From: Tunturiibacter empetritectus
GTDB taxonomy: Bacteria > Acidobacteriota > Terriglobia > Terriglobales > Acidobacteriaceae
Length of the DNA: 64,000 nt
Reading direction: 5' to 3'
Assembly: GCF_013410875.1 (NCBI RefSeq)
Contig: NZ_JACCCU010000003.1
Coordinates: 186,001 to 250,000 of the forward strand
A model generated the notes under the pieces. The model worked only from the letters and a program-made list of their open reading frames with translations, had not been told where the DNA came from and ran no database searches. Below, piece after piece: positions 1 to 64,000 of the stretch. The first letter of the stretch is position 1; each line of letters opens with the position of its first letter. A program made the translations under genes and the position numbers.

Positions 1-824
1 ACGGCGTCATCGCCTCCGGTACCGGATGCCTGCCCGGGGAAGCAACCGGCAGCCGCGCCACCGGTGCCGTCAATATCCCCGGCAATCCTCTCAAGGCTGA
101 CTACATCCCCCACCACCAGCCCTTCCAGTACTACGCCAGCACAGCAAACCCGACTCATATCCGCCCCGCCTCCGTCGCAGCGATCGGAACCGCGGCCGAT
201 ACCGGCCCCTCCACCGCCAACCACCAGTACGACATTCTTGACTTCAACGCAGCTCTCAAGGCCGGAAACATGCCTGCCGTCACCTTCCTCAAGGCTCCCG
301 GCTACCAGGACGGCCACGCCGGTTACTCCGATCCTCTCGACGAGCAGACCTTCCTCGTCACCGAGATCAACGCCATCGAGTCCTCGTCCTTCTGGGGTTC
401 GACCGCGATCATCCTTGCCTACGACGACTCCGACGGTTGGTACGATCACCTCACCGACTTCGTCAACGGCTCCCAGACAACCTCCGATGCAGCCTTCTGC
501 AACGGCGCCGCTCCCACTCTGGCGGGTCCCAACTCCAACGGACTTCCCGTCCAGGGCCGTTGCGGTCACGGTCCTCGCTTGCCCCTGCTCGTCATCTCAC
601 CCTGGGCCAAGAAAAACTACGTCGATCAGACTCCGACCGACCAGGCCTCCATCACTCGCTTTATTGAAGATGTCTTCCTGAGCAGCGCACGCATCGGTGG
701 CGGATCCTTCGACGCCTCTGCCGGATCTCTCATGAACATGTTCAACTTCACGAGCAATGTTCCGCCCAATCCCAACGTCGTCCTCCTCAACCCAACTACC
801 GGTGCAGTTACCTCTGGCAACTAG
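1..824 (+). CDS. Phosphoesterase / phospholipase C family protein (5' partial)
   Basis: The reading frame is open from base 3 to a TAG at 822-824, so the start lies outside the window. The visible 273 residues match the C-terminal half of the PF04185 phosphoesterase (phospholipase C / acid phosphatase) family, which hydrolyses phosphate esters and is normally exported. Diagnostic stretches are the late metal-site segment ILAYDDSDGWYDH, the block GHGPRLPLLVISPWAK, and SITRFIEDVF followed by SFDASAGSLMNMF. The N-terminal metal ligands cannot be seen, so the substrate (phospholipid or other phosphoester) is undetermined. A strong hairpin terminator follows, so this gene ends its transcription unit. 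Confidence 0.85.
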   Translation, partial: GVIASGTGCLPGEATGSRATGAVNIPGNPLKADYIPHHQPFQYYASTANPTHIRPASVAAIGTAADTGPSTANHQYDILDFNAALKAGNMPAVTFLKAPGYQDGHAGYSDPLDEQTFLVTEINAIESSSFWGSTAIILAYDDSDGWYDHLTDFVNGSQTTSDAAFCNGAAPTLAGPNSNGLPVQGRCGHGPRLPLLVISPWAKKNYVDQTPTDQASITRFIEDVFLSSARIGGGSFDASAGSLMNMFNFTSNVPPNPNVVLLNPTTGAVTSGN

Positions 825-864
825 CCAAGGTTTCACGGTACGTTCACAAATAAGCCATAAACTC

Positions 865-905
865 AAAGGACGTACCCTGCATTCAAGGGTGCGTCCTTTT
901 CTGCT
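865..905 (+). terminator. Rho-independent-type terminator
   Basis: A 14-bp stem (865-878 with 886-899, one G-U pair) encloses a 7-nt loop and runs into a T-containing tail. It lies 41 bases after the phosphoesterase stop and before the multicopper oxidase start. Confidence 0.8.
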
Positions 906-941
906 CTCAGCCCGCACCATCACGCTCGTACGGAGATAAGT

Positions 942-2612
942 TTGTCCCCCACCCGCCGCACCATACTCCAGCAGCTCTCTGCGCTGGGAACCCTCGCCTC
1001 CCCACCAATCGCTTTCGCCAGTCGCCTCCTGCAGAATCACGTCGTGTCCGCCGATTCAGGCATGTCCATGGCTGGCATGGCTCCCACCCAGCAATCTGAC
1101 AAGCCTGCAATCAACGGCTTCTCCCTCACTCCCTTCGTCGACGAACTCCCCCTTCCCGAACGCGCCAGGCCCATCTCCTCACTCCACCCGCACAAGCTCC
1201 GCATCACCATGCGCGAGATCCACGCCAAGGCCCACCGTGACATCCCCCCCACCCGCATGTGGAGTTACGGAGACACCGCCCTCGCCCCTCTCATCGATGT
1301 CCGCGCCCACCGGCCGCTTCAGGTTGAATGGGTCAACCAGCTTCCCAAGCAGCACTTCCTTCCCATCGATCACTCCCTCCACGGCTGCGGCCATGACGTC
1401 CCCGACGTTCGCGCCTGCGTCCATCTCCACGGTGGTCGCACCCCCTCCAAAGACGATGGCTTCCCGGAAGACTGGTTCGTTCCCGGCACCTCCCGCACCT
1501 GTACCTATCCTCTCCAGCAGGACGCCGCCGCTCTCTGGTATCACGACCACGCCATGGGACTCAACCGGCTCAACACCTACGCCGGTCTCTTCGGCATGAT
1601 GCTCTTACGCGACGACGCAGAGGACGCGCTCAACCTGCCCTCCGGCAAATACGAGATTCCGCTTCAAATCTACGACCGCCAGTTCACCACCGACGGCCAG
1701 CTCTACTATCCCGACTCCGGCGACCCCGAACATCCCTGGGTTCCCGAGTTTGGCGGAAGCTGCATCCTCCTCAACGGCAAGATGCGGCCCTATCTCGAAG
1801 TCGAACCGCGCCTCTACCGCTTCCGCCTCCTCAACACCGCCAACAGCAGCTTCTTCAATCTATCCCTCACCAGTCGGCAGCCGTTTCATCAGATCGGCAG
1901 CGACCAGGGCCTGCTCCCAGCACCCGTCAAGATGTCCAACCTTCTCATCGCCCCGGCCGAACGAGCCGACCTCTTGATCGACTTCTCCCAGGCCGCCGGT
2001 CAACACATCCACCTCATCAACGGTGCCGTCCAAATCCTCGAATTTCGCGTCGCCCCAAAATCCAGCCAAACCACCTCAGCATCTCAATCTTCACGAATCC
2101 CAAACGGAATCGCCACAGCAGCTTCCATTCCATCCACACTTCGCTCCATCGACCCAATCCCCGAGTCCGCCGCCACCACTACACGCACCATCACCCTCAA
2201 CGAGTATCTCGACAAGATCGGTAACTCCATGCTCATGCTGCTAAACAACAAGCATTGGCATGAGCCCGTCACCGAAACTCCACGCCTCAACTCCACTGAG
2301 ATATGGGAGTTCGTAAACCTCACCGAAGACACCCACCCCATGCACCTGCACCTGGTGCGCTTCCAGGTCCTCGATCGTCGCGCATTTGATGTCTTCAAAT
2401 ATCGCAACAATCTGGGAACCCGTTACCTCGCAGCAGCCGTCCCGCCCGACCCGAACGAAACAGGCTGGAAGGACACCGTCCATTGTCCGGCCGGCGCGAT
2501 CACCCGCATCATCGTGCACTTCGACGGCTACCCCGGCAAATACCTCTACCACTGCCACATCCTCGAGCACGAAGCCAACGACATGATGCGCCCCTTCGAA
2601 GTCATCGCCTAG
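942..2612 (+). CDS. Multicopper oxidase (CotA/bilirubin-oxidase-like), Tat-exported
   Basis: A 556-residue multicopper oxidase, expected to oxidise phenolic or metal substrates with reduction of O2 to water outside the cytoplasmic membrane. Copper-ligand blocks are visible in order: HLHGG (about 161-165), WYHDHAMG (about 199-206), HPMHLHLVRF (about 466) and YHCHILEHE (about 536-544). These supply the trinuclear-centre and type-1 ligands. The N-terminus has twin arginines (SPTRRTILQQL) and a hydrophobic stretch, consistent with Tat export of a pre-folded copper enzyme. The start is TTG at 942 with GGAG about 6 bases upstream; no better start is seen. The domain layout resembles spore-coat CotA and bilirubin oxidases. 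The natural substrate is unknown. Confidence 0.88.
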   Translation: MSPTRRTILQQLSALGTLASPPIAFASRLLQNHVVSADSGMSMAGMAPTQQSDKPAINGFSLTPFVDELPLPERARPISSLHPHKLRITMREIHAKAHRDIPPTRMWSYGDTALAPLIDVRAHRPLQVEWVNQLPKQHFLPIDHSLHGCGHDVPDVRACVHLHGGRTPSKDDGFPEDWFVPGTSRTCTYPLQQDAAALWYHDHAMGLNRLNTYAGLFGMMLLRDDAEDALNLPSGKYEIPLQIYDRQFTTDGQLYYPDSGDPEHPWVPEFGGSCILLNGKMRPYLEVEPRLYRFRLLNTANSSFFNLSLTSRQPFHQIGSDQGLLPAPVKMSNLLIAPAERADLLIDFSQAAGQHIHLINGAVQILEFRVAPKSSQTTSASQSSRIPNGIATAASIPSTLRSIDPIPESAATTTRTITLNEYLDKIGNSMLMLLNNKHWHEPVTETPRLNSTEIWEFVNLTEDTHPMHLHLVRFQVLDRRAFDVFKYRNNLGTRYLAAAVPPDPNETGWKDTVHCPAGAITRIIVHFDGYPGKYLYHCHILEHEANDMMRPFEVIA

Positions 2613-2672
2613 TCGCAGTTGCCGTGAACTCGGCCTCTTGCTGTTGCAGTTGCATCTGCTTTTCTTGTTTGT

Positions 2673-2737
2673 CATTCCCAAAGGGAATCTGCGTTTGCAG
2701 TTTGCCTTTTTTGTTGCCATTCCCGAAGGGAATCTGC
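2673..2737. repeat. Two copies of a 20-bp ATTCCC(R)AAGGGAAT repeat
   Basis: Positions 2673-2692 and 2718-2737 read CATTCCC, then A or G, then AAGGGAATCTGC. Each has a small inverted repeat (ATTCCC/GGGAAT). The copies start 45 bases apart, downstream of the multicopper oxidase stop. Confidence 0.7.
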
Positions 2738-3160
2738 TTTTCCCTTCCTCGAAGTAACAACCCACCTGCTTTAGCTTCGAGTAGACCCGGAGCAAAAGGG
2801 TATGGATATCGAATCATTTCAAGATTCGTGTCCCGCCGAACAAGCCACCCACGTGAAGCAATGCACGGCACCGAGCTTCTAAAAAAATGTCTAAAAACTT
2901 TTCTGAATTTTCCTCAGCAAATTCGCATGTCAACCCCCAAAACTGCAAATCCCCCCGCCAGACAAGGGAATTCGCGTGGCGTATCAGTTAGGCTCGATCC
3001 GCTATTCTTTAAAAAGACAAACAAAACAGATTTGCATGTCAGTTTCCCCTCGATCAGCCGCCTTACAGGACCTAACTCCTTTGCTTGCACGTATCTGCAC
3101 GCAAGTGTTTTAGAATGAAGTTTTTACGGGGAATGCTTCGCCGCAACCCTCACATTGTAA

Positions 3161-3198
3161 AAGACTTGCGCGCGGGCAATAGGGGGGGTATCCCCTAC
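3161..3198. repeat. GGGGGGGTA(T/C)CCCC palindromic motif, copy 1
   Basis: About 36 bases align with a second copy at 50031-50066. Both have an A-rich start, a CGCGCGG block, then ATAGGGGGGGTA with a pyrimidine and CCCC. The core is a near-palindrome. It lies about 80 bases before the aldo/keto reductase start. Function unknown. Confidence 0.6.
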
Positions 3199-3277
3199 CC
3201 ACCACCGGCAAAACTCGCCTCCAGCCATTCTCCTTAGTGCCCGTTTTGGAGTACCGTATCCCCAAGGAGATCGCGCC

Positions 3278-4153
3278 ATGCTAAGGAGAGACTTCCTTCG
3301 CCGCTCGACCCGCACCGTAGGTGCCGCCCTTCTCGCCTGCTCCTCAATCGCTCGCGCCGCACTGCTCGAACCGGATCCACTCCCGCAAAAATTCCAGGCC
3401 CAGGACGAAGTCACCCTCGGCCACACCGGCATCCGCACCAGCCGCCTCGCCATGGGAACCGGCACTATCGGCTTCGGCGGCTCCTCCAACCAGACCCGCC
3501 TCGGCACCTCGCCTCTCACCAGACTCCTCCTCGACGGCTACAACAATAACGGTCTCCGCTTCTTCGACTCCGCCGACTCCTACGGCAGCCATCCCTACGT
3601 CGCCGAGGCTCTCAAGCAGATCCCCCGCGACAAAGTCACCGTCCTCACCAAGACCGACACGCGTGACGCCGCCGGAGTCCGCGCCGACCTCGACCGCTAT
3701 CGCAAAGAGCTGGGAGTCGACTACATCGACATCGTCCTCATCCACTGCGTCACCGAGGCCGACTGGACCACACGCTATCGCGGTGTCATGGACGTCCTCT
3801 CCGAGGCCAAACAAAAAGGCATCATCCGCGCGCACGGAGTCTCCTGCCACAGCCTCTCCGCCTTGAAAGCAGCGGCAGCCTCGCCCTGGGTCGAAGTCGA
3901 TCTCGTCCGCCTCAACCCCATCGGCTCCCATATGGACGCTGACCCAGCGACCGTAATCAGCGTCATCAAGCAGATGCGCGCGCAAGGGAAGGGAATCGTC
4001 GGCATGAAGATCCTCGGCCAGGGCGATCTTCGCGACAAGCCGGCCGAAGCCATTCGCTACGCCCTCGGCACCGGCGTACTCGACGCCTTCACCATCGGCG
4101 CCGAATCCCAACGAGAGCAGAACAACCTCATCCAGCGCGTAGCCGCAGCTTAG
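3278..4153 (+). CDS. Aldo/keto reductase, Tat-exported
   Basis: A 291-residue aldo/keto reductase, an NAD(P)H-dependent TIM-barrel oxidoreductase acting on carbonyl groups. The family catalytic tetrad can be placed at Asp97 and Tyr102 (FFDSADSYG), Lys125 (VLTKTD) and His156 (VLIHC). The N-terminus MLRRDFLRRS followed by a hydrophobic stretch is a twin-arginine signal, so export is likely although most family members are cytoplasmic; a periplasmic cofactor-loaded form is inferred. The start is secured by AAGGAG upstream of the ATG. The physiological substrate cannot be read from the sequence. A GTGGTG-type repeat follows the stop. Confidence 0.85.
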   Translation: MLRRDFLRRSTRTVGAALLACSSIARAALLEPDPLPQKFQAQDEVTLGHTGIRTSRLAMGTGTIGFGGSSNQTRLGTSPLTRLLLDGYNNNGLRFFDSADSYGSHPYVAEALKQIPRDKVTVLTKTDTRDAAGVRADLDRYRKELGVDYIDIVLIHCVTEADWTTRYRGVMDVLSEAKQKGIIRAHGVSCHSLSALKAAAASPWVEVDLVRLNPIGSHMDADPATVISVIKQMRAQGKGIVGMKILGQGDLRDKPAEAIRYALGTGVLDAFTIGAESQREQNNLIQRVAAA

Positions 4154-4207
4154 CTGTCTGGGACCTGACTAACTTAAATTTCCTTCAACTCACCAAAAAA
4201 TGTTGCG

Positions 4208-4312
4208 CGGGGTTTCGTGGTTTTGTAAGGGGTTTTTGCGGAAATCGGGGATTTTGGTGTGGTGAATTGATGGTGAGAGCGTGGTGAGTTGTGGTGATAA
4301 ACGTGGTGGCGA
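4208..4312 (+). repeat. GTGGTG-rich 3'-flanking element, copy A
   Basis: A G/T-rich stretch with GTGGTG words spaced roughly every 10-15 bases around a GATGGTG core. It aligns with copies on the minus strand at 18826-18893 and 57935-58060. It starts about 55 bases after the aldo/keto reductase stop and reads in that gene's direction. Confidence 0.65.
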
Positions 4313-4376
4313 GCCGCGCTAAATTCTTCGACTCAAAACACGCCACGGACGGCAGATTTATTTTGGGGTTACCCGG

Positions 4377-5186
4377 CTACCGTTCCAGCATCTCCACCGC
4401 CTGCGCCACCGTTATATCCTGCGGGACCTGTCGAAACTCACTGTGCACCACCCGCTCATTCCTGCCAATCTCTTTGAAGAGCATCGCCTTGCCTTCGATC
4501 GCCGTGTTCACCGTCGCGTCCTTCCAATCGCCACCTGGCTCCATCTCATGCGTCGTGCTGAAGCTGCTGCCAGCATGCACCGTTCCCAGCAAACCAAACC
4601 CGAGGCTGACATCCGCAGGCATCTTGCCATCAATCCCGTGCAACTGCATCGTCCGTCGATCTATCAAGACAGTGCCCAGCATTGCATGCAACACGCGCTC
4701 CTCAAGCGACTGCGTCTTGTAAGCAGGATCCGGTCGAAATGCAATATGCAGATCGCTCCCTTCCACGTGAGGATCCTCAAAGAGAAAAGCCTTTCGCAGC
4801 AACGCCAGCATCTGCTCCGCGTGCTCTTCGTCACTCTTCATGGCCTGCTCTCGCCGCCGAAAGACCTCGGGATGCGCAACAATCTCGGCAAGCTTGTTCT
4901 TCTCGGCAGCCATCCGATCCGCACTCAACGGCTTGCCATCTTCGGTCAGCAGAAGTCTCACCTTACCCAGTGCAGTCTCTATCACGCGCTCCCGCCACAG
5001 ATGGCCGCCCGTACGATCAGACCGTTCCTCACAGAGATAGATATACCGGTTGCGATGCTCCGCCGGATCGTTCTCATGGTGCAGCATGGTGTCGACGATC
5101 TGCTTCGCGGCGCTCGAGCTCTGCGCATGCAAGCTCCCTGCTGCCAGTAGACAAATCGACACTGTGGCTCCTACAACAAACCGCAT
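4377..5186 (-). CDS. Secreted protein of unknown function
   Basis: A 269-residue protein I do not recognise. Residues 1-21 form a Sec signal peptide ending HAQ, so the mature protein should be periplasmic. The rest is rich in charged residues early (about 40-130, likely helical) and then becomes beta-like, with blocks such as LHIAFRPDPAYKTQ, GTVLIDRRTMQLHGI and SFSTTHEMEPGGDWK. That pattern resembles lipoprotein-carrier-type folds (LolA/LolB, DUF4292) but I see no diagnostic motif. It converges with the aldo/keto reductase and diverges from the MFS gene. Coding is supported by the length, signal peptide and start position. Confidence 0.7.
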   Translation of the reverse strand: MRFVVGATVSICLLAAGSLHAQSSSAAKQIVDTMLHHENDPAEHRNRYIYLCEERSDRTGGHLWRERVIETALGKVRLLLTEDGKPLSADRMAAEKNKLAEIVAHPEVFRRREQAMKSDEEHAEQMLALLRKAFLFEDPHVEGSDLHIAFRPDPAYKTQSLEERVLHAMLGTVLIDRRTMQLHGIDGKMPADVSLGFGLLGTVHAGSSFSTTHEMEPGGDWKDATVNTAIEGKAMLFKEIGRNERVVHSEFRQVPQDITVAQAVEMLER

Positions 5187-5387
5187 CGACCTTGGATCCT
5201 CATCTCGTCAGCAAAAAATTACCAGCCCACCAAGCCCCAGTAAAGCACGCCAGCAACACTACTCGTATAAATTCCTGCCAACTGCCCGTACAGACGCGAT
5301 CGCAACGCTGTAGGACTCGCCCTCGAGATTGCCCGCCGAAATATCCAATAACCCGTCACAAAACTCACGTAGACTGCCATCAATCGC

Positions 5388-6725
5388 ATGGCCGAATCTC
5401 CCGAAAAACCGCTGCCACCCATCACCACGCCCGATACCCTGATCACCGAGCCTGAACTCGTCGCCCCTGACTTGACCGGCAACGCCGCGCTCCCGTCCGC
5501 ACCACCCGCGGGACGCCGCGCCGCCGCCACCTTTATCTTCTTCACCGTCACCCTCGACATGCTCGCCCTCGGCATGATCGCCCCTGTCCTGCCTCGTCTC
5601 ATCGAAGGCTTCCTCCACGGCGACACCTCCAGCGCCGCAAAGATGCTTGGCCTCTTCGGCACCGTCTTTGCCGCCATGCAGTTCTTCTTCTCGCCCATTC
5701 TCGGCTCGCTCTCCGACCGCTTCGGCCGCCGTCCCGTCGTCCTGCTCTCTAACTTCGGCCTCGGCTTCGATTACCTCCTCATGGCCTGGGCTCCCGCACT
5801 CAGCTGGCTCTTTGTAGGCCGCGTCATCTCCGGGCTCACGGCCTCCAGCATCCCCACTGCCATGGCTTACATGGCCGACGTCACCCCACGCGAGCGTCGC
5901 GCCGCAGCCTTCGGCATGTTGAACGCCGCGTTCGGCATCGGCTTCGTCCTTGGTCCGGCCATGGGCGGACTTCTCGGCAACATCAACCCGCGCCTGCCGT
6001 TCTGGGTCGCAGGCGGCCTCAGCCTCATCAACGGACTCTACGGCCTCTTCGTGCTCCCCGAGTCGCTCTCGCTCGCCAACCGCAGCCCCTTCTCCTGGGC
6101 GCGCGCCAACCCCGTCGGTTCGCTCAAGCTGCTCAACCGCGGTGGCATGCTCGCCATCTCGGGAGTCCTTCTCCTCGGCTACTTCGCCCAGCAGGTCCTC
6201 ATGAACGTCTATGTTATCTACGACGACTACCGCTACCACTGGACCAATCGCACCGTCGGTCTCTCGCTCGCCACCGTAGGCGTCTTCACCGTCATCTACG
6301 GTGCACTCCTCATCAAACCCGTCATCGCCAAAGTAGGCGAGCGCGGCGCCATGACCATCGGCCTCATCGGCGGAGCCATCGGCTACTCCATGATCGGCTC
6401 CTCCAAAACCGGCCTCCTCTTATGGTTCGGCATCCCCGTCCTCAACCTGATGTCCTTCACCTGGCCCTCCGCCCAAAGCCTTCTCTCCCGCAAGACCAGC
6501 CCCTCCGAACAAGGCCAGCTTCAAGGCGCCATCAACAGCCTGCGCGGCATCGCAGGACTCATCGGTCCGGGCTTCTTCACCTACATCTTCAGCAAATCCA
6601 TCGGAGCCAACGCGATCATCAGCAGCCCCGGCACCCCCTTCTACGTCGCCGCCGCCATGCTCCTCATCGGTCTGATCCTCGCCCAATACGCCACCCGCAA
6701 GACTCAACCCGCGGTTCCCTCCTGA
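5388..6725 (+). CDS. MFS transporter, TetA/TCR-like
   Basis: A 445-residue, 12-helix major facilitator superfamily permease, predicted to export a small molecule by proton antiport across the inner membrane. After a soluble 45-residue N-terminus, helix 1 carries LDMLALGMIAPVLPRLI. The loop after helix 2 carries the MFS motif A (GSLSDRFGRRPVV), and helix 5 has a GPAMGGLLG-type antiporter motif C. The overall pattern resembles the tetracycline-resistance TetA group, but resistance cannot be claimed. The last 30 codons are duplicated downstream as a fragment at 7441-7539. No strong ribosome binding site precedes the ATG. Confidence 0.85.
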   Translation: MAESPEKPLPPITTPDTLITEPELVAPDLTGNAALPSAPPAGRRAAATFIFFTVTLDMLALGMIAPVLPRLIEGFLHGDTSSAAKMLGLFGTVFAAMQFFFSPILGSLSDRFGRRPVVLLSNFGLGFDYLLMAWAPALSWLFVGRVISGLTASSIPTAMAYMADVTPRERRAAAFGMLNAAFGIGFVLGPAMGGLLGNINPRLPFWVAGGLSLINGLYGLFVLPESLSLANRSPFSWARANPVGSLKLLNRGGMLAISGVLLLGYFAQQVLMNVYVIYDDYRYHWTNRTVGLSLATVGVFTVIYGALLIKPVIAKVGERGAMTIGLIGGAIGYSMIGSSKTGLLLWFGIPVLNLMSFTWPSAQSLLSRKTSPSEQGQLQGAINSLRGIAGLIGPGFFTYIFSKSIGANAIISSPGTPFYVAAAMLLIGLILAQYATRKTQPAVPS

Positions 6726-6861
6726 GTCCGGCCACAAGAGGCTGGCGAGCTTCTTCCCAGCGCCCTGCACTCGCGGCTGAAGACTCCGCGCGGATTTTGC
6801 TTGATACGCTGCCGGCGCCTGCCGCACCATACAGCTATCCCTTTACCTGGAGAAAAAATAG

Positions 6862-7305
6862 ATGAAGCATTCCAGCCTCTTCTCTCTTCTCGTCTGCCTG
6901 TTCGCCCTCCCCGTCTTCGCGCAGAGCGACGCTGCCGAACAACAGGTTCGAACTGCCGAAGCCGCGCAGGTCAAGGCCGTCCTGGCCGAGGACGCTCCAA
7001 CGCTCGATAAGCTCTGGTCGCCGCAGATGATCGTCAACGCTCCCGACAACGTGGTGCGCAGCAAGCCCGAAGTCTTCCAAGCCATGCACGCCGGCATGCT
7101 CAAATACTCCGCTTACGAGCAGTCCATCGAAAGGGTCTCCGTCTCTCAGGACACTGTCGCCATCATGGGGCAAGAGATGGTCAAGCCCTTGACCGGCCCG
7201 AACACCGGCAAGATTGTTCAGCGCCGCTTCCTCGATATCTGGCAGCGTTCCGGCACGAGCTGGCGGCAGATCGCCCGGCAGGCAACCATCATCTCAATCA
7301 AATAG
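6862..7305 (+). CDS. NTF2-like / DUF4440 secreted protein
   Basis: A 147-residue protein with a Sec signal peptide (cleavage after about VFAQ, residue 21), then a small cone-fold domain typical of the NTF2-like/SnoaL (DUF4440) superfamily. Supporting features are the helical start (EQQVRTAEAAQVKAVLAEDAPTLDKLWSPQMIVNAP), a central VSVSQDTVAIMGQE strand and the terminal RRFLDIWQRSGTSWRQIARQ. Members range from enzymes to ligand-binding proteins, so no reaction is assigned. A GGAG site about 9 bases upstream supports the ATG. It lies between the MFS gene and the MFS 3' fragment, so it may have been inserted between, or duplicated with, MFS sequence. Confidence 0.75.
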   Translation: MKHSSLFSLLVCLFALPVFAQSDAAEQQVRTAEAAQVKAVLAEDAPTLDKLWSPQMIVNAPDNVVRSKPEVFQAMHAGMLKYSAYEQSIERVSVSQDTVAIMGQEMVKPLTGPNTGKIVQRRFLDIWQRSGTSWRQIARQATIISIK

Positions 7306-7440
7306 CCAGACAAGGAGAGCGCTGGCGCAAGACTGTGAGGAAATACGCCACTGATGGTTCCGGACGTATCCCCGCCTCCGGCAGGTCCCAGCCTCCAGGC
7401 GGCGGGAGCGAACCCGATCCACGGCGCTCTCCCGTGAGCC

Positions 7441-7539
7441 GGCACACCCTTCTACGTCGCCGCCGCGGCGATGCTCCTCATCGGCCTGATCCTCGCTCAA
7501 TACGCCACTCGATCTGCCAAGCCCGCGATTCAACCCTGA
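7441..7539 (+). pseudogene. Duplicated C-terminal fragment of the MFS transporter
   Basis: In frame from 7441 to the TGA at 7537-7539 the sequence encodes GTPFYVAAAAMLLIGLILAQ and then YATRSAKPAIQP. This is nearly identical to the last 30 residues of the MFS protein at 5388-6725 (GTPFYVAAAMLLIGLILAQ, YATRKTQPAVPS). The DNA matches closely too, with one extra alanine codon and third-position differences. No start codon or upstream homology is evident, so this is a remnant of a tandem MFS paralogue. I saw no gene in the rest of 7306-7790. Confidence 0.85.
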
Positions 7540-7790
7540 GAGCCAATCGCTGACGCGCCCGAAAGATCGTGCACCTCGACAAGCAGAAGATTGCGGTGTG
7601 GCGACGCAAGTCGCGACGAAGAGGGAAGCGATCATGCGGAACTCCGACGGGATTAAATGCTGTGAAACGAGAAGCAGCTTAAGCAAAAAAGTGTGGCGGC
7701 GGGTGTCTTGCTATGATGAGCCTGCATTAGCGCCGAATGCCCGTTAACTCGTTCTTAACATAAGCGAATTGTTGTTTCGAGGAGTATCTT

Positions 7791-9530
7791 GTGCATCCTT
7801 CACGCCGGCTTGAGATCGCCCTTCTTGTTCTTGTTTCACCTCTGCCGATTGGAGGACAGATCTCCGCTCAGAAGACAACGAGCTCCCCAGCCACAGCCAC
7901 GGGAGAAGCCCGTTCGGCGGCAAAGCAGGACAGCGCCTCTGCCCGGTTAAGTGCGATCGCTGCCTCCGGTCATCTCGAAGATCTTCGCTGGCCCGACTTC
8001 TCGGACTATCGCTCGCATGTCATCAACTTTTACCGCCCCGGATATCAGCCTGCGTGGATCCACGACGGCCAACCCACCACTCAGGCTCTCGAACTGATCC
8101 AGATCTTGCAGGATGCCGATCGAGAGGGCCTGCAGGCTGATGACTACGACGCCTCGCGGTGGGCTGATCGCGTGGCCTTGTTGAAGAGTCCGCACGAGGC
8201 TGCTGATGAAGCGCGCTTCGACGCCGCCCTCACCGTCTGCGGGATGCGTTACGTCTCCGACCTGCATATCGGAAGGGTTAACCCGCAAAATCTGGGTTTC
8301 GAGTTCGACGTCTCCAGCAAGAAACTCGACCTGCCGCACTTCGTCCGCGAGCGGCTGGTCAACGGGTCCGATCTACATGCCGAGCTGGCCCAGATCGAAC
8401 CACCATTCCCAAGCTACAAGCGACTCCGCGCTGCTTTGCTGCATTACATGGAGCTTGAGAAGAGCGGTGACGGAGAGAAGGTGCTTGACGTCGGAGGAGT
8501 GTCTCCGGGCGGCCAGTATGCGGGCATAGCAGGACTGGGAAACCGATTACGGCTGTTGGGCGATCTACCGGATAGCGTTAGCATCCCGCCCGACTCGAAG
8601 GTCTATGAAGGCCCCCTGGTCGATGCGGTCAAACACTTTCAGGAGCGCCTGGGCCGACAGGCAACCGGGGAACTCGACTACAAGACAGTGGTCGAGTTGA
8701 ACGTCCCGCTCAGCGACCGGATTGAGCAGATGCGCCTGGGATTGGAGAGATATCGCTGGTTGCCCTACCAGTTCAAACAGCCTCCTATCGTCATCAACGT
8801 TCCGGAGTTCCGTCTCTACGGGTTCGACGGTAAAAATGAAGTGGGCCTCACGATGAGGGTGAATGTGGGCGAGGACTATGACCACCAGACACCCATGTTC
8901 GAAAACAACATCCAGTACCTCGTCTTTCGTCCTTACTGGACCCCTACGCCAAACATCCTGCGCAAGGAGATCATTCCCGACCTTGAGAAAAATCCATCCC
9001 TGAGCGATCAGAATCTGGAGCTGGTCAGCGCAAGCGGGAAGGTGATTAAGTCGGGAGACGTCACTCCTGCACTGTTGCAGCAGGTGCGAGCAGGGAAGCT
9101 GACGGTGAGGCAGCCACCTGGGCCCGAGAACGGGATGGGTCTGGTCAAATTCATATTTCCCAACCAGCACGATGTCTATATCCACGACACCCCTGCGAGC
9201 CTCGATATGTTCTCCGAGGCAACCGAAGGGGAAGAGGGAGAGCTAAAGCGGGTGGCCAGCCATGGATGCATCCACGTGCAGGATCCCGCCAAGTTTGCAG
9301 CGTGGCTTCTCCGGAACAATCCCAGTTGGAATCTCGAAAAGGTTGAGAAGGCCATGCATGACGGCCGGGATAACTTCCAGGTGAATCTTGTGCCGGCGAT
9401 TCCCGTGTTGATCTTTTACATGACGGTCGTCGTAGGAGAGAACGGTGATGTTCACTTCTTTCACGACATCTACGATCATGACAGAACGCTGAAGCTGGAG
9501 TTGGCCCAGGGCTACCCCTATCCCAAATGA
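7791..9530 (+). CDS. L,D-transpeptidase, YcbB/LdtD-like
   Basis: A 579-residue L,D-transpeptidase of the large YcbB/LdtD type. Such enzymes form 3-3 crosslinks between meso-diaminopimelate residues in periplasmic peptidoglycan. It has an N-terminal signal, a scaffold domain, a peptidoglycan-binding-like segment around residues 265-305, and a C-terminal YkuD domain. The YkuD block VASHGCIHV places the nucleophile at about Cys493. The family-typical FRPYWTPTPNILRKEIIP lies ahead of it. The start is GTG at 7791 with a GAGGAG site. A second, small YkuD protein is encoded convergently 31 bases downstream, so this locus concentrates peptidoglycan-remodelling enzymes. Confidence 0.88.
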   Translation: MHPSRRLEIALLVLVSPLPIGGQISAQKTTSSPATATGEARSAAKQDSASARLSAIAASGHLEDLRWPDFSDYRSHVINFYRPGYQPAWIHDGQPTTQALELIQILQDADREGLQADDYDASRWADRVALLKSPHEAADEARFDAALTVCGMRYVSDLHIGRVNPQNLGFEFDVSSKKLDLPHFVRERLVNGSDLHAELAQIEPPFPSYKRLRAALLHYMELEKSGDGEKVLDVGGVSPGGQYAGIAGLGNRLRLLGDLPDSVSIPPDSKVYEGPLVDAVKHFQERLGRQATGELDYKTVVELNVPLSDRIEQMRLGLERYRWLPYQFKQPPIVINVPEFRLYGFDGKNEVGLTMRVNVGEDYDHQTPMFENNIQYLVFRPYWTPTPNILRKEIIPDLEKNPSLSDQNLELVSASGKVIKSGDVTPALLQQVRAGKLTVRQPPGPENGMGLVKFIFPNQHDVYIHDTPASLDMFSEATEGEEGELKRVASHGCIHVQDPAKFAAWLLRNNPSWNLEKVEKAMHDGRDNFQVNLVPAIPVLIFYMTVVVGENGDVHFFHDIYDHDRTLKLELAQGYPYPK

Positions 9531-9561
9531 GCGGAAGCGCTGCGGTCGCAGATGATTACAG

Positions 9562-10095
9562 CTAAGGCTTGATCTCGATCGGCGTGCCATCAGCCACCAC
9601 TCGCCAGATCTCGTCGATCTCCGCATTGGTCACCGCGATGCAGCCCTCGGTCCAGTCGCCCAGGTGGTGGGCCGGCCCTTTGAAGTCGTTCGGAAGCCCA
9701 TGGATGTACAGTTCGCCGCCGGTTGGAACACCATACCTCTTCGCGCGCGCCACATCGTCCGCGTTTGGGTAAGAGATGTGAATGGACCGGTGATACTGGC
9801 TATGTGCGTTATGCCGGTCGAGCACATAGTTGCCTTCAGGTGTCCTGCGATCGCCTTCCATGATCTTCGGACCGACCGGATTGCCCCCCAACGAAAGCGT
9901 ATACGTCTTCAGCACTTCGCTGCCCTTCATCAAAAGCAGCTTTCTCTCACTCTTCAAGACAAGCACTTTGTCGGCTATGGCGGAGGCTGGTAACGGAGCA
10001 TCGTTCGCTGAGATAGCCCGCAATGGAAGGACTGGCAGGGCAAAAAGAGCGAGAACGCCGAGCTTTGTGATCTTCGACAACAACATCGACCGCAC
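9562..10095 (-). CDS. Small L,D-transpeptidase-family protein (YafK/DpaA-like)
   Basis: A 177-residue exported YkuD-domain protein. Residues 1-29 form a signal peptide. The catalytic region contains GDRRTPEG, the histidine block LYIHG and the nucleophile block DWTEGCIAVTN (about Cys152). These motifs match the YafK/DpaA branch, whose E. coli member releases Braun lipoprotein from peptidoglycan by amidase action instead of crosslinking. Whether this homologue crosslinks or cleaves is not decidable here. The gene converges with the large LdtD-like gene. An alternative ATG three codons in (10086) is possible. Confidence 0.82.
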   Translation of the reverse strand: MRSMLLSKITKLGVLALFALPVLPLRAISANDAPLPASAIADKVLVLKSERKLLLMKGSEVLKTYTLSLGGNPVGPKIMEGDRRTPEGNYVLDRHNAHSQYHRSIHISYPNADDVARAKRYGVPTGGELYIHGLPNDFKGPAHHLGDWTEGCIAVTNAEIDEIWRVVADGTPIEIKP

Positions 10096-10280
10096 TCCGT
10101 CACAGGCAAAGGATTACACAGGGTCGCCGCGGCTCTGGTTAAACCCAGCGGCTAACCGTTGCGAAGATAACTCTACTGCCAGTTGGCTTATAAAAGATTA
10201 TCTGACTCGAGGCCAATCACACGTGGGTGGGATATACCGTGATTGATCCTCTCCCTGGATAGGGAGGTCTCCTATCGCCA

Positions 10281-11684
10281 TCACTTCTTCAACGACTTCA
10301 CCAGCTGCTTCCAGTCCAGCTCCGTCTGATCCGCATAGGCCTCCGCAAACGCTCCGACCGCCTCATCGAACCGCGGTGAAGTCCCTACATAACCGGCCAC
10401 CATTGCGCTATCTCCTGCCCGCGCATGTCCCCGCGCCAGAATCTCGCCGCACACCCCCGCATACTCCAGCAATCCAGCAGCCTTCAGATCTCCCAGCTGA
10501 ATCGAGGCCTTGTGATCGTTCAACTGCCTCACCAGGTAATCTCTGCTGTCCATCGTCGTCCATCCCAGAAACGGATCGGACTGCAGCTGCATCGCTCGCT
10601 CCCCATTCACTACTCGCTGGCCCTCGTGCTGCTTTCCTCTTCGCCCCTTCAAGGCACCCGCAACGTAAGGCGCATACCCGGAAGCAACCTCCTCTTTGAT
10701 CTGCAGAAACAGAGGGTCCTTCGTGCCATTTCCCTCCATCAACACCACGTAGTCCCGCAGACCCACTGACCCAGTCCCCACCACCTTGAACGCGACATCC
10801 ATCGGCCGGTACTGCGCCAGAAAGTGTCTCCGCTCCGGCTGCAGGCTCTCCGCATACATCGTCAGTGACCCCACCACCTGCTCCGCCAGCGCTCCGGTAA
10901 CCCGTTTCAGGTTTGGCGGAATCGTCCGAAACACCCTCGGCGCCCGACCCAAACTCTTAGCCGCATTCTTAGCCGAGCTCTTAGCGGCACCCTTCGCCGT
11001 CTTGCTCCCCTTCTTCTTCGCCACCGAAGCTCGTCCTTCTACCTCCGTCAGCGTCAACAGGGTATGCATGGGCGTAGCTCGCTCCGCCATCATCAGGATC
11101 CCCGCCACCGGCGTCACACTTCCCAGCCGATGCACCTGGTACTTCGCGACCTCCAGCACCGGCATTCGTGCAAACGACTGCATCATCGTCCGGTATCGCT
11201 CCAGAAATACCGCTGCCGCCTCCCGGCAACGTACATCCTTGGCCCCGGACCCACGTCCCGCCAGCACCAAGCTCGTCGCCATCCGCTTCACGTCCCACTC
11301 GAACGGCGCGACGATCGTCTCGTCAAAATCATTAATATCGAAGACCAGCCGCCCATCCGGCCCTGCAAACGCCCCCAGGTTCCTCACATGCGCATCGCCG
11401 CATAGCTGATTGCAGATCCCCGTGCTCCCCACCAACGACAGGTCATACGCCATCACCGGCACCGCTCCGCGAAAGTACCCGAACGGCGACGCCGCCATCA
11501 ACTCGTTCTTCAGCGTCACCAGCGCCGGCACCCGCCCCCGCGTCGAGATCTCCAGCAGCTTCAGCGGACTCTCCCGCCTCTGCTTCGCTGTCCACGCCTT
11601 ATGATGCTGGCGCTTCAACTGCTTCCGCCGTTCGTGCCCGAAGGCATAGCGTTCCCGCGCGCTTACCGGCTGCGTCTCCTTCAT
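10281..11684 (-). CDS. DUF2252 domain protein
   Basis: A 467-residue member of the DUF2252 family, whose fold resembles aminoglycoside phosphotransferase/kinase-like enzymes but whose function is undefined. Recognisable blocks are the N-terminal REsPLKLLE region, MAASPFGYFRGA, CGDAHVRNLGAF (a kinase-like HxxN catalytic-loop analogue), FDINDFDETIVAPFEWDVKRMATS and the C-terminal TDFD-like region. An alanine/lysine-rich insert (about residues 235-265) is probably a flexible linker. I chose ATG 11684 over 11708 because GGAGGTGG sits 8 bases before it. It stands alone between the transpeptidase and the AI-2E-type permease, which diverges from it. Confidence 0.8.
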   Translation of the reverse strand: MKETQPVSARERYAFGHERRKQLKRQHHKAWTAKQRRESPLKLLEISTRGRVPALVTLKNELMAASPFGYFRGAVPVMAYDLSLVGSTGICNQLCGDAHVRNLGAFAGPDGRLVFDINDFDETIVAPFEWDVKRMATSLVLAGRGSGAKDVRCREAAAVFLERYRTMMQSFARMPVLEVAKYQVHRLGSVTPVAGILMMAERATPMHTLLTLTEVEGRASVAKKKGSKTAKGAAKSSAKNAAKSLGRAPRVFRTIPPNLKRVTGALAEQVVGSLTMYAESLQPERRHFLAQYRPMDVAFKVVGTGSVGLRDYVVLMEGNGTKDPLFLQIKEEVASGYAPYVAGALKGRRGKQHEGQRVVNGERAMQLQSDPFLGWTTMDSRDYLVRQLNDHKASIQLGDLKAAGLLEYAGVCGEILARGHARAGDSAMVAGYVGTSPRFDEAVGAFAEAYADQTELDWKQLVKSLKK

Positions 11685-11819
11685 CCATCCACCTCCATCT
11701 GCAACCAAGAGTCTAGTCTACCCACGCGGCAAATAAACTCCGCGAGCCTGCATGTTGATGTATTCTTGCCCGCATAAGCGCAGAGCATTCATCAGGTCTT
11801 ACGAGGTCTCACAACTCCC

Positions 11820-13655
11820 ATGTCCCGCGCCGGCACCACCGAGATCCCCAGGGTAGAGCCCCTCCTCGTCCTTGCCGTCATCGTGCTCATCCTCTACTTC
11901 GCGCGCGAGCTCCTCATCCCGCTCACCTTCGCGCTCACCCTGTCCTTCCTGCTCGCCCCCGCCGTCAGCCGCCTCGAAACACGCCGCGTCCCCCGCGTCC
12001 TCGCCGTCGCCCTCATCGGCATCCTCGCCTTCCTCAGCATCTTCAGCGTCGGTTACGTAGTCGCCAAGCAGCTTCTCAACGTAGCCCGCACCCTTCCGGC
12101 CTACCGCCTCAACATCCACCAGAAGATGGCCACTGTCCACTCGCCAGCCGAACAGTCCCTTGAAAAAGCCTTCACTGCCGTCGAAGACATCAGCGGCGAC
12201 ATCGCCCCCTCCTCGCCCACGTCCGTCTCGCAGACCCCCGTGCAGGTCCAGCCCGTCCGCGTCATCGATCCCGACCGCACCCAGCTCCAGACCACCGCCG
12301 AGCTGCTCATGCGCTTCCTCCGGCCCATCGGAACCGTCGGCGTCGTCATCGTCTTCACCATCTACCTCCTGATGAAGCGCGAGGACCTGCGCCACCGCAT
12401 CCTCCTGCTCGCCGGCATGGGACGCATCAACCTCATGACCCAGGCCCTGCAGGAGGCCGCCACCCGCATCAGCCAATATCTCCTCTTCCAACTCGCCGTC
12501 AACGCAGCCTACGGCATCCTCTTCGGCGGTGGTCTCTATCTCATCGGCGTACCCGACGCTACGCTTTGGGGAGTTCTCGCCGGCATCCTCCGCATCGTCC
12601 CCTACGTCGGCACCGCCACCAGCCTCGCGCTGCCTCTCATCGTCTCGGTCGCCATCTCCACCACCTGGTGGCCGCCCATCCTCATCCTCTGTCTCTTCCT
12701 CGCGCTCGAGCTCACCGCCACCAACTTCGTCGAACCCTGGCTCTACAGCACCCGCACCGGCATCTCCTCGCTCGCACTCCTTGCCATGGCCATCTTCTGG
12801 GCGCTGCTCTGGGGATGGCCCGGCCTCATCCTCTCTACCCCGCTCACCGTCTGCATCGTCGTCATGGGCCGACACGTACCGCAGCTCTCCTTCCTCCATA
12901 CCCTCCTCGGCACCGACGCCGAGCTCTCCACCGAAGCCCACTTCTACGAGCGCCTCCTCGCCATGGACCAGCGCGAAGCTCAGGCCATCGCCAACCGCTT
13001 CCTCGTCGGCAAGCCCCTCATCGAGCTCTACGACTCCGTCCTCATCCCCGCCCTTGCCCTCGTCGAGCAGGACCGCCATCAGGGCAACCTCGACGACAAG
13101 CGCTCCGACTTCTTCTTCCTCACCATCGGCGAGATCGTCGCCGAACTAGCCGACTACCACCAGAAGGAACCCGCCGACGCCCCCAACCCCGTCAAACCCC
13201 GCCGCTCCTCCCGCCCCAACGACCAGGAGAAAGAGTTCGCCGTCATCTGCATCTCCGTCAACGACCAGGCCGACGAGCTCACCACCCTCATGCTCGGCCA
13301 GCTCATGGAGCGAGCCAACCATCAGACCCTCCTCCTCTCCGCCTCCGCCGTCTCCAGCGAGATCCTCGACTCCCTCGCCACCGAATCCAACACCGTCGTC
13401 TTTATCTCCGCCCTACCACCCTTCGCCTTCTCCCAGGCCCGAGCCATCTGCCAGCGCGTCCGTACCCACCTGCCCAACAACCGCATCGTCGTCGGTCTCT
13501 GGAACTCCGCCAGCGACCAGGACCAGACCGCCGAGCAGTCCATCGAACGCTTCGGCAGCGGCAGACCCACCGTGGTCGTCAACTCCCTCGCCCAGGCCCT
13601 CCAGCAAGTCACACATTGGCACCAACAGCACGACAGTCAATACATGCGCTTCTAA
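11820..13655 (+). CDS. AI-2E family permease with C-terminal cytosolic extension
   Basis: A 611-residue protein. The first 345 residues form an AI-2E (PF01594, YdiK/PerM/TqsA-like) membrane domain: paired N-terminal helices, a soluble segment with proline/valine-rich sequence, then helices including the conserved GVLAGILRIVPYVGT and the terminal PLTVCIVVMGRH. Members are linked to autoinducer-2 export or Na+(Li+)/H+ antiport. After residue 350 a hydrophilic region of about 260 residues is attached; its last part (FAVICISVNDQADELTTLML to GLWN) has the alternating beta/alpha character of a B12-binding or response-regulator-like Rossmann fold, though no cobalamin DxHxxG motif is seen. Transport substrate unknown. 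The gene is followed 35 bases later by a CPBP protease. Confidence 0.8.
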   Translation: MSRAGTTEIPRVEPLLVLAVIVLILYFARELLIPLTFALTLSFLLAPAVSRLETRRVPRVLAVALIGILAFLSIFSVGYVVAKQLLNVARTLPAYRLNIHQKMATVHSPAEQSLEKAFTAVEDISGDIAPSSPTSVSQTPVQVQPVRVIDPDRTQLQTTAELLMRFLRPIGTVGVVIVFTIYLLMKREDLRHRILLLAGMGRINLMTQALQEAATRISQYLLFQLAVNAAYGILFGGGLYLIGVPDATLWGVLAGILRIVPYVGTATSLALPLIVSVAISTTWWPPILILCLFLALELTATNFVEPWLYSTRTGISSLALLAMAIFWALLWGWPGLILSTPLTVCIVVMGRHVPQLSFLHTLLGTDAELSTEAHFYERLLAMDQREAQAIANRFLVGKPLIELYDSVLIPALALVEQDRHQGNLDDKRSDFFFLTIGEIVAELADYHQKEPADAPNPVKPRRSSRPNDQEKEFAVICISVNDQADELTTLMLGQLMERANHQTLLLSASAVSSEILDSLATESNTVVFISALPPFAFSQARAICQRVRTHLPNNRIVVGLWNSASDQDQTAEQSIERFGSGRPTVVVNSLAQALQQVTHWHQQHDSQYMRF

Positions 13656-13690
13656 GCCGAATTATTCAATCCCCACGAATCCAAACTCGC

Positions 13691-14377
13691 GTGATAGAAA
13701 ACTCTTCGACGCCACAAGATCAGGATCAACGAGCGTTCTCCTCCAGGCAACGCCGTTTCGTGCTGCTGTCACCGATCCTGCTCATCTCCGCTGGCCACCT
13801 TACGGCTCGCGTATTTTCTTCCGTAGTAGGAGCCTGGGCCTGGATTCCCTTGCAGCTCGTGTATTGGTCCGGAATGATTGCGGTTCTCTACTCCGTCAAT
13901 GGAATGTCAACCATCTTCGCGGCGTACACGAGAAGCTCCGGATGGAGATCATGGTCGTCAGGCATCCTCATCGGCTTGATTCCCTGGCCGATCCTGCTCC
14001 TCCACCTGAATCTCCTCCACTCCCCACTTCTTATCGTCTGCTGGCTTGCTCTGGCCCTCATCAATCCCTTCATCGAAGAGTCTTATTGGCGCGGCCTCTT
14101 CGGTGAAGTCACCTCGCAATGGCCTGCTTGGGCAGCACTCCTCTACCCAACGCTGTTCTTTGCGGCCGCCCATCCCCTGCAATGGGGAGTCTTCTCCGCT
14201 GGAAGTAGAAACTGGCAGATGGTTGCCGCACTCATGATTATGGGAATCGTATGGAGCGCAACTTATCGTCAGACACGCAGTCTGTGTTCCAATACCTTCT
14301 CTCACATGCTGGTCGATCTTGGAAACATGAGCGTCTGGGTCTTCCTCAACCTCTACACTCCACCCACGCACCACTAA
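13691..14377 (+). CDS. CPBP family intramembrane metalloprotease
   Basis: A 228-residue multi-helix membrane protein of the CPBP/Abi (type II CAAX protease-like) family. The three catalytic motifs are present: Glu129-Glu130 with Arg134 (EESYWRG), His161 (FAAAHPLQW) and His205 (FSHMLVD). These proteases cleave within or near the membrane and are often tied to bacteriocin immunity or protein maturation; no substrate is evident. The start is proposed as GTG at 13691, because the frame is open upstream only as a shadow of the preceding gene. No clear ribosome binding site is visible. The 35-base gap suggests co-transcription with the AI-2E-type permease. Confidence 0.78.
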   Translation: MIENSSTPQDQDQRAFSSRQRRFVLLSPILLISAGHLTARVFSSVVGAWAWIPLQLVYWSGMIAVLYSVNGMSTIFAAYTRSSGWRSWSSGILIGLIPWPILLLHLNLLHSPLLIVCWLALALINPFIEESYWRGLFGEVTSQWPAWAALLYPTLFFAAAHPLQWGVFSAGSRNWQMVAALMIMGIVWSATYRQTRSLCSNTFSHMLVDLGNMSVWVFLNLYTPPTHH

Positions 14378-14402
14378 CCGCAGAGCCGAAGAGCTTCCGA
14401 AA

Positions 14403-14432
14403 GCAAAAAGAGCCAGGCATCTTTCGCCTGGC
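14403..14432 (-). terminator. Rho-independent terminator for the CADD-type gene
   Basis: Read on the minus strand, a perfect 7-bp stem (GCCAGGC/GCCTGGC, 14412-14418 with 14426-14432) and 7-nt loop are followed by a T-rich tail. It lies 38 bases beyond the stop of the minus-strand gene at 14470. Confidence 0.85.
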
Positions 14433-14469
14433 CCCTCGCTTCAAATTGATCCTCTGGACTTATTTGGAC

Positions 14470-15189
14470 TTAGTTCACCGCCAGCCGCTCCCGCTCCACC
14501 CCATCCAGAGCAACCCAGAGCGCCTTTGCCGCCCGCTCCCCAGCCGCCAGCACAGCCTCTTCCTCCTCCGGCGCACCCGCAAGCTGCTTCTCAATCAACT
14601 CTCGCCACACACTCGCATGCGCAACATCGGCCGTCTGGTGCAGCGTGAAGTACCGCGCCGCCGCACCCTCAGTCCCATAGTGCTCCGCCAACCCCTCGGC
14701 CTTGGTCTTCGCAATCGCAGGCACCTTCGACTCATACGCATACAGCGCCGCCATCGCAGTCGATGCCTTCTCCTCCAGCATCAACTCACGAAACGTCGCC
14801 ATCAGCGCCGTCATCTCCGGCTGCACCGCGCGCCCCTCAACCTCGCTGCGAGTCGCACCTATTCCAGTCGCAAAGTCCATCCAGAGATCGCTATGCGGAC
14901 GAGCCGTAGCCGCATCCACGCCCTCTTCCTCCGCCAGATTGCGCAACACCTCACGCCGCATCTCTCCATCCGGCAGCCGCGAGTGCAGCGCACTCAAATA
15001 AGTCGGAAACGCCGACACATGATGCCAGTACTCCGCCGCATACTCCCGCAGATCCTCACGCGTCAGCTCACCCTTCGACCACGCCTGATAAAACGGGTGC
15101 TGCAACAGGTTGAACGGAGCAACGCGCTCCTCGAAACGGCTCCAGAAACTAGCACTCCCAGACTCAATCCCAGACTCGATCGCAGACAT
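14470..15189 (-). CDS. CADD-type TenA/PqqC-fold protein, candidate pABA synthesis enzyme
   Basis: A 239-residue all-helical protein of the heme-oxygenase/TenA/PqqC fold, closest by motif to the CADD family (Chlamydia CT610, TIGR04305). Chlamydial CADD is a di-metal self-sacrificing oxygenase that makes p-aminobenzoate from its own tyrosine in a non-canonical folate route. Likely metal and active-site residues here include Tyr34 (HPFYQAW), the Glu run near 87-89, His99, YESKVPAIA and the late HQTADVAHASVW with spaced His, Asp and His. ATG 15189 was preferred over 15225 because GGAG lies 8 bases upstream. Another folate gene, folK, lies 3 kb away. PABA synthesis is inferred. Confidence 0.75.
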   Translation of the reverse strand: MSAIESGIESGSASFWSRFEERVAPFNLLQHPFYQAWSKGELTREDLREYAAEYWHHVSAFPTYLSALHSRLPDGEMRREVLRNLAEEEGVDAATARPHSDLWMDFATGIGATRSEVEGRAVQPEMTALMATFRELMLEEKASTAMAALYAYESKVPAIAKTKAEGLAEHYGTEGAAARYFTLHQTADVAHASVWRELIEKQLAGAPEEEEAVLAAGERAAKALWVALDGVERERLAVN

Positions 15190-15467
15190 AATCAAAGCTC
15201 CATTCAGAGATTCGCAAGCAGGCACAACCGCCCACGTGAACTCTCAGAGTGTACCCCCGCCACGCCCCCGGCACAAAGCCTGTCCCCCAGACGATGGAGA
15301 GAAAAACCATCCTTTGAGCTGAAGACAGCACCCGCGTGCGCGCATAAACTCCCTCGTGACCAAGGCATACGAATCTCTTCGCAGCCAGGCTTCGCAGTCA
15401 CCCGATGACTGCCAGCTCCGTACGAGGCTGTGCGTTGGCCTTCCTCTCACGACACGGAGAACCACCC

Positions 15468-16529
15468 ATGACTTCGAATCACGTGCCAGCATCATCCGGG
15501 TTCAAAAAGCCGCTGTTAGATCGTCTGCCGCTCCTCTTCTCCCGTCGCCGATTCCTCCTCGCCGGAAGCACCCCCAAATCCAAAGTGCGGAGAGCCGGAC
15601 ATGCCGCTCTCCTCTCTGGCTGTCTTACTTTCCTGTCCCTGCTCAGCCCATCGCTCCATGCCCAGACCATCGACGATGGCATCATGCTGGCGAAGCGGTC
15701 TCTCTGTGCAGGCGCCCTCTACACGCACGACAGTTGGGACAGCTACTGGCAGGGAAGCCTCCAACGCGTCAACGGAAACATCGGCACCATCACGACCCAG
15801 ACCATCACCATGGCAGCCAACTACGGCGTGACCAACCGGCTCGACTTCATCATCAACGTGCCCTACGTGTGGACCGACGCCAGCAAGGGCGTACTCCATG
15901 GCCAGTCGGGATTTCAGGACCTCACCCTCGCCGCAAAGTACAAGCTCGTCAGCGTTCCTGTCGGCAAATTCGGCGCGCTGCGAGCGATCGCCGTGCTATC
16001 GGGCACCCTCCCCATGACCAACTACACCCCCGACCTTCAACCGCTCTCGCTCGGCACCAACAGCAAGACCCTCACCGGACGCGCCACCTTGAACTATCTG
16101 GGCAGGCGCGGCCTCTATCTTAACGGCACCGCCGCCTACACCTTCCGCAGCAACGTAACGCTCGACCGCACCAGCTACTACACCAATGGACAGCTCTATC
16201 TCAGCAATCAGGTCGCGATGCCCAACCTCTTCAACTACGGCACCAGCGTCGGCTATCGCAAAAACAACGTCTCGCTCTTAGGCGACTTCTCCGTACAGCA
16301 GGCCCGCGGAGGCGGAGACATCCGCCCCCAGGACATGCCCTTCGTCTCCAACCGCACCAACTTCTCCAAAGCCGGCGCAACCATCAAGGTCCCGGTCCCG
16401 AAGGTAAAAGACCTTCAGTACTGGTTCAGCTACTCCAACACCTTTCAAGGCCGCAACGTTGGACAGGCGAACACCTTCACCACCGGCCTTATGTACACCC
16501 TTCCCTTCGAAAAGCGAGCCACCCCTTGA
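15468..16529 (+). CDS. Outer-membrane beta-barrel protein (MetA-pathway transporter-like)
   Basis: A 353-residue exported protein. A long positively charged N-terminus precedes a hydrophobic signal ending SLHAQ (about residue 66). The mature part is a run of alternating strands with aromatic girdles, for example VTNRLDFIINVPYVW, GFQDLTLAAKYKLV and LQYWFSYSNTFQGRN, ending in a beta-type terminus. This resembles the PF13557 Phenol_MetA_deg/transporter family of outer-membrane proteins. No substrate is visible. ATG 15468 is preferred over 15405 because GGAG lies 8 bases upstream. Its stop overlaps an in-frame TTG of the next gene (TTGA), so the two are probably translated from one message. Confidence 0.72.
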   Translation: MTSNHVPASSGFKKPLLDRLPLLFSRRRFLLAGSTPKSKVRRAGHAALLSGCLTFLSLLSPSLHAQTIDDGIMLAKRSLCAGALYTHDSWDSYWQGSLQRVNGNIGTITTQTITMAANYGVTNRLDFIINVPYVWTDASKGVLHGQSGFQDLTLAAKYKLVSVPVGKFGALRAIAVLSGTLPMTNYTPDLQPLSLGTNSKTLTGRATLNYLGRRGLYLNGTAAYTFRSNVTLDRTSYYTNGQLYLSNQVAMPNLFNYGTSVGYRKNNVSLLGDFSVQQARGGGDIRPQDMPFVSNRTNFSKAGATIKVPVPKVKDLQYWFSYSNTFQGRNVGQANTFTTGLMYTLPFEKRATP

Positions 16530-16537
16530 AAACGATA

Positions 16538-18112
16538 ATGACCACGATCGTCACAAAAAAAACGCCTCTCCTCCGCACATCGATCTCAGCCGCAATCTTT
16601 CTTGCTCTGGCCCTAAGCACCTCCAGCTGCAGCAAGGACATCCCCAGCTCCGAGCCCTTGCCCGCAGTCACTCCGGCGAACACCGACGCCAATGCAGGTG
16701 CCTGGAAGATGATCGTTCTCTCTGGCCCCACGCAGATCCCTGTAGCTGCGCCGGCCCCGGTAAGCGACCCCGGCTATCAGTCCGAGTTGGCCTCTATCAA
16801 GACCGCACAGGCCAGTCTGACCGATGCGCAAAAGACCGCCATCACTTATTGGAGCAGCGGCGGCGTCCTGCGTTGGAATCAGATCATGCGCGAGATTGCA
16901 GCGCGCTCCGATCTGCCGCCCTCGCCTAATCCGGACGGAAGCTATCCCGTTCCCAACCCCGCGAATCCATTCGCGAATCCGCAATATCCGTTCAGCAACC
17001 CTCCCTACGCCGCACGCGCCTACAGCTACGTCTCGGTCGCGCAGTTTGAGGCGCTAAAGACCGCCTGGTACTACAAGTACCAGTACAACCGCCCCTCTCC
17101 TTTCAAAACCGACACCGGCATCAAGGCCCTGCTGCCGACCAGCGACATCCCCTCCTACCCCTCCGAAGACGCCGTCGAAGCAGGAGTCAACGCCGCACTC
17201 CTCACACTCCTCTTCCCCACCTCGGTCGACGAGATCAACGCCAAGGCAGCCGAGCAGCAGCAAGTCGCCCTCATCTCCGGCAGAGCGTCCGCCAGCGACA
17301 TCGCCGCCGGAGTCGCCCTCGGCAAAGCCGTCGCCGCCGTCTTCGCTGCCCGCGCCGCCACCGACGGAATGAAAGCAGCCGGTGGCTCGCCTGCAATCTG
17401 GCAGTCCCTGGCCGCCAACGCAACCGCCCGCGGGGAGATCCCCTGGATCAGCCAGGATGGTCCCCCTCGCCCTCCGATGCTGCCCGTCTTCGGCAAGGTC
17501 AAGGCGTGGATGATGACTCCAACCGACATCATCAACGAGCGGCCGGGGCCTCCTCCGTCTACGTCATCCGCTCAAATGCAGACCGAGACCGCCGAAGTAA
17601 AAAGCATCGTCAACAGCCTCACCCGCGACCAGCAGGCGACGGTCTACAAGTGGGCCGATGGAGTCAGCACCGTCACTCCTCCCGGACACTGGGACGCCAT
17701 CGCCGAGCCGTACATCAGCGCTGCCAGCTTCAGCGAGGTTCGCGCCTCACGCGTCTTCGCGCTGCTCAATATGGCCCTCCATGACGCCGCCGTTGCCTGT
17801 TGGGATGCGAAGTACTTCTACTTCAACCCCCGGCCTTCGCAGCTCGATCCCTCGATCAAGGTCCAGACCGGACTGCCAAACTTTCCATCCTACGTCTCGG
17901 GCCACTCCGACTTCTCCGCCGCAGGCTCCGATGTCCTGTCCTATCTCTTCCCCAGCGGCGCAACCTACTTTCAAGCGCAGATGCAGGAAGCCGCCATGTC
18001 CAGGCTCTACGCAGGCATTCACTATCGTTCCGATATCAACGTTGGAATGGATCATGGCAAGAGAATCGGAGACTACACAGTCAGCTTCGCAAAGACCGAC
18101 GGAGCAAACTAA
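16538..18112 (+). CDS. Vanadium-dependent haloperoxidase / PAP2-like lipoprotein
   Basis: A 524-residue exported protein with a lipobox-like LSTSSC near residue 30. The C-terminal half has vanadate/phosphate-pocket motifs of the vanadium haloperoxidase-PAP2 superfamily: FNPRPSQLDP (Arg-Pro), FPSYVSGHSDFSAAGSDVL (Ser-Gly-His) and AGIHYRSDINVGMDHGKRIG (His with Arg). An earlier RPSPFKTD block is also present. Such proteins oxidise halides with peroxide or hydrolyse phosphates, and sequence alone does not tell which. The start is uncertain: TTG 16526 overlaps the upstream stop, while ATG 16538 is 12 bases later; neither has a strong ribosome binding site. It is coupled to the outer-membrane protein gene. 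Confidence 0.78.
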   Translation: MTTIVTKKTPLLRTSISAAIFLALALSTSSCSKDIPSSEPLPAVTPANTDANAGAWKMIVLSGPTQIPVAAPAPVSDPGYQSELASIKTAQASLTDAQKTAITYWSSGGVLRWNQIMREIAARSDLPPSPNPDGSYPVPNPANPFANPQYPFSNPPYAARAYSYVSVAQFEALKTAWYYKYQYNRPSPFKTDTGIKALLPTSDIPSYPSEDAVEAGVNAALLTLLFPTSVDEINAKAAEQQQVALISGRASASDIAAGVALGKAVAAVFAARAATDGMKAAGGSPAIWQSLAANATARGEIPWISQDGPPRPPMLPVFGKVKAWMMTPTDIINERPGPPPSTSSAQMQTETAEVKSIVNSLTRDQQATVYKWADGVSTVTPPGHWDAIAEPYISAASFSEVRASRVFALLNMALHDAAVACWDAKYFYFNPRPSQLDPSIKVQTGLPNFPSYVSGHSDFSAAGSDVLSYLFPSGATYFQAQMQEAAMSRLYAGIHYRSDINVGMDHGKRIGDYTVSFAKTDGAN

Positions 18113-18305
18113 AGACAAGAGACAGAAGGCATAAAACCCGAAGCTAAGTCCACGCAGCCGGGTGCCCCATTCATCGCTCGGCTTCCGGCGCAATGAGTAG
18201 GCTCCTCTCTGCCGAAGGCCGGAGTGAAGCCGAAGCAGCACGGATGATATTGCCTTTGCTGTTGTCTGTTCTCTTCGAACCCTCCGTCAGTCCACCTCGA
18301 GATCC
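18113..18305. other. Intergenic, no gene seen
   Basis: 193 bases between convergent genes. It includes a GGGTGCCCCATTCATCGC stretch that looks repeat-like and a short imperfect inverted repeat with GCAATGAGTAGG. No coding or RNA signal was recognised. Confidence 0.4.
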
Positions 18306-18797
18306 CTACCCTTGAAGCGCGTCCAGCATCTCCCGCACCGTCAGCCCTGACACCGGATGAACCATCCCCGGCGCAATCTCCTCCAGCGGCTCCAGCACAA
18401 ACCTCCGCCCCTGCATCTCTGGATGCGGCAGCACCAGCTCCTCATTCGACATCACCACATCGCGCCCCGTCGCATCGACATAAAGCAGCAGATCAAGATC
18501 GATCACCCGCGGCCCCTTCGCAACGGACCTAACCCGATCCCTTCCCATCGTCCGCTCCACCATCAGCAACTCCCGCAGCAAAACAACCGGGTCCAGCTCG
18601 GTCTCAAGCAGCAAAGCAGCATTCAGAAATCTAGGCTGATCCAAAAAACCCACCGGCTCCGTATCGTAAAACGACGAGACCGCCGTCACCTCACCCAGCG
18701 GCCGGATCAACCGCACCGCCTCCTCCAGATTCGCCTCACGATCCCCGAAGCGCGATTCTAGGTTCGACCCCAATGCGATCGCCGCCAAAGCCTTCAC
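18306..18797 (-). CDS. folK: 2-amino-4-hydroxy-6-hydroxymethyldihydropteridine diphosphokinase
   Basis: A 163-residue FolK (HPPK), the cytoplasmic enzyme that moves pyrophosphate from ATP to 6-hydroxymethyl-7,8-dihydropterin in folate synthesis. The N-terminal ALGSNLE, the SSFYDTEPVG loop, FLNAALLLET, the metal-binding PRVIDLDLLLY (two aspartates) and LPHPEMQGRRFVLEPLEEIAP are all family hallmarks, and the length is normal. The start is GTG with GGAG about 8 bases upstream. It lies downstream of lpxC on the same strand, separated by a GTGGTG-type element, so it may have its own promoter or be a distal operon gene. Confidence 0.95.
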   Translation of the reverse strand: MKALAAIALGSNLESRFGDREANLEEAVRLIRPLGEVTAVSSFYDTEPVGFLDQPRFLNAALLLETELDPVVLLRELLMVERTMGRDRVRSVAKGPRVIDLDLLLYVDATGRDVVMSNEELVLPHPEMQGRRFVLEPLEEIAPGMVHPVSGLTVREMLDALQG

Positions 18798-18825
18798 GCC
18801 CGCTCCGCGCGAAAAGCGGGTTTAG

Positions 18826-18893
18826 CAGCCACCCAAATCACCACGCCGTCACCACAATCCACCATCAACAAACCACGCGTTTTGACCACAAAA
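18826..18893 (-). repeat. GTGGTG-rich 3'-flanking element, copy C
   Basis: On the minus strand this begins at the lpxC stop codon and contains the shared core (CGTGGTTTGTTGATGGTGG, then TGTGGTGACGG and CGTGGTG). It aligns with 4208-4312 and 57935-58060. Confidence 0.65.
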
Positions 18894-19811
18894 TTACGAA
18901 ACCGTGGCTGGTTGCAGCTGGCCCATCACCCTGGCTGGCTCCGCTACCTCATCATACCCATGCGCCAGCTCCCACGCCGATCTATCCCTCATAAGTCGTT
19001 GCACAAGAGCAGTATGCATCGCATGTCCAGCCCGTTCAGCCACCACATGACCCTGAATTCTGCGCCCCGCCAGCGCCAGATCCCCAATCAGGTCCAGCAC
19101 CTTATGCCGTACAAACTCGTCGTCAAACCGAAGTGGCCCATTTTCAACACCTTGCCGCGAAAGAATAATAGCGCTCTCGTCCGAAACCCCACGAATCAGC
19201 CCCATATCCCGCAACATAGCTTCATCTTCTTTAAACCCGAAGGTACGCGCCGGAGCAATCAACTTAACATAATCGCCAGTCGCCAGATCTCCCCTAAACG
19301 TCTCATAACCAATAGGTTGCGGGAAGTCGATCGTATACTGAATCCGGTACCCCGACCCCGGATAGACCCCGATAAACTTGGATCCGTCCCGAACCTCCAC
19401 CTCTTTTAAAATTTTTAGGTATTCGCGCTTCCGCCTCTGTTGTTTAAGCCCCACAGAATGAAAGGCTTGAACATAAGGCAAAGAGCTCCCATCCAGGATC
19501 GGAACCTCAAGATTATCCACCTCGACGATCACGTTATCCACGCCAAAGCCGATAAGAGCAGAGAGCAGATGTTCGGTTGTGGAGATCAAAACGCTCTGCC
19601 GCATCAAACTTGTCGCATAGCTAACTTTAGCGACATTCCGCCCAATCGCGGCAATCTCGAAGTTGTCTAAGTCCGTGCGACGAAAGACGATACCAGATCC
19701 AGCCGGCGCCGGGACCAAGCGCATCAGCACAGGCGCCCCGCTATGCAAGCCGATACCGCTGAACTCTATCTCCGAACGAATTGTCTGCTCAAAGTGAGCT
19801 TCCAATGCCAC
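18894..19811 (-). CDS. lpxC: UDP-3-O-acyl-N-acetylglucosamine deacetylase
   Basis: LpxC, the zinc deacetylase that commits UDP-3-O-acyl-GlcNAc to lipid A synthesis; its presence implies an LPS-bearing outer membrane. Visible motifs are SGIGLHSG, STTEHLLSAL (zinc His), VPILDGSS, ARTFGF, and HKVLDLIGDL with the zinc His and Asp, followed by the C-terminal AGHAMHTAL. The open frame could start at 19889, but GTG 19811 gives 305 residues, the length of E. coli LpxC, with a GGAG about 10 bases upstream. I prefer it with moderate confidence. The gene diverges from the M20 peptidase. Confidence 0.93.
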   Translation of the reverse strand: MALEAHFEQTIRSEIEFSGIGLHSGAPVLMRLVPAPAGSGIVFRRTDLDNFEIAAIGRNVAKVSYATSLMRQSVLISTTEHLLSALIGFGVDNVIVEVDNLEVPILDGSSLPYVQAFHSVGLKQQRRKREYLKILKEVEVRDGSKFIGVYPGSGYRIQYTIDFPQPIGYETFRGDLATGDYVKLIAPARTFGFKEDEAMLRDMGLIRGVSDESAIILSRQGVENGPLRFDDEFVRHKVLDLIGDLALAGRRIQGHVVAERAGHAMHTALVQRLMRDRSAWELAHGYDEVAEPARVMGQLQPATVS

Positions 19812-19964
19812 GAGTAGGCGTCTCCGGATAGAACCATCACCGAGACTATAGCGAAAGGAACTCTTCCTGCTGTGGCAAATAAACCACATTTACCTCTAAG
19901 GATGACTACTTTTTTCCTCAAGAAGGCGACCAACTAATCCTTTTGATTGCTATAACATCCGTCC

Positions 19965-21101
19965 ATGGAAGCCAAAGCGATCCTCAACGCCGTAGAGAAG
20001 CAAAAGGGATGGATCGAAGACACCCTGCGAGATCTCGTGCTGCAGGAATCTCCAAGTGAAGACCCGCAGTCAGTTAACGCGGCTGTAACTCTTGTTGAGC
20101 AATCGGCTCAAATGATCGGCTCTCGCTCCAAACGCCATAAACAGCGCCAATTCGGCGACGTCCTGGAGCTCCGCTTCGGCCCAACGCGCTCCCAGCAGCA
20201 ACCGGTGCTCCTTTTAGGCCACCTCGACACCGTCTGGTCGCGCGGCACTCTCAAGACGATGCCGTGGCGCAATGCAGAAGGTCGTCTCTGGGGGCCCGGC
20301 GTCCTGGACATGAAAGCCGGAGTCGTAATGGCACTGGCTGCCCTAAACGCATTGAAACAACTAGAGTTATCTCGCCCAACGATATTACTTTTGAATACCG
20401 ATGAAGAGGTAGGGAGCACTGTTTCCCGGCCAATCACGGAAAAGTTGGCTAAAGAATCATCCGCCGTCCTCGTTCTGGAGCCCGCACAGGGGCTGGCCTA
20501 TAAGACCGCCCGTAAAGGCGTAGGCCAATATAATGTGCAGGTTACAGGAGTCGGCGCGCATAGTGGGGTGGACTTCGAGCGCGGCCACTCCGCCATCCTC
20601 GAGCTTGCAAAACTGGTCGAAACCATCTCCGGATTCACGAATCTCGATCGCAAACTCACGGTAAATTGTGGTGTGATCGCTGGTGGAACACGGTCCAATG
20701 TGGTCCCTTCGCACGCCTCCGCCGAGATTGATGTCCGCATCGCCAAGGCCAGCGACGCCGCCTATGTCGACAAGCTCTTCCGCAAACTGAAAGTCTCAGA
20801 CCCCCACTGCAAGCTCACCATCACCGGGGGCATCAACCGTCCTCCGATGGAACGCAAACCGGGAACGATTGCGCTCTTCAAAAAGGCCCGCACCCTTGCC
20901 GCCGAACTTGGCTTCAACCTTGAGGAAGCCTCCACCGGCGGAGGCTCCGATGGTAACTTCACCGCCGCTCTCGGCGTACCAACACTCGACGGCATGGGCG
21001 CAGTAGGCGACGGAGCCCACGCCCCGCACGAGTCTGTCATCATCGAACATCTGGTACCGCGAACTGCCCTACTCGCAGCGATGATCGCCAGCATCGAGTA
21101 A
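19965..21101 (+). CDS. M20 family metallopeptidase (glutamate carboxypeptidase-like)
   Basis: A 378-residue dizinc peptidase of the M20/CPG2 group, which removes C-terminal residues or deacylates amino acids. Zinc and catalytic residues lie in LLGHLDTVW (His86), GPGVLDMKAG (Asp115, bridging), NTDEEVGS (general-base Glu147 and zinc Glu148), a later LEPA block, and HAPHESV near the C-terminus (last zinc His). An interruptive dimerisation domain occupies about residues 180-300. There is no signal peptide, so the enzyme is probably cytoplasmic. Its substrate is not evident. It is divergent from lpxC and convergent with maf. Confidence 0.88.
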   Translation: MEAKAILNAVEKQKGWIEDTLRDLVLQESPSEDPQSVNAAVTLVEQSAQMIGSRSKRHKQRQFGDVLELRFGPTRSQQQPVLLLGHLDTVWSRGTLKTMPWRNAEGRLWGPGVLDMKAGVVMALAALNALKQLELSRPTILLLNTDEEVGSTVSRPITEKLAKESSAVLVLEPAQGLAYKTARKGVGQYNVQVTGVGAHSGVDFERGHSAILELAKLVETISGFTNLDRKLTVNCGVIAGGTRSNVVPSHASAEIDVRIAKASDAAYVDKLFRKLKVSDPHCKLTITGGINRPPMERKPGTIALFKKARTLAAELGFNLEEASTGGGSDGNFTAALGVPTLDGMGAVGDGAHAPHESVIIEHLVPRTALLAAMIASIE

Positions 21102-21121
21102 GCAGTAACAGTAGGAGCGTC

Positions 21122-21721
21122 CTAGACCTTCTCTACAGCTGGTGTATCCGATTCCGCCTGGGCGAGAAGCGTGATCGTGCGAGCGATCGGCAGGCCAACA
21201 ACATTGAAGTAGCAGCCTTCGATGCGCGGAATCCACCGTGCCGCGTACCCCTGAATCGCATAGGCTCCCGCCTTGTCGAGAGGCTCTCCGCTCGAGATAT
21301 ATCGCCCGATCTCCGAGTCGGTGATGACGTTGAAGGTCACCTGGGTGATATCGAGATCCCGAACCGTCTTCTTCGCCGTGATAGCCGCGATCCCCGTCAA
21401 CACCGCATGAGTGCGCCCGCTCAAGAGTTCCAGCATGCGGCGTGCGTCGGCGCTGTCTGTGGGCTTGCCCAGAATCTGTCCCTCGACAACAACACAGGTG
21501 TCCGCGCCAAGAACAACCAGCGGGTCTTCAGCCGTGTCCGAGGCTCTATGAGCGTTCCACACAGCCTGCGCCTTCTCTTCCGCAAGCCGCTGTACATAAG
21601 CGGCAGCGGCTTCGCTCGGCAACAGATCTTCGTCGAGGTCGGCAGCCTTCGCAGTAAACGTAAGACCCGCCTGTGTGAGAAGTTCGTGACGACGTGGCGA
21701 AGCGGAGGCAAGGATGAGCAT
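21122..21721 (-). CDS. maf: Maf-type nucleoside triphosphate pyrophosphatase
   Basis: A 199-residue Maf protein, a house-cleaning pyrophosphatase for dTTP/UTP or modified nucleotides. Family blocks are LASASPRRHELL, the EEKAQAV segment, VLGADTCVVVEGQILGKP, LSGRTHAVLTG, EIGRYISSGEP with DKAGAYAIQGY, and FNVVGLPI. ATG 21721 was preferred over the in-frame GTG one codon upstream. The subgroup (YhdE-like dTTP/UTP versus YceF-like) looks closer to YhdE by the DKAGAY(A)IQG block, which is inference. It is the last gene of a minus-strand run with the mutarotase. Confidence 0.93.
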   Translation of the reverse strand: MLILASASPRRHELLTQAGLTFTAKAADLDEDLLPSEAAAAYVQRLAEEKAQAVWNAHRASDTAEDPLVVLGADTCVVVEGQILGKPTDSADARRMLELLSGRTHAVLTGIAAITAKKTVRDLDITQVTFNVITDSEIGRYISSGEPLDKAGAYAIQGYAARWIPRIEGCYFNVVGLPIARTITLLAQAESDTPAVEKV

Positions 21722-21796
21722 CACGCTATGAGACTATCGGCACTGCGCCGGTTCTGCAAAATCATCCACGCGCGACCCCTCCTCCTAGCGACTCCA

Positions 21797-22702
21797 TTAC
21801 GCAGAAAGCTCTTCTATCGAAACTCGAGCCTGCATGGTGTGCGTAGCGCCAGGAGCGAGAGTAATCGCATCGACCGCAGCATTCACCGTCTCAATCGCGA
21901 CGAACTCATGCCACTCCGTCGGGTCCATATCAGCCAACTTTGCCGCTCCCTCTTCCCAAGGATTCCACACAACAGTAGTAGTGGAGCCGGTCTTCGCCAC
22001 GACGATGCGGCGCTTGCCCGTGTGGTCGTTCAACGTGCAGGTCGCAGCCGTGTCCAGATAGACACGATCCGTCGGGCCCGTGACCGTAATGTCACCATGC
22101 TGTAGCTTCTTTACAAAGTTATCGACCTTGTCGAGATAGCTGACCCCATCGAGACCCGCAATCGAAATCTCGTGAATGTCCCCCACGGCGTAGTAGGTGT
22201 GGAGCGCCTCCTCGAAGACAAGCGGCGTAGCGGCATCGTTGGCCACGGTCAGCTGCATCGTCAGCGTGCGTCCAATGGTGAGCTGATAGGCAAGACGAAA
22301 GTGATCGTATCCCAGGCTTCGGCTGAGATCGTTGGGCCCAAGCGTAAAGGTAAGGTGCAGATCGTCTCCGGCCAGCGCGGCAAATGCGAGCGTCCAGTCC
22401 TGAATCCGCGCGAAGCCATGCGAAGGCCCCGTCTTGCCATCATGCCGCGCAGCAAACCACGGAAACGCAATCGGCACTCCGCCGCGAATAGCCTTACCCG
22501 GTTTGAGATCGGTCTTGCGGCTGGTAAAGATCGCAGGCTGATGGCCCGCAGGCTGCCACGCTGTCAGGTGAGCGCCTTGCAGGTAGACGGTTGCGGTCGC
22601 ATGTGGCGTCGTAATGTCGGCGCGCACCAGGCCGCCTTCCGTTGCGTGAAATGCGAGCACGCCCGGCAGGCCGAAGTGTTCGTTCAGTTGATTGATATCC
22701 AT
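21797..22702 (-). CDS. D-hexose-6-phosphate mutarotase (YeaD-like)
   Basis: A 301-residue aldose-1-epimerase superfamily protein of the YeaD type, which interconverts anomers of glucose 6-phosphate. Recognisable blocks are ATVYLQGAHLTAWQPAG, RGGVPIAFPWF, GPSHGFARIQDW (catalytic His region), LHTYYAVGDI and VVWNPWEEGA with TEWHEFVAIETVN (catalytic Glu region). The start is secured by a GGAAAAGGAA-type site. It is cytoplasmic, with no signal. It follows the NIPSNAP gene by 50 bases and precedes maf by 75 bases on the same strand. Confidence 0.88.
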   Translation of the reverse strand: MDINQLNEHFGLPGVLAFHATEGGLVRADITTPHATATVYLQGAHLTAWQPAGHQPAIFTSRKTDLKPGKAIRGGVPIAFPWFAARHDGKTGPSHGFARIQDWTLAFAALAGDDLHLTFTLGPNDLSRSLGYDHFRLAYQLTIGRTLTMQLTVANDAATPLVFEEALHTYYAVGDIHEISIAGLDGVSYLDKVDNFVKKLQHGDITVTGPTDRVYLDTAATCTLNDHTGKRRIVVAKTGSTTTVVWNPWEEGAAKLADMDPTEWHEFVAIETVNAAVDAITLAPGATHTMQARVSIEELSA

Positions 22703-22752
22703 CGTTTCCTTTTCCTTGCGCTCCCTAGGACGAGAGAACCGTGTTGCCCCAG

Positions 22753-23547
22753 TTAGATCTGCGAGTAAGCCGTCGGGCTCAGTATCAGATTCGAGATGTT
22801 ACTCACGACCTCTTCAAAGTTGTAACGCGGCGAACCCTTCAACTTGATCCACTCAGGATCAGTGCGGAACTTGTCCCATTTGACGTTGAGGTCCGTCAGA
22901 TCCGAGAAGCTAAGCATGTAGGTAAGGTTCGGCATACGCGGACCGATCAACGTATCGCCGTAGAAGACCTGGCTGAATCCTGCACGTTGAAAGATGTCGA
23001 ACTCTCCGTGGTGAAACATCTCGACCTTGCGGATATGGTCCTGGCTACTGGGACTTTCGTAGGTGCGCAGTTGAAAGATCCTCTTGCCGTGCTCTGCCGT
23101 TGCGGCCGGCGGAGTCAACTTTGGCCAGCCTTCAAACGCAATATGAAGTGAGCTCTCGATGCGCTGAAACCCAGGAGCCGTCGCAGGTGCACTCCAGAAA
23201 GGCTCCGCCGCCTTCATGAACTGCTCGTCGTGCACGAGCTGCAGCTCCGTAGAGACAAGCGCCTCCAGCTTTGTGCATGGCAGCAGAAGGTACAGCGTCG
23301 GCGTCTCTGGTCCAATGTCCAGATGGAACGCCCCGACCGGCGCGATGCCCATTCGATTCAGCGCGGGGATCAACGCGTCCGAGAGGTAGCTGTCGGTGAG
23401 CTTAATCTGCGGTCCGGTCTGCAAATGATATCTGCGAATCTCATAGTATTCGCGCGGCTTGCCGGATGAGGTCTGAGCAGACACCTGATTCGCGAGTGCA
23501 AACGCCGAGGTTGCCAGTGATGCGGTCAAGAAGTCACGCCTTTCCAT
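22753..23547 (-). CDS. NIPSNAP family protein, Tat-exported
   Basis: A 264-residue protein with a twin-arginine signal (MERRDFLTASLATSAFALAN) and two tandem NIPSNAP ferredoxin-like (dimeric alpha-beta barrel) units. The first begins YYEIRRYHLQTGPQ and the second IFQLRTYESPSSQDHIRKVEMF, with a paired end near residue 220 (LTDLNVKWDKFRTDPEWIKL). NIPSNAP proteins are linked to vesicle or mitochondrial biology in eukaryotes; bacterial roles are undefined. ATG 23547 is chosen over TTG 23550 and has a GGGGAGGG site. The gene follows the nucleoside hydrolase by 99 bases on the same strand. Confidence 0.82.
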   Translation of the reverse strand: MERRDFLTASLATSAFALANQVSAQTSSGKPREYYEIRRYHLQTGPQIKLTDSYLSDALIPALNRMGIAPVGAFHLDIGPETPTLYLLLPCTKLEALVSTELQLVHDEQFMKAAEPFWSAPATAPGFQRIESSLHIAFEGWPKLTPPAATAEHGKRIFQLRTYESPSSQDHIRKVEMFHHGEFDIFQRAGFSQVFYGDTLIGPRMPNLTYMLSFSDLTDLNVKWDKFRTDPEWIKLKGSPRYNFEEVVSNISNLILSPTAYSQI

Positions 23548-23646
23548 CAAGCCCTCCCCTGTCGGCCAGACATGCGCCGCTGCAGGACGAAATATCTCGT
23601 ACAGAATACAGACAGTCTCGCCAGTTAGTGTGAACGGAAGGCCCAG

Positions 23647-24750
23647 TTACTTCGCTGAAGATTCAATCTGAGGCGGCCCCTTCATCAGTTCGATAAAGAG
23701 TTTGTTGAATCGCGGCAGATCGAGATCTTTCTGGACGTGAACAAGCTGCACATCGAGTCGAGGCTTGTTGGCCGCAGTCCACGAAAGCGTGTCTCCGTAG
23801 AACGGGCCTCGAGTCAGGTCCACATCAACGTATAGCTTCTCCTCTTTGGTGATGATCGCTGGATCGAGCCACGCTGCGGCCGTAAGCTCGTCCCACAAGT
23901 AGTAGAACTCGCCCGTGTACGCCGCCAGATACTTCGCACCTGGGTTAGGCGAACGAGCGATCTCTTCCAGCATCGCTTTGGTGAATGCTGTCTTGATGGA
24001 GATATCGACTGTCGTGAGGTCGATGCGTGGCCAGTGCGCGCGAAGCGTGATGTGGGAGGCCTCCGGATCGAACCAGAAGTTGAACTCGTGCCGGGGATTG
24101 TTCGCAAACTCCGGATCGCCCGTCTGCGGACTCAGGCTGCCGCCCATAATCACGATGCCCTGCGTGAGCTCGGCGAAGTGAGGATCGATCGAGATCGCAA
24201 GCGCAATATTCGTGAGCGGGCCAGCGGCGTAGATCGTGACCTGATGCGGATGCGCATGAACCTGCCGGATGAGAAAGTGCACTGCATCCTCCGCCAAAGG
24301 CTTCAACGTCGGTTCGCCCTCCTCCATCTTTGGAACAACGTAAGGTCCATGGTATGGCTGGCGACTCGTCGTCGCGGTCAGATCGCCCCAAGCCCCGTAC
24401 CAGGGAAACGTCCCATAAAGCTGTTGCTGAATCTTCGATTCTTCCTCGGTTCTGACCAGCGGAAAAATCGCCCCCGGCACAACAGGAACATCCGTCCGAT
24501 GAATCAGTTCGAGCATACGCAGCGTATGCTGCACCTCCTCCGGCTCCCACGCATTTCCGCTCACCATCGTGATGCCCAGCACTTCGGCCTGCGGTGACTG
24601 CAGCAGCACCATCATCGCCATCTGGTTAGAGCCGCCCGGGCCGGAGCCGTCCTGATCGATCAAGACCATACGCCTGGCCTGAGCATTGGAAAGCTGCGAG
24701 ATCGCAGCGCAAAAAAGCACGACGCGGAACAGAGGGGATCTTCGGCTCAT
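23647..24750 (-). CDS. Secreted nucleoside hydrolase-like protein with atypical metal site
   Basis: A 367-residue protein with a signal peptide (ends about SNAQA) and the inosine-uridine-preferring nucleoside hydrolase fold. Supporting blocks are LGITMVSGNAW, HRTDVPVVPGA, VTIYAAGPLTNIALAI (typical of the family), GIVIMGGSL, FNFWFDPEASHI and the late WDELTAAAWLDP. The canonical N-terminal calcium motif DTDxGxDD is replaced by DQDGSGPGGSNQ, so only the two outer Asp residues remain. The enzyme may bind metal differently or have another substrate. ATG 24750 is preferred over GTG 24759. It leads the minus-strand run nucleoside hydrolase, NIPSNAP, mutarotase, maf. Confidence 0.82.
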   Translation of the reverse strand: MSRRSPLFRVVLFCAAISQLSNAQARRMVLIDQDGSGPGGSNQMAMMVLLQSPQAEVLGITMVSGNAWEPEEVQHTLRMLELIHRTDVPVVPGAIFPLVRTEEESKIQQQLYGTFPWYGAWGDLTATTSRQPYHGPYVVPKMEEGEPTLKPLAEDAVHFLIRQVHAHPHQVTIYAAGPLTNIALAISIDPHFAELTQGIVIMGGSLSPQTGDPEFANNPRHEFNFWFDPEASHITLRAHWPRIDLTTVDISIKTAFTKAMLEEIARSPNPGAKYLAAYTGEFYYLWDELTAAAWLDPAIITKEEKLYVDVDLTRGPFYGDTLSWTAANKPRLDVQLVHVQKDLDLPRFNKLFIELMKGPPQIESSAK

Positions 24751-24838
24751 GGTCAGCACAGATTACCAGCCATCTAGAAGAGAGCTAAAGGTAAAACGTC
24801 GAGCTGTCCCGCGCGACAGCCGTTATGCTCTTAACAAC

Positions 24839-25426
24839 ATGCGCCGAATCGTGCTCTCGCTTGCTCTTATCTTCTCTGCCTCTCAAGCTGCCTCGGCGAT
24901 TGAGGTGAAGGTGTCCGCGCAGGCATTGGAGCGCACCTTGCGGGCACAGCTCTTCAACGGTCCGCAGGGGCGCTACTACATCCGCGGCGACGCCAACTCT
25001 CCCTGCTATGTCTACGCCGAATCACCTCACGTCACCTTCGTGCAGGACCGCATCGTCGTCCGGGTTCACGCCAGGTCGAAGCTCGGAACCTCCGTCCGCG
25101 GCGCCTGCCTCGGCGTCTCCCTCACTACCGACACCGACGTCTCGCTGATCCCCGAAGCCGAAGAAGAGAGCATAGGCTTTCGCGACGCGCGAATTGAAAA
25201 GCTCAGCGAATCCAGGGAGCTGAACTTCATCCTCGCACCCTTTCTGAGCCACAAAGTCCCTGCACAGATGAAGGTCAACGCTGCGGTGCTGATGCGTCAG
25301 CTCCTCAGCCGCTCGACCGAAACCACCGGCTACGCCCTCTCGCTCGACTCGCTGAAACTTCACTCCCTGCTGGTCGAAGGCGAGTCGCTGGTGATGGACG
25401 CCGACGCGAATCTGAAGGTGAACTAG
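24839..25426 (+). CDS. Small secreted protein of unknown function
   Basis: A 195-residue protein with a Sec signal (MRRIVLSLALIFSASQAASA). The mature part is mostly beta, with VKVSAQALERTLRAQLF, RIVVRVHARSKLG, ACLGVSLTTDTDVSLIP and DSLKLHSLLVEGESLVMDAD. I read this as a tubular lipid-binding-like (TULIP/LEA-like) or lipoprotein-like domain, but only from strand pattern. Two cysteines (in NSPCYVY and RGACLGV) could form a disulfide. The frame is open upstream to 24686; ATG 24839 is chosen because it begins a clear signal peptide. It is divergent from the nucleoside hydrolase. Confidence 0.7.
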   Translation: MRRIVLSLALIFSASQAASAIEVKVSAQALERTLRAQLFNGPQGRYYIRGDANSPCYVYAESPHVTFVQDRIVVRVHARSKLGTSVRGACLGVSLTTDTDVSLIPEAEEESIGFRDARIEKLSESRELNFILAPFLSHKVPAQMKVNAAVLMRQLLSRSTETTGYALSLDSLKLHSLLVEGESLVMDADANLKVN

Positions 25427-25434
25427 CTTGTCAG

Positions 25435-26467
25435 CTACTGAGTAATCGTCGGGGCTGGCGTCGCTGCTGGCGCGGGCAGCGGTCGCCGAGCTTCGTCCGC
25501 TCCGGGTACAGGTGCGGCTCCGTTCATCGTCGTAGGTTCCCCGGGTATCACTTCTACCGCTGCATCTTTCGGAGCTTTGAAACGCCCGTCGGTCAGGTAG
25601 GCCACCACAAACCCAGCCGCAACCTCCGGATTCAAAACCGCAAGCGGCACAACGTACTTCTTCGACTTCACTACCGCCTCCAACACCCCATCGATCGGAT
25701 GGCTGCGCTTGATGCTGCCCGGCACCTGCGGAATCATGAACGTGGAGAACTTCAGATCAGGATGCTGATCGGCGTACTTCGTAAGCGATCGCGCCACCTG
25801 CTTCGGCGTCGTAATCCCAAGATCGGAAAAGATATTTCGATGCACACTGTGCGGATAGTAAACATCGAGCAAAGTCCGCGAGAAGTCTGCACAGTTGTGA
25901 AACAGCAGGTTGAAGTGCCCGGTATTCCGGCTGTCGTTGAACCGGTTCATGAACTCCTCGTCTTCTTCCGCAGTCGTCTGAATCTGAAATCCGTAGATCC
26001 TGCGATCGTAGGACGCACCGACAAGCTGCGTCCACTCGCCCCCCGGTGCTTCGCCGACCTTCTTGCCCTTCTCAACGTCGGGTGCCAGCTCCAGTAGATG
26101 ATCGCGTCGATACTGATCGCGCAACCTCGCCCTCCAGTGGCGCATCTGCAGTCTTCGGAACGTCTTCTACATGCTCAACCGCATAAAGGTAAGGAACCAG
26201 CGGAATGGCCAGCCAGTCGTAGCCGTCGATCTTGTGATAGCGGCTGATCACCGCGCCAGGCTCGCCAGCGTGACACGGCCTCAGCACCGTCGGCGACTCG
26301 GCGCAGATGTGGTTCAGGTAGATCGCGGCATGCCCTGTGGGGTTGAATGCCCCGAACTCGCCATAAGGCTCTTCCATCAGCAGCGCCGCGTCCGCACGAG
26401 CCCAGACTCCACCCATCGCCAACACCAGCATTGCAAGCGTCGTTAGTCCGGCGCACCACTGTCTCAT
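25435..26467 (-). pseudogene. Frameshifted permuted-papain-like (DUF4105/YiiX-like) secreted protein
   Basis: Two overlapping minus-strand frames give one protein when joined. The first (from ATG 26467, signal peptide, then GHAAIYLNHICAES) covers the N-terminal part and closes at 26072. The second runs to 25435 and carries FNLLFHNCADFSRTLLDVYYP. The shift to the second frame is needed near 26110-26150, where the first frame's VARSVSTRSS tail gives way to LRDQYRRDHLLELAPD. One extra base would explain it. GHAAIYL and HNCADF are the expected histidine and cysteine blocks of a permuted papain/LRAT-like fold. It may be a true pseudogene or a sequencing error. The C-terminus is proline/alanine-rich. 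Confidence 0.72.
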
Positions 26468-26611
26468 CCGAATCCTCTCTGCGGCTGCTCGATTCGATAA
26501 AGCCTCATCGACCCAAACCCCTATTTTCTCAGACAAGTTGCGCAGGTTCTCGCAGAGCTATTTGTGAAAAGGGGTTAGAGGTCGAATAGTGCGGCCGAGT
26601 TGTAGATTCAA

Positions 26612-29600
26612 CTAGAAAGAGACACGCGCTCCGAATTGAAACTGCCGTGGATCGGACGAGGCGGTTGGCGTGCCGGCCGCGGTGTAGAGCAGGTTCACAT
26701 CAAGCGTGTTGTTCTTGTTGATCAGGTTGAAGACATCCGCGGTAACCTGCAGCGCAATCTCATGCGAAAACGTGAACGCCTTCGCGATTCGCAGATCCGT
26801 GAACACCGTGTACGGTTTTACTCCAACATTGCGGCCGAGATTGCCTGCGAAGTAGCTGCTCGCCGGGCCTGCGTCTGCAGGCGCATCCGCATAGCAGGGC
26901 AGATTGAACGCCCCCGTCGGAGAGTATTTGGACAACACCGGCGCCGTGCCGCAACTCGTCGTCCCACTGCCAGGCGCGACCGCGTTCGGCCTGTCTGTCA
27001 GCGGATCGAAGTCGAAGTTTGTATCGCTTCCGGTCAGGATGTTGAACGGCCGGCCCGAGGAGATCTCAAAGATCGGCGCCACGGTTACGCCGGAGAACGC
27101 CGCAGGAAAGAATCCCGAGCCGCCAAGATGGCCCGAGTTATAAACCCCCGACAGCACCAGGCGATGGCGCTGGTCGAAGGTCGAGGTGCTGCGCTCCGCA
27201 TTGGGCGCAAAGTTGCTCTGCGGAGCATCCGAGGTCGAGACCACGTCGGTCGAGTCATCAATCGCATGCGACCACGTGTAGCTTACGAGGAACTCATAGT
27301 TCGTCGAAAAGCGCTTCCTCAGGTTTGCGCTCAGAGCGTTATAGCTCGAGGTTCCCGTCGTCAGGTTGGGCGACATATCGCCGAACGGAACAGGAATACC
27401 CACGCCAAGCCCATCCCCGGCAGCAATCTCGCTAGCTAGCGCAACGCACTGTCCGCCGCCTACACTCGGATTCGCAAGAAAGGTCGCAAGCGAGGTGTTG
27501 AGCCCCGACCGGCGAAAGAAGTTGAGCAGCGCAGGAGTAACAAAGGGTCCCGTGGGGCCGACTCCGCAGGGATTAACCCCAGCCGCCGTTCCGACCGTCA
27601 GCGGGTTGGAGGTAGGGCTGGCAGTTCCAGGCGCCGCCGTCCCTGCCTTCACCGCGTTCACCGCATTACGCCAGTTGGCGACGAGCAGCTGTGGATTGAC
27701 CGGATTCACATTGACCGGACGGTTCAGGTGACGCCCACCGGTCGAATTAAACGCAACGTTCAGCGATAGATCGTGCCCGAGATCCTTCTCCACTCCAAAC
27801 GACATCTGCTGCACATACGGCGTCACATAGTGCAGGTCCGCAGGCAGCCCCGAGGGAAGAATCGCCAGAGGAAAACCCGCAGCCAGAAAGTTCTGATTGA
27901 CGAAGACGGAGTTCGAGTTGTTGGGATCGAACCGCTGCTGACTCGCAAGATAGTTGACCCCCGCAGCACTCGCGCCCAGGCAGTTCGGATTGGCCAGCGA
28001 TCCCTGAAACGCATTCGTCGCGTTCAGATTCAGCGGACTCGCCGCAGCATTTGGACTCGCCACACTGCAAGGCGACCCGCCGCCAAGAATCACCAGCGGC
28101 ACCTTGGTCGAATTGAAGCTCGTCGACTGCGACTCAAGATTTCCCGGAGCGCGATCGTAGAACAGCCCGTAGTTCGCGCGGACCACCGTCTTCGCATCGC
28201 CGCGCACGTCCCACGCAACTCCGATGCGGGGAGCGAAGTTGCTATCCTGCAGCCGAATGCCTTCGCGAATCCCATAGATCCTCTCAGCCGCATTCGTGTT
28301 GGAGTTCAGCGCAAGCTGCGTCGGGAAGGCCTCAATGTCGTACCGGATTCCGAGGTTCAACGTTAACCTGCTGGTAGCGCGCCAGCTGTCCTGCAGAAAG
28401 CCCCCAAGCGTCTTCAGGTCGTACTTGTACGTCGTCTGCCCAATGCCCTGCGCGAACGACTGTGGAATTCCCAAGCCATAAGCTTGCACCGGCGAGAAGC
28501 CCGGCAACCCCTCCAACAGTGGCGAAACATCGGTTGCGTTCAGAGCAGCGAAGGTATAGTCACCCCCGCCATAGAGCTGTCCCTGCAGCAGATTGATCGG
28601 GATATAGCGAAGATCAACGCCCGCCTTGAACGTATGGCCGCCGCGCGTGTAGGTAAAGTTGTCCTGCAGCTGGTTCTGATTCTCAATCCGGTCCACGACC
28701 GAAAACGGAGTCTTGCCAAAGTACGCATAACCCGGAATATTTACCGCCGCACTGTCACCGCCAGGCGCGTTCGTATTGGCGAATCGCACCGGGTGCCGCG
28801 CATATTGAAAGCGCAGCTCATTCACCTTGTTGTTGCCGATCAGGATCGTATGCTGCCCCGCAATCGCGACATCATGCAGACTCTGTGTCGCGGTGCGGGA
28901 GAAAGAGTTCTCGCCTATATTCTGGTTAGCCGCACTCTCCTCGATTCCAGTGATATAGCTGGGGCTCACACTGGCGTGCAAAACCAGCTGCTGATTGCCC
29001 GTCAGCTTGTGGTCGATGCGCAGCGAATAGACCTCGGTCTTCTCCGTCACAGGAAAGTTTCCGATCAGGCTGTTGAGCGGCGTAAACGAAGCAGGCGTCG
29101 GCTGGCCCGAGGTCACAAAGTTCCGGGGGCCAATCGTTGACTGCAAAAACGCAGGATTTTGGCCGGTCGTAGCCAGCGACGACCCAGATCCGACCAGGGC
29201 AATATACTGCTGAATCCCCGGAGTCGCCGCCGGAACGTTCTGCAAAAACGCCTGCTGCTCCGGCGTCCCCTGAATCGAAAGCGCGCCGCCCGGAACCCCA
29301 TAAAACCGGCTCACGTCGATGCTCGTCAGTCCAAAGTTGTTCGAGCCGATATCGGAAAAGCCTGTCTCCTGCCGCCGTGTAATCTCAGTTGAAAAGAAGT
29401 AAAACGTCTTATCGGGAACGATCGCGCCGCCAACGGTAAAGCCCGCCTGAACCCGCGTATACGCCGGCTGATTCACCGTCGAAAACGGGTTCGTCGCTTG
29501 AATGTAGCGATTGCGCAGGAAACCAAAGGCGCTCGCATGAGTCGCATTGGTACCCGATTTAGTTACAATATTTACCACGCCGCCCGAAGCCCTGCCGTAC

Positions 29601-30304
29601 TCCGCCGCAAAGCCATTCGTGATGATCTGAAACTCCTGCACCGCATCCTGCGAGACCGTCGACCGCGTGCCGCCGGAGATGTAGTCCCCCGCATCCGCGC
29701 CGTCAACGTTGATCGAGTTTGACCGCGCCCGCACGCCGCCAAAGTTCAGCCCCGAGGTCGGGATTGCTCCCACCGAAGGCGCAGCGTCACGCGCAATCTG
29801 CGAGTTCGTCAGCGTGAAGTTGATGTAGTTGCGTCCGTTCGTCGGCAGGTTGTCGATGCGCAGCTGATCGACCGTCGTGGACTGCGAACTCCGTTGCGTT
29901 TCGATAATATCCGCGCCTGAACTCACCGTAACGATCTGCGTCGTGCCCACCGAAAGGGACAACGGAAGCTCAGCCTGTTCGCCCGTCGTCAGAATCACGT
30001 TCTTGCTGATGTAGGTGTTGAAGCCTGTCGCCGTCGCTTTCACCGTGTAGGTCCCTGGAGGCAGCAACAAAAGCCGATAGTTTCCCTGTGCATCCGTAGT
30101 GGTCGAACGCGAGAAGCCCTTCGATTCATCCGTAATCGAAACGGCGGCATTCGGAATCACCGCTCCGGTCTGATCATGAACCGCGCCATTGAGCTGCGCC
30201 GTGGAGATGTTCTGAGCCTCGAGATCAGTGGAGAAAAAAAACACCAGAAGAAGAACAGCGGCCAGAGCGGTGAAACAGAAAAGCCGCGACTTGAAGTTGA
30301 ACAT
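26612..30304 (-). CDS. TonB-dependent transporter, Oar-like with carboxypeptidase regulatory-like domain
   Basis: A 1230-residue outer-membrane receptor of the type abundant in Acidobacteriota. After a signal peptide (ends about EAQN), residues 35-120 form a carboxypeptidase-regulatory-like (PF13620) domain (LNGAVHDQTGAVIPNAAVSI, then LPPGTYTVKA). A plug domain follows with LPTNGRNYINF, GVRARSNSINVDG and EYGRASGGVVNIVTKSG. The rest is the long beta-barrel, ending in an aromatic-terminated strand (FQFGARVSF). It likely imports large polysaccharide or protein fragments using TonB energy. ATG 30304 is chosen over 30397 because GGGGAG lies 8 bases upstream. No SusD-like partner or degradative enzyme is adjacent. 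Confidence 0.92.
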   Translation of the reverse strand: MFNFKSRLFCFTALAAVLLLVFFFSTDLEAQNISTAQLNGAVHDQTGAVIPNAAVSITDESKGFSRSTTTDAQGNYRLLLLPPGTYTVKATATGFNTYISKNVILTTGEQAELPLSLSVGTTQIVTVSSGADIIETQRSSQSTTVDQLRIDNLPTNGRNYINFTLTNSQIARDAAPSVGAIPTSGLNFGGVRARSNSINVDGADAGDYISGGTRSTVSQDAVQEFQIITNGFAAEYGRASGGVVNIVTKSGTNATHASAFGFLRNRYIQATNPFSTVNQPAYTRVQAGFTVGGAIVPDKTFYFFSTEITRRQETGFSDIGSNNFGLTSIDVSRFYGVPGGALSIQGTPEQQAFLQNVPAATPGIQQYIALVGSGSSLATTGQNPAFLQSTIGPRNFVTSGQPTPASFTPLNSLIGNFPVTEKTEVYSLRIDHKLTGNQQLVLHASVSPSYITGIEESAANQNIGENSFSRTATQSLHDVAIAGQHTILIGNNKVNELRFQYARHPVRFANTNAPGGDSAAVNIPGYAYFGKTPFSVVDRIENQNQLQDNFTYTRGGHTFKAGVDLRYIPINLLQGQLYGGGDYTFAALNATDVSPLLEGLPGFSPVQAYGLGIPQSFAQGIGQTTYKYDLKTLGGFLQDSWRATSRLTLNLGIRYDIEAFPTQLALNSNTNAAERIYGIREGIRLQDSNFAPRIGVAWDVRGDAKTVVRANYGLFYDRAPGNLESQSTSFNSTKVPLVILGGGSPCSVASPNAAASPLNLNATNAFQGSLANPNCLGASAAGVNYLASQQRFDPNNSNSVFVNQNFLAAGFPLAILPSGLPADLHYVTPYVQQMSFGVEKDLGHDLSLNVAFNSTGGRHLNRPVNVNPVNPQLLVANWRNAVNAVKAGTAAPGTASPTSNPLTVGTAAGVNPCGVGPTGPFVTPALLNFFRRSGLNTSLATFLANPSVGGGQCVALASEIAAGDGLGVGIPVPFGDMSPNLTTGTSSYNALSANLRKRFSTNYEFLVSYTWSHAIDDSTDVVSTSDAPQSNFAPNAERSTSTFDQRHRLVLSGVYNSGHLGGSGFFPAAFSGVTVAPIFEISSGRPFNILTGSDTNFDFDPLTDRPNAVAPGSGTTSCGTAPVLSKYSPTGAFNLPCYADAPADAGPASSYFAGNLGRNVGVKPYTVFTDLRIAKAFTFSHEIALQVTADVFNLINKNNTLDVNLLYTAAGTPTASSDPRQFQFGARVSF

Positions 30305-30462
30305 GCGTGTTGCTCCCCGTTGTGTCGGCAGCCCAGCCCCGTTGGCGACGGCCTGAGCGACAACTTTGACGACGCGATGTTCTACATGAATGACCATTCA
30401 GTACGCAAGAGGAAAGCGGCACGGGCGTCTTTATCTGAGCAATCACCTTCTACTTCAACCGC

Positions 30463-31215
30463 TCAATGACCTTGTTTTGTGGACTTTGTCTTCCCGGCTC
30501 CCATCACACCGCTCGCCGGCTCGCCGCCCCCAGCGCCGGCAGGGCAGAGATCAAGCAGCGGGCAAGCCCCGCACCTCGGATGGTTCTTCGTGCAAAGCTG
30601 CTGGCCGTGAATCTTGATCAACGAGTGGTGCTCGTCCAGCATCTCCGGCGGCCACTCCTCCGGAGCCATCTCCATCAACCGCCTCTCCGTCTCCCGCGCA
30701 TCCGCACTCTTGCTGACAAATCCCAGCCGCTGTGTCACCCGAAGATGATGGCTATCCACGCACATCGCCCGGCGCCGCAACGTACTGAAGTTCACCACCG
30801 CCGCGCTGGTCTTCACCCCTACGCCATCAAAGCGCTCCAGCCACAAGCGAATCTTGTCCGTGCGGTACCCCTTCAGAAAATCCAGCGAGAGCGATCCGCA
30901 GCGTCGCGTAATCTGCTCCAACGCGGTCTTCAAATTAATCGCCTTCGGTTCAGGAAACGTCACCGCCCGAATCGCATCTTCGATCTCCGGAAGCGAAGCA
31001 TCGCGAAGATTCTCCCAACTACCAAAGCGTTCTTCGAGATGACGGATCACCTCCAGCGAGATCTCCGTCTTCGTCCGCGACGACAGCATCGAGTAGATGA
31101 ACTGCTTCAGCGGATCCCACACCTCCCGCTCCTGTGGCCGGCCGTAGTGCGCCAGCAACCGGCGATGAATCTCCTCCAGACGTGTATCGGTAAACAGCGG
31201 CGCAGCCAGCATCAC
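30463..31215 (-). CDS. Endonuclease III-like DNA glycosylase with [4Fe-4S] motif
   Basis: A 250-residue HhH-GPD base-excision repair glycosylase. The helix-hairpin-helix and active site are FDGVGVKTSAAVV (Lys135) and VDSHHLRV (Asp154). The C-terminal iron-sulfur loop has the exact spacing C-x6-C-x2-C-x5-C (Cys208, 215, 218, 224). The SSRTKT block replaces the usual LLSQTT of Nth, so this belongs to a divergent Nth subgroup rather than standard endonuclease III. It removes damaged pyrimidines by inference. It is upstream of the TonB receptor on the same strand, but the gap is large. Confidence 0.88.
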   Translation of the reverse strand: MMLAAPLFTDTRLEEIHRRLLAHYGRPQEREVWDPLKQFIYSMLSSRTKTEISLEVIRHLEERFGSWENLRDASLPEIEDAIRAVTFPEPKAINLKTALEQITRRCGSLSLDFLKGYRTDKIRLWLERFDGVGVKTSAAVVNFSTLRRRAMCVDSHHLRVTQRLGFVSKSADARETERRLMEMAPEEWPPEMLDEHHSLIKIHGQQLCTKNHPRCGACPLLDLCPAGAGGGEPASGVMGAGKTKSTKQGH

Positions 31216-31302
31216 CCTGTAATTTTATTCCCTGGCGCTACGAGCCCTTTGAGAGAAGATTCGAGGAAGAGATGCCACAGCTTGCATGCGATCCAATGCA
31301 AA

Positions 31303-32223
31303 CTAGTTGCGAGTAACGCCGAACTCTCTCCCCGCTGCCGTCTGCAGCCCCCAGGCCATCCGCGGCGTATTATGCGCCATCCCCACGCGCCCATCCGGTC
31401 CCAGCAAAATAATCCCGCCATGCCCGCCCAGCCGATCGAAGAGATAATCGATCGCCGCATGCGCAGCCTCGTCAGGGCTGGCTCCAGCCGCCACACGATC
31501 CACCGCCCACTTGCCCAGCACCAGCTTCATAATCGGCTCGCCCCACCCCGTCAGCGACACCGCCGCCGAAAGATTATCCGCATAGCACCCACACCCTATC
31601 AGCGAAGAGTCCCCCACCCGCCCCGGCGCCTTATTCAACGTCCCGCCCGTACTCGTCCCCGCCGCGATATTTCCATGTCCATCGAGCGCCACCGCGCCCA
31701 CCGTATCGTGCGACTCAAGACTTCCTGAAAAGGTCTCATCCGGCAGGCCCGCCAGCTCATCAGCTTGAGCCTTATACAACCGCTCCCGCTCCCGCGGCAC
31801 CACCAGCTCCATGTTGTCGCACAGCGCCATGCCATGCTGCCGCGCGAACCTCTCCGCCCCGGTACCGACAAAGTACACATGCGGCGACTTATCCAGCACC
31901 AGCCGAGCCGCCCGTATCGGATTCCGCAGCCGCTCCACGCAAGCCACGCCGCCCGTGCGAAGATTCTCCCCGTTCATCAGCAGAGCATCCATCTGCACCC
32001 GGCCATCCTGCGTCAGAAACGATCCACGCCCCGCGTCGAAGGTGTCATCGTCCTCCATCACTGCGACAGCGGCCTCCACGGCATCCACCGCAGCAGCGCC
32101 TCGTTCCAGCAGAGCATAACCGGCAACCAGAGCATTCGCGATACCGGCTTCGTGAGCAGCGATGGCGTCGTCAGGCATCGCCCACGCACCGCCATGAATT
32201 AACAAAACTGGTTTCACACTCAT
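31303..32223 (-). CDS. Isoaspartyl peptidase / L-asparaginase (Ntn hydrolase)
   Basis: A 306-residue plant-type asparaginase/isoaspartyl dipeptidase (IaaA-like). It is made as a precursor that cleaves itself to expose a threonine nucleophile, here the Thr of ESHDTVGAVALD (around residue 175). Other hallmarks are LLIHGGAWA, DAVEAAVAVMEDDDTFDAGRGS, the glycine-rich GTSTGGTLNK, GRVGDSSLIGCGCYAD and GGHGGIILL. It hydrolyses beta-aspartyl peptides from damaged proteins. ATG 32223 is preferred because the longer frame (to 32280) would overlap the divergent KTSC gene. It has no signal peptide. Confidence 0.9.
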   Translation of the reverse strand: MSVKPVLLIHGGAWAMPDDAIAAHEAGIANALVAGYALLERGAAAVDAVEAAVAVMEDDDTFDAGRGSFLTQDGRVQMDALLMNGENLRTGGVACVERLRNPIRAARLVLDKSPHVYFVGTGAERFARQHGMALCDNMELVVPRERERLYKAQADELAGLPDETFSGSLESHDTVGAVALDGHGNIAAGTSTGGTLNKAPGRVGDSSLIGCGCYADNLSAAVSLTGWGEPIMKLVLGKWAVDRVAAGASPDEAAHAAIDYLFDRLGGHGGIILLGPDGRVGMAHNTPRMAWGLQTAAGREFGVTRN

Positions 32224-32254
32224 CGCATCCAAGTCTACGGGAGTCTTCCCCCGA

Positions 32255-32497
32255 ATGCCTTCCAGCGTCATCGCCGCCATGTCCTACAACGACGAAGGCC
32301 GAATCCTCACCCTCGTCTATCGCGGGAACCGGGGTGTCTATCGGTACTTCAACGTTCCGCCGGAGGAGTTTGCAGCATTTTGCGCAGCGCCATCAAAGGG
32401 TGTCTATCTCAACGAAGTCTTCAAGATAAAGCAATACCACTACGAACGCATCGCAAACCGTCAACTGTCCTCCCATCATCAACCAGGTGATTCATAA
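32255..32497 (+). CDS. KTSC domain protein
   Basis: An 80-residue protein that is almost entirely a KTSC domain (PF13619), a small beta-rich unit sometimes found at the end of lysyl-tRNA synthetases and single-stranded DNA-binding proteins. Diagnostic pattern: VIAAMSYNDEGRILTLVYRG, then VYRYFNVPPEEFAAF and SKGVYLNEVFK. Function as a stand-alone protein is unknown. It diverges from the isoaspartyl peptidase across 31 bases and is followed 21 bases later by the pyruvate oxidase gene, so they may share a message. Confidence 0.82.
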   Translation: MPSSVIAAMSYNDEGRILTLVYRGNRGVYRYFNVPPEEFAAFCAAPSKGVYLNEVFKIKQYHYERIANRQLSSHHQPGDS

Positions 32498-32518
32498 AAC
32501 AGACAAATGGAGTGCTCC

Positions 32519-34255
32519 ATGGCAAAGACAATCGCTGACCTGATCGTAGAAAGCCTGAAGAACGCTGGTGTAAAGCGCGTCTACGGCCTCCCGGGCGACT
32601 CGCTCAACGGATTTACCGACTCCCTCCGCCGCGACGGCACCATCGAATGGGTCCACGTGCGCAACGAGGAGGTCGCCGCATTTGCCGCAGGCGCCGACGC
32701 CCACCTCACCGGCTCCCTCGCAGTCTGCGCCGCAAGCTGTGGCCCTGGCAATCTCCATCTCATCAACGGCCTCTTCGACTGCCATCGCAATCGTGTCCCC
32801 GTGCTCGCCATTGCCGCCCACATCCCCAGCACCGAGATCGGCACCAACTACTTTCAGGAGACCCATCCGCAAAATCTCTTCAAAGAGTGCAGCCACTACT
32901 GCGAGATGGTCGGCATCCCCGAGCAGATGCCCCGCGTGCTCGAGATCGCTATGCGCACCGCCATCAACCTCTCCGGCGTCTCCGTCCTCGTGCTGCCCGG
33001 CGATGTCCTCCTCCACAAAGCCCCCGCCGATCACAACCTCGTTCCTATCAGAAGCGCAAACCCCGTCATCCGCCCCAACGACGACGAGCTGCGCGATGCC
33101 GCAGAGATCCTGAACTCCGCAGCAAAGGTCACCATCCTCGGCGGCGCCGGTTGCATTGGCGCGCACAAAGAATTGATCGCTACCGCCGAAGCCTTGAAGT
33201 CCCCAATCGTTCACGCACTCCGTGGCAAAGAGTACATCGAGTACGAGAATCCCTTCGACGTCGGCATGACCGGCCTGCTCGGGTTCAGCTCCGGATATCA
33301 CGCCATGGAAGATTGCGACGTCTTGCTCATGCTCGGCACCGACTTCCCCTATCCGCAGTTCTTCCCCAGCCACGCGAAGATCATCCAGGTGGACCTCCGC
33401 GGCGACCAGATCGGGCGGCGCACCAAGGTCGATCTCGGTCTCGTCGGCTCCATCAAGGACACCCTCTCCGCGCTCCTTCCCCTGCTCACCACAAAGACCG
33501 ATCGCGCCCACCTTGACACCAAGACAAAGGACTACAAAAAAGTCCGCGAAGGTCTGGACGAGCTGGCCGGCCCGGACGACAACAAGACTCCTATCCACCC
33601 GCAGTACGTCGCAAAACTCATCGACCAGTTAGCAGCCGACGACGCCATCTTCACCTGCGATGTAGGCACCCCCACCGTCTGGTCCGCCCGATATCTCACG
33701 ATGAACGGCCGCCGCCGCCTCCTCGGCTCCTTCTCCCACGGATCGATGGCCTCTGCGGTCCCGCAAGCCATCGGCGCACAAACGGCCTTCCCCACCCGTC
33801 AGGTCGTCACGCTCTCCGGCGACGGCGGCCTCGCCATGATGCTCGGCGACCTCCTCACCCTCCGCCAGCTCAAGCTCCCCATCAAGATGGTCGTCTTCAA
33901 CAACGGCGCTCTGGCCTTCGTCGAGCTCGAGATGAAGGCCGGAGGCATCGTCAACTATGCCACCGACCTCGACAACCCCAGCTTCGCCGATCTGGCCAAC
34001 TCCATCGGCATACACGGAGTTCACGTTGATAAACCGAACAACCTCGAATCTGCACTGAAGACGGCACTCGCAACTCCGGGGCCTGCACTGATCGAAGTGA
34101 TGGTCAATCGACAGGAGCTCTCCATGCCGCCGCACATCAGTCTCGACCAGATGAAGGGCTTCTCGCTCTACATGGCAAAAAGCGTCTTCAGCGGACGCGG
34201 CGACGAGATTATCGACCTCGCAAAGACAAACATCCTCCAGCGAATCCTGTCTTAA
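32519..34255 (+). CDS. poxB: Thiamine-diphosphate-dependent pyruvate oxidase/dehydrogenase (PoxB-like)
   Basis: A 578-residue PoxB-type flavoprotein, which oxidatively decarboxylates pyruvate to acetate and CO2 and passes electrons to ubiquinone at the membrane. The three domains of the family are visible: the N-terminal Pyr domain (YGLPGDSLNG, the catalytic Glu in VRNEEVAAFAAGA), a central FAD domain and a C-terminal PP domain (LSGDGGLAMMLGDLLTL, then VVFNNGALAFVELEM, the GDG-NN cofactor motif). ATG 32519 is chosen over 32507 because GGAG lies 6 bases upstream. The C-terminus has the helical ending typical of PoxB, which controls membrane docking. Followed by a palindromic element. Confidence 0.9.
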   Translation: MAKTIADLIVESLKNAGVKRVYGLPGDSLNGFTDSLRRDGTIEWVHVRNEEVAAFAAGADAHLTGSLAVCAASCGPGNLHLINGLFDCHRNRVPVLAIAAHIPSTEIGTNYFQETHPQNLFKECSHYCEMVGIPEQMPRVLEIAMRTAINLSGVSVLVLPGDVLLHKAPADHNLVPIRSANPVIRPNDDELRDAAEILNSAAKVTILGGAGCIGAHKELIATAEALKSPIVHALRGKEYIEYENPFDVGMTGLLGFSSGYHAMEDCDVLLMLGTDFPYPQFFPSHAKIIQVDLRGDQIGRRTKVDLGLVGSIKDTLSALLPLLTTKTDRAHLDTKTKDYKKVREGLDELAGPDDNKTPIHPQYVAKLIDQLAADDAIFTCDVGTPTVWSARYLTMNGRRRLLGSFSHGSMASAVPQAIGAQTAFPTRQVVTLSGDGGLAMMLGDLLTLRQLKLPIKMVVFNNGALAFVELEMKAGGIVNYATDLDNPSFADLANSIGIHGVHVDKPNNLESALKTALATPGPALIEVMVNRQELSMPPHISLDQMKGFSLYMAKSVFSGRGDEIIDLAKTNILQRILS

Positions 34256-34258
34256 GGC

Positions 34259-34440
34259 TGGCTTTCCGCCGGGACCGCTACGCGCGGTGCGGTCACTTCG
34301 TGACTTGTATATCCCTTCGGTTCGTGCTCCCGCTGGTCGCAAGAAAAAAATCCTCCCCCGACCAACGGGAGGATCAGGCGGAGCCGGTATACAAGTCACG
34401 AAGTGACCGCCGCCCGCGCAGGGCGCCCGTCCGGCAGGAC
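34259..34440. repeat. Modular palindromic intergenic element, copy 1
   Basis: Fills the gap between the convergent poxB and phosphatidyltransferase genes. Its right arm (TATACAAGTCACGAAGTGACC, then GCCGCCCGCGCAGGGCGCCC and GTCCGGCAGGAC, ending at 34440) matches the copy at 57680-57874. The left arm carries GGTCACTTCGTGACTTGTAT, with opposed CTCCCGCTGGTCG and CGACCAACGGGAG in the middle. Confidence 0.8.
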
Positions 34441-34449
34441 ACCGCTCAC

Positions 34450-35085
34450 CTACTTAGCCTGTGCGATCAGCTTTCTGCGCTCCGTCTCCACATACGTATA
34501 GCGAATGCGGTGAATCACCGTCAGAGTCGCAAACAGCGCCAGCACCCAAAGCGCAGGAGCCATCACGCCCCACCGGTTGCACAGCGCACCCAAAATCACG
34601 CAGACGATACGCTCCGGCCGCTCCATAAACCCAACCTTGCAGGTCCCAATCAGCGCTTCAGCCCGCGCGCGTGTGTAACTCACCATTACGCAAGCCGTCA
34701 TCACAAACGCCACCAGCCCCACATAAAACAAGCGGTTTCCGCGAGCATAGTAGATCAGCAAGCCAAAGAAGATAGCGACATCCGAGTACCGGTCCATCAC
34801 CGAATCGAAGAACGCGCCAAACACAGAAACCTGATTCGTCTTCCGCGCCACCCGCCCATCCACCATGTCGAAGACGCCGGCTCCGATGATGATCAGACCC
34901 GCATAAAGAAACATCCGATTGGCATTATTCGGCCGCGCAAATCCAAAGAAACACGCCGCGATGATGTTGATCACCAGGCCGATAAACGTCAGTGCGTTTG
35001 GCGAGATGCGGGTCAGCGCTAGGCCGTTCACGATCTTCTGCAGCAGCCAGCCGCTGCCTTTGCCGAATGCGCTTGTCCAGGTCAA
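34450..35085 (-). CDS. CDP-alcohol phosphatidyltransferase
   Basis: A 211-residue multi-helix inner-membrane enzyme that condenses CDP-diacylglycerol with an alcohol phosphate. The full signature D-x2-DG-x2-AR-x8-G-x3-D-x3-D is present in DMVDGRVARK to FDSVMD, giving the two Mg-binding aspartate pairs. Six hydrophobic segments can be counted. The particular alcohol cannot be decided; the arrangement resembles phosphatidylinositol-phosphate synthase or a PgsA-like protein. It shares strand with greA, 100 bases upstream. A palindromic element flanks its 3' end. Confidence 0.85.
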   Translation of the reverse strand: MTWTSAFGKGSGWLLQKIVNGLALTRISPNALTFIGLVINIIAACFFGFARPNNANRMFLYAGLIIIGAGVFDMVDGRVARKTNQVSVFGAFFDSVMDRYSDVAIFFGLLIYYARGNRLFYVGLVAFVMTACVMVSYTRARAEALIGTCKVGFMERPERIVCVILGALCNRWGVMAPALWVLALFATLTVIHRIRYTYVETERRKLIAQAK

Positions 35086-35185
35086 AAAGCAAATCCTCCG
35101 GGGCCGATCCCCGTCTCTACCGCTTCCTTGTTATCACACTGAGTTCACATCGGCACACGTGCGCCACGTCTGCGATGCCGTGCGT

Positions 35186-35665
35186 CTAAGCTTCCTCGGG
35201 GGCGTCGTGAATCGTCAGCAGCTTGAGGATCTCCAGTTCGCGCTTGCCGTTCGGCGTAATCACCGTCGCGGAGTCGCCAACCTGTTTGCCCAGCAGCGCC
35301 CGGCCAATCGGAGAAGTCGTCGAGATCAGACCCTTGGACACGTCCGACTCCTCGCTGGTCACCAGCTGATACTTGATCTCCTCGTCCTTGCTCGAGTCGA
35401 AGACTGTCACGCGTGAGCCGAATCCAACCTTGTCATTGGGGATATTCACCAGGTTCACCATCGCCAGCTCGCCCATCCGCTTCTTCAACTGCCCCAGACG
35501 GGCGTTGACGAAGACCTGGCGCTGCTTGGCCATGTGGTATTCCGCGTTTTCACTTAGGTCGCCCAGTGCGACGGCCTTCTTGATCTCTGCAGGGAGTTCG
35601 GTCGTAAGTTCGTGCTCCAGCAACTTGATCTCTTCTGCAAGCCTCTTTTTTACTTGTTCTGGCAT
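35186..35665 (-). CDS. greA: Transcription elongation factor GreA
   Basis: A 159-residue GreA, the usual length, which binds the RNA polymerase secondary channel and stimulates cleavage of backtracked RNA. The N-terminal coiled coil includes GDLSENAEYHMAKQRQ with its acidic tip (Asp-Leu-Ser-Glu), and the C-terminal FKBP-like domain includes DSATVITPNGKRELEILKL. ATG 35665 is chosen over 35713 because it gives the family length and starts MPEQVKKRLAEEI. It is divergent from mltG. Confidence 0.95.
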   Translation of the reverse strand: MPEQVKKRLAEEIKLLEHELTTELPAEIKKAVALGDLSENAEYHMAKQRQVFVNARLGQLKKRMGELAMVNLVNIPNDKVGFGSRVTVFDSSKDEEIKYQLVTSEESDVSKGLISTTSPIGRALLGKQVGDSATVITPNGKRELEILKLLTIHDAPEEA

Positions 35666-35966
35666 GGGGCCTTCCGGATGGTACTGGCGAGCGCGCAACC
35701 CTTCGCGCGTCAACGCTCTCTGATCAAAACTCGATTATACGATGGCGGACCGCAAAACCACCCCTTGCGCTCCTCCTACGCGCCGCTCAACCTCTGCGGA
35801 ACACCACCCGCTCCCTCGGTCAGACCTCAGAAAGCATTCATAAAATCAACACTGCTCAGCCTGTTTCAGGTCAGAGGCCCCGCGAATCTTCCCCGGACCT
35901 TCCCCGGCAGTCATAAACTTGAGTCCACCGGCCCGCGCTCCCCAATCCTCTGCCAGCAGCCGTAAA

Positions 35967-37061
35967 ATGAAACCGGCGTACCAACGACCCCGGCCAGATT
36001 CCGTCGGCAACCCGGCGACAGCCACTTCTTCCAAGCCCGAAAGCGGAGACACGCATTTGAAGTTTCTCGGTTTCCTCCTCCTGCTTCTGCTAATCGCCCT
36101 GGCCGTCGCAGCCGGCGTCATCTACCTGCCGTACGGCCCCTCCACCGAAACCTTCCTCGACATCCTCCCCGGCACCGGCACCGAGACCATCGCCAACCAG
36201 CTCGAAAAGAGCGGCATCATCCGCAGCCGCTACGCCTTCTACCTCCTGCGCCTCAAGATGGGAGGCACCCTCAAAGCCGGAGAGTACCGCTTCGAGGGCA
36301 AGCTCCCCATGACCGACGTCTACCAGCACATCCTCCACGGCGAGATCTACACTCGCGCCTTCACCATCCCCGAGGGTTTCAACATCTTCGACATCGCCCA
36401 GGCAGCCGAGGCCGCCGGCTTCGGCCCCCGCGACGCCTTTCTCGCCGCCGAACGCCAGCACACCGAACTCATCTCAGCCTGGACCGACGGGCCGCCCCCC
36501 GCATCCCTCGAAGGCTATCTCTTCCCCGACACCTACCAGCTCTCCCGCCACGCCACCCCGCTCCAGATCCTCTCCGCCATGGTCCGCCGCTTCCACCAGG
36601 TCTCTGCCCAGATCGGTCTCACCAACGACGTCTCCCGCACCGTCATCATGGCCTCCCTCGTCGAAAAAGAGGTCCGCCAGGATGCCGAGCGCCCCCTCGT
36701 AGCCGGCGTCTTCGTCAACCGCCTCGCCAAAGGCATCCCGCTCGCCACCGACCCCACCGTCATCTACGCGGCCCTGCTCAACAACCACTGGCGCGGCACC
36801 ATCTACGCCTCCGATCTACAGTCCCCATCCCCCTATAACACCTACAAACACGCCGGCCTGCCCCCCGGACCCATCGCCAACCCCGGCCTCGCCGCCCTTC
36901 GAGCCGCCATGCGCCCTGCCCGCACCGACTACCTCTACTTCGTCAGCGACGCCTCCGGCCACACCCGTTTCTCCACCACCCTGCAGGAGCACGCCCAGCA
37001 GGTCCAGTCCTATCGCGCCGCACAGAAGCAACAGCTTACCGGTACCGGAGTTACCCCCTAG
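35967..37061 (+). CDS. mltG: Endolytic murein transglycosylase MltG
   Basis: A 364-residue inner-membrane protein that cleaves nascent glycan strands and thereby sets their length. After a basic N-terminus, one transmembrane helix (about residues 32-52, leucine/alanine-rich) is followed by a LysM-like region and the YceG catalytic domain. The catalytic glutamate lies in MASLVEKEVRQDAERP, and the family-diagnostic SPYNTYKHAGLPPGPIANPG is intact. ATG 35967 is preferred over an upstream TTG. The downstream lipoprotein begins 257 bases later, so linkage is uncertain. Confidence 0.93.
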   Translation: MKPAYQRPRPDSVGNPATATSSKPESGDTHLKFLGFLLLLLLIALAVAAGVIYLPYGPSTETFLDILPGTGTETIANQLEKSGIIRSRYAFYLLRLKMGGTLKAGEYRFEGKLPMTDVYQHILHGEIYTRAFTIPEGFNIFDIAQAAEAAGFGPRDAFLAAERQHTELISAWTDGPPPASLEGYLFPDTYQLSRHATPLQILSAMVRRFHQVSAQIGLTNDVSRTVIMASLVEKEVRQDAERPLVAGVFVNRLAKGIPLATDPTVIYAALLNNHWRGTIYASDLQSPSPYNTYKHAGLPPGPIANPGLAALRAAMRPARTDYLYFVSDASGHTRFSTTLQEHAQQVQSYRAAQKQQLTGTGVTP

Positions 37062-37318
37062 AGCATTTCTCCCGCAGGTGTAGCGCGGGGAAGAGATATC
37101 AATGGGCGTTTTTCCCAATGAAAACGACGCTGCACGCCCGTTTCGGGATACCCATCAACGGGATAAGTGCTTTAGCCAACCGCGCTTTAGCCAGAAGTTT
37201 TGGAAGCGCATCGGAGCCTCAAGACATCCAATTCGTACACGGAATAGTCGAAGATCGCCGCGTCACGGCCCGAACTACGGGAACCGAGCCGGGAAAGATA
37301 TACTTGAAGTTTGTGCTC

Positions 37319-38203
37319 ATGAGGATAAGACAAGCGGCGGCGATGGCAATCCTTGGGCTGGCTCCGGCGCTAACCGGCTGCCTGACCCATACCCGCATCG
37401 TCCCTAAGACCCGTCCAGCCGATGTCGTCCTCAACGCCGAACTCGAAGATCTCCTCAAACAGGTCGACGTTCGTTTCAGCGCCGTCCAGACCATGAACGC
37501 CAGCATCGAGATCGTCGCCACCACCGGCGGCGGCCGCCAGGGCAAAGAGACCCAGTACCCCAGCTTCGCCGGATACATCTTCCTTAGAAAGCCGCAGGAC
37601 CTCCGCGTCCTGTTGCGCGTCCCCTTTCTCGGCTCGGTAGCCCTCGACATGGTCAGCGACGGCAAGACCTGGAAGCTTTGGGTGCCCAAGCGCAACCTCG
37701 CCATGACCGGCACCAGCGAGGTCACCAAACCCTCCACCAACGGTCTCGAAAATCTCCGCCCTGCCGTCTTCTTCGACTCGCTTCTCATCCACGGCCTCGG
37801 CCCCGACCAGGTCGTCTCCCTCACCCAGGACACCAGGGTCGTCGCCAACGAAAAAAACGCCAAAGATCTCATCGAAGAGCAGGATTACGACCTAGAGTTT
37901 CTCGCACAGCCCAAGGGCCAGACTGCCCATGCCGTTCGCGTCATTCACATCGGCCGCGCCAACCTGCTCCCCTACCAGCAGGACATCTACGGCCCTGATG
38001 GCACCATCATCACTCGCGCCTTCTACAGCAACTACCAGAAGTTCGGCGACACGCCCTTTCCCATGAAGATCCAGATCGTGCGCCCGCAGGACCAGTACAC
38101 CCTGACCCTCACCCTCACCAAGCTGACCCTCAATCAAAAGCTCGAAGACGATCAGTTCGAACTAAAGATCCCCGACACCGTCCCCGTAAAAAAAATGGAC
38201 TGA
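37319..38203 (+). CDS. Outer-membrane lipoprotein, DUF4292/LolB-like
   Basis: A 294-residue lipoprotein. The signal ends in a lipobox, LAPALTGC, with the lipidated Cys about residue 22. The mature part has the LolA/LolB-like half-barrel pattern: an alpha-helical start (LEDLLKQVDVRFSAVQTMNASIEIV), then paired strands FAGYIFLRKPQDLRVLLRVPFLG, DMVSDGKTWKLWVPKRN, and a C-terminal block MKIQIVRPQDQYTLTLTLTK. It probably carries hydrophobic ligands or lipoproteins to the outer membrane. ATG 37319 begins the signal peptide; the longer frame from 37118 is not needed. Known members are uncharacterised. Confidence 0.78.
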   Translation: MRIRQAAAMAILGLAPALTGCLTHTRIVPKTRPADVVLNAELEDLLKQVDVRFSAVQTMNASIEIVATTGGGRQGKETQYPSFAGYIFLRKPQDLRVLLRVPFLGSVALDMVSDGKTWKLWVPKRNLAMTGTSEVTKPSTNGLENLRPAVFFDSLLIHGLGPDQVVSLTQDTRVVANEKNAKDLIEEQDYDLEFLAQPKGQTAHAVRVIHIGRANLLPYQQDIYGPDGTIITRAFYSNYQKFGDTPFPMKIQIVRPQDQYTLTLTLTKLTLNQKLEDDQFELKIPDTVPVKKMD

Positions 38204-38489
38204 CTCCTGGGAGCAGACCGATCGCTTTATTCCGGCGAGATCTGTCGAAGCGCGAAGCTGACCTCTCACCATGCTGCTACCAGCGGCTTGGACGAGATGC
38301 CTGTTATACAGCAGTAGGACACAGGGAAAATCTCCAAAGTGAATATCTCGCATCTTTCGATACAGGTTCACTCCTCTTGATACTTTTCGGACACGAACGC
38401 AACCCGCAAGCCATTCCTGGGTTCCTACAGAGAGCACGGGAGACAGTTCGATGATCTCCAATTAGGCAATTATCAAGGGAAAATACACT

Positions 38490-38846
38490 ATGAACTGGAA
38501 AGCTACTCTGCTCGCGGCATCACTCGTGGCACTACCCGTCTCCAACCTGTTGGCCCAGAGCACTACGTATGAGCAACGTCACTCGGTGAACGCCCGAGAC
38601 GCCAATCAACAGGCTCGCATTAATAAAGGCGTCGCCGATGGCCAGATCACACCTAAGGGCGCCGCAGCCGCCGACGCCCACCAAGCTCATCTGAACGCGG
38701 AACAGAGCAAGATGCGCGCCGCCGATAACGGCCACCTTACGGCACAGGACCGCCACAAAATTGCTCGCCAGCAGGATCGTACTTCTCAGCATATTTATGA
38801 CCGCAATCACAATGCCGCTACTGACCCAGGCGTCCCGCCGCGCTAA
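38490..38846 (+). CDS. Small secreted charged protein of unknown function
   Basis: A 118-residue protein with a signal peptide ending NLLAQ and a mature part almost entirely of polar, helix-forming sequence (Gln, Asn, Asp, Arg, Lys). INKGVADGQITPKGAAAADAHQAHL is the most recognisable stretch and resembles a widespread small exported bacterial protein family without known function. No transmembrane segment follows, so it is periplasmic. It has no obvious enzyme motif. A short YXWGXW-type protein follows 83 bases later on the same strand. Confidence 0.65.
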   Translation: MNWKATLLAASLVALPVSNLLAQSTTYEQRHSVNARDANQQARINKGVADGQITPKGAAAADAHQAHLNAEQSKMRAADNGHLTAQDRHKIARQQDRTSQHIYDRNHNAATDPGVPPR

Positions 38847-38929
38847 AAGTCTGTAGTGCCTTCCCGAGAAGCACAGCAACTCGGCTTTTACGTGCCCAAG
38901 TCATACGTATCCAACCAAGAAAGGGATTC

Positions 38930-39220
38930 ATGCTCAAAAGACTCGCAGTCTTAGCGTTGTACTCTTCGCTCTTACCCCTTGCCTCTCAAGCGCAGGTCGT
39001 CATCCGCGTCGGTCCACCGCCGCCCGTCGTCGAGCATTATGGACCACCACCAAGACCGGGGTACGTATGGCAGGGCGGCTATCATCGGTGGGATGGACAG
39101 CGGTATGTTTGGGCCCCAGGTCACTGGGGTCGTCCCCCACGTCCAGGTGTTGTCTGGATTCCAGGCAGCTATGACCGATGGCACGGCGGTTATCGCTATC
39201 ACCGTGGATATTGGCGTTAA
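38930..39220 (+). CDS. Secreted YXWGXW-type repeat protein
   Basis: A 96-residue exported protein. After a signal ending SQAQ, the mature part is very rich in Gly, Pro, Trp, Tyr and Arg, with repeating W(x)PGHW/W(x)PGSY units: RYVWAPGHWGRPPRPG, VVWIPGSYDRWHGGY and RYHRGYWR. This is the YXWGXW (PF12779) pattern, a short family of unknown function in proteobacteria and acidobacteria. It may associate with envelope or biofilm material, which is inference. It ends about 25 bases before a strong hairpin. Confidence 0.75.
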   Translation: MLKRLAVLALYSSLLPLASQAQVVIRVGPPPPVVEHYGPPPRPGYVWQGGYHRWDGQRYVWAPGHWGRPPRPGVVWIPGSYDRWHGGYRYHRGYWR

Positions 39221-39245
39221 ATTCGTTGACAGCCGTTTCAAGTCA

Positions 39246-39280
39246 CGGAGCACGAAAGCTTTTTAATCTTTCGTGCTCCG
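39246..39280. terminator. Hairpin, probable bidirectional transcription terminator
   Basis: A perfect 13-bp stem (39246-39258 with 39268-39280, CGGAGCACGAAAG pairing with CTTTCGTGCTCCG) has a 9-nt T-rich loop. It sits 25 bases after the YXWGXW gene and downstream of the minus-strand oxidoreductase. No long U-tract follows on the plus strand, so termination is inferred. Confidence 0.65.
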
Positions 39281-39376
39281 CAGCTAAATGGCAGTTGTTC
39301 GGGCATGTGATCGCACTAACCAACCAACTGAAAATCTCAGAGCATCCGCGCGGCTTCCATCACAAGAGCTCCTGAG

Positions 39377-40468
39377 TTACAGAAAATCCCCCAGCCCTGC
39401 CCGCTCCGCATGCACTGCAATCGCCTCATTGATCTCCAGCGCCAACGCCAGCGCAGCCCTTCCATCCTCGCCCGACACCACCGGCCGAGTCCGCTCCCGC
39501 ACCGCCCGCAGGAACGCCTCAATCTCCAGTCGCAGCGGCTCCCCCAGCTCTACCGTCACCTTCTTCAGCGACAGCCCCGCCGAAGGATGCCCACCAGAAA
39601 GCGCCCCAGCCAACTGCGCCTTCTCCGCCATCGCAGCCAGCATAGCCGGATCCATCCCAGCAGCCGCCGTCACGTCGATCATCAACAGATCCTGCCGCGC
39701 AAAATCCAGCGAAAGATACTGATGCGGCTGAAAGAACCGCAGCTTCCTCACCCGCTCCGTACTCACCCGGCTCGCCGTAAAGTTCGCAATACACCCGTAC
39801 TCAAACTCCACCCGCACATTCGCAATATCCACCTTGCGCGACAGCACCGGCAGCCCCACCGCCCGCACCTCGCGCACCGGCGAAGCCACCAGGCTCAGCA
39901 CAATATCCAGATCATGAATCATCAGATCCAGCACCACATCCACATCGAGCGAACGCGGCGTAAAGATGCTCAGCCGGTGCGCCTCAAAGAACATCGGCTT
40001 ATGCAGATGCTCCCGCGCCGCCGTCACCGCCGGATTGAACCGCTCCAGATGCCCCACCTGCACAATGCACCCATGCCTGCGAGCCATCTCCAGAATCGCA
40101 TCAGCATCAGCCAGACTAGCCGCCAGTGGCTTCTCGATCAGCAGATCGACCCCAGCCTCCAGCAGCGGAGCAGCAGCACTCGCATGATGCACCGTCGGCA
40201 CACACACCGAAGCAGCATCAAGCCGACCAACCGCACCCAGGCAAGCCTCAATCGTCGCAAAGCCAGGCACACCGAACCTCTCCGAAGCCGCAGCCACAGC
40301 CGCCGAATCGCGATCCACCACGGCTACCAGCTCTACCGCCTGCCCCGCCTGTTGCAACTCCCGCAGCACCCGCAGATGATTCCGCCCAAAGGCTCCTGCC
40401 CCAATCACGGCGACCCGCAGAGCCCGCGTCGGCCTCACACCTTCCTGCGCCACGCCTTCCTGTGCCAC
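39377..40468 (-). CDS. Gfo/Idh/MocA family oxidoreductase
   Basis: A 363-residue NAD(P)-dependent sugar oxidoreductase. The N-terminal Rossmann fold carries VAVIGAGAFGRNHLRVL. The catalytic region has IEKPLAASLADADAIL (Lys of the EKP motif) and the family His region MIHDLDIVLSL. The end holds C-terminal beta-sheet substrate-domain sequence. Such enzymes act on carbohydrates, inositols or UDP-sugars; the substrate cannot be read. The start is GTG 40468, which overlaps the stop of the next upstream gene (TAGTG), so translation is coupled. The first residues contain a short duplication (AQEGVAQEGV). Confidence 0.85.
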   Translation of the reverse strand: MAQEGVAQEGVRPTRALRVAVIGAGAFGRNHLRVLRELQQAGQAVELVAVVDRDSAAVAAASERFGVPGFATIEACLGAVGRLDAASVCVPTVHHASAAAPLLEAGVDLLIEKPLAASLADADAILEMARRHGCIVQVGHLERFNPAVTAAREHLHKPMFFEAHRLSIFTPRSLDVDVVLDLMIHDLDIVLSLVASPVREVRAVGLPVLSRKVDIANVRVEFEYGCIANFTASRVSTERVRKLRFFQPHQYLSLDFARQDLLMIDVTAAAGMDPAMLAAMAEKAQLAGALSGGHPSAGLSLKKVTVELGEPLRLEIEAFLRAVRERTRPVVSGEDGRAALALALEINEAIAVHAERAGLGDFL

Positions 40469-40680
40469 TACTTCTTTTCGACCGGAGCCTCAACCACCTC
40501 GCGGCAGCGGGCATACAGCTCGAGCAGATGCGTCACCTGGTCCTCACTCTTTGACGACGTCGGCAAACCAAAACCAGTCGAGCCAGCCGACTTGTTTCCA
40601 ACATTAGCGTGCGATGCCACGAACTTGAGTAGATCGAGCGCGATATCTTCGGTACGACGCGCTCCGTTGATGGATTCCAT
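40468..40680 (-). CDS. Small protein of unknown function, coupled to the oxidoreductase
   Basis: A 70-residue protein (MESINGARRTEDIALDLLKF). It has no signal peptide or transmembrane segment; an amphipathic helix runs over residues 7-22 and another near 45-65 (DQVTHLLELYARCREVVEAP). Its TAG overlaps the GTG of the downstream oxidoreductase by one base, a sign of translational coupling and of a real gene. I do not recognise it; it may be an adaptor or a regulatory subunit of the oxidoreductase. The longer open frame (to 40977) extends into an unrelated tandem repeat and is rejected. Confidence 0.6.
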   Translation of the reverse strand: MESINGARRTEDIALDLLKFVASHANVGNKSAGSTGFGLPTSSKSEDQVTHLLELYARCREVVEAPVEKK

Positions 40681-40802
40681 GAAATGATTCCTCGTTTCTC
40701 TTAGCCTGATGTTAATGGCCCACCCGTCATGCACGCAAATGACTGCCACTCCACCACAACGATAGACTTCTCCTACAGCAGCTCGAGGAGGTCCACGCAG
40801 AG

Positions 40803-41693
40803 ATGAAGTTAGAGATCCATAGCAAGATCCATAGCAAGATCCAAAGCAAGATCCAAAGCAAGATTCAAGATGAGATCCATGACGACGACCTGAACAAGTT
40901 CGAAGCCCAGGGCGTCGCACTGCCGCCACTCCCGAACCACGGCAACGACCACGGCTACGTCGAACACGAGGGAGCACGCATCTGGTACGCCACCTACGGC
41001 ACCGGCGCGCCCGTCATCCTGCTCCACGGCGGCCTCGGCCACAGCGGCAACTGGGGCCACCAGGTCCCCGCGCTCCTCGAAACCGGCCACCGCGTCATCC
41101 TCATCGACAGCCGCGGCCACGGTCGCAGCACCCGCGACACCCGACCCTACTCCTACGAACTCATGGCCTCAGACGTCCTCGCCGTCATGGACACCCTCCA
41201 CCTCCAACAAGCGTCCTTCATCGGCTGGAGCGACGGCGCCTGCATCGCTCTCATCACCGCCGCCCAGGCTCCCAACCGTGTCGCCGCTGCCTTCTTCTTC
41301 GGCTGCAACATGGATCCCTCCGGCCTCAAACAAATTGACCAGCATAACCCCCTGCTCTCCCGCTGCCTCTCGCGCCACTTGCAGGACTACGCCCAGCTCT
41401 CCGCAACACCCGACGACTTCCACTACTTCGCCGAAGCCGTCGGCGTCATGATGAAGTCCCAGCCCAACTACACCGCGCACGATCTATCCCGGATCAGCGT
41501 GCCCGTCCTCATCGTTCAAGCCGAGCACGACGAGTTCATCCGCGACGAACACGCTGAATATCTCGCCCACAACATCCCGGACGCAAAGCTTCTCTTCCTG
41601 AAAGGTGTAAGCCACTTCGCCCCGCTCCAGCGCCCCCAGCAGTTCAACGAGGCCATGCTCGCCTTCCTTCACGAATACCAACCCCAAAACTAG
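40803..41693 (+). CDS. Alpha/beta hydrolase with N-terminal tetrapeptide repeats
   Basis: A 296-residue alpha/beta hydrolase. The first 24 residues are a run of EIHSKIHSKIQSKI-like tetrapeptides encoded by 12-bp DNA repeats, a feature outside the fold. The core then shows the oxyanion block LLHGGLGHSGNWG, the nucleophile elbow FIGWSDGACIAL (Ser), an acidic residue in QAEHDEF and the catalytic His in GVSHFAPLQRPQQF. The reaction, esterase, peptidase or dienelactone-hydrolase-like, is undetermined. No signal peptide is seen. The start at 40803 has a GAGGAGG sequence about 11 bases upstream, slightly long. A palindromic element lies downstream. Confidence 0.8.
   Translation: MKLEIHSKIHSKIQSKIQSKIQDEIHDDDLNKFEAQGVALPPLPNHGNDHGYVEHEGARIWYATYGTGAPVILLHGGLGHSGNWGHQVPALLETGHRVILIDSRGHGRSTRDTRPYSYELMASDVLAVMDTLHLQQASFIGWSDGACIALITAAQAPNRVAAAFFFGCNMDPSGLKQIDQHNPLLSRCLSRHLQDYAQLSATPDDFHYFAEAVGVMMKSQPNYTAHDLSRISVPVLIVQAEHDEFIRDEHAEYLAHNIPDAKLLFLKGVSHFAPLQRPQQFNEAMLAFLHEYQPQN
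40815..40874 (+). repeat. 12-bp tandem repeat inside the hydrolase start
   Basis: Four consecutive units of ATCC(A)(T/A)AGCAAG from 40815 to 40862, followed by a diverged unit to 40874. They encode the tetrapeptides HSKI and QSKI. The unit is a multiple of three, so copy-number changes would keep the reading frame. Confidence 0.85.
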
Positions 41694-41705
41694 ATCGAAG
41701 CGAAT

Positions 41706-41873
41706 GTCCTGCCGGACGGGCCCACTGCACGTGGCGCGGGCGTTCGCACGCCTTTTTAGAGCTTCGCGTGGTCCTCCCGATGGTCGGCACAACAATCTTC
41801 CGTCGCGACCAACGGAAGCGCCAACCGAAGGGGTATACAAGTCACGAAGTGACCGCCGCCCGCGCAGGGCGCA
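41706..41873. repeat. Modular palindromic intergenic element, copy 2 (B+A' arms)
   Basis: Lies between the convergent hydrolase and alr. Its left arm (GTCCTGCCGGACGGG, then GGGCGTTCGCACGCC and GCTTCGCGTGGTCCTCCCG) matches the reverse complement of 43984-44127. Its right arm matches the A' arm of 57828-57874, truncated at GGGCGCA where the alr stop begins. Confidence 0.8.
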
Positions 41874-41874
41874 C

Positions 41875-43101
41875 TTAACCCGCAATCCCACACCGATGCG
41901 CCGGCCGCACCCCGCACACAATCTCATAAGCGATCGTGCCCGCCAGCCAAGCATGATCCTCCGCCGTAACCCCATCCCCCAGCACCACCACCTCATCCCC
42001 CAGCGCAGTCCCCGCAATCCCGCTCACATCCACAATAGTCAGGTTCATCGACACCCGCCCCACAATCGCCGCCCGCTGCCCCTTCACCATCGCCCACCCA
42101 CCCGGTCGTGCATTCGACGCCGAAAGTTCCCGCCGCAGTCCATCCGCATATCCCACCGGCAGCAGCGCCAACCGCATCGCCCGCTCCGCCACAAAGATCC
42201 CGTTGTACCCAACCGTCTCTCCAGCCTCTACCTCGCGCACCCCAATCACCCGCGTCTTCCAAGTCATCACCGGCTGCAGCGCCTGACGCACCTCACTCAC
42301 ACCCCCACCCTCAATCGGCAGACAGTACCCATAAAGCGCTATCCCCGCCCGCACCATCGACCGCGCCCCAACTCCAGTCGCCAGCCCACGCAGCCAAGCC
42401 AGGTTTCCCTCCGCACCCTGGTTATCCACCGTCGAAGAGTTCCCCGCATGCACCCACTCCGGCCGCAACCCCGCCGCCGCAACCGCACCCATCGCCTCCT
42501 CAAATCTCTTCCTCTGCTCCACCGTCTGCGCCGACCCCGCCACCTCCGACGACGCAAAGTGCGTCATCACCCCATCCACCCGCACCGCCGTCTGTCCCGA
42601 CACCCAAGCGAGTAATTGCTCCAACTCACGTCCTGGCGCAACTCCCTGCCGAGCCATGCCGGTATCTATCTCCACATGAACCGGCACCACCACTCCACCG
42701 CTCCGACCCGCAGCCTCCGCCAGCCATTCCATCTGCTCCCTCAGCCAAACCACCGGCGTCAGCCCATGCCGAATCACATCCGCGGTATCCTCTCGCAGCA
42801 ACCCCGACATCACCAGAACCTCCGGCTGCTCTCTGCGCGAAATCCCGGCCGCAGCCAGCGCCTCCCGCACTGCCGCACCCTCCGCCACATCGGTCACCCC
42901 CAGCCACTCCGCCCCCGCTCGCGCCAGCACTGGAGCACACACCGCCGCCCCATGCCCATACGCATTGGCCTTCACCACCGCCAGCACCGCGGTCGTCGGG
43001 GTTGGAGGGGTCGCTGCGGATGGCTCCCCACCAGCCGCCGCCCTCAGCAGCCCGTAGTTCCCCACCAGCCGCCGCTCCGAAACCTCCACCCAGCTCTTCA
43101 C
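41875..43101 (-). CDS. alr: Alanine racemase
   Basis: A 408-residue PLP-dependent racemase that supplies D-alanine for peptidoglycan. The PLP lysine lies in LAVVKANAYGHGA near residue 44. The catalytic tyrosine is in GETVGYNGIF. Other fold markers are HVEIDTGMARQG, DGVMTHFASS, the GYCLPIEGGGV block, LLPVGYADGL and VSMNLTIVDVS. The C-terminal end CGVRPAHRCG is diverged from the usual RVPRVY and slightly short. The start is GTG with an AAGGAT-like site, so it is not strongly supported. There is no signal peptide. Confidence 0.92.
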   Translation of the reverse strand: MKSWVEVSERRLVGNYGLLRAAAGGEPSAATPPTPTTAVLAVVKANAYGHGAAVCAPVLARAGAEWLGVTDVAEGAAVREALAAAGISRREQPEVLVMSGLLREDTADVIRHGLTPVVWLREQMEWLAEAAGRSGGVVVPVHVEIDTGMARQGVAPGRELEQLLAWVSGQTAVRVDGVMTHFASSEVAGSAQTVEQRKRFEEAMGAVAAAGLRPEWVHAGNSSTVDNQGAEGNLAWLRGLATGVGARSMVRAGIALYGYCLPIEGGGVSEVRQALQPVMTWKTRVIGVREVEAGETVGYNGIFVAERAMRLALLPVGYADGLRRELSASNARPGGWAMVKGQRAAIVGRVSMNLTIVDVSGIAGTALGDEVVVLGDGVTAEDHAWLAGTIAYEIVCGVRPAHRCGIAG

Positions 43102-43322
43102 ATCCTTATCCTACCGTCGCCGCCCACTCCAGCAGATACCTCTCCAGATACGGACCTCCGGCGAATCTCGGCGAACGCGCGGAGACGCTGAAAGTAGCGA
43201 ATGATGCCGATTGACAGTAGATATCTTCCGCCCTACCATAAGGCTGTTCCCGTGGGGCACGTCGGCATCCCGCCGAAAGGGCCAGGCCCGCCCGCTGAAA
43301 AAATCTCAGCAGGGATGCGCCT

Positions 43323-43955
43323 ATGCCCACCATTGAAACCTACCGCAAGCAAGCCAAACTGTTCCTCCGCTGGCATCGCGAACGAGACTACTCCATAGGC
43401 GAACGAGTACGCCGCCTCGAACGCTATCGGTCATTAACCGACCAGGAGGTGCTGGCGCTCAAGTTCACTCTTGCATTAGCGCAGGAGATCGTCGCGGTTG
43501 AAGCCGGATATCAAAGATGGGCGGATCTGAAAGCCGCAACCGCCGGAGCCACCAGGACGCCGCGCGCTCCGTCCAGCCAGCCATTCCTGAAAAAGGTCAC
43601 CCCCATCCTGCTCGTGCACAATGTCGAGTCAAGCGCTGCCTTCTTCCAACAGAAGCTGGGCTTCGAGATCGACTTCCTCCACGGTCTGCCACCGTTTTAT
43701 GGCGCAGTCTCTCGAGATGGCGTCTGCCTGCACCTCCGCTTCGTCCACCAACCCTTCTTCGCTCAAGTCGCCGCTCAGGAGAAGTCGCTGATCATCGTCT
43801 CCATCGAAGTCGCAAACGTTCAAGACCTCTTCAAAGAGTTCAAGTCACGAAATGTGGAGTTTGCCCAAAAGGTCACAAAGCACCCCTGGGGCGGAACTGA
43901 TTTCCATGTGCGAGATCCCGACGGCAACGTCCTCTCCTTCGTTGCATACGGTTGA
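43323..43955 (+). CDS. Glyoxalase-superfamily protein with N-terminal helical domain
   Basis: A 210-residue protein with two parts. Residues 1-70 form a helical, charged domain (PTIETYRKQAKLFLRWHRE to RWADLK) seen in other acidobacterial and proteobacterial proteins. Residues 90-210 are a VOC/glyoxalase (bleomycin-resistance-like) domain: TPILLVHNVESSAAFFQQKLGFEIDF and the end TDFHVRDPDGNVLSFV. Such domains bind metals and act as lyases, dioxygenases or antibiotic binders; none is assigned. No signal peptide. A palindromic element follows. Confidence 0.78.
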   Translation: MPTIETYRKQAKLFLRWHRERDYSIGERVRRLERYRSLTDQEVLALKFTLALAQEIVAVEAGYQRWADLKAATAGATRTPRAPSSQPFLKKVTPILLVHNVESSAAFFQQKLGFEIDFLHGLPPFYGAVSRDGVCLHLRFVHQPFFAQVAAQEKSLIIVSIEVANVQDLFKEFKSRNVEFAQKVTKHPWGGTDFHVRDPDGNVLSFVAYG

Positions 43956-43983
43956 ACATTTGCCCGTCTTCAACCCGCCCACC

Positions 43984-44127
43984 GGTCAGAGGGAAAGATG
44001 ATTCCGACCAACGGGAGGACCACGCGAAGCTTTAGAGAGGCGTGCGAACGCCCGCACGCACCGGGGTCCCCGCAAACAGGTCTTAGTTTGCGGGGTGGCC
44101 GAGCGTAGGAGGCCCGTCCGGCAGGAC
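43984..44127. repeat. Modular palindromic intergenic element, copy 3 (B arm only)
   Basis: Contains CCGACCAACGGGAGG, the B-arm blocks GCGTGCGAACGCCCG and CGCGAAGCTTTAG, and the GCCCGTCCGGCAGGAC end. It also has an internal perfect 10-bp hairpin (44068-44077 with 44086-44095, loop AGGTCTTA). Its reverse complement aligns with the left arm of copy 2. A tRNA-like stretch is present but no tRNA fits. Confidence 0.75.
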
Positions 44128-44243
44128 AGCTTCTTATTCCCCATCGCACCCCGAGTGTGATACAAAGCCACGTCTGAAGAAAGCACACCCGACGCGCCTC
44201 CACCCGGAGTTCGCGACGGTCTCCAAGGGGTAAGTCTGTCGCC

Positions 44244-45605
44244 ATGAAAATGAATAGTCGTTCAGTCCTGCTGCACACCAGCCTAGCCGCAACTCTCGCC
44301 CTTGTCCCCCTCGCCGGTTGCAATAGCGATAGCGCCAGCAGCAACGCCGCCAAACAGCTCGCCGCTCTCCAGGCCCAGCAGGCAAAGAACGCAGGAAACT
44401 TCTCCAACACCGTCTTCCTCGGCGACTCCCTCACCGCAGGCTTCCAGAGCGGTTCCCTCCTCGACACCACCCAGGTCCACGGCTGGGCGCCCGTCCTCGC
44501 CGCTCAGGCCGGCTTCAACATCGTCCAGCCCCTCATCGCCTACCCCGGCGCGCCCAACGTCCTCCAGCTCGAATCGCTCGGCCCCCCGCCCGTCATCACC
44601 TCCGCTCCCGGCACAACCACTGGCCGCGACAACTTCGCCACCCAGGTCACCGACCTAGCCGTCCCCGGAGCCCTGCTCAACGACGTCATGAACACCGTCC
44701 CGCTGGTCAACCCCGCACCCGGCCAGCAGCAGCTCAACCAGCTCGTCCTCGGCTTCCCCGGCCTCGGCTACGGACAGGCCAACAGCCAGGCCACCTTCGC
44801 CGTCAACGCCCAGCCCACCACCATCTTCCTCTGGATCGGCAACAACGACGCCCTCGTCGCCGACGAGACCGGCATGCCCAGCAGCATGACCTCCGTCGCC
44901 ACCTTCACCAGCCAGTACCAGGCCCTCATCACCGAACTCACCACCAAGGCCCCGGCCCATCTCGTCATCGGCAACATCCCCGACGTCACCCGCGTCCCCT
45001 ATCTCACCCCCGCAGCCCTCGTCCTCGGCGAAGTCTCTGCCGAAACCGGCCTCCCCACTGCCGAACTCAGCGCCATCCTCGGCATCGTTCCCGGCGACCT
45101 CGTCAACCCCACCGGCACCGCCGAGATCCCGCTTATCCTCGGAGGCCTCCAGAAGGGACCCATCAGCGACGCCGGCGTCCTCTCCGCCGCCGAGGTCGTC
45201 ACCGTCCAGTCCCAGGTCACAGCCTTCAACCAGGTCATCGCCGCCCAGGCCAAAGCCGCCAACGCCACCCTCGTCGACATCAACGCCCTCTTCAACCAGG
45301 CCTTCACCAATGGTGTCACCATCAACGGCTACACCGGTACCTCCAGCTTTCTCGGCGGCATCTTCGCCCTCGACGGCATTCACCCCACCAACGTCGGATA
45401 CGCCGTCGTCGCCAACGCCCTTATCGACACCATGAACGCCACCATCAGCACCAAGATCCCTGACGTCCCACTAGGCCCCGTCGCCGCCACCGACCCCTAC
45501 TGGCCCCCCAACCTCGCCACCCAGATAGCCCCCGCCGCCCGCCCCAGAACCATCCCCGCCAACGCCGGCAAGGCCATAGCCCCCATCCTCGAAAAGAAGC
45601 AGTGA
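44244..45605 (+). CDS. SGNH/GDSL-hydrolase lipoprotein
   Basis: A 453-residue lipoprotein (lipobox LVPLAGC, Cys26) of the GDSL/SGNH hydrolase superfamily, which hydrolyse esters or acyl groups. Block I is TVFLGDSLTAGF (nucleophile Ser62). The oxyanion asparagine is in FLWIGNNDAL and the catalytic Asp-x2-His in LDGIHPTNVGY, near residue 380. A low-complexity Ala-rich linker follows the lipobox. The C-terminus is proline-rich. It should act at the cell surface or in the periplasm. The target is unknown. It is an isolated gene downstream of a palindromic element. Confidence 0.82.
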   Translation: MKMNSRSVLLHTSLAATLALVPLAGCNSDSASSNAAKQLAALQAQQAKNAGNFSNTVFLGDSLTAGFQSGSLLDTTQVHGWAPVLAAQAGFNIVQPLIAYPGAPNVLQLESLGPPPVITSAPGTTTGRDNFATQVTDLAVPGALLNDVMNTVPLVNPAPGQQQLNQLVLGFPGLGYGQANSQATFAVNAQPTTIFLWIGNNDALVADETGMPSSMTSVATFTSQYQALITELTTKAPAHLVIGNIPDVTRVPYLTPAALVLGEVSAETGLPTAELSAILGIVPGDLVNPTGTAEIPLILGGLQKGPISDAGVLSAAEVVTVQSQVTAFNQVIAAQAKAANATLVDINALFNQAFTNGVTINGYTGTSSFLGGIFALDGIHPTNVGYAVVANALIDTMNATISTKIPDVPLGPVAATDPYWPPNLATQIAPAARPRTIPANAGKAIAPILEKKQ

Positions 45606-45863
45606 CAGAAACAGTAGGTCTCCAAATTCAGCCCATCGCCGTCCATGCCAAGCTGCGGACAATCCATAGAAAATGACGAAGGCGCATTTAGCGTTGCCAA
45701 TCCTGACCAGATCGGTGCTGGATAAGCGCATTGGCCTGTTAGCAACAGTCGAGGGTCAAGTTCCCGGGCTCGCTCGAGCAACATTGCCGAGTAAAAGGCC
45801 TGAGCCTTCTTCACGAAAGCTAGTGCAAGCCACAACTTTGGCTTGTCGTGTACAGCACTTCGG
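45606..45863. other. 258-bp intergenic, no gene seen
   Basis: An open minus-strand frame spans 45497-45910, but its peptide matches nothing I recognise and overlaps the 3' ends of both flanking genes, so it is not called. No RNA or repeat signal was seen. Confidence 0.5.
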
Positions 45864-48800
45864 CTATGGCGTGCCAGAGATGTCGCTACCCTGAAGGATA
45901 TACAGGGCACCTACTGTGGTGCCTTCACTCGGCCAGTTCGAAGTCACGAAGACCAGCCCCTTCGTTCCCCAGCGAACCAAGCGCACTGGAGCGCCCAGCA
46001 CGTCCGGAATCGCTATCGTCTTCAGCAGCGCCTGCGTGTTCAGGTCATAGATGTTCAGCGTGTACGAGTTGGCTCCCTGCCCTGAGTTGTTGATCCCGAC
46101 CGTGCTCGAGGACGTGAGGACGAAGGCTCGCTTCAATGCCGAGTCCGTGGCTACCAGGACGCCCTGACCAGAATCGAACTTACCGACCTGCACCGGCCCG
46201 ACCGGATTTGTAATCACACCCGAGTCGCTGTAGAGCAGCTTGGTTCCCGGATCGAAATGAACCTGCAATCCGAAGCCGCCCGAATTGAGACCGTTCGCAG
46301 GCGATACGCCGGACGGGGAAACGGTAACGCTGTAGATTTCTTGCGGCGAAATCCCATTTTGCACTTGACCGTAAAGCGTATTCGCATCCGCGCCCCATGC
46401 AAGACTGCTGAACTCGACGCCGCTTGTATAGTACGAGAGGGTGTTCGGACGAGCAGTAGCGTTGTCATAAATTGCGAGAAGACAGCCGTTGGGCTCAACG
46501 TTCGCTATGCCTTCCGATACCGCAATCGTTTGAGGATTGCCGGGAGCTACCTTCATCGCTGCAGGAAACGCGCAACTACCTTGCGTGCCTACCGTGCCCG
46601 TGGCTCCCGCACCCATCGGAATCGTGAGACTCAGTGAAAAGGACGGCAACGAATACTGCTGAACGATTGCCTGGCCTGAAAAGCCCGCATACAGATAGCT
46701 TCCATCGTCAGAGAGCGCAATGGTGCTCGGTTGGTCGGCAACGGGAATCATTTGCCGGACAGCAGCAGCGACCGGGTCGATGACGGCAATGGTGTTGGGC
46801 GATATGGGATCGCCAGCGGGAACCGAAACGTAAAGCAGGTTGCGTGCGGCGTCCCAGGCAAGATCGTTGCCTGAGACATTGAGTACCTGCATCTGCGCGT
46901 TGGCACCCAGATTTGGAACCACTGTGAAGCCTATCGAATTGGAACTGCCTGTTCCCGGACCGTTGCTGACCGCGAGTAAGCTTGCCACCGGCTGGCCTAG
47001 CGCTGCCGCGGGAATCGTGACGACCATCTGGGTGTCGGAGATGGAGTCAATCAACAGGTTCTGATTGTTCCACGTCACTTGAGAGGACTGCGTAAAGTCG
47101 CGGCCCGTCAGCGTCACCTGCGTGTCCGCACTCCCCACCGCAACGCTGACCGGCGTTACCAACGCGAGCGTAGGCGAGGGCGCGACAAAGCCGCCAACCG
47201 CGGACGTAACACCCGTAGGCGTAACAAACGAGCCATCGATCAGGTAGACCTGCGAGGCGCCATTTGCCGCAAGCCCGCTCGCTCCCCAGCGAACAATGGT
47301 CGAAGCGCCCTCGAGACCTTCGACCAGCATCGAGTTGATGTAATTGAACCGATCGAGGCCGAAAGCCTGAATGTACTCTCCATTCGGAGCGGGATTGCTG
47401 CTGTAAGAGCTGTTGACGTTCACATAGAAGCCGACGCGCTGCGCAGTATCCAGCGCAAAAGGATTTTGCCCGTTGGAGAGGGTGTTCTGGACCTGCAGCA
47501 GTCCCATCGACTGACCGGTCGCTGCATTCAAAATATGCCCATAGCCGTCGATCAGGTTCCCGGTCGAAGGATCGTAGGCGAGATGCTTCACGAAATCACC
47601 AAGTGCGCCGGTGTACGTTTGCGCGAGGGTGATGCCACTGGCCGTTACCGAGAACACATCCTCCGGTCCACCCGAATAAGCCGAGTCTGTCCCGTAAAGA
47701 GTTGTGCTGTCTTTGCCCCAGACCAGCGTGTCATAAACATTGGGGTACGCCGGCGGACCAACAATTGCGGCTCGCGAGATACCGTCGTCGTAGACCGCAA
47801 CGCCTCCGACTGCGCTCTCGGGATTCGTGTCGCCTGTATGGAGCGAAACGGCGACCGTATGCGGCTTTCCCGGAGCAGCAGTCACAGCCGCCGTCGTATT
47901 CATCACGCCGTTGGCGCCCTCGCCCAGGGCAAATGTGATGTCCGGTGTAAGCGATGGAAGGATGAGGCGTTCGATCTGGCCCGTCGACGGCAGTGTCGCG
48001 TAGATGTAGGTGCCGTCGGAGGTGACAGAGATGCCGGCCGGCTGACTCGGCAGCGTCTGGGATGCAATCACGGTTCCCTGGAGCGGATCGATCGTCACGA
48101 TGCTGTTTGGATTGTTCGTCGAACTGGAAAGAGTCGACGCGACAAGGACATTGTGGACGCTATCCCAGCCCAGATCCGCCGCCGCGACGTTCACTGTCCG
48201 CACACGATTACTCGCACTGATTACATTCAACGTTTGCGCCTGGGACGTGCCGCCACCGGGGGCTGGATTCGAGACCGCAATCGTGACCGGGCCGACGGTC
48301 GAAAGCACACTCGCCGGTACCGTGACCGTGGCAACAGCGCTCAACTGGCCCGTGGAGAACGGCTGCACCGCGGTTCCGTTGATGAGAATCGTTGACGATT
48401 GAAGAAAGTTGCTTCCATTGAGCACAAGCAGGAAATCCGGCGCTCCTGCCGTCACTGCCATCGCTGAGAGGCTGTTAAGCACAGGCACAGGATTCACGAT
48501 CGGCAGCGTGACCGTATTATCGCCCTTAACTCCAGATGCTGAATCGACAACCGCGATCGGTATCGTTCCCGTCGTATAAGAGATTAAGCTGGCAGGAACC
48601 GTGAATTGGATCGAAGTAGTCGAGATGAAATGCGTGGAGAGCGCGGTGCCGCTGGCATAGACGACCGTCGTAGGCGTAAAGTAACTGCCGCTCAACGTGA
48701 CCGTCTGTGGTGAATTGCTGAGCGGCACGGTGGAGGGAGCGAGCGAGTCAAGCTCAGCCGGGTGTTGAAGAAGAGAAACTGCGACGCTCTGCGAGCTGCC

Positions 48801-49439
48801 ACCGCCCGGTGCGGGATTCGATACCGTCAAGCTCAAAGTGCCCACAGATGCCAGTAGCGCGGCCGGAGCCACAGCCGTAAGCTGCGTACTGCCGACCAGC
48901 GTGGTCGCGAGCGAAGTCGTTCCAGATGCAACCACCGACAAAGAGCTAAAGTTTGCGCCGGTCAGCGTAAATGTTGTATCCGCAGAGCCTGCATACAGAG
49001 AGTTCGGTGTTATACCCGTCAGCGTCGGTTTCGGGTTCGTCACTAAGACCTGCTGGGACGAAGAACCGCCGACCGAAACCTGACCATCCGGATTTGCAAC
49101 CGTTACGTTTGCAACCAACGTCGACGCCGCCAGGTTCGCGGGCACTGTCGCGGTGAGTGTCGTTGCGTTCCCATAAGTGGTCGTGAGTGCGGTTGAGTTC
49201 CACTTGATCGCCGACTGCGGTTGAAAATTGCTTCCCGTTACTGTCAGCGTGAACGCTTCCGAGCCCGCAGGAACACTTGCTGGAGACACGCCCGTGACGG
49301 CGGGTGCCGGAGTCTGCGTGGTGCTCCCGCCGCCGTTAGTAGTTGCGCTGCGGCTGGAGCCGCCAGAGCATCCCGTTATGCTTAGGGAAAGAGCAACAAA
49401 CAGTATAGGCAGGGAAAGAAACTTTAGAAGTTTGGTCAT
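45864..49439 (-). CDS. Large IPT/TIG and beta-propeller lipoprotein
   Basis: A 1191-residue surface lipoprotein with lipobox SITGCSGGSS (Cys about 24). Residues 45-430 hold four or five IPT/TIG Ig-like units with repeating patterns such as LTGANFSSLSV, TPNSLYAGSADTTFTLTG and PAPGGGTSQ. Then come two beta-propeller-like halves with YVTN/YncE-type SDDGSYLYAG and PSTIALSDDG motifs (about 435-720 and 830-1180), separated by a further IPT/TIG unit near 740. The layout resembles secreted beta-propeller/adhesin proteins. No catalytic motif is visible, so binding is the most likely role. It stands alone on the minus strand. Confidence 0.8.
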   Translation of the reverse strand: MTKLLKFLSLPILFVALSLSITGCSGGSSRSATTNGGGSTTQTPAPAVTGVSPASVPAGSEAFTLTVTGSNFQPQSAIKWNSTALTTTYGNATTLTATVPANLAASTLVANVTVANPDGQVSVGGSSSQQVLVTNPKPTLTGITPNSLYAGSADTTFTLTGANFSSLSVVASGTTSLATTLVGSTQLTAVAPAALLASVGTLSLTVSNPAPGGGSSQSVAVSLLQHPAELDSLAPSTVPLSNSPQTVTLSGSYFTPTTVVYASGTALSTHFISTTSIQFTVPASLISYTTGTIPIAVVDSASGVKGDNTVTLPIVNPVPVLNSLSAMAVTAGAPDFLLVLNGSNFLQSSTILINGTAVQPFSTGQLSAVATVTVPASVLSTVGPVTIAVSNPAPGGGTSQAQTLNVISASNRVRTVNVAAADLGWDSVHNVLVASTLSSSTNNPNSIVTIDPLQGTVIASQTLPSQPAGISVTSDGTYIYATLPSTGQIERLILPSLTPDITFALGEGANGVMNTTAAVTAAPGKPHTVAVSLHTGDTNPESAVGGVAVYDDGISRAAIVGPPAYPNVYDTLVWGKDSTTLYGTDSAYSGGPEDVFSVTASGITLAQTYTGALGDFVKHLAYDPSTGNLIDGYGHILNAATGQSMGLLQVQNTLSNGQNPFALDTAQRVGFYVNVNSSYSSNPAPNGEYIQAFGLDRFNYINSMLVEGLEGASTIVRWGASGLAANGASQVYLIDGSFVTPTGVTSAVGGFVAPSPTLALVTPVSVAVGSADTQVTLTGRDFTQSSQVTWNNQNLLIDSISDTQMVVTIPAAALGQPVASLLAVSNGPGTGSSNSIGFTVVPNLGANAQMQVLNVSGNDLAWDAARNLLYVSVPAGDPISPNTIAVIDPVAAAVRQMIPVADQPSTIALSDDGSYLYAGFSGQAIVQQYSLPSFSLSLTIPMGAGATGTVGTQGSCAFPAAMKVAPGNPQTIAVSEGIANVEPNGCLLAIYDNATARPNTLSYYTSGVEFSSLAWGADANTLYGQVQNGISPQEIYSVTVSPSGVSPANGLNSGGFGLQVHFDPGTKLLYSDSGVITNPVGPVQVGKFDSGQGVLVATDSALKRAFVLTSSSTVGINNSGQGANSYTLNIYDLNTQALLKTIAIPDVLGAPVRLVRWGTKGLVFVTSNWPSEGTTVGALYILQGSDISGTP

Positions 49440-50114
49440 TTAGCTCAAAACGGTGGATTTTTGGGTGGATTTCTGCGGCCAATTGTATGGCACGTCCACC
49501 TAAAAACGAAGAATTTTATCCAGAATTCTCGAACGACCGAGCAGCTCAATCTGCCGGTAGAACCTCAGATCACCGCAAAAGCGTCGACTCGTGTTGGATG
49601 GCGTAGATGGAAGGACTCTAGATCCGAGTCCTCAATGAGTGATAAATCGCCAAGTCACCCATCCAGGAATTACTACCGGCAACGCATCGAATGAAGGTAC
49701 AGGCTTGATCAGAGAACAGGCCCGAAATTTGAAGGGTGGCAGCTCGTCAACTCCCGTTTTTACAGGAAAATTCGTCTGTCAAGTCCCAGTTTCATCTATC
49801 TCTATAACAGTCAACGAGATCCACCTTGCGCACGAGTTATGTCAAATTAGCTACCCTTGAAGTAGAGAATAAATACACAAGAGTACAAAACCTGCGCGAT
49901 CGCCATCCCGAGGGCTTTTTCTTCTTGTGCGAATAACTACCACTAACCCTTTTATAAAGAGGAATCTGCAGGTAACCCCTTTACACGGAGGTATTTACGA
50001 GGTAAGCCTCCCCGCATATTACTCAATCAAAAAGAGTTACGCGCGGTGTATAGGGGGGGTACCCCCGGGGGCAACATCGTCATGGTCCGGGTCTGGAAGT
50101 GTCGACACCGCCGG
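49440..50114. other. 675-bp intergenic region
   Basis: No gene recognised. The first 100 bases upstream of the lipoprotein carry a short G/T-rich patch (CGGTGGATTTTTGGGTGGAT). The rest is less GC-rich than the genes. The palindromic motif at 50031-50066 is the only recurrent feature. Confidence 0.6.
50031..50066. repeat. GGGGGGGTACCCC palindromic motif, copy 2
   Basis: Aligns over about 36 bases with 3161-3198, including the CGCGCGG block and TATAGGGGGGGTACCCC. It lies near the 3' end of the glycosyltransferase, so it is not a promoter for a plus-strand gene. Confidence 0.6.
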
Positions 50115-51299
50115 CTACTGAGAGCCAACAGGGTGCACAGGACGAATCCGCCCATCCCGCAGCGCAAACAACTCCCCGCGCCACACCACTGTATCCCCCG
50201 CAAAGCTCCACATCCAGAACCCCAACCCAAAAAAATCCCGCAGCGGCAATAGCCAGAGATCACGCAGCACCTGTTCATCCCCCAGCACGCCCACTCCAAC
50301 CGAAAGAGCCACCGCCACCCGCGCCAGCAGCACCACACTCAGCAACGAAAAACTCCACAGCGCTAGCCCGCTCGCCACGCAGGTCATCACCGCCCACGGC
50401 ACCGCATACGTAATTCCCAGCCCCAGGTAGCCCAGCTTGCGCGAGTCCCGCGTCGACCGCGCCCACCGCAGCTGATGGTCCTTGAAACCGCCAAAGTGAT
50501 ACTCCGGCACCGTCGTCTCCACCACCTCGTTCGAAAGCTCCACCCGATACCCGGCAGCAGAGATCCGCGCCCCCATCTCATAGTCGTCAGCCAGATACTC
50601 CGTCAGCGACTCTAACCCCCCAGCCTTCGCCAGCACGCTCTTGCTCGTAGCCAGCGTCGATCCCAGCCCAAAGTGAATCCCGCCCTCCAGCCTCCGCGCC
50701 GTCAGCACTCCCGGCAGAAAGTCCGTCGAGATCCCCAACGCCTCCAGCCGCGACCACACCGTCAAGCCTCTGCCACCCTCCGCCGTCCGCCCAATATAAG
50801 GAGCCGTCACCATCCCCACCTTCGCATCCGAAAAACACTGCATCACCCGCGTCAGATAGTGCGGCGAGACACGAATATCGCTGTCATTGATCACCACATA
50901 CTCATACCGGGCCTCGCGCAGCATCTGCACCAGATTGCTCACCTTGCCCGACGTCCCCAGTCGCTCCCGGCACTCCACCAGCCGGATCGCGCACTCAGGA
51001 AACTCCACCTGCAATCGCTCGATCTCGCTGACAGCCGGATCGTTCCGACTGCTCACGCCAAAAACAATCTCGAACCTACCAGCATACTGTTGCCTGCAGT
51101 GGCTCACCAGCCCGGCATACATCCTCTGGTCCACACCCTTCACCGGCTTCAAGATCGTAACGTCAGGCGCAAAGCCCGCATCGACGCTCTTTCGCCGCCA
51201 ATAGTGCGCGAAATCTCGCGTCCCCCACAGCGCCAGCAACAGATAAGCGAGACCCGCAAGGGTCAACAGCGTAGTGATCGCCTCAATGAAGATGGCCAT
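50115..51299 (-). CDS. GT21-type membrane glycosyltransferase (ceramide glucosyltransferase/HpnI-like)
   Basis: A 394-residue integral-membrane GT2-fold glycosyltransferase. The N-terminal helix (about 3-25) is followed by VTILKPVKGVDQRMYAG, VVINDSDIRVSP (DxD-like metal site), a catalytic ADDYEMGARI and KDHQLRWARS (Q/R-x-x-R-W-like), then three or four C-terminal helices. This matches the ceramide glucosyltransferase family and the hopanoid-linked HpnI (N-acetylglucosaminyl transfer to bacteriohopanetetrol). No other hopanoid gene is visible in this window, so the acceptor is not assigned. It stands next to a truncated palindromic element at its 5' end. Confidence 0.85.
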   Translation of the reverse strand: MAIFIEAITTLLTLAGLAYLLLALWGTRDFAHYWRRKSVDAGFAPDVTILKPVKGVDQRMYAGLVSHCRQQYAGRFEIVFGVSSRNDPAVSEIERLQVEFPECAIRLVECRERLGTSGKVSNLVQMLREARYEYVVINDSDIRVSPHYLTRVMQCFSDAKVGMVTAPYIGRTAEGGRGLTVWSRLEALGISTDFLPGVLTARRLEGGIHFGLGSTLATSKSVLAKAGGLESLTEYLADDYEMGARISAAGYRVELSNEVVETTVPEYHFGGFKDHQLRWARSTRDSRKLGYLGLGITYAVPWAVMTCVASGLALWSFSLLSVVLLARVAVALSVGVGVLGDEQVLRDLWLLPLRDFFGLGFWMWSFAGDTVVWRGELFALRDGRIRPVHPVGSQ

Positions 51300-51337
51300 C
51301 CCACTAGTCTACCGGCATCTATTGGCCGAAATCATCT

Positions 51338-51414
51338 CCATCGCGACCAACGGGAGCACCACGCGAAGCGGTATACAAGTCACGAAGTGACCGCCCCACG
51401 CGCAGTGGGTTTTT
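51338..51414. repeat. Modular palindromic intergenic element, copy 4 (truncated)
   Basis: About 75 bases: GCGACCAACGGGAG, CGAAGCGGTATACAAG and TCACGAAGTGACCGCC, diverging into CCCACGCGCAGTGGGTTTTT. That end forms a CCCAC/GTGGG hairpin with a T-tract on the plus strand. It lies between the glycosyltransferase start and the ABC permease stop. Confidence 0.75.
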
Positions 51415-51417
51415 GCG

Positions 51418-52665
51418 CTACTCATAACGCAAAGCCTCAATAGGATTCAGATTCGCCGCCTTCCAAGCCGGATAAATACCGAAGAGAAGTCCGATCCCGC
51501 ACGAGCAGCAGAAGGCCAGCGCAACCCACAGCGCCGACAGCATCGACGGAAAGAAGAGATGCAGCACCAGAGCGATCGCACTGCCGATCAGCACGCCAAT
51601 AATGCCGCCGACAGCGCACAGCGTAATGGCCTCCAGGGTGAACTGCGCGAGGATGGTCTGCTTGCTCGCGCCGATCGCCTTGCGCACCCCGATCTCCCGC
51701 GTTCGCTCCGTCACGCTGACCAGCATAATATTCATCACACCCACGCCTCCCACCAGCAACGCCACGCTGGAGAGCGCAAACAGCAGTAAAAACAGGCCAC
51801 CCGTAATCGTGGTCCACAAACGAGTCAGCGAATCGGTTCCGAAGATCGCAAAGTTGTCCGGCGCCTCGTTCTTCACCTTCCGCCTGCGCCGTAGCAGCTC
51901 CTCCAGCTCATCCTGCACCAGCGTCTTGTTCTTTTGATCATCAAACTTCAGGCTGATCCAGTAGTCCAGTATCTCCGGGTGAATCTTATGGAACGTGGAC
52001 ACAGGGAAGAACGCCTTGTTGTCCTCCGGGTTCTTGCCTCCCCCAAACGCCTGTTTTTGTTTGTCCATCACCCCCACGACGGTAAACCTCATGCCCGCAA
52101 TGGTCACCTCCTGGCCCACCGGATCCGTCGCGCCGAACAGCCCATCCGCCGTATCAATCCCCAGCACGACGACATTCGCCGCCCGCTCCACGTCGCTCTC
52201 GTTGAAGAACCGCCCATCCTTCAAGTTGAGCTCATACACGTCCTTCACGCTGTCCGTATCTCCCTCCAGCAGCGTCCCCTCCATGATCTTGCTGCCGTAT
52301 TTCACCGCGACCGTACCCTCCACCCCGGTCTTATCCCGATACTGCAATCCAGGCGTCACAGCCACCACATGCGGCAACTCCTTCATCGCCATTGCATCCT
52401 CGTAGGTCAACTGCTTCCGCGTCAGCATCTCTGTCGTAGGCCGCACCCCAATAACCGGAAACCGGAAGACCCATATCACATTCGTCCCCAGCGACTCCAC
52501 CAGGCCGGACACGCTCGAGTTCAATCCGTTAATCACCGACGAGATGATAATCACCGTCATCACGCCAATCACAATTCCCAGAATCGTCAGGCCGCTACGC
52601 AGCTTGTTCGCCCGCAGCGTATCCAGAGCCATCACTACCGTTTCTTTAGTATCGGCGATCTGCAT
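51418..52665 (-). CDS. MacB/FtsX-type ABC transporter permease 2
   Basis: A 415-residue MacB-family permease: an N-terminal helix (LRANKLRSGLTILGIVIGVMTVI), a large periplasmic MacB_PCD domain (about 50-270), and three C-terminal FtsX helices (LLLFALSSVALLVGGVGVMNIML, then IGVLIGSAIAL and ending near YPAWKAANLNPIEALRYE). Such permeases work in efflux of peptides, toxins or lipoproteins with a separate ATPase. It is the second of two related permeases on this strand, 40 bases downstream of the first. No ATPase gene is next to the pair. Confidence 0.88.
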   Translation of the reverse strand: MQIADTKETVVMALDTLRANKLRSGLTILGIVIGVMTVIIISSVINGLNSSVSGLVESLGTNVIWVFRFPVIGVRPTTEMLTRKQLTYEDAMAMKELPHVVAVTPGLQYRDKTGVEGTVAVKYGSKIMEGTLLEGDTDSVKDVYELNLKDGRFFNESDVERAANVVVLGIDTADGLFGATDPVGQEVTIAGMRFTVVGVMDKQKQAFGGGKNPEDNKAFFPVSTFHKIHPEILDYWISLKFDDQKNKTLVQDELEELLRRRRKVKNEAPDNFAIFGTDSLTRLWTTITGGLFLLLFALSSVALLVGGVGVMNIMLVSVTERTREIGVRKAIGASKQTILAQFTLEAITLCAVGGIIGVLIGSAIALVLHLFFPSMLSALWVALAFCCSCGIGLLFGIYPAWKAANLNPIEALRYE

Positions 52666-52705
52666 TAACGACCTCCCTGCCCTCTACCCCTACCCAGCCC
52701 CGGCC

Positions 52706-53929
52706 TCACTCCGATCTCAGCGCCACAATCGGATCCAGTTGCGCGGCCTTTCGAGCCGGATAGACCCCGAAGAAGATTCCCGTACCGGTAGCCATCACCA
52801 GCCCGGCAATGACGCTCCACAGCGCAATCGTCGAAGGAAATCCTGCCAGAATCGTAATCGCCTGCGCCACCAGAATTCCCCCGATCACGCCGAAGACTCC
52901 GCCCACCAGCGCCATCGTTCCGGACTCAATCAAAAACTGCATCAGGATATCCTTTGGACGCGCGCCGAGAGCCTTTCGGATGCCGATCTCGCGCGTCCGC
53001 TCCGTCACGCTCACCAGCATAATGTTCATAATCACGATGCCGCCGACCACCAGCGAGATCAGCGCCACCGCTCCGGCCACCGCTCCAAACGACCGCGTTA
53101 CGATGCTGAAGAATCCCACCAGCGTATTGTTCGTATCCAACTCAAACGAGTCCTCGACTCCCGGAGCATCATGCCGGCTCGATCGCATCAGAACCCTCAC
53201 CTCGTCCGCCGCCGTCTCCAGCACCGGTCCAGCCTCGCCCGCCTTCACATAAATCGTCAGCGTCTTCTCCGTCCCATAGCTCTTCTGAAACGCCGTCAGC
53301 GGCACAGCCACCCAGTTATCCTGGCTCGCCCCAAACGTGCTCCCCTGCTTCTCGCTGATCCCAATGATCGTGTACGGGGTGCCGTCTACCCGCAACTCCT
53401 GTCCCAGCGGATCCATCCCCACAAAAAGATGGTCCTCAATATCGGTCCCGATGATCGCCACATGTGAGGCGTGCTCCTGGTCCGCCTCCGTGAACCCGCG
53501 CCCCTGCATGATGTTCAGGTTCTGCAGCGAAGGCATCTGCCACGTATACCCCCGGATGTTCGAATCGGTCGTGGACTCGGTCCCCCGCACAATCTTCCCT
53601 GTCACAGCCTGCTGCGCGCCAATCCCCACGCAGTGCCTGCAGTTCGCCGCCACATACTGAAAGTCGGGGTACAGGATGTTCTTGCGCTTCTGATACCGCT
53701 GATAGTCCTCCGGGCTGGTAATGATCTGAGGCATCTTCGAGACGGTAAAGACATCCGCGCCATAGCTGGCGAACTTCGTGGTGACATAGGTGTTCGCACC
53801 GTTGACCAGCGTCACCACCGCAATCACGCTGGCTACGCCGATGACGACGCCGAGCAAAGTGAGGACGGAGCGGAGTTTGTTCGCCCATAGCGACTGCAGC
53901 GCGATCTTTACGGCCTCTTTGAATTCCAT
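52706..53929 (-). CDS. MacB/FtsX-type ABC transporter permease 1
   Basis: A 407-residue MacB-family permease, a paralogue of the one downstream. It shares the N-terminal WANKLRSVLTLLGVVIGVASVI helix, the periplasmic domain, and the FtsX segment ALISLVVGGIVIMNIMLVSV with the TERTREIGIRKALGA loop and the final YPARKAAQLDPIVALRSE. It has a cysteine-containing insert (NCRHCVGIG) absent from its neighbour. ATG 53929 begins with MEFKEAVKIAL; the longer frame to 54175 runs over repeat-like DNA and is rejected. With the next gene it likely forms a heterodimeric efflux unit whose ATPase is elsewhere. Confidence 0.88.
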   Translation of the reverse strand: MEFKEAVKIALQSLWANKLRSVLTLLGVVIGVASVIAVVTLVNGANTYVTTKFASYGADVFTVSKMPQIITSPEDYQRYQKRKNILYPDFQYVAANCRHCVGIGAQQAVTGKIVRGTESTTDSNIRGYTWQMPSLQNLNIMQGRGFTEADQEHASHVAIIGTDIEDHLFVGMDPLGQELRVDGTPYTIIGISEKQGSTFGASQDNWVAVPLTAFQKSYGTEKTLTIYVKAGEAGPVLETAADEVRVLMRSSRHDAPGVEDSFELDTNNTLVGFFSIVTRSFGAVAGAVALISLVVGGIVIMNIMLVSVTERTREIGIRKALGARPKDILMQFLIESGTMALVGGVFGVIGGILVAQAITILAGFPSTIALWSVIAGLVMATGTGIFFGVYPARKAAQLDPIVALRSE

Positions 53930-54060
53930 CGCCCTGTCTACCTTGAGCTTGTCTACCTTGGGTACGCTTGAGACTATCAGCCAGTGGCCTCCAAAGCGAG
54001 ATTTCCCTTGCTCTCTCATACGCAATCGAGCAGCGTTTTGTTCGCCTAGCCCCAAAGAGG

Positions 54061-54130
54061 TGTCATCCAGAGCGAAGGCACTCACAGCACTATCGTGAGT
54101 GCCGCAGCCGAAAGACCCGCATTTGCCCTT
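54061..54130. repeat. 9-9-9 stem-loop repeat, unit 1
   Basis: Flanking words (GTCAT...CGAA, then GCAG..GAAAGACCCGCATTTGCC) match unit 2 at 54190-54258. Between them, a 9-bp stem (54077-54085 with 54095-54103) encloses a 9-nt loop. The stem is GGCACTCAC/GTGAGTGCC, sharing almost no sequence with unit 2. Confidence 0.75.
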
Positions 54131-54189
54131 GCCTATTCTCGTCCGCCACCCCATAGAAGTGCCTGTTCTCCTCACCCAAGCAAAAAAGC

Positions 54190-54258
54190 CGTCATCTCGA
54201 CCGAAGCGACGGACAGTCTCACCGTCCGTCGCGCAATAGAGAGACCCGTATTTGCCTT
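54190..54258. repeat. 9-9-9 stem-loop repeat, unit 2
   Basis: Same frame as unit 1, with stem GCGACGGAC/GTCCGTCGC (54206-54214 with 54224-54232) and a 9-nt loop starting AG. It is followed by GAGACCCGTATTTGCC. About 200 bases separate it from the surface-protein start. Confidence 0.75.
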
Positions 54259-54458
54259 TACTTCGCGACGCTCATCCAGCTGCCCCTTCGGCATGCTGGT
54301 CAGGGTCTATTTCGGCTAAAGTCACGGGGCAATAAGGTAAACTCGTCGCCGTCTACTTTTTATTTTTTGAGACCACTCCGATGCGCAAGCTGGGGATTGG
54401 TTATCGCTACAAATGCACGATTTTCTGCGCGAGCGTTCTACAGTTGGGAGCCAGTTTT

Positions 54459-56297
54459 ATGCGGAAGTTACTACTAATGCTGATCCTTGTCACAGTGGCA
54501 AGTGGAGTTGGTGTGGCGAAGGCCAACGCGCAGCAAGAATCGGCTTCATATACCGAAACCGTTCTGTACTCCTTTACCGGCGGCCAGGACGGCCGACCGA
54601 GTACACAGTTGCAAGGCAACGACAGCCTTGTTATCGACTCTTTTGGGAATCTCTACGGGACTACAAATGGCGGCGGCGCGAACAGCGGGGGAGCACTGTT
54701 CAAACTAGACACCAGTGGCAAGTACACTGTCCTGCATAGCTTCTGTTTCCAGGACTGTCCCGGAGGTAGCGCTCCAACTAGCCTGATCCGGGACGTCTCG
54801 GGAATACTCTATGGAACGACACTTGGCGGCGGGGCCGACCAGTTTACTCCCGCCGGAACACTCGGCGCGGGAACCATCTTCAAACTGGACAGCGCTGGCA
54901 ACTACTCCCTCCTCTACAGCTTTTGCGCTCAGGCCAATTGCACCGACGGCCTCCATCCGTACGGAAGACTGGTCGAAGACGGTTCTGGAAATCTCTATGG
55001 GACCACCCAAGACGGAGGAGCAAATAATGGGGGCACGGTCTTCAAACTGGATCCCGCCGGCAACCATTCCATCTTGTATAGCTTTTGCTCCCAGGCTAAC
55101 TGTATCGATGGTGCATCTCCCAACGCGGGTTTATTCGAGGATGCTTCCGGTAATTTTTTCGGAACCGCTGTCAATGGCGGCGCTAGCGGATACGGAACCG
55201 TTTTCAAATTGGACACTGCTGGTCATTACACTGTGCTGTACAACTTTTGCTCCCAAGCCTATTGCAGCGATGGTGCCTATCCCTTTGCGGGCTTGGTCGG
55301 AGATGCTTCCGGAAACCTCTATGGGAACACCTTTAACGGCGGCAATACTAACAGCGGTTTAAGTCCTGGCGGTGGGGTGGCGTTCAAGATAGACGGTTCG
55401 AGCAAATTTACAGTGCTTCATACCTTTTGCCAGCAGGGCAACTGCGCGGACGGTGGCAGTCCAGCAAGCAGTTTCATAAAAGATAGTTCTGGAAACTTTT
55501 ACGGGACAACAATCGATGGTTACGACGGTGAGGTTTTCAAGCTCGATAGCGCTGGCAACTACACCATTCTGCACACCTTTAGCTTTCTTAACGACCCCAA
55601 TTACGCCTATGGATTCGACCCCGCCGGTAGCTTAGTCGAAGATGCCTTTGGCACCCTGTATGGGATGGCCGTTGGAGGGGGCACCATAGCCACCGGCAGA
55701 GGTGAAGGAGTGATATACAGCCTGACTACTCCCAGTTTTGCGATTGGTGCCGATGCGTCGACTATAACGATAGCTTCACCCGGACAACAAGGGACGACGA
55801 CCGTCACAATAACGCCTCGGAATGGATTTAACCAAACAATCACGTTCAGCGACTCCAGCTGTAGCGGATTGCCGACAGGCGCAAGCTGCTCTTTCAGTCC
55901 TTCGAGCGTGACGCCGAGCAGCGGAGTTGCCGAAACAACGCTGATCATTTCAACCACCGCGACATCTTCCTCGATTTCTCAGAAACCACTTGAGCGCGGC
56001 AAGGGTGTGTTCCTTGCGTTCATACTCCCAAGCCTACTCGTTTTTATACCGAGGACTCGCCGTGGGCAACGATCTGTCAGACGAATCGGAAAGATCTTGT
56101 TGTTGCTACTCGTGTCTTCAGTCATCGGCCTCAACGGCTGCGGAGGCGGGGGCGCCGTAAGCTCCACAGGAGGGGGAGGGGGCAGCTCCGCAGGAGGCGG
56201 CAGTGGCGCGACACCCGCAGGGACCTATAAGGTGACGGTAACGGCTACCGGGTCTGGGGTGTCGGAAGCGATGGCGCTTACGTTGGTGGTCCAGTGA
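54459..56297 (+). CDS. GloVer-type tandem-repeat surface protein
   Basis: A 612-residue protein with a signal peptide (ends ANAQ) and about nine copies of a roughly 45-residue unit, LVEDGSGNLYGTT(x)GGG, then VFKLD(x)AGNYTVLYSFC. This is the 'choice-of-anchor tandem repeat GloVer-containing' pattern, a propeller-like secreted fold. The repeats end near residue 420. A Ser/Thr-rich Ig-like region follows, then a hydrophobic helix (GVFLAFILPSLLVFI), basic residues, another helix and a glycine/serine-rich end with a short beta segment. Internal membrane segments suggest an anchored form. ATG 54459 has GGGAG 8 bases upstream; the frame opens earlier (54381) without support. Function unknown. Confidence 0.85.
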   Translation: MRKLLLMLILVTVASGVGVAKANAQQESASYTETVLYSFTGGQDGRPSTQLQGNDSLVIDSFGNLYGTTNGGGANSGGALFKLDTSGKYTVLHSFCFQDCPGGSAPTSLIRDVSGILYGTTLGGGADQFTPAGTLGAGTIFKLDSAGNYSLLYSFCAQANCTDGLHPYGRLVEDGSGNLYGTTQDGGANNGGTVFKLDPAGNHSILYSFCSQANCIDGASPNAGLFEDASGNFFGTAVNGGASGYGTVFKLDTAGHYTVLYNFCSQAYCSDGAYPFAGLVGDASGNLYGNTFNGGNTNSGLSPGGGVAFKIDGSSKFTVLHTFCQQGNCADGGSPASSFIKDSSGNFYGTTIDGYDGEVFKLDSAGNYTILHTFSFLNDPNYAYGFDPAGSLVEDAFGTLYGMAVGGGTIATGRGEGVIYSLTTPSFAIGADASTITIASPGQQGTTTVTITPRNGFNQTITFSDSSCSGLPTGASCSFSPSSVTPSSGVAETTLIISTTATSSSISQKPLERGKGVFLAFILPSLLVFIPRTRRGQRSVRRIGKILLLLLVSSVIGLNGCGGGGAVSSTGGGGGSSAGGGSGATPAGTYKVTVTATGSGVSEAMALTLVVQ

Positions 56298-56345
56298 ATA
56301 GACTATAAGTGCGGGCAGGCTGACCCACCCCCAGACAACCGGTGG

Positions 56346-56405
56346 GATACACTTGTGTTCCCAGACGGCTGGATGATCGCTGCCGCCCGGGGCCGCAAGA
56401 CGTTG
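56346..56405 (+). repeat. Partial copy of the rnpB 5' end and upstream flank
   Basis: The 60 bases align with 57156-57215 at the start of rnpB. Both have GATACACTTG, then CAGACGGCTGGATGATCG, CTGCCGCCCGG and GCCGCAAG(G/A)CGTTG. The copy has one extra G, an A for G, and about 6 changed bases between the -10-like element and the first paired base. It ends before the conserved GAGGAAAGTCC. It sits just downstream of the antitoxin 3' end. Confidence 0.85.
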
Positions 56406-56415
56406 TATCAACGGG

Positions 56416-56763
56416 CTATCGCGCCAGTTTCCTAACGGCCAACCCGGCGGCCGGTCGTTCAACGGAAGCACGTACCGAAAGGCCCCGGCCCGGCTTAGGC
56501 TTGATCAACCTCACCTCCGCACCCAGCTCCATCTTCCCTGCAAACTTGATTAGCTTGCCCACGCTGAACTTCGAGATTCTTCCGTTGCGCAGATGACTTA
56601 CGTCCGGCTGATGAATCCCGAGGATCGATCCAAGCTGCTCCTGCGTGAGGCTGCACCCTTCAATATGTTTCATCAGCTCGCGATAGATATCGGCCTTTAC
56701 TTTGATCTCTAACGCCTCTGCTGCGCTGAACCCAAGATCATCCAGCACGCTTCCCTTTGTCAT
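56416..56763 (-). CDS. XRE-family antitoxin (HigA-like)
   Basis: A 115-residue helix-turn-helix protein of the HigA2/PF13744 type. The HTH is clear: LTQEQLGSILGIHQPDVSHLRNGRISKFSVGKLIKFAGKM. A C-terminal basic, alanine/arginine-rich tail extends past the usual end (about residues 90-115). Antitoxins of this class bind their toxin and an operator upstream of the operon. ATG 56763 is chosen over 56796 because it starts the family-typical MTKGSVLDDLGFS. Its gene overlaps the end of the toxin remnant by 26 bases, as in intact HigB-HigA operons. The frame is intact although the toxin is not. Confidence 0.85.
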   Translation of the reverse strand: MTKGSVLDDLGFSAAEALEIKVKADIYRELMKHIEGCSLTQEQLGSILGIHQPDVSHLRNGRISKFSVGKLIKFAGKMELGAEVRLIKPKPGRGLSVRASVERPAAGLAVRKLAR

Positions 56764-57097
56764 GTGTGGTGAGTTCCTCTTTTGCTCCCTCGACATCCTT
56801 AGGCTTCCCTCTTAACCGTTGTTGTATCTGTTTCCATCTGGCCTTGGCGGTGGCCAGATCTCTCTTTTCCGTCTTTGCACTATCCTTCGTGAAACAGTGC
56901 AGAACATAGATGACGTCCTTCACTCGCGCCATGTAGATCATCCTGTACCACTTGCTGCCGTCCTGGTCCTTTAACTCAACCAACGCTTGCGGCAATCGAT
57001 GTCATGGGCCTGACTGTAAACGTGGCCGTATCGGCTTAGGCCCGAATTGCAATACTTTCAGCGAATCACCCTCCCACGAGATATCTGCCAGCTTCAC
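56738..57097 (-). pseudogene. HigB/Gp49-like toxin remnant with in-frame stop
   Basis: Read from a GTG at 57097, the frame gives DISWEGDSLKVLQFGPKPIR, then PRLQSGP, a TGA at 57004-57002, and continues in the same frame as LPQALVELKDQDGSKWYRMI, then YMARVKDVIYVLHCFTKDSA and KTEKRDLATAKARWKQIQQRL. Both parts match the Gp49/HigB (PF05973) ribosome-dependent RNase toxins. Intact relatives have about 20 more residues where the stop lies, so a deletion plus a stop is likely. A protein starting at TTG 56995 would lack the N-terminal third. The toxin is therefore probably inactive. Confidence 0.8.
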
Positions 57098-57121
57098 CCG
57101 TCACGTGCCCTCGACCTCAGT

Positions 57122-57141
57122 GTATAGCATAATTGCTATAC
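57122..57141. promoter_or_regulatory. Inverted repeat, probable toxin-antitoxin operator
   Basis: A perfect 8-bp inverted repeat, GTATAGCA-TAAT-TGCTATAC, lies 25 bases upstream of the toxin start. Its right half overlaps the inferred rnpB -35 element. AT-rich dyads of this sort are common HigA operators. Confidence 0.6.
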
Positions 57142-57162
57142 GGTCTAAGGCTGCGATACACT
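57133..57162 (+). promoter_or_regulatory. Inferred rnpB promoter
   Basis: TTGCTA (57133-57138) and TACACT (57157-57162) are 18 bases apart, a plausible sigma-70-type pair. The -10 element ends 7 bases before the first P1 base of rnpB (57170). It is inferred from position and spacing only. Confidence 0.45.
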
Positions 57163-57167
57163 TGGAA

Positions 57168-57624
57168 CTGCAGACGGCTGGATGATCGCTGCCGCCCGGG
57201 CCGCAAGGCGTTGGGCGGGGGAGGAAAGTCCGAACTCCGCAGGGCAGTGTGCCGGATAACGTCCGGGACGGAGGCGTTAAGGCCTCTGGACGGCAAGTGC
57301 AACAGAGAATGAACCGCCTCAAGCTGGTGATTCGCCTCGGTGAATCCGTAAGCGGTTTGAGGTAAGGGTGAAAAGGTGCGGTAAGAGCGCACCGCGCGGC
57401 CAGTAATGGACGCGGCAGGGTAAACCCCACACGGAGCAAGACCAAATAGGCAGGGATCGTGCCGCTTCTCTTCAGGCGGCGCGAGCGTATCGGCCCGATG
57501 CGTCCAGGCGGAGAGACTCGAAAGAGAGCCGAAACTTGCGGGTAGGTTGCTAAAGCGCCGCAGTAATGCGTCGCGTAGAGGAATGATCGTCTAAAACAGA
57601 ATTCGGCTTACGGGCCGTCTGCGA
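57168..57624 (+). ncRNA. rnpB: RNase P RNA (class A)
   Basis: The catalytic RNA of RNase P, which matures tRNA 5' ends. The 5' and 3' ends pair as helix P1 (GCAGACGGC at 57170-57178 with GCCGTCTGC at 57614-57622). Conserved regions are GAGGAAAGTCC (CR I, about 57221) with the following GGGCAG, GGTAAGGGTGAAAAGGTGCG near 57362, TAAACCCCAC (57421-57430), and AGAGGAATGATCG near 57578 before ACAGAATTCGGCTTA. The length, about 455 bases, suits a class A RNA. A 60-base piece of its 5' end is repeated at 56346-56405. A hairpin follows. Confidence 0.93.
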
Positions 57625-57628
57625 ACCT

Positions 57629-57671
57629 ATGGCCTCGAAGTCGCTAAAACGATCTCGGGGCCATCTCTTTT
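57629..57671 (+). terminator. rnpB terminator
   Basis: A 9-bp stem (ATGGCCTCG 57629-57637 with CGGGGCCAT 57656-57664, one T-G pair) is followed by CTCTTTT. Confidence 0.8.
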
Positions 57672-57679
57672 GAAGCAAA

Positions 57680-57874
57680 GGTCCTGCCGGACGGGCGCCC
57701 TGCGCGGGCGGCGGTCACTTCGTGACGCGTGTACCGGTCTCGGCAGGATGATCGTCACGGGGCCTCCCGTTGGTCGGCATAGTCATCCTTCGCGACCAAC
57801 GGGAGCGCCAACCGAAGGGGTATACAAGTCACGAAGTGACCGCCGCCCGCGCAGGGCGCCCGTCCGGCAGGACC
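57680..57874. repeat. Modular palindromic intergenic element, copy 5 (best copy)
   Basis: A 195-bp element with perfect 47-bp inverted arms (57680-57726 and 57828-57874), starting GGTCCTGCCGGACGGGCGCC and closing with its complement. Inner, opposed CTCCCGTTGGTCGG and GCGACCAACGGGAG sit in the middle. It lies after the rnpB terminator. Related copies are at 34259-34440, 41706-41873, 43984-44127 and 51338-51414. No open frame in it is convincing. Confidence 0.9.
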
Positions 57875-57934
57875 CCCAAAAAATAAATCTCAAAACCATG
57901 TCACTTTTTTCGTCGCTAGGATAAGTGCATTTCC

Positions 57935-58060
57935 AGCCACGCAAAACACCACAACCTCACCACATTTCACCATCCAAAACACCACGTTTCGCACCCACAT
58001 TTTGCGAAAACCCTCAGCAAAAACCCACTCCACCACGCCAAAAAAAAACCACAACCAAAC
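57935..58060 (-). repeat. GTGGTG-rich 3'-flanking element, copy B
   Basis: On the minus strand it begins about a dozen bases after the ruvA stop and contains GTGGTG words and the GGATGGTGAAATGTGGTG core shared with 4208-4312 and 18826-18893. The T-rich start (GTGGTTTTTTTTTGG) also resembles the GTGGTTTTG of copy A. Confidence 0.65.
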
Positions 58061-58071
58061 CAGAAAAATGA

Positions 58072-58671
58072 CTATCGAATCGCGGCCATGGCGGCACGAA
58101 AAAGAGTTTCAAAGTCATGGGCGACATCTGGGTTCTTAGTGACGGCAGTCTCAATAGCCTTTTGAGCCACAGGGCGGGGGTAGCCAAGGTTGACCAGCGC
58201 AGAGAGCGCATCATCGCCCGCAGGGCCATGATAAGCGCCCCCACTAGTCGCAGGAATGGCCGTCGCAAGGTCATCCAGCTTGTCCTTAAGCTCAAGCACA
58301 ACGCGCTCAGCAGTCTTTTTGCCAATGCCCGGAATCCTCGTCAAAGTAGCATGATCGCCGGAACGGATCGCGGTGATAAGGCGGCTCCCATCAATCCCGC
58401 TAAGAACCGTAATAGCAAGCTTTGGGCCAATGCCTGAGATGGTGAGTAGCTTCTCAAAGAGACGTTTTTCCTGCATTTCCGAGAAGCCGAAGAGCGCGAT
58501 CTGGTCTTCACGCACGTGGGTGTGGATGTGAAGCGAGGCTTCTACGCCTTCGTTGGGGAGTGCCGAGAAGGTGGTGACGCTGATGGTGACGTCGTAGCCC
58601 ACACCGGCGCACTCGAGGATGGCCTGGTTGGGAGTTTTTGAGAGGAGGCGTCCGCGAAGGTGGGCGATCAT
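58072..58671 (-). CDS. ruvA: Holliday junction branch migration subunit RuvA
   Basis: A 199-residue RuvA, whose tetramer binds Holliday junctions and loads the RuvB motor. Domain I (OB fold, 1-62) starts MIAHLRGRLLSKTPNQAILE and includes THVREDQIALFGF. Domain II has two helix-hairpin-helix motifs, ISGIGPKLAITVLSG and IPGIGKKTAERVVLEL. A short linker precedes domain III (about 150-199, DDALSALVNLGYPRPVAQKA), which contacts RuvB. The length is normal. ruvB and ruvC are not adjacent. A GTGGTG element sits at its 3' end. Confidence 0.96.
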   Translation of the reverse strand: MIAHLRGRLLSKTPNQAILECAGVGYDVTISVTTFSALPNEGVEASLHIHTHVREDQIALFGFSEMQEKRLFEKLLTISGIGPKLAITVLSGIDGSRLITAIRSGDHATLTRIPGIGKKTAERVVLELKDKLDDLATAIPATSGGAYHGPAGDDALSALVNLGYPRPVAQKAIETAVTKNPDVAHDFETLFRAAMAAIR

Positions 58672-58758
58672 GCTGTTGGTGATTGTAGCGTGTTGGATTG
58701 AGGCTGTTCTCTAAAGCTGCCTTCGGCCTCATCGGCTCCTCATGTTTTAGTTCACGCA

Positions 58759-58947
58759 GCGGATATTCTCGATCTGTTTAGGAAGGCGAATCCTTCGTTT
58801 CCCCAGAACAGCGTTGTTGTGAGTTGTGAGAAGGAGCGTCTGACGGCGGTTGAGGTTTGTCTGGCTAAGGATGGGTTATTGCCAATCTCTTGCCAGGGGC
58901 TGCGACAGTGCGATGCGCAGGCCCTGAAGATTTCGCCATCGAGATAA
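58759..58947 (+). pseudogene. Ribonuclease T2 C-terminal remnant
   Basis: In frame the region encodes ADILDLFRKANPSFPQNS, VVVSCEKERLTAVEVCLAKD, GLLPISCQGLRQCDAQALKI and a TAA at 58945-58947. This matches the C-terminal part of secreted RNase T2 family enzymes, including the late cysteines. There is no start codon and the catalytic CAS1/CAS2 histidine regions are missing, so it is a 5'-truncated remnant. The frame stays open back into 58700-58758 without recognisable homology. It fills most of the 334 bases between ruvA and the LuxR-type gene. Confidence 0.68.
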
Positions 58948-59005
58948 GGATCTCTTGCCGAACTGGTTCCGGCATGGGACACGCAGTAAAATCCACCCAA
59001 CAGAC

Positions 59006-59479
59006 ATGAAGCGCTCCGTCCTCAGCCACGTCCTGCTTCTCGGCCTCGTCGGCGGCGTCCTCATCGCCGTCCTCCGCTGGTCCGAGTACCAGTTCCTGGT
59101 CATCGAGCACTCCTTCGAAATCTATGGCGCCATTGTCGCCATCCTCTTCGCCGCCTTCGGCATCTGGCTGGGCATCAAGCTCACCAAACCACGGGAAAAG
59201 ATCATCCTCCGCGAAGTCCTCATCCCCGCCGCCGCGCCAGCCGAGCAAGCCCCCTTCGCCCTGAACCAACCCCAGCTCGACGCCCTCGGCATCACTCCGC
59301 GCGAGCTCGAAATCCTCAACCTTATCGCTCAGGGACTCAGCAACCGCGAGATCGCCGACCGCCTTTTCGTCAGCGAGAACACCGTCAAAACCCACTGCAG
59401 CCGGGCCTTCGACAAGCTGGGCGCCCGCCGCCGCACCCAGGCCGTCCAGCTGGGCAAACAACTAGGTCTCCTCCCCTAA
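59006..59479 (+). CDS. Membrane-anchored LuxR-type HTH regulator
   Basis: A 157-residue protein with two transmembrane helices (about 5-22 and 38-58), a short linker (EKIILREVLIPAAAPAEQAPF) and a C-terminal LuxR/GerE HTH domain (LGITPRELEILNLIAQGLSNREIADRLFVSENTVKTHCSRAFDKLG). There is no receiver domain, so it is a one-component or membrane-tethered transcription factor, not a classical response regulator. What it senses is unknown. ATG 59006 starts a proper N-terminus. The gene for DUF4199 begins 120 bases later and is likely co-transcribed, suggesting a membrane-linked function. Confidence 0.8.
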   Translation: MKRSVLSHVLLLGLVGGVLIAVLRWSEYQFLVIEHSFEIYGAIVAILFAAFGIWLGIKLTKPREKIILREVLIPAAAPAEQAPFALNQPQLDALGITPRELEILNLIAQGLSNREIADRLFVSENTVKTHCSRAFDKLGARRRTQAVQLGKQLGLLP

Positions 59480-59599
59480 AACCGTTCCTCCGAAAGCATG
59501 ATTTATTCTGCACACCCCAAAATCACCCAAAAGCATGACGACAAACGCCGCCTCTGACCCGCAAAGTGTCTTCAAGTCCACCTCCACAGGAGCCTCACA

Positions 59600-60148
59600 T
59601 TGAAGAAGACCATCCTCGTTTTTGGCCTCATCTCCGGCGTTCTTTCCTCCGTCATGATGTGCGGCACCCTCCGATTCCTCAGCGACCTCAACCACGGCCA
59701 AAAAGCCCTGGTCATCGGGTACACCACCATCGTGCTTTCCTTCCTCCTTGTCTACTTCGGCATCCGCTCCTACCGGGACAACCTCGCCGGCGGCTCCATC
59801 ACTTTCGGCCGCGCCTTCGGCATCGGCATTGGCATCACCCTCATCTCCTGCCTCTTCTATGTCGTCACGTGGGAGATCGTCTACTTCAACTTCCTCCACG
59901 GCTTCATGGACAGCTATTTCGCTCACCAAATCCAGAAGGTTCAATCCTCGCCCGGCACCACAGAAGCCATCCAGGCCAAGGTCGCTGCCATCCGCCACTC
60001 CCAACAGCTCTACGAAAACCCTTTCGTCAACGCCCTCTATACCTTCATCGAACCCTTCCCCGTCGGACTCCTCATTACCCTTGTCTCCGCAGCCATCCTA
60101 CGCAAGAAGCCCCAATCCCAACCAGCTTCGCTTTCCGCGACAGCTTAA
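59600..60148 (+). CDS. DUF4199 family membrane protein
   Basis: A 182-residue protein with four hydrophobic segments (about 5-25, 35-55, 72-93, 155-175), consistent with the DUF4199 family of small membrane proteins. Family blocks are GLISGVLSSVMM, LVYFGIRSYRDNLAGGSITFGRAFGIGIGITL and FPVGLLITLVSAAIL. Function is unknown in the family, which often lies next to regulators or transporters. The start is TTG 59600 with an AGGAG site 8 bases upstream. It follows the membrane LuxR gene. Confidence 0.82.
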   Translation: MKKTILVFGLISGVLSSVMMCGTLRFLSDLNHGQKALVIGYTTIVLSFLLVYFGIRSYRDNLAGGSITFGRAFGIGIGITLISCLFYVVTWEIVYFNFLHGFMDSYFAHQIQKVQSSPGTTEAIQAKVAAIRHSQQLYENPFVNALYTFIEPFPVGLLITLVSAAILRKKPQSQPASLSATA

Positions 60149-60292
60149 AAGCTTTGCGTAGAAGAGTACGAGTTTTAGCTCGCCGGCGGTTAGCAGGTCG
60201 TCGCTGTAGCGGACTCATGTTTTCGCTCATTCCAGCGCAGGTGAATCAAGTTAGAGACCGGTGTGATCGGACTGGTGCGAGAGCAACACTTT

Positions 60293-60316
60293 AGTTGCAC
60301 CATTTTATGTGCAACT
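60293..60316. promoter_or_regulatory. 8-bp inverted repeat, possible operator
   Basis: AGTTGCAC (60293-60300) and GTGCAACT (60309-60316) are perfect complements with an 8-nt spacer. A related GCAAC lies at 60283-60287. It is about 100 bases upstream of the small gene at 60416. No regulator is assigned. Confidence 0.4.
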
Positions 60317-60415
60317 TATGTATGATTGGCAAAAATAATTCTTCAGATTTTGATATTGGACACCCACTCCCTATGTTTGGAGTGCCAAGGTCCTTCAAAC
60401 GAAAGAGGAAACCGA

Positions 60416-60607
60416 ATGGCTGAAGAGCTAAAGAGCAGGTTCACCCGGGCAAGGTTGGCTGCAATCGTCGAGCACGAACTACGTGAGGATGGTAACTGCC
60501 AGGCTAGTTCGCATGTGGTGATCGTTCCGCAGGTGGGCTATCTGGTGGCAATCGAAAACGGAGAGTCGGTGACGATCAGGCTGGTTGAGGAGCTTACCGA
60601 GGCTTAG
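60416..60607 (+). CDS. Small protein of unknown function
   Basis: A 63-residue protein (MAEELKSRFTRARLAAIVEH, then ELREDGNCQASSHVVIVPQV and GYLVAIENGESVTIRLVEEL). An N-terminal helix is followed by beta-like strands. The start is supported by a GAGG-type site (AAAGAGGAAACCG) and by an upstream dyad that might regulate it. I see no known domain. The upstream extension of the frame to 60326 is rejected because the ATG at 60416 is better supported. Confidence 0.55.
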   Translation: MAEELKSRFTRARLAAIVEHELREDGNCQASSHVVIVPQVGYLVAIENGESVTIRLVEELTEA

Positions 60608-60649
60608 GGCTGAAGTCGACGCCGGTCGTTGGGGTCTGTGGCGTAGGGG

Positions 60650-61450
60650 TCACTTCGGCTGCGAGACCATAATCTGCTGGTAGACACGCTCGAGCGGCTC
60701 CGGGGTAACGCTGACACGTCCGCGATAAGGATTGTCGAGCGAGGCTACGAGATAGATAAGCAGCCCGATGAGGGCTGAAAACATGATCGTCATCCACAAG
60801 TGCATCTTGAAACTTGCCGTGTGAAAGAACCATGTGGTCGCGATGCTGAGGATCGCTCCCGCTATAACGACAAGCCAGAGGGGTCCCGGTAGTTCGGCGG
60901 TGACACTGTTCAAACGTGCGCGTCGACTTTCGGTGAGGTCGTTGAAGGCGCGGTAGGCTTCCGCCGCAATAATCTTCTGTCTTTCGGTGGTGGGCTCAAA
61001 GGACATAAAGTCTCTCTGAAAATCCGAGAGGGCGCCACTGGCATTGTTGGGTACGATACCTCGCTGCTGCATGGGCCAGCCTACGTCGATGACCTGCCGG
61101 GTGTAGGTACGCAGATCGTTCTGCAAGGCCGAGCGCACAGGCTCAGGGTAGGCGCCGATGTCGCGGTAGAGGGCGCCTACGGCGATGGCTTCGTGGTCTA
61201 CTCTGTTTTCGACTTCGGAGTAGGTCTCCCAAGTTCCAACGGCGACAAGACCGAGGGTGATGCCGTAGAAGACGGTGACTGCGGCGAGGTAGAAGCCAAC
61301 GATGTCGTTGTGGGAGTGGTCGATCAGGTGAAGGCGACGGACCAGGGGCCGGGTGAGATAGAGTCCGGCTAAACCAACGACGGTGAAGACGCCGACGATT
61401 AGCGTTCCGAGAAGCCAGTTGGACAAGTCGTAAATCCAATGAAGATCCAC
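60650..61450 (-). CDS. DUF4239 (bestrophin-like) membrane protein
   Basis: A 266-residue protein with two N-terminal helices (about 10-32 and 58-80), a long hydrophilic middle (YSEVENRVDHEAIAVGALYRDI onward) and two C-terminal helices (LWLVVIAGAILSIATTWFF and MFSALIGLLIYLVASLD). This is the DUF4239 pattern, distantly bestrophin-like and of unknown function. GTG 61450 is chosen because GAGGAGAG lies 6 bases upstream; a longer open frame to 61804 is antisense to the DUF2382 gene and is rejected. It lies downstream of that gene on the same strand. Confidence 0.8.
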   Translation of the reverse strand: MDLHWIYDLSNWLLGTLIVGVFTVVGLAGLYLTRPLVRRLHLIDHSHNDIVGFYLAAVTVFYGITLGLVAVGTWETYSEVENRVDHEAIAVGALYRDIGAYPEPVRSALQNDLRTYTRQVIDVGWPMQQRGIVPNNASGALSDFQRDFMSFEPTTERQKIIAAEAYRAFNDLTESRRARLNSVTAELPGPLWLVVIAGAILSIATTWFFHTASFKMHLWMTIMFSALIGLLIYLVASLDNPYRGRVSVTPEPLERVYQQIMVSQPK

Positions 61451-61568
61451 GGATGTCTCTCCTCGGGACGAAGTCTGAGATTCAAATGCAAAGAAGGTAG
61501 CTTCCCGGCACAACCGAAGGAAGAGAACCTCTCCTGCGGTTGTGCCCGGACGCAGTCTATCTTTACTG

Positions 61569-62381
61569 CTATTTCTTGTTGGCTGGAACGCGCTCGACTT
61601 CGACCTGTTGGCGACGAACTGTGTCATGTACGGTCTCGACGTGATCAGAGCCGGTCTTGCCGACGACAACTTCTTCGGCGATGCGAGAGGACTTGGAGAC
61701 GACGGCCTCCTCTGCGGTTTCGAGCACTTCGATCGTTGAATCGGACCAGTCGATATCCTTGACGTAGTTAGGATCTGAAACGGCGCGGCGTACGACTTCG
61801 GCATGCTCTTCGTGCAAGGTCACGTTCTCTTCGACCGGCTTCTCGGTGATAAAGCGGCGAATACGCGTGGTGCCCTGCTCGACGAGCCGTTTGCCTACTT
61901 CGAGATGTTCTTCGGCGAGACGGAGGACCTGATCTTTTCCGAGATCGGAGGTTACGGGTCTTGCGGGCAGAGCAGCCGCAGCGGCGACGGCAGCAGCGGC
62001 CGGAGCAGCGATGGTTGCCGCGGATTCCTTGGAGATAACGCCAGTGTCGACGGCACGATCTTTTACGTCAACCAGGTTGTGCTGGTTGAGGATGGCCATC
62101 GCCTTGGGCACGTCTTCTTTTGCGGCGCGGAGGGTGAGGACGACTCCGCCGGATTCGACGGCTTTCGCGTAGACGGTCGCTTCATGCTGTTCGATGTCGC
62201 CACCGAAGAGGCGGTGCCAGAGGCCTGGTTCGCGCAAGGCGGTATCGCTCGTGGGGAGATCTTTTCCGCTGACGATGCTGATCTCGTCATCATGAAAACC
62301 TGCGTGCTGGAGGTTGGTCTCGGCTGCCTGCGCATGATCTGCAGTATCGAATAGAGTGACGATCTTCTCGTAGGTGCTCAT
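61569..62381 (-). CDS. DUF2382 stress protein with N-terminal GSP17M-like domain
   Basis: A 270-residue cytoplasmic protein. Residues 1-100 resemble the general stress protein 17M / YflT-type domain (KIVTLFDTADHAQAAETNLQ, then AGFHDDEISIVSGKDLP). A short Ala-rich linker (about 120-145, AAPAAAAVAAAAALP) leads to a C-terminal DUF2382 (YsnF/AvaK) domain: LRLAEEHLEVGKRLVEQGTT, ITEKPVEENVTLHEEHAEVV. Proteins with this domain are induced by stress, but the mechanism is unknown. The start ATG overlaps the stop of the upstream gene (ATGA), so the two are translationally coupled. Confidence 0.85.
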   Translation of the reverse strand: MSTYEKIVTLFDTADHAQAAETNLQHAGFHDDEISIVSGKDLPTSDTALREPGLWHRLFGGDIEQHEATVYAKAVESGGVVLTLRAAKEDVPKAMAILNQHNLVDVKDRAVDTGVISKESAATIAAPAAAAVAAAAALPARPVTSDLGKDQVLRLAEEHLEVGKRLVEQGTTRIRRFITEKPVEENVTLHEEHAEVVRRAVSDPNYVKDIDWSDSTIEVLETAEEAVVSKSSRIAEEVVVGKTGSDHVETVHDTVRRQQVEVERVPANKK

Positions 62382-62863
62382 CGGTATTCCTTTCTGGGTT
62401 CGGCTGCATTGGATTGAGCCCCCGCTTCAGGGACTGCAGGTTGTTCTATGGGGAGGCGAGTGACCTGGGCTTCCTGCCTCCGCAATGTGACTGATTCCTG
62501 ATACCGCTCTGTTTTTCTAATCCGTCGAATGTGCACTTCTTCTTTGAGTACCAAGTGCCGTTCCACTTTGAGGACTTCTTCAACGACGGGGATGATGGTG
62601 ACATCGCCTTCCTGACGTATGGAGGGCATGACCTCGACTTGTCGGTCGATGGGGACGTGTTCGACCTCAACTTTTTCCTGCTGCAGGAGCTCATCAACCA
62701 GTTGCTGGTGGGTATGAGTGACGCGGGAGACGCGCACGCGCGCGGTTTCGACGACACGCTTGGCGACGGAGAGCTCTTCTTCAAAGACCGGGATGACAGT
62801 TTCGCGGTCGACTCTTGTGACTGCGGTGTCGACCGCGTCCGAGTGATCAAGGGACGGATTCAT
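62378..62863 (-). CDS. DUF2382 domain protein
   Basis: A 161-residue protein that is nearly all DUF2382: TVIPVFEEELSVAKRVVETA, then RVRVSRVTHTHQQLVDELLQ, VEHVPIDRQVEVMPSIRQEG, and VTIIPVVEEVLKVERHLVLK. It is rich in charged residues, with many short strands. It sits upstream of, and overlaps by four bases, the larger DUF2382 protein, so both are likely induced together and may act in the same complex. Function is unknown. The DUF937-OmpA gene precedes it by 44 bases on the same strand. Confidence 0.85.
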   Translation of the reverse strand: MNPSLDHSDAVDTAVTRVDRETVIPVFEEELSVAKRVVETARVRVSRVTHTHQQLVDELLQQEKVEVEHVPIDRQVEVMPSIRQEGDVTIIPVVEEVLKVERHLVLKEEVHIRRIRKTERYQESVTLRRQEAQVTRLPIEQPAVPEAGAQSNAAEPRKEYR

Positions 62864-62907
62864 GATGAAGAACCTCGAAGCAAAGCGTTGGGTTGGGGAG
62901 ATGGTTG

Positions 62908-64000
62908 CTACTTAGCCGTGACCAACATGGAGATGCGGCGGTTGAGGGCTCGACCTTCCGCGGTGGAGTTGTCAGCTACTGGGTGCTCGTCGCCGTATCC
63001 TTTGGCGACCAGTCTGTTTCGGGCGATGCCCATCGTCTCCAATTGAGTGACGACGCTGTTGGCGCGATCCTGAGAGAGCTTCAGGTTCTGCGCGGCGTTA
63101 CCGGTGTTGTCGGTGTAGCCGCCAATAGTGAGATGGACAGCAGGGTAGGCTTTGAGGATGGCGGCGATATTGTTGAGTTGATCAGTGGACTGGGGCTGCA
63201 GGGAAGCAGAACCAGTGTCGAAGAGGAGACGGTCGAAGTCGAACCAGGAAGTTTTGTCAGGAGTGCGGGCTGGGTCTTTAATGAAGGCGAGGAGTTTACC
63301 CTCAACGCCGCGCTCGGGGATGCGAAGGGTGGTGGAGTCGGGCAGGGCGGCGTCAACCAAGGTACCAAGGTCGGTGCCGGTGGAAGAGGTGATTGTGGCC
63401 GGGGCTGGAGTGGGTACGGCGGGAACGGTTGTGTCGGGTTGCGTGGCGACTGTGGGCTGGTGCGAACGATACCACCAGAAACCCAGCACAAGTGCGAGCG
63501 CCAGCAGGCCGAGGAGCCAGGGCAGGATGGAGCGACGCTCTTCGACTCGCACGGACTGAGCTATGACCGGGTTGACGTCGACTTTATGCGTGGAGACGGG
63601 GACAGGCTGGCGGTGGAAACTTTCCGGCAGTAGGCCCTTCAACGCGTCACTTTCGCGTGCGAGGAAGCCTGGGAGAGTACTCAGGCTAACGCTGCCGTCG
63701 CGAACCTTACTGCCGATGAAACCAAGCGCCGTCTGTGCGCCGATTGCCAGAAGACTTGAGGCCGCCGCGGAACGCAGGCCCGTCTGGCTGCCAAGCGCCT
63801 CTGTGATGGAGCTTAGCCTGCCACCGAAGATCGTCGAGAGGAACTGGGAGCTTCCTGTGAGGAAGGGAGAGGTGGGGTTGGTGAGGGAGCCGTTAGAGAG
63901 CGCAGAGCTGACGGCGTTCTCCGGGGTTGCCGAAGCCTGCTTCAAGACCTGGCTGAGAAAGCCCTGATCGCCCGCTTTCTGCGAAAGACCGCTGACGACG
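62908..64000 (-). CDS. DUF937-OmpA fusion protein (5' partial)
   Basis: Visible part at least 363 residues; the frame is open to the window edge, so the start is outside. The N-terminal part (DQGFLSQVLKQASATPENAV, then SALSNGSL and FGGRLSSITEALGSQTGLRS) matches DUF937. A single transmembrane helix (ILPWLLGLLALALVLGFWWY) and a Pro/Thr-rich linker follow, then an OmpA-like peptidoglycan-binding domain (FDFDRLLFDTGSASLQPQ, then IGGYTDNTGNAAQNLKLSQD and GYGDEHPVADN, ending NRRISMLVTAK). It should sit in the inner membrane and bind peptidoglycan with its C-terminus. It likely forms an operon with the DUF2382 genes. Confidence 0.85.
   Translation of the reverse strand, partial: VVSGLSQKAGDQGFLSQVLKQASATPENAVSSALSNGSLTNPTSPFLTGSSQFLSTIFGGRLSSITEALGSQTGLRSAAASSLLAIGAQTALGFIGSKVRDGSVSLSTLPGFLARESDALKGLLPESFHRQPVPVSTHKVDVNPVIAQSVRVEERRSILPWLLGLLALALVLGFWWYRSHQPTVATQPDTTVPAVPTPAPATITSSTGTDLGTLVDAALPDSTTLRIPERGVEGKLLAFIKDPARTPDKTSWFDFDRLLFDTGSASLQPQSTDQLNNIAAILKAYPAVHLTIGGYTDNTGNAAQNLKLSQDRANSVVTQLETMGIARNRLVAKGYGDEHPVADNSTAEGRALNRRISMLVTAK

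Follow-up and report, generated by a model that had tools for sequence, protein, structure and literature searches.

Results

Two repeat units between divergent genes

Two repeat units lie in a gap between divergent genes in the 64,000-nucleotide stretch of DNA analysed here (the window), bounded by an ABC-permease gene on the minus strand, which starts near position 53929, and a plus-strand open reading frame that begins at 54381. Both units are read on the plus strand: a head, GTCATNNNGANCGAAG, is followed by a 9-nt loop enclosed in a perfect 9-bp stem and then by a tail that contains CCCGYATTTGCC. Unit 1 is a long-tip element at 54062–54127 with the tag TGTC (54061–54064). Its tip hairpin (54077–54103) is formed by the 5′ stem GGCACTCAC (54077–54085), the loop AGCACTATC (54086–54094), and the 3′ stem GTGAGTGCC (54095–54103), with Watson–Crick pairs at all nine positions. 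The outer arms of unit 1, placed from the sequence and the alignment columns (54066–54069 with 54112–54115), form two of four pairs, and for this reason the unit is read as a probably partly eroded copy. Unit 2 is a long-tip element at 54191–54256 with the tag CGTC (54190–54193), and in its tip hairpin (54206–54232) the stem GCGACGGAC (54206–54214) and its partner GTCCGTCGC (54224–54232) enclose the loop AGTCTCACC (54215–54223), again with nine of nine Watson–Crick pairs. Here, the outer arms are TCTC (54195–54198) and GAGA (54241–54244), and the 3′ tail CCCGTATTTGCC occupies 54245–54258. The tail extends as degenerate NTTGCY hexamer repeats in many other copies (for example, at L017, L043, and L104), and the three-unit pattern of these repeats is distributed 34:0 in favor of the C-rich strand.

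The shared flank words, the 9-9-9 spacing, and the perfect pairing on which the original prediction was built were all confirmed at these coordinates. Its description of the two stems as almost wholly different was too strong; both stems are fully paired, but the 5′ stems are identical at five of nine positions, and four of the nine pairs differ. When the plus strand was folded and compared with shuffled sequences, unit 1 came out moderately better than the shuffles (z −1.4 as DNA and −2.3 as RNA), and unit 2 gave z −2.2 and −3.8, respectively. The complementary strand of unit 2 is calculated to be more stable (−31.7 vs −26.0 kcal/mol as RNA, −15.6 vs −12.7 kcal/mol as DNA), the extra stability coming from further closure of the loop in the calculated fold. 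The weight of the structural case rests on the family and not on the folding of single units.

A scan of 53930–54390 against Rfam 15 gave no family match up to E = 1, and a simple promoter scan of 53900–54420 returned no promoter-like site. A described Rfam RNA was rejected as an identity for the units, RNase P being the only Rfam match in the window; the RNase P class A RNA gene is located at 57170–57626, and in two other genomes (G002 and G014) it follows directly after the permease start. An intrinsic terminator was likewise rejected, as the sole weak terminator-like site (54202–54187, minus strand; shuffles give 0.4) overlaps the head of unit 2 and lies off the tip hairpins.

A dispersed family of repeats

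The head GTCATNNNGANCGNAG occurs without mismatch 118 times in the genome that holds the window, compared with 2 occurrences of a reversed control, and when at most one mismatch is accepted, GTCATNNNGANCGAAG has 190 matches and its reversed form 14. With unit 2 as query, BLAST returns 41 matches in the same genome at E ≤ 10, unit 2 itself counted. The original prediction had left room for the two units being the only matches in the genome. This was rejected, since it holds just for exact copies of the 14-letter tail flank word GACCCGYATTTGCC, which are confined to the two in the window; with one mismatch, 2 further copies appear, vs 3 for the reversed control.

Of the 190 copies, 184 have a pyrimidine immediately 5′ of GTCAT (C in 131, T in 53), and 167 have a downstream match to the outer 3-base arm, compared with 70 of 190 for the reversed arm. 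Within these 167 copies, the two letters that follow the exact 3-base arm are AT in 56 and AC in 10 copies with a GAGC or GAAC head, and AT in 8 and AC in 67 copies with a GACC head. Both window units have AC at this position. Many copies are short forms such as GTCATCCTGAGCGAAGCGAAGGATCC, and others carry a long tip like that of the window units. The tip stem, which sits atop the outer stem, is 9 bp long in 103, 7 bp in 44, and 6 bp in 16 of the 166 matches from a long-tip scan in which the 9-nt loop is fixed by definition. Neighboring copies less than 200 bp apart (121 loci) point in the same direction in 18 cases and in opposite directions in 5. A recurrent form has a longer conserved stretch, GGATTGCGGCCACATCTC...GTTGCAGCGAACCGATTCATGCTGCGGTATCCGTCAAG, in place of the 3′ arm; it is present at L029:1500, L040:1501 and 2261, L050:1507, L071:2905, and L133:10243 (offsets on the strand of the element).

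Head counts in the genus were made in 50 genomes that are at least 90% complete, from a set of 60 that includes the genome of the window, and range from 1 to 417 per genome with a median of 86.5. Another family of the same order has 0 to 3 heads in each of 14 genomes, and in other families of the class, 7 of 26 genomes have 36 to 163 heads. In one of the latter genomes (G094), heads often form opposed pairs 62–76 bp apart, with at least 10 such pairs among the 40 listed of its 163 heads, unlike the arrangement in the genus. The same head followed by GGAGAGATCT is also found in Pedobacter, Clostridia, Cloacimonadota, and others; the long AGYYTYAYC tip was seen by eye only in Acidobacteriota or unnamed bins among the titled loci. 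The two units are best read as two copies of a REP-type repeat of Edaphobacter/Granulicella-like Acidobacteriota.

Pairing and covariation of the stems

Copies with a 9-9-9 tip number 75 (74 identified by script together with unit 2, whose tail escaped the pattern of the script) and contain 51 distinct stem pairs. Watson–Crick pairs account for 625 of their 675 stem cells, the remainder being 27 G–T, 9 A–C, and 14 other combinations. The observed pairing is 0.89 in the genome of the window and 0.91 in its relatives, compared with 0.62 and 0.64 when whole 3′ stems are dealt among the distinct pairs. In an alignment of 66 distinct copies, 91.7% of the positions of the outer and inner helices are paired, vs 76.1% in shuffled alignments, and the covariation score is 0.462 vs 0.165 with no shuffle reaching the observed value, although shuffles overstate independence because of relatedness among the copies and because the initial sets came from BLAST with unit 2, which favors like stems. 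The alignment was drawn from 68 distinct 9-bp matches, two of which were dropped once they were seen not to pair (L318, a chance match on a viral contig, and L372, a short form); other poorly paired copies were kept. Structures slid along the same alignment are 28–53% paired and have a covariation score of at most 0.13. Two-sided changes occur in 10 of 15 pairs, which by itself is a weak measure as the shuffles average 8.3 and 64 of 500 reach ten. Run unaided, RNAalifold recovers nearly the same stems, and counts two-sided changes in one or more sequences for 11 of its 13 pairs, with none shown for two of the pairs listed.

The expectation of many copies with variable yet paired stems is thus borne out, and the covariation measured on the 66 distinct copies agrees. 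The further suggestion of a structured family instead of a plain repeat is correct as regards the structured element, but the element is a dispersed repeat too. Judged from the aligned copies, the shape appears to be kept while the letters of the stem vary, and the outer ends and the loop change little.

A stepwise series of stems, GCGACGGAC/GTCCGTCGC, GCGGCGGAC/GTCCGTCGC, and GCGGCGGAC/GTCCGCCGC, is connected through a single G–T pair. On the GTCAT strand, G–T pairs outnumber A–C pairs by 27:9 in the 75 copies, 69:31 in 112 distinct stem pairs, 77:31 in the 166 long-tip matches, where the search pattern admitted some non-tip loops and the class of other mismatches is inflated for that reason, and 56:19 in 57 matches to a second repeat family (described below), a set that includes unrelated matches. 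Most elements lie on the C-rich strand, which has more C than G and more A than T, so that mutation bias alone should favor A–C. The excess of G–T runs against this bias and therefore suggests that folding of the GTCAT strand is constrained, be it as DNA or as RNA; the greater calculated stability of the complementary strand of unit 2 counts against this.

The conserved loop, a second repeat, and RAYT loci

The loop AGYYTYAYC is flanked by at least five of six pairs in 16 of 82 loop matches in the genome of the window and in 39 of 95 in its relatives, compared with 1 of 52 and 1 of 50 for a reversed-loop control. Outside the CGTC context, nearly all paired occurrences of AGYYTYAYC are found within a second repeat of the form GGGTGCCCCAT–stem–AGTCTCATC–stem–GTGGG, the stems of which also vary. 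Hairpins of the GTGCCCCAT type flank the Y1 gene or gene fragment on both sides in 4 of the 16 RAYT loci of the genus, i.e., L135 (repeats at L135:1335–1430 and 1971–2030), L137 (a gene fragment), L165, and L167. The loop AGTCTCATC, as in the window family, is present within one mismatch on both sides in 2 of the 16, L135 and L137, which both belong to the genome of the window; in L167 one flank carries this loop and the opposite flank a degenerate version of it, and the L165 hairpins have a different loop.

None of the 16 RAYT loci, four of which are truncated by contig ends, has its Y1 gene bracketed by CGTC heads. Across the 50 near-complete genomes, the head count is not significantly correlated with the Y1_Tnp count (rho 0.24, p 0.09) or with the count of L135-type RAYT genes (rho 0.12, p 0.42), and the proposal that abundance is driven by either kind of gene is unsupported by these values. 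Y1_Tnp matches at E ≤ 0.001 are absent from eight of the 50 genomes, which have 39–209 heads, and L135-type matches at E ≤ 1e-15 are absent from one that has 417.

Tips and loci compared between genomes

At one orthologous locus in four genomes, the head and tail are common and the tips differ. A short tip is present in the genome of the window (L111) and at L119, and a tip of 28 or 27 letters at L133 and L115; the longer tip amounts to a REP-like core of its own, CCCTGAGC...GTCGAAGGG, inside another REP. From the differing tips at this locus, the tips appear to be exchangeable modules. Similar tip differences are noted between L071 and L068 and between L072 and L076, where the flanks beside the element align less closely. 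At the locus of the window, G002 and G014, which are 99% identical in the permease piece, have neither unit between the permease and RNase P. A different element is found in G001, and G054 has kept unit 2 with the same stem but lacks the hairpin and the 3′ arm of unit 1. A BLAST search with the flanks gave no exact empty sites among the matches listed.

Strand bias, GC skew, and gene context

In the window and 40 stretches of 20 kb selected because they contain elements, the C-rich strand carries GTCAT at 137 of 145 heads, and a single orientation is observed at 26 of 31 loci with at least two heads. In 80 other stretches, of which 60 were placed at even spacing along three one-contig genomes and 20 fill gaps in the genome of the window, 37 of 46 heads lie on the C-rich strand (12:2 in G059, 19:7 in G041, 4:0 in G054, and 2:0 in the genome of the window). 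With the element itself excluded, the orientation of 56 of 57 copies in the latter genome matches the skew of the surrounding 3 kb. Five repeat patterns are distributed 91:5, 42:3, 49:3, 28:0, and 13:0 in the chosen stretches. In a composition check on the same stretches, the counts are 727:169 for the hexamer GTCATC, 34:10 for GCAGTCTC, 21:29 for GGCACGGC, and 4:3 for CTGACTAC, and base composition explains part of the strand bias. No bias is seen in other phyla (13:20 for 33 heads at 28 loci with record titles).

At most loci, third codon positions of genes on either strand and intergenic DNA are skewed in the same direction, and no correlation between skew and gene strand is seen (rho −0.23, p 0.15; 328 vs 364 kb of gene bases per strand); gene direction thus fails to explain the skew. 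Genes were called with a simple hexamer script, and all 10 of the genes sampled from the two strands had Pfam matches. Relative to the called genes, the 145 elements are placed in tandem gaps (50 sense and 35 antisense), convergent gaps (28), and divergent gaps (17), with 10 inside genes and 5 at gene edges, which corresponds to 85 elements in 80.2 kb of tandem, 28 in 24.1 kb of convergent, and 17 in 36.3 kb of divergent gap DNA.

The skew is very strong in its own right, with a size of 0.26–0.36 over 20 kb and about 0.4–0.7 at third codon positions; in the available text of SkewDB, about 2.5% is typical. Strong skew characterizes L102–L111 and L114 in the genome of the window and L115–L120 in relatives, is unrelated to the direction of genes, and reverses several times along a contig. 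The evenly spaced stretches in the three one-contig genomes revealed no replication origin, the sign of the skew switching many times, and the ribosomal L2 operon, used as a pointer to the leading strand, is associated with skew that is small or of mixed sign in most of 19 loci.

Discussion

Proposed mechanism and alternatives

We propose that the elements are REP-type repeats whose single-strand hairpin is read by its tag and loop, probably by a Y1/HUH enzyme, and assign this reading a probability of slightly less than one half (about 0.48). An element would comprise an unpaired CGTC/TGTC tag, a short outer stem, a swappable tip, CCCC, and a T/G/C-rich tail, where the tip of the window units would be a hairpin with a near-constant loop, AGYYTYAYC, and a free stem. 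The GTCAT strand would fold as single-stranded DNA, and an enzyme of the TnpA_REP kind would read the tag and the loop while needing only pairing in the stem, so that stem letters could drift through G–T intermediates and whole tips could be replaced. Strand bias may follow if copying or insertion is tied to replication polarity. The fixed tag, conserved loop, and free paired stem form the pattern of constraint seen for TnpA_REP, which favors a single-strand hairpin read by a Y1/HUH enzyme; the TnpA_REP enzymes of S. maltophilia and Marinomonas require certain loop bases and an unbroken stem, according to the consulted portion of PMC8266576. Several results weigh against this reading: none of the 16 RAYT loci has CGTC heads on both sides of the Y1 gene, the loop is shared at fewer of these loci than the hairpins are, head counts follow neither Y1_Tnp nor L135-type RAYT genes, the complementary strand of unit 2 is calculated to fold more stably, the matches listed include no exact empty site, and other phyla show no strand bias. 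An enzyme that acted in the past, an enzyme of another class, or a role at the RNA level might account for the repeats instead.

The covariation could also stem from selection on an RNA fold, if the elements are co-transcribed hairpins that serve in 3′ processing, stability, or anti-termination. The excess of G–T (G–U in RNA) on the GTCAT strand and the lower density of elements in divergent than in tandem or convergent gaps are compatible with such a role, but the sense preference in tandem gaps is weak, orientation tracks GC skew, which does not track gene strand, and the window pair itself is located in a divergent gap. Considering also that the scans gave no Rfam match and only a weak terminator-like site off the tip hairpins, we find an RNA element unlikely. 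Pairing might instead be a neutral outcome, restored without any selection on structure when template switching or gene conversion takes place between the two arms. The many perfectly paired stems and the whole-tip differences at the locus common to four genomes are in line with such repair. The conserved loop and the stepwise series with single G–T intermediates speak against it, as does the excess of G–T over A–C, which arm-to-arm repair does not predict, and neutral repair is in our estimation rather improbable.

Orientation might also be kept because a host fork or segregation factor reads the repeats through the hairpin, KOPS and AIMS being the systems with which such polar marks can be compared. 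A bias that is independent of gene strand and common to several repeat families is in line with this explanation, but copy numbers between 1 and 417 among near-complete genomes of one genus argue against a necessary role, the hexamer GTCATC is itself biased, and other phyla do not show the bias. Moreover, the skew sign switches often along one-contig genomes and gives no clear fork direction there. Taken together, marks of this kind are very unlikely.

Returning to a hairpin read by tag and loop, the free stems and the fixed loop and tag would show which parts are read, and the copies provide a precise set of substrates with which single-strand binding and cutting could be assayed. In a more far-reaching version, which we regard as a long shot, the AGYYTYAYC hairpin would be a module common to the CGTC repeats and the RAYT-flanking repeats, and a RAYT of the genus would act in trans on both, with copying so tightly bound to fork polarity that the repeats would preserve a record of which way each part of the chromosome is replicated. 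Such a RAYT would be the missing enzyme of the CGTC repeats, and if the bias is replicative, the repeats would offer a simple marker by which the ancestral direction of forks could be followed in rearranged chromosomes.

Comparison with known systems

In the sections consulted, the description of CGTC-tagged REPs by Di Nocera et al. 2013 (PMC3733652) names five phyla, which do not include Acidobacteria, and reports the super-family without a dedicated transposase. The stem of the super-family starts with complementary A–T and T–A pairs, and families 1 to 4 have stems of 8–9 bp, loops of 4–5 nt, and occur mainly as head-to-head dimers. As for those REPs, the elements described here have an unpaired CGTC/TGTC end tag and a palindromic body, are mostly intergenic and of high copy number, and flank no transposase gene; the short forms (GTCATCCTGAGCGAAGCGAAGGATCC) resemble them as well. 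Unlike families 1 to 4, they feature long tips with stems of mostly 9, 7, or 6 bp and a 9-nt loop, close neighbors point mostly in the same direction, and there is a strand bias. By tag, body, and spread, the elements thus seem to fit the CGTC super-family as presented in that source, while loop length and dimer habit would place them outside its four families.

Compensatory changes in REP-linked hairpins have already been described for REPINs in the consulted part of Bertels and Rainey 2011 (PMC3116915). Similar to REPINs and RAYT-linked GTAG REPs, the elements have conserved ends and a middle that is kept for hairpin formation. REPINs are of the GTAG type and consist of paired REPs in Pseudomonas, whereas the present elements have a CGTC tag, single units, nested stems, and a conserved loop. 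RepRanger (PMC12306157), in the text available, includes Granulicella aggregans in its tabulated palindrome predictions and reports that E. coli REPs occupy both strands and form no clear clusters. Neither these Acidobacteriota elements nor such a strand bias was found described in the literature searched, which consisted mostly of open-access text.

The ends of IS200/IS605 elements (IS608, ISDra2) are, according to the consulted text of PMC6006769 and PMC8266576, likewise single-strand hairpins, read in that case by a Y1 enzyme, and insertion takes place into the lagging-strand template. Unlike these elements, the repeats contain no transposase gene, and their polarity may be opposite: if the G-rich strand leads, the GTCAT strand is the leading-strand template, which is the reverse of the IS608-like expectation for an active GTCAT strand. 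The GTGCCCCAT-type hairpins beside the Y1 genes at L135, L137, L165, and L167 resemble the TIRYT/RAYT-flanking repeats covered in the consulted parts of PMC3733652 and PMC6006769. The CGTC elements do not flank the gene and have only the freely varying stems and, in some of the RAYT-flanking repeats, the loop in common with them.
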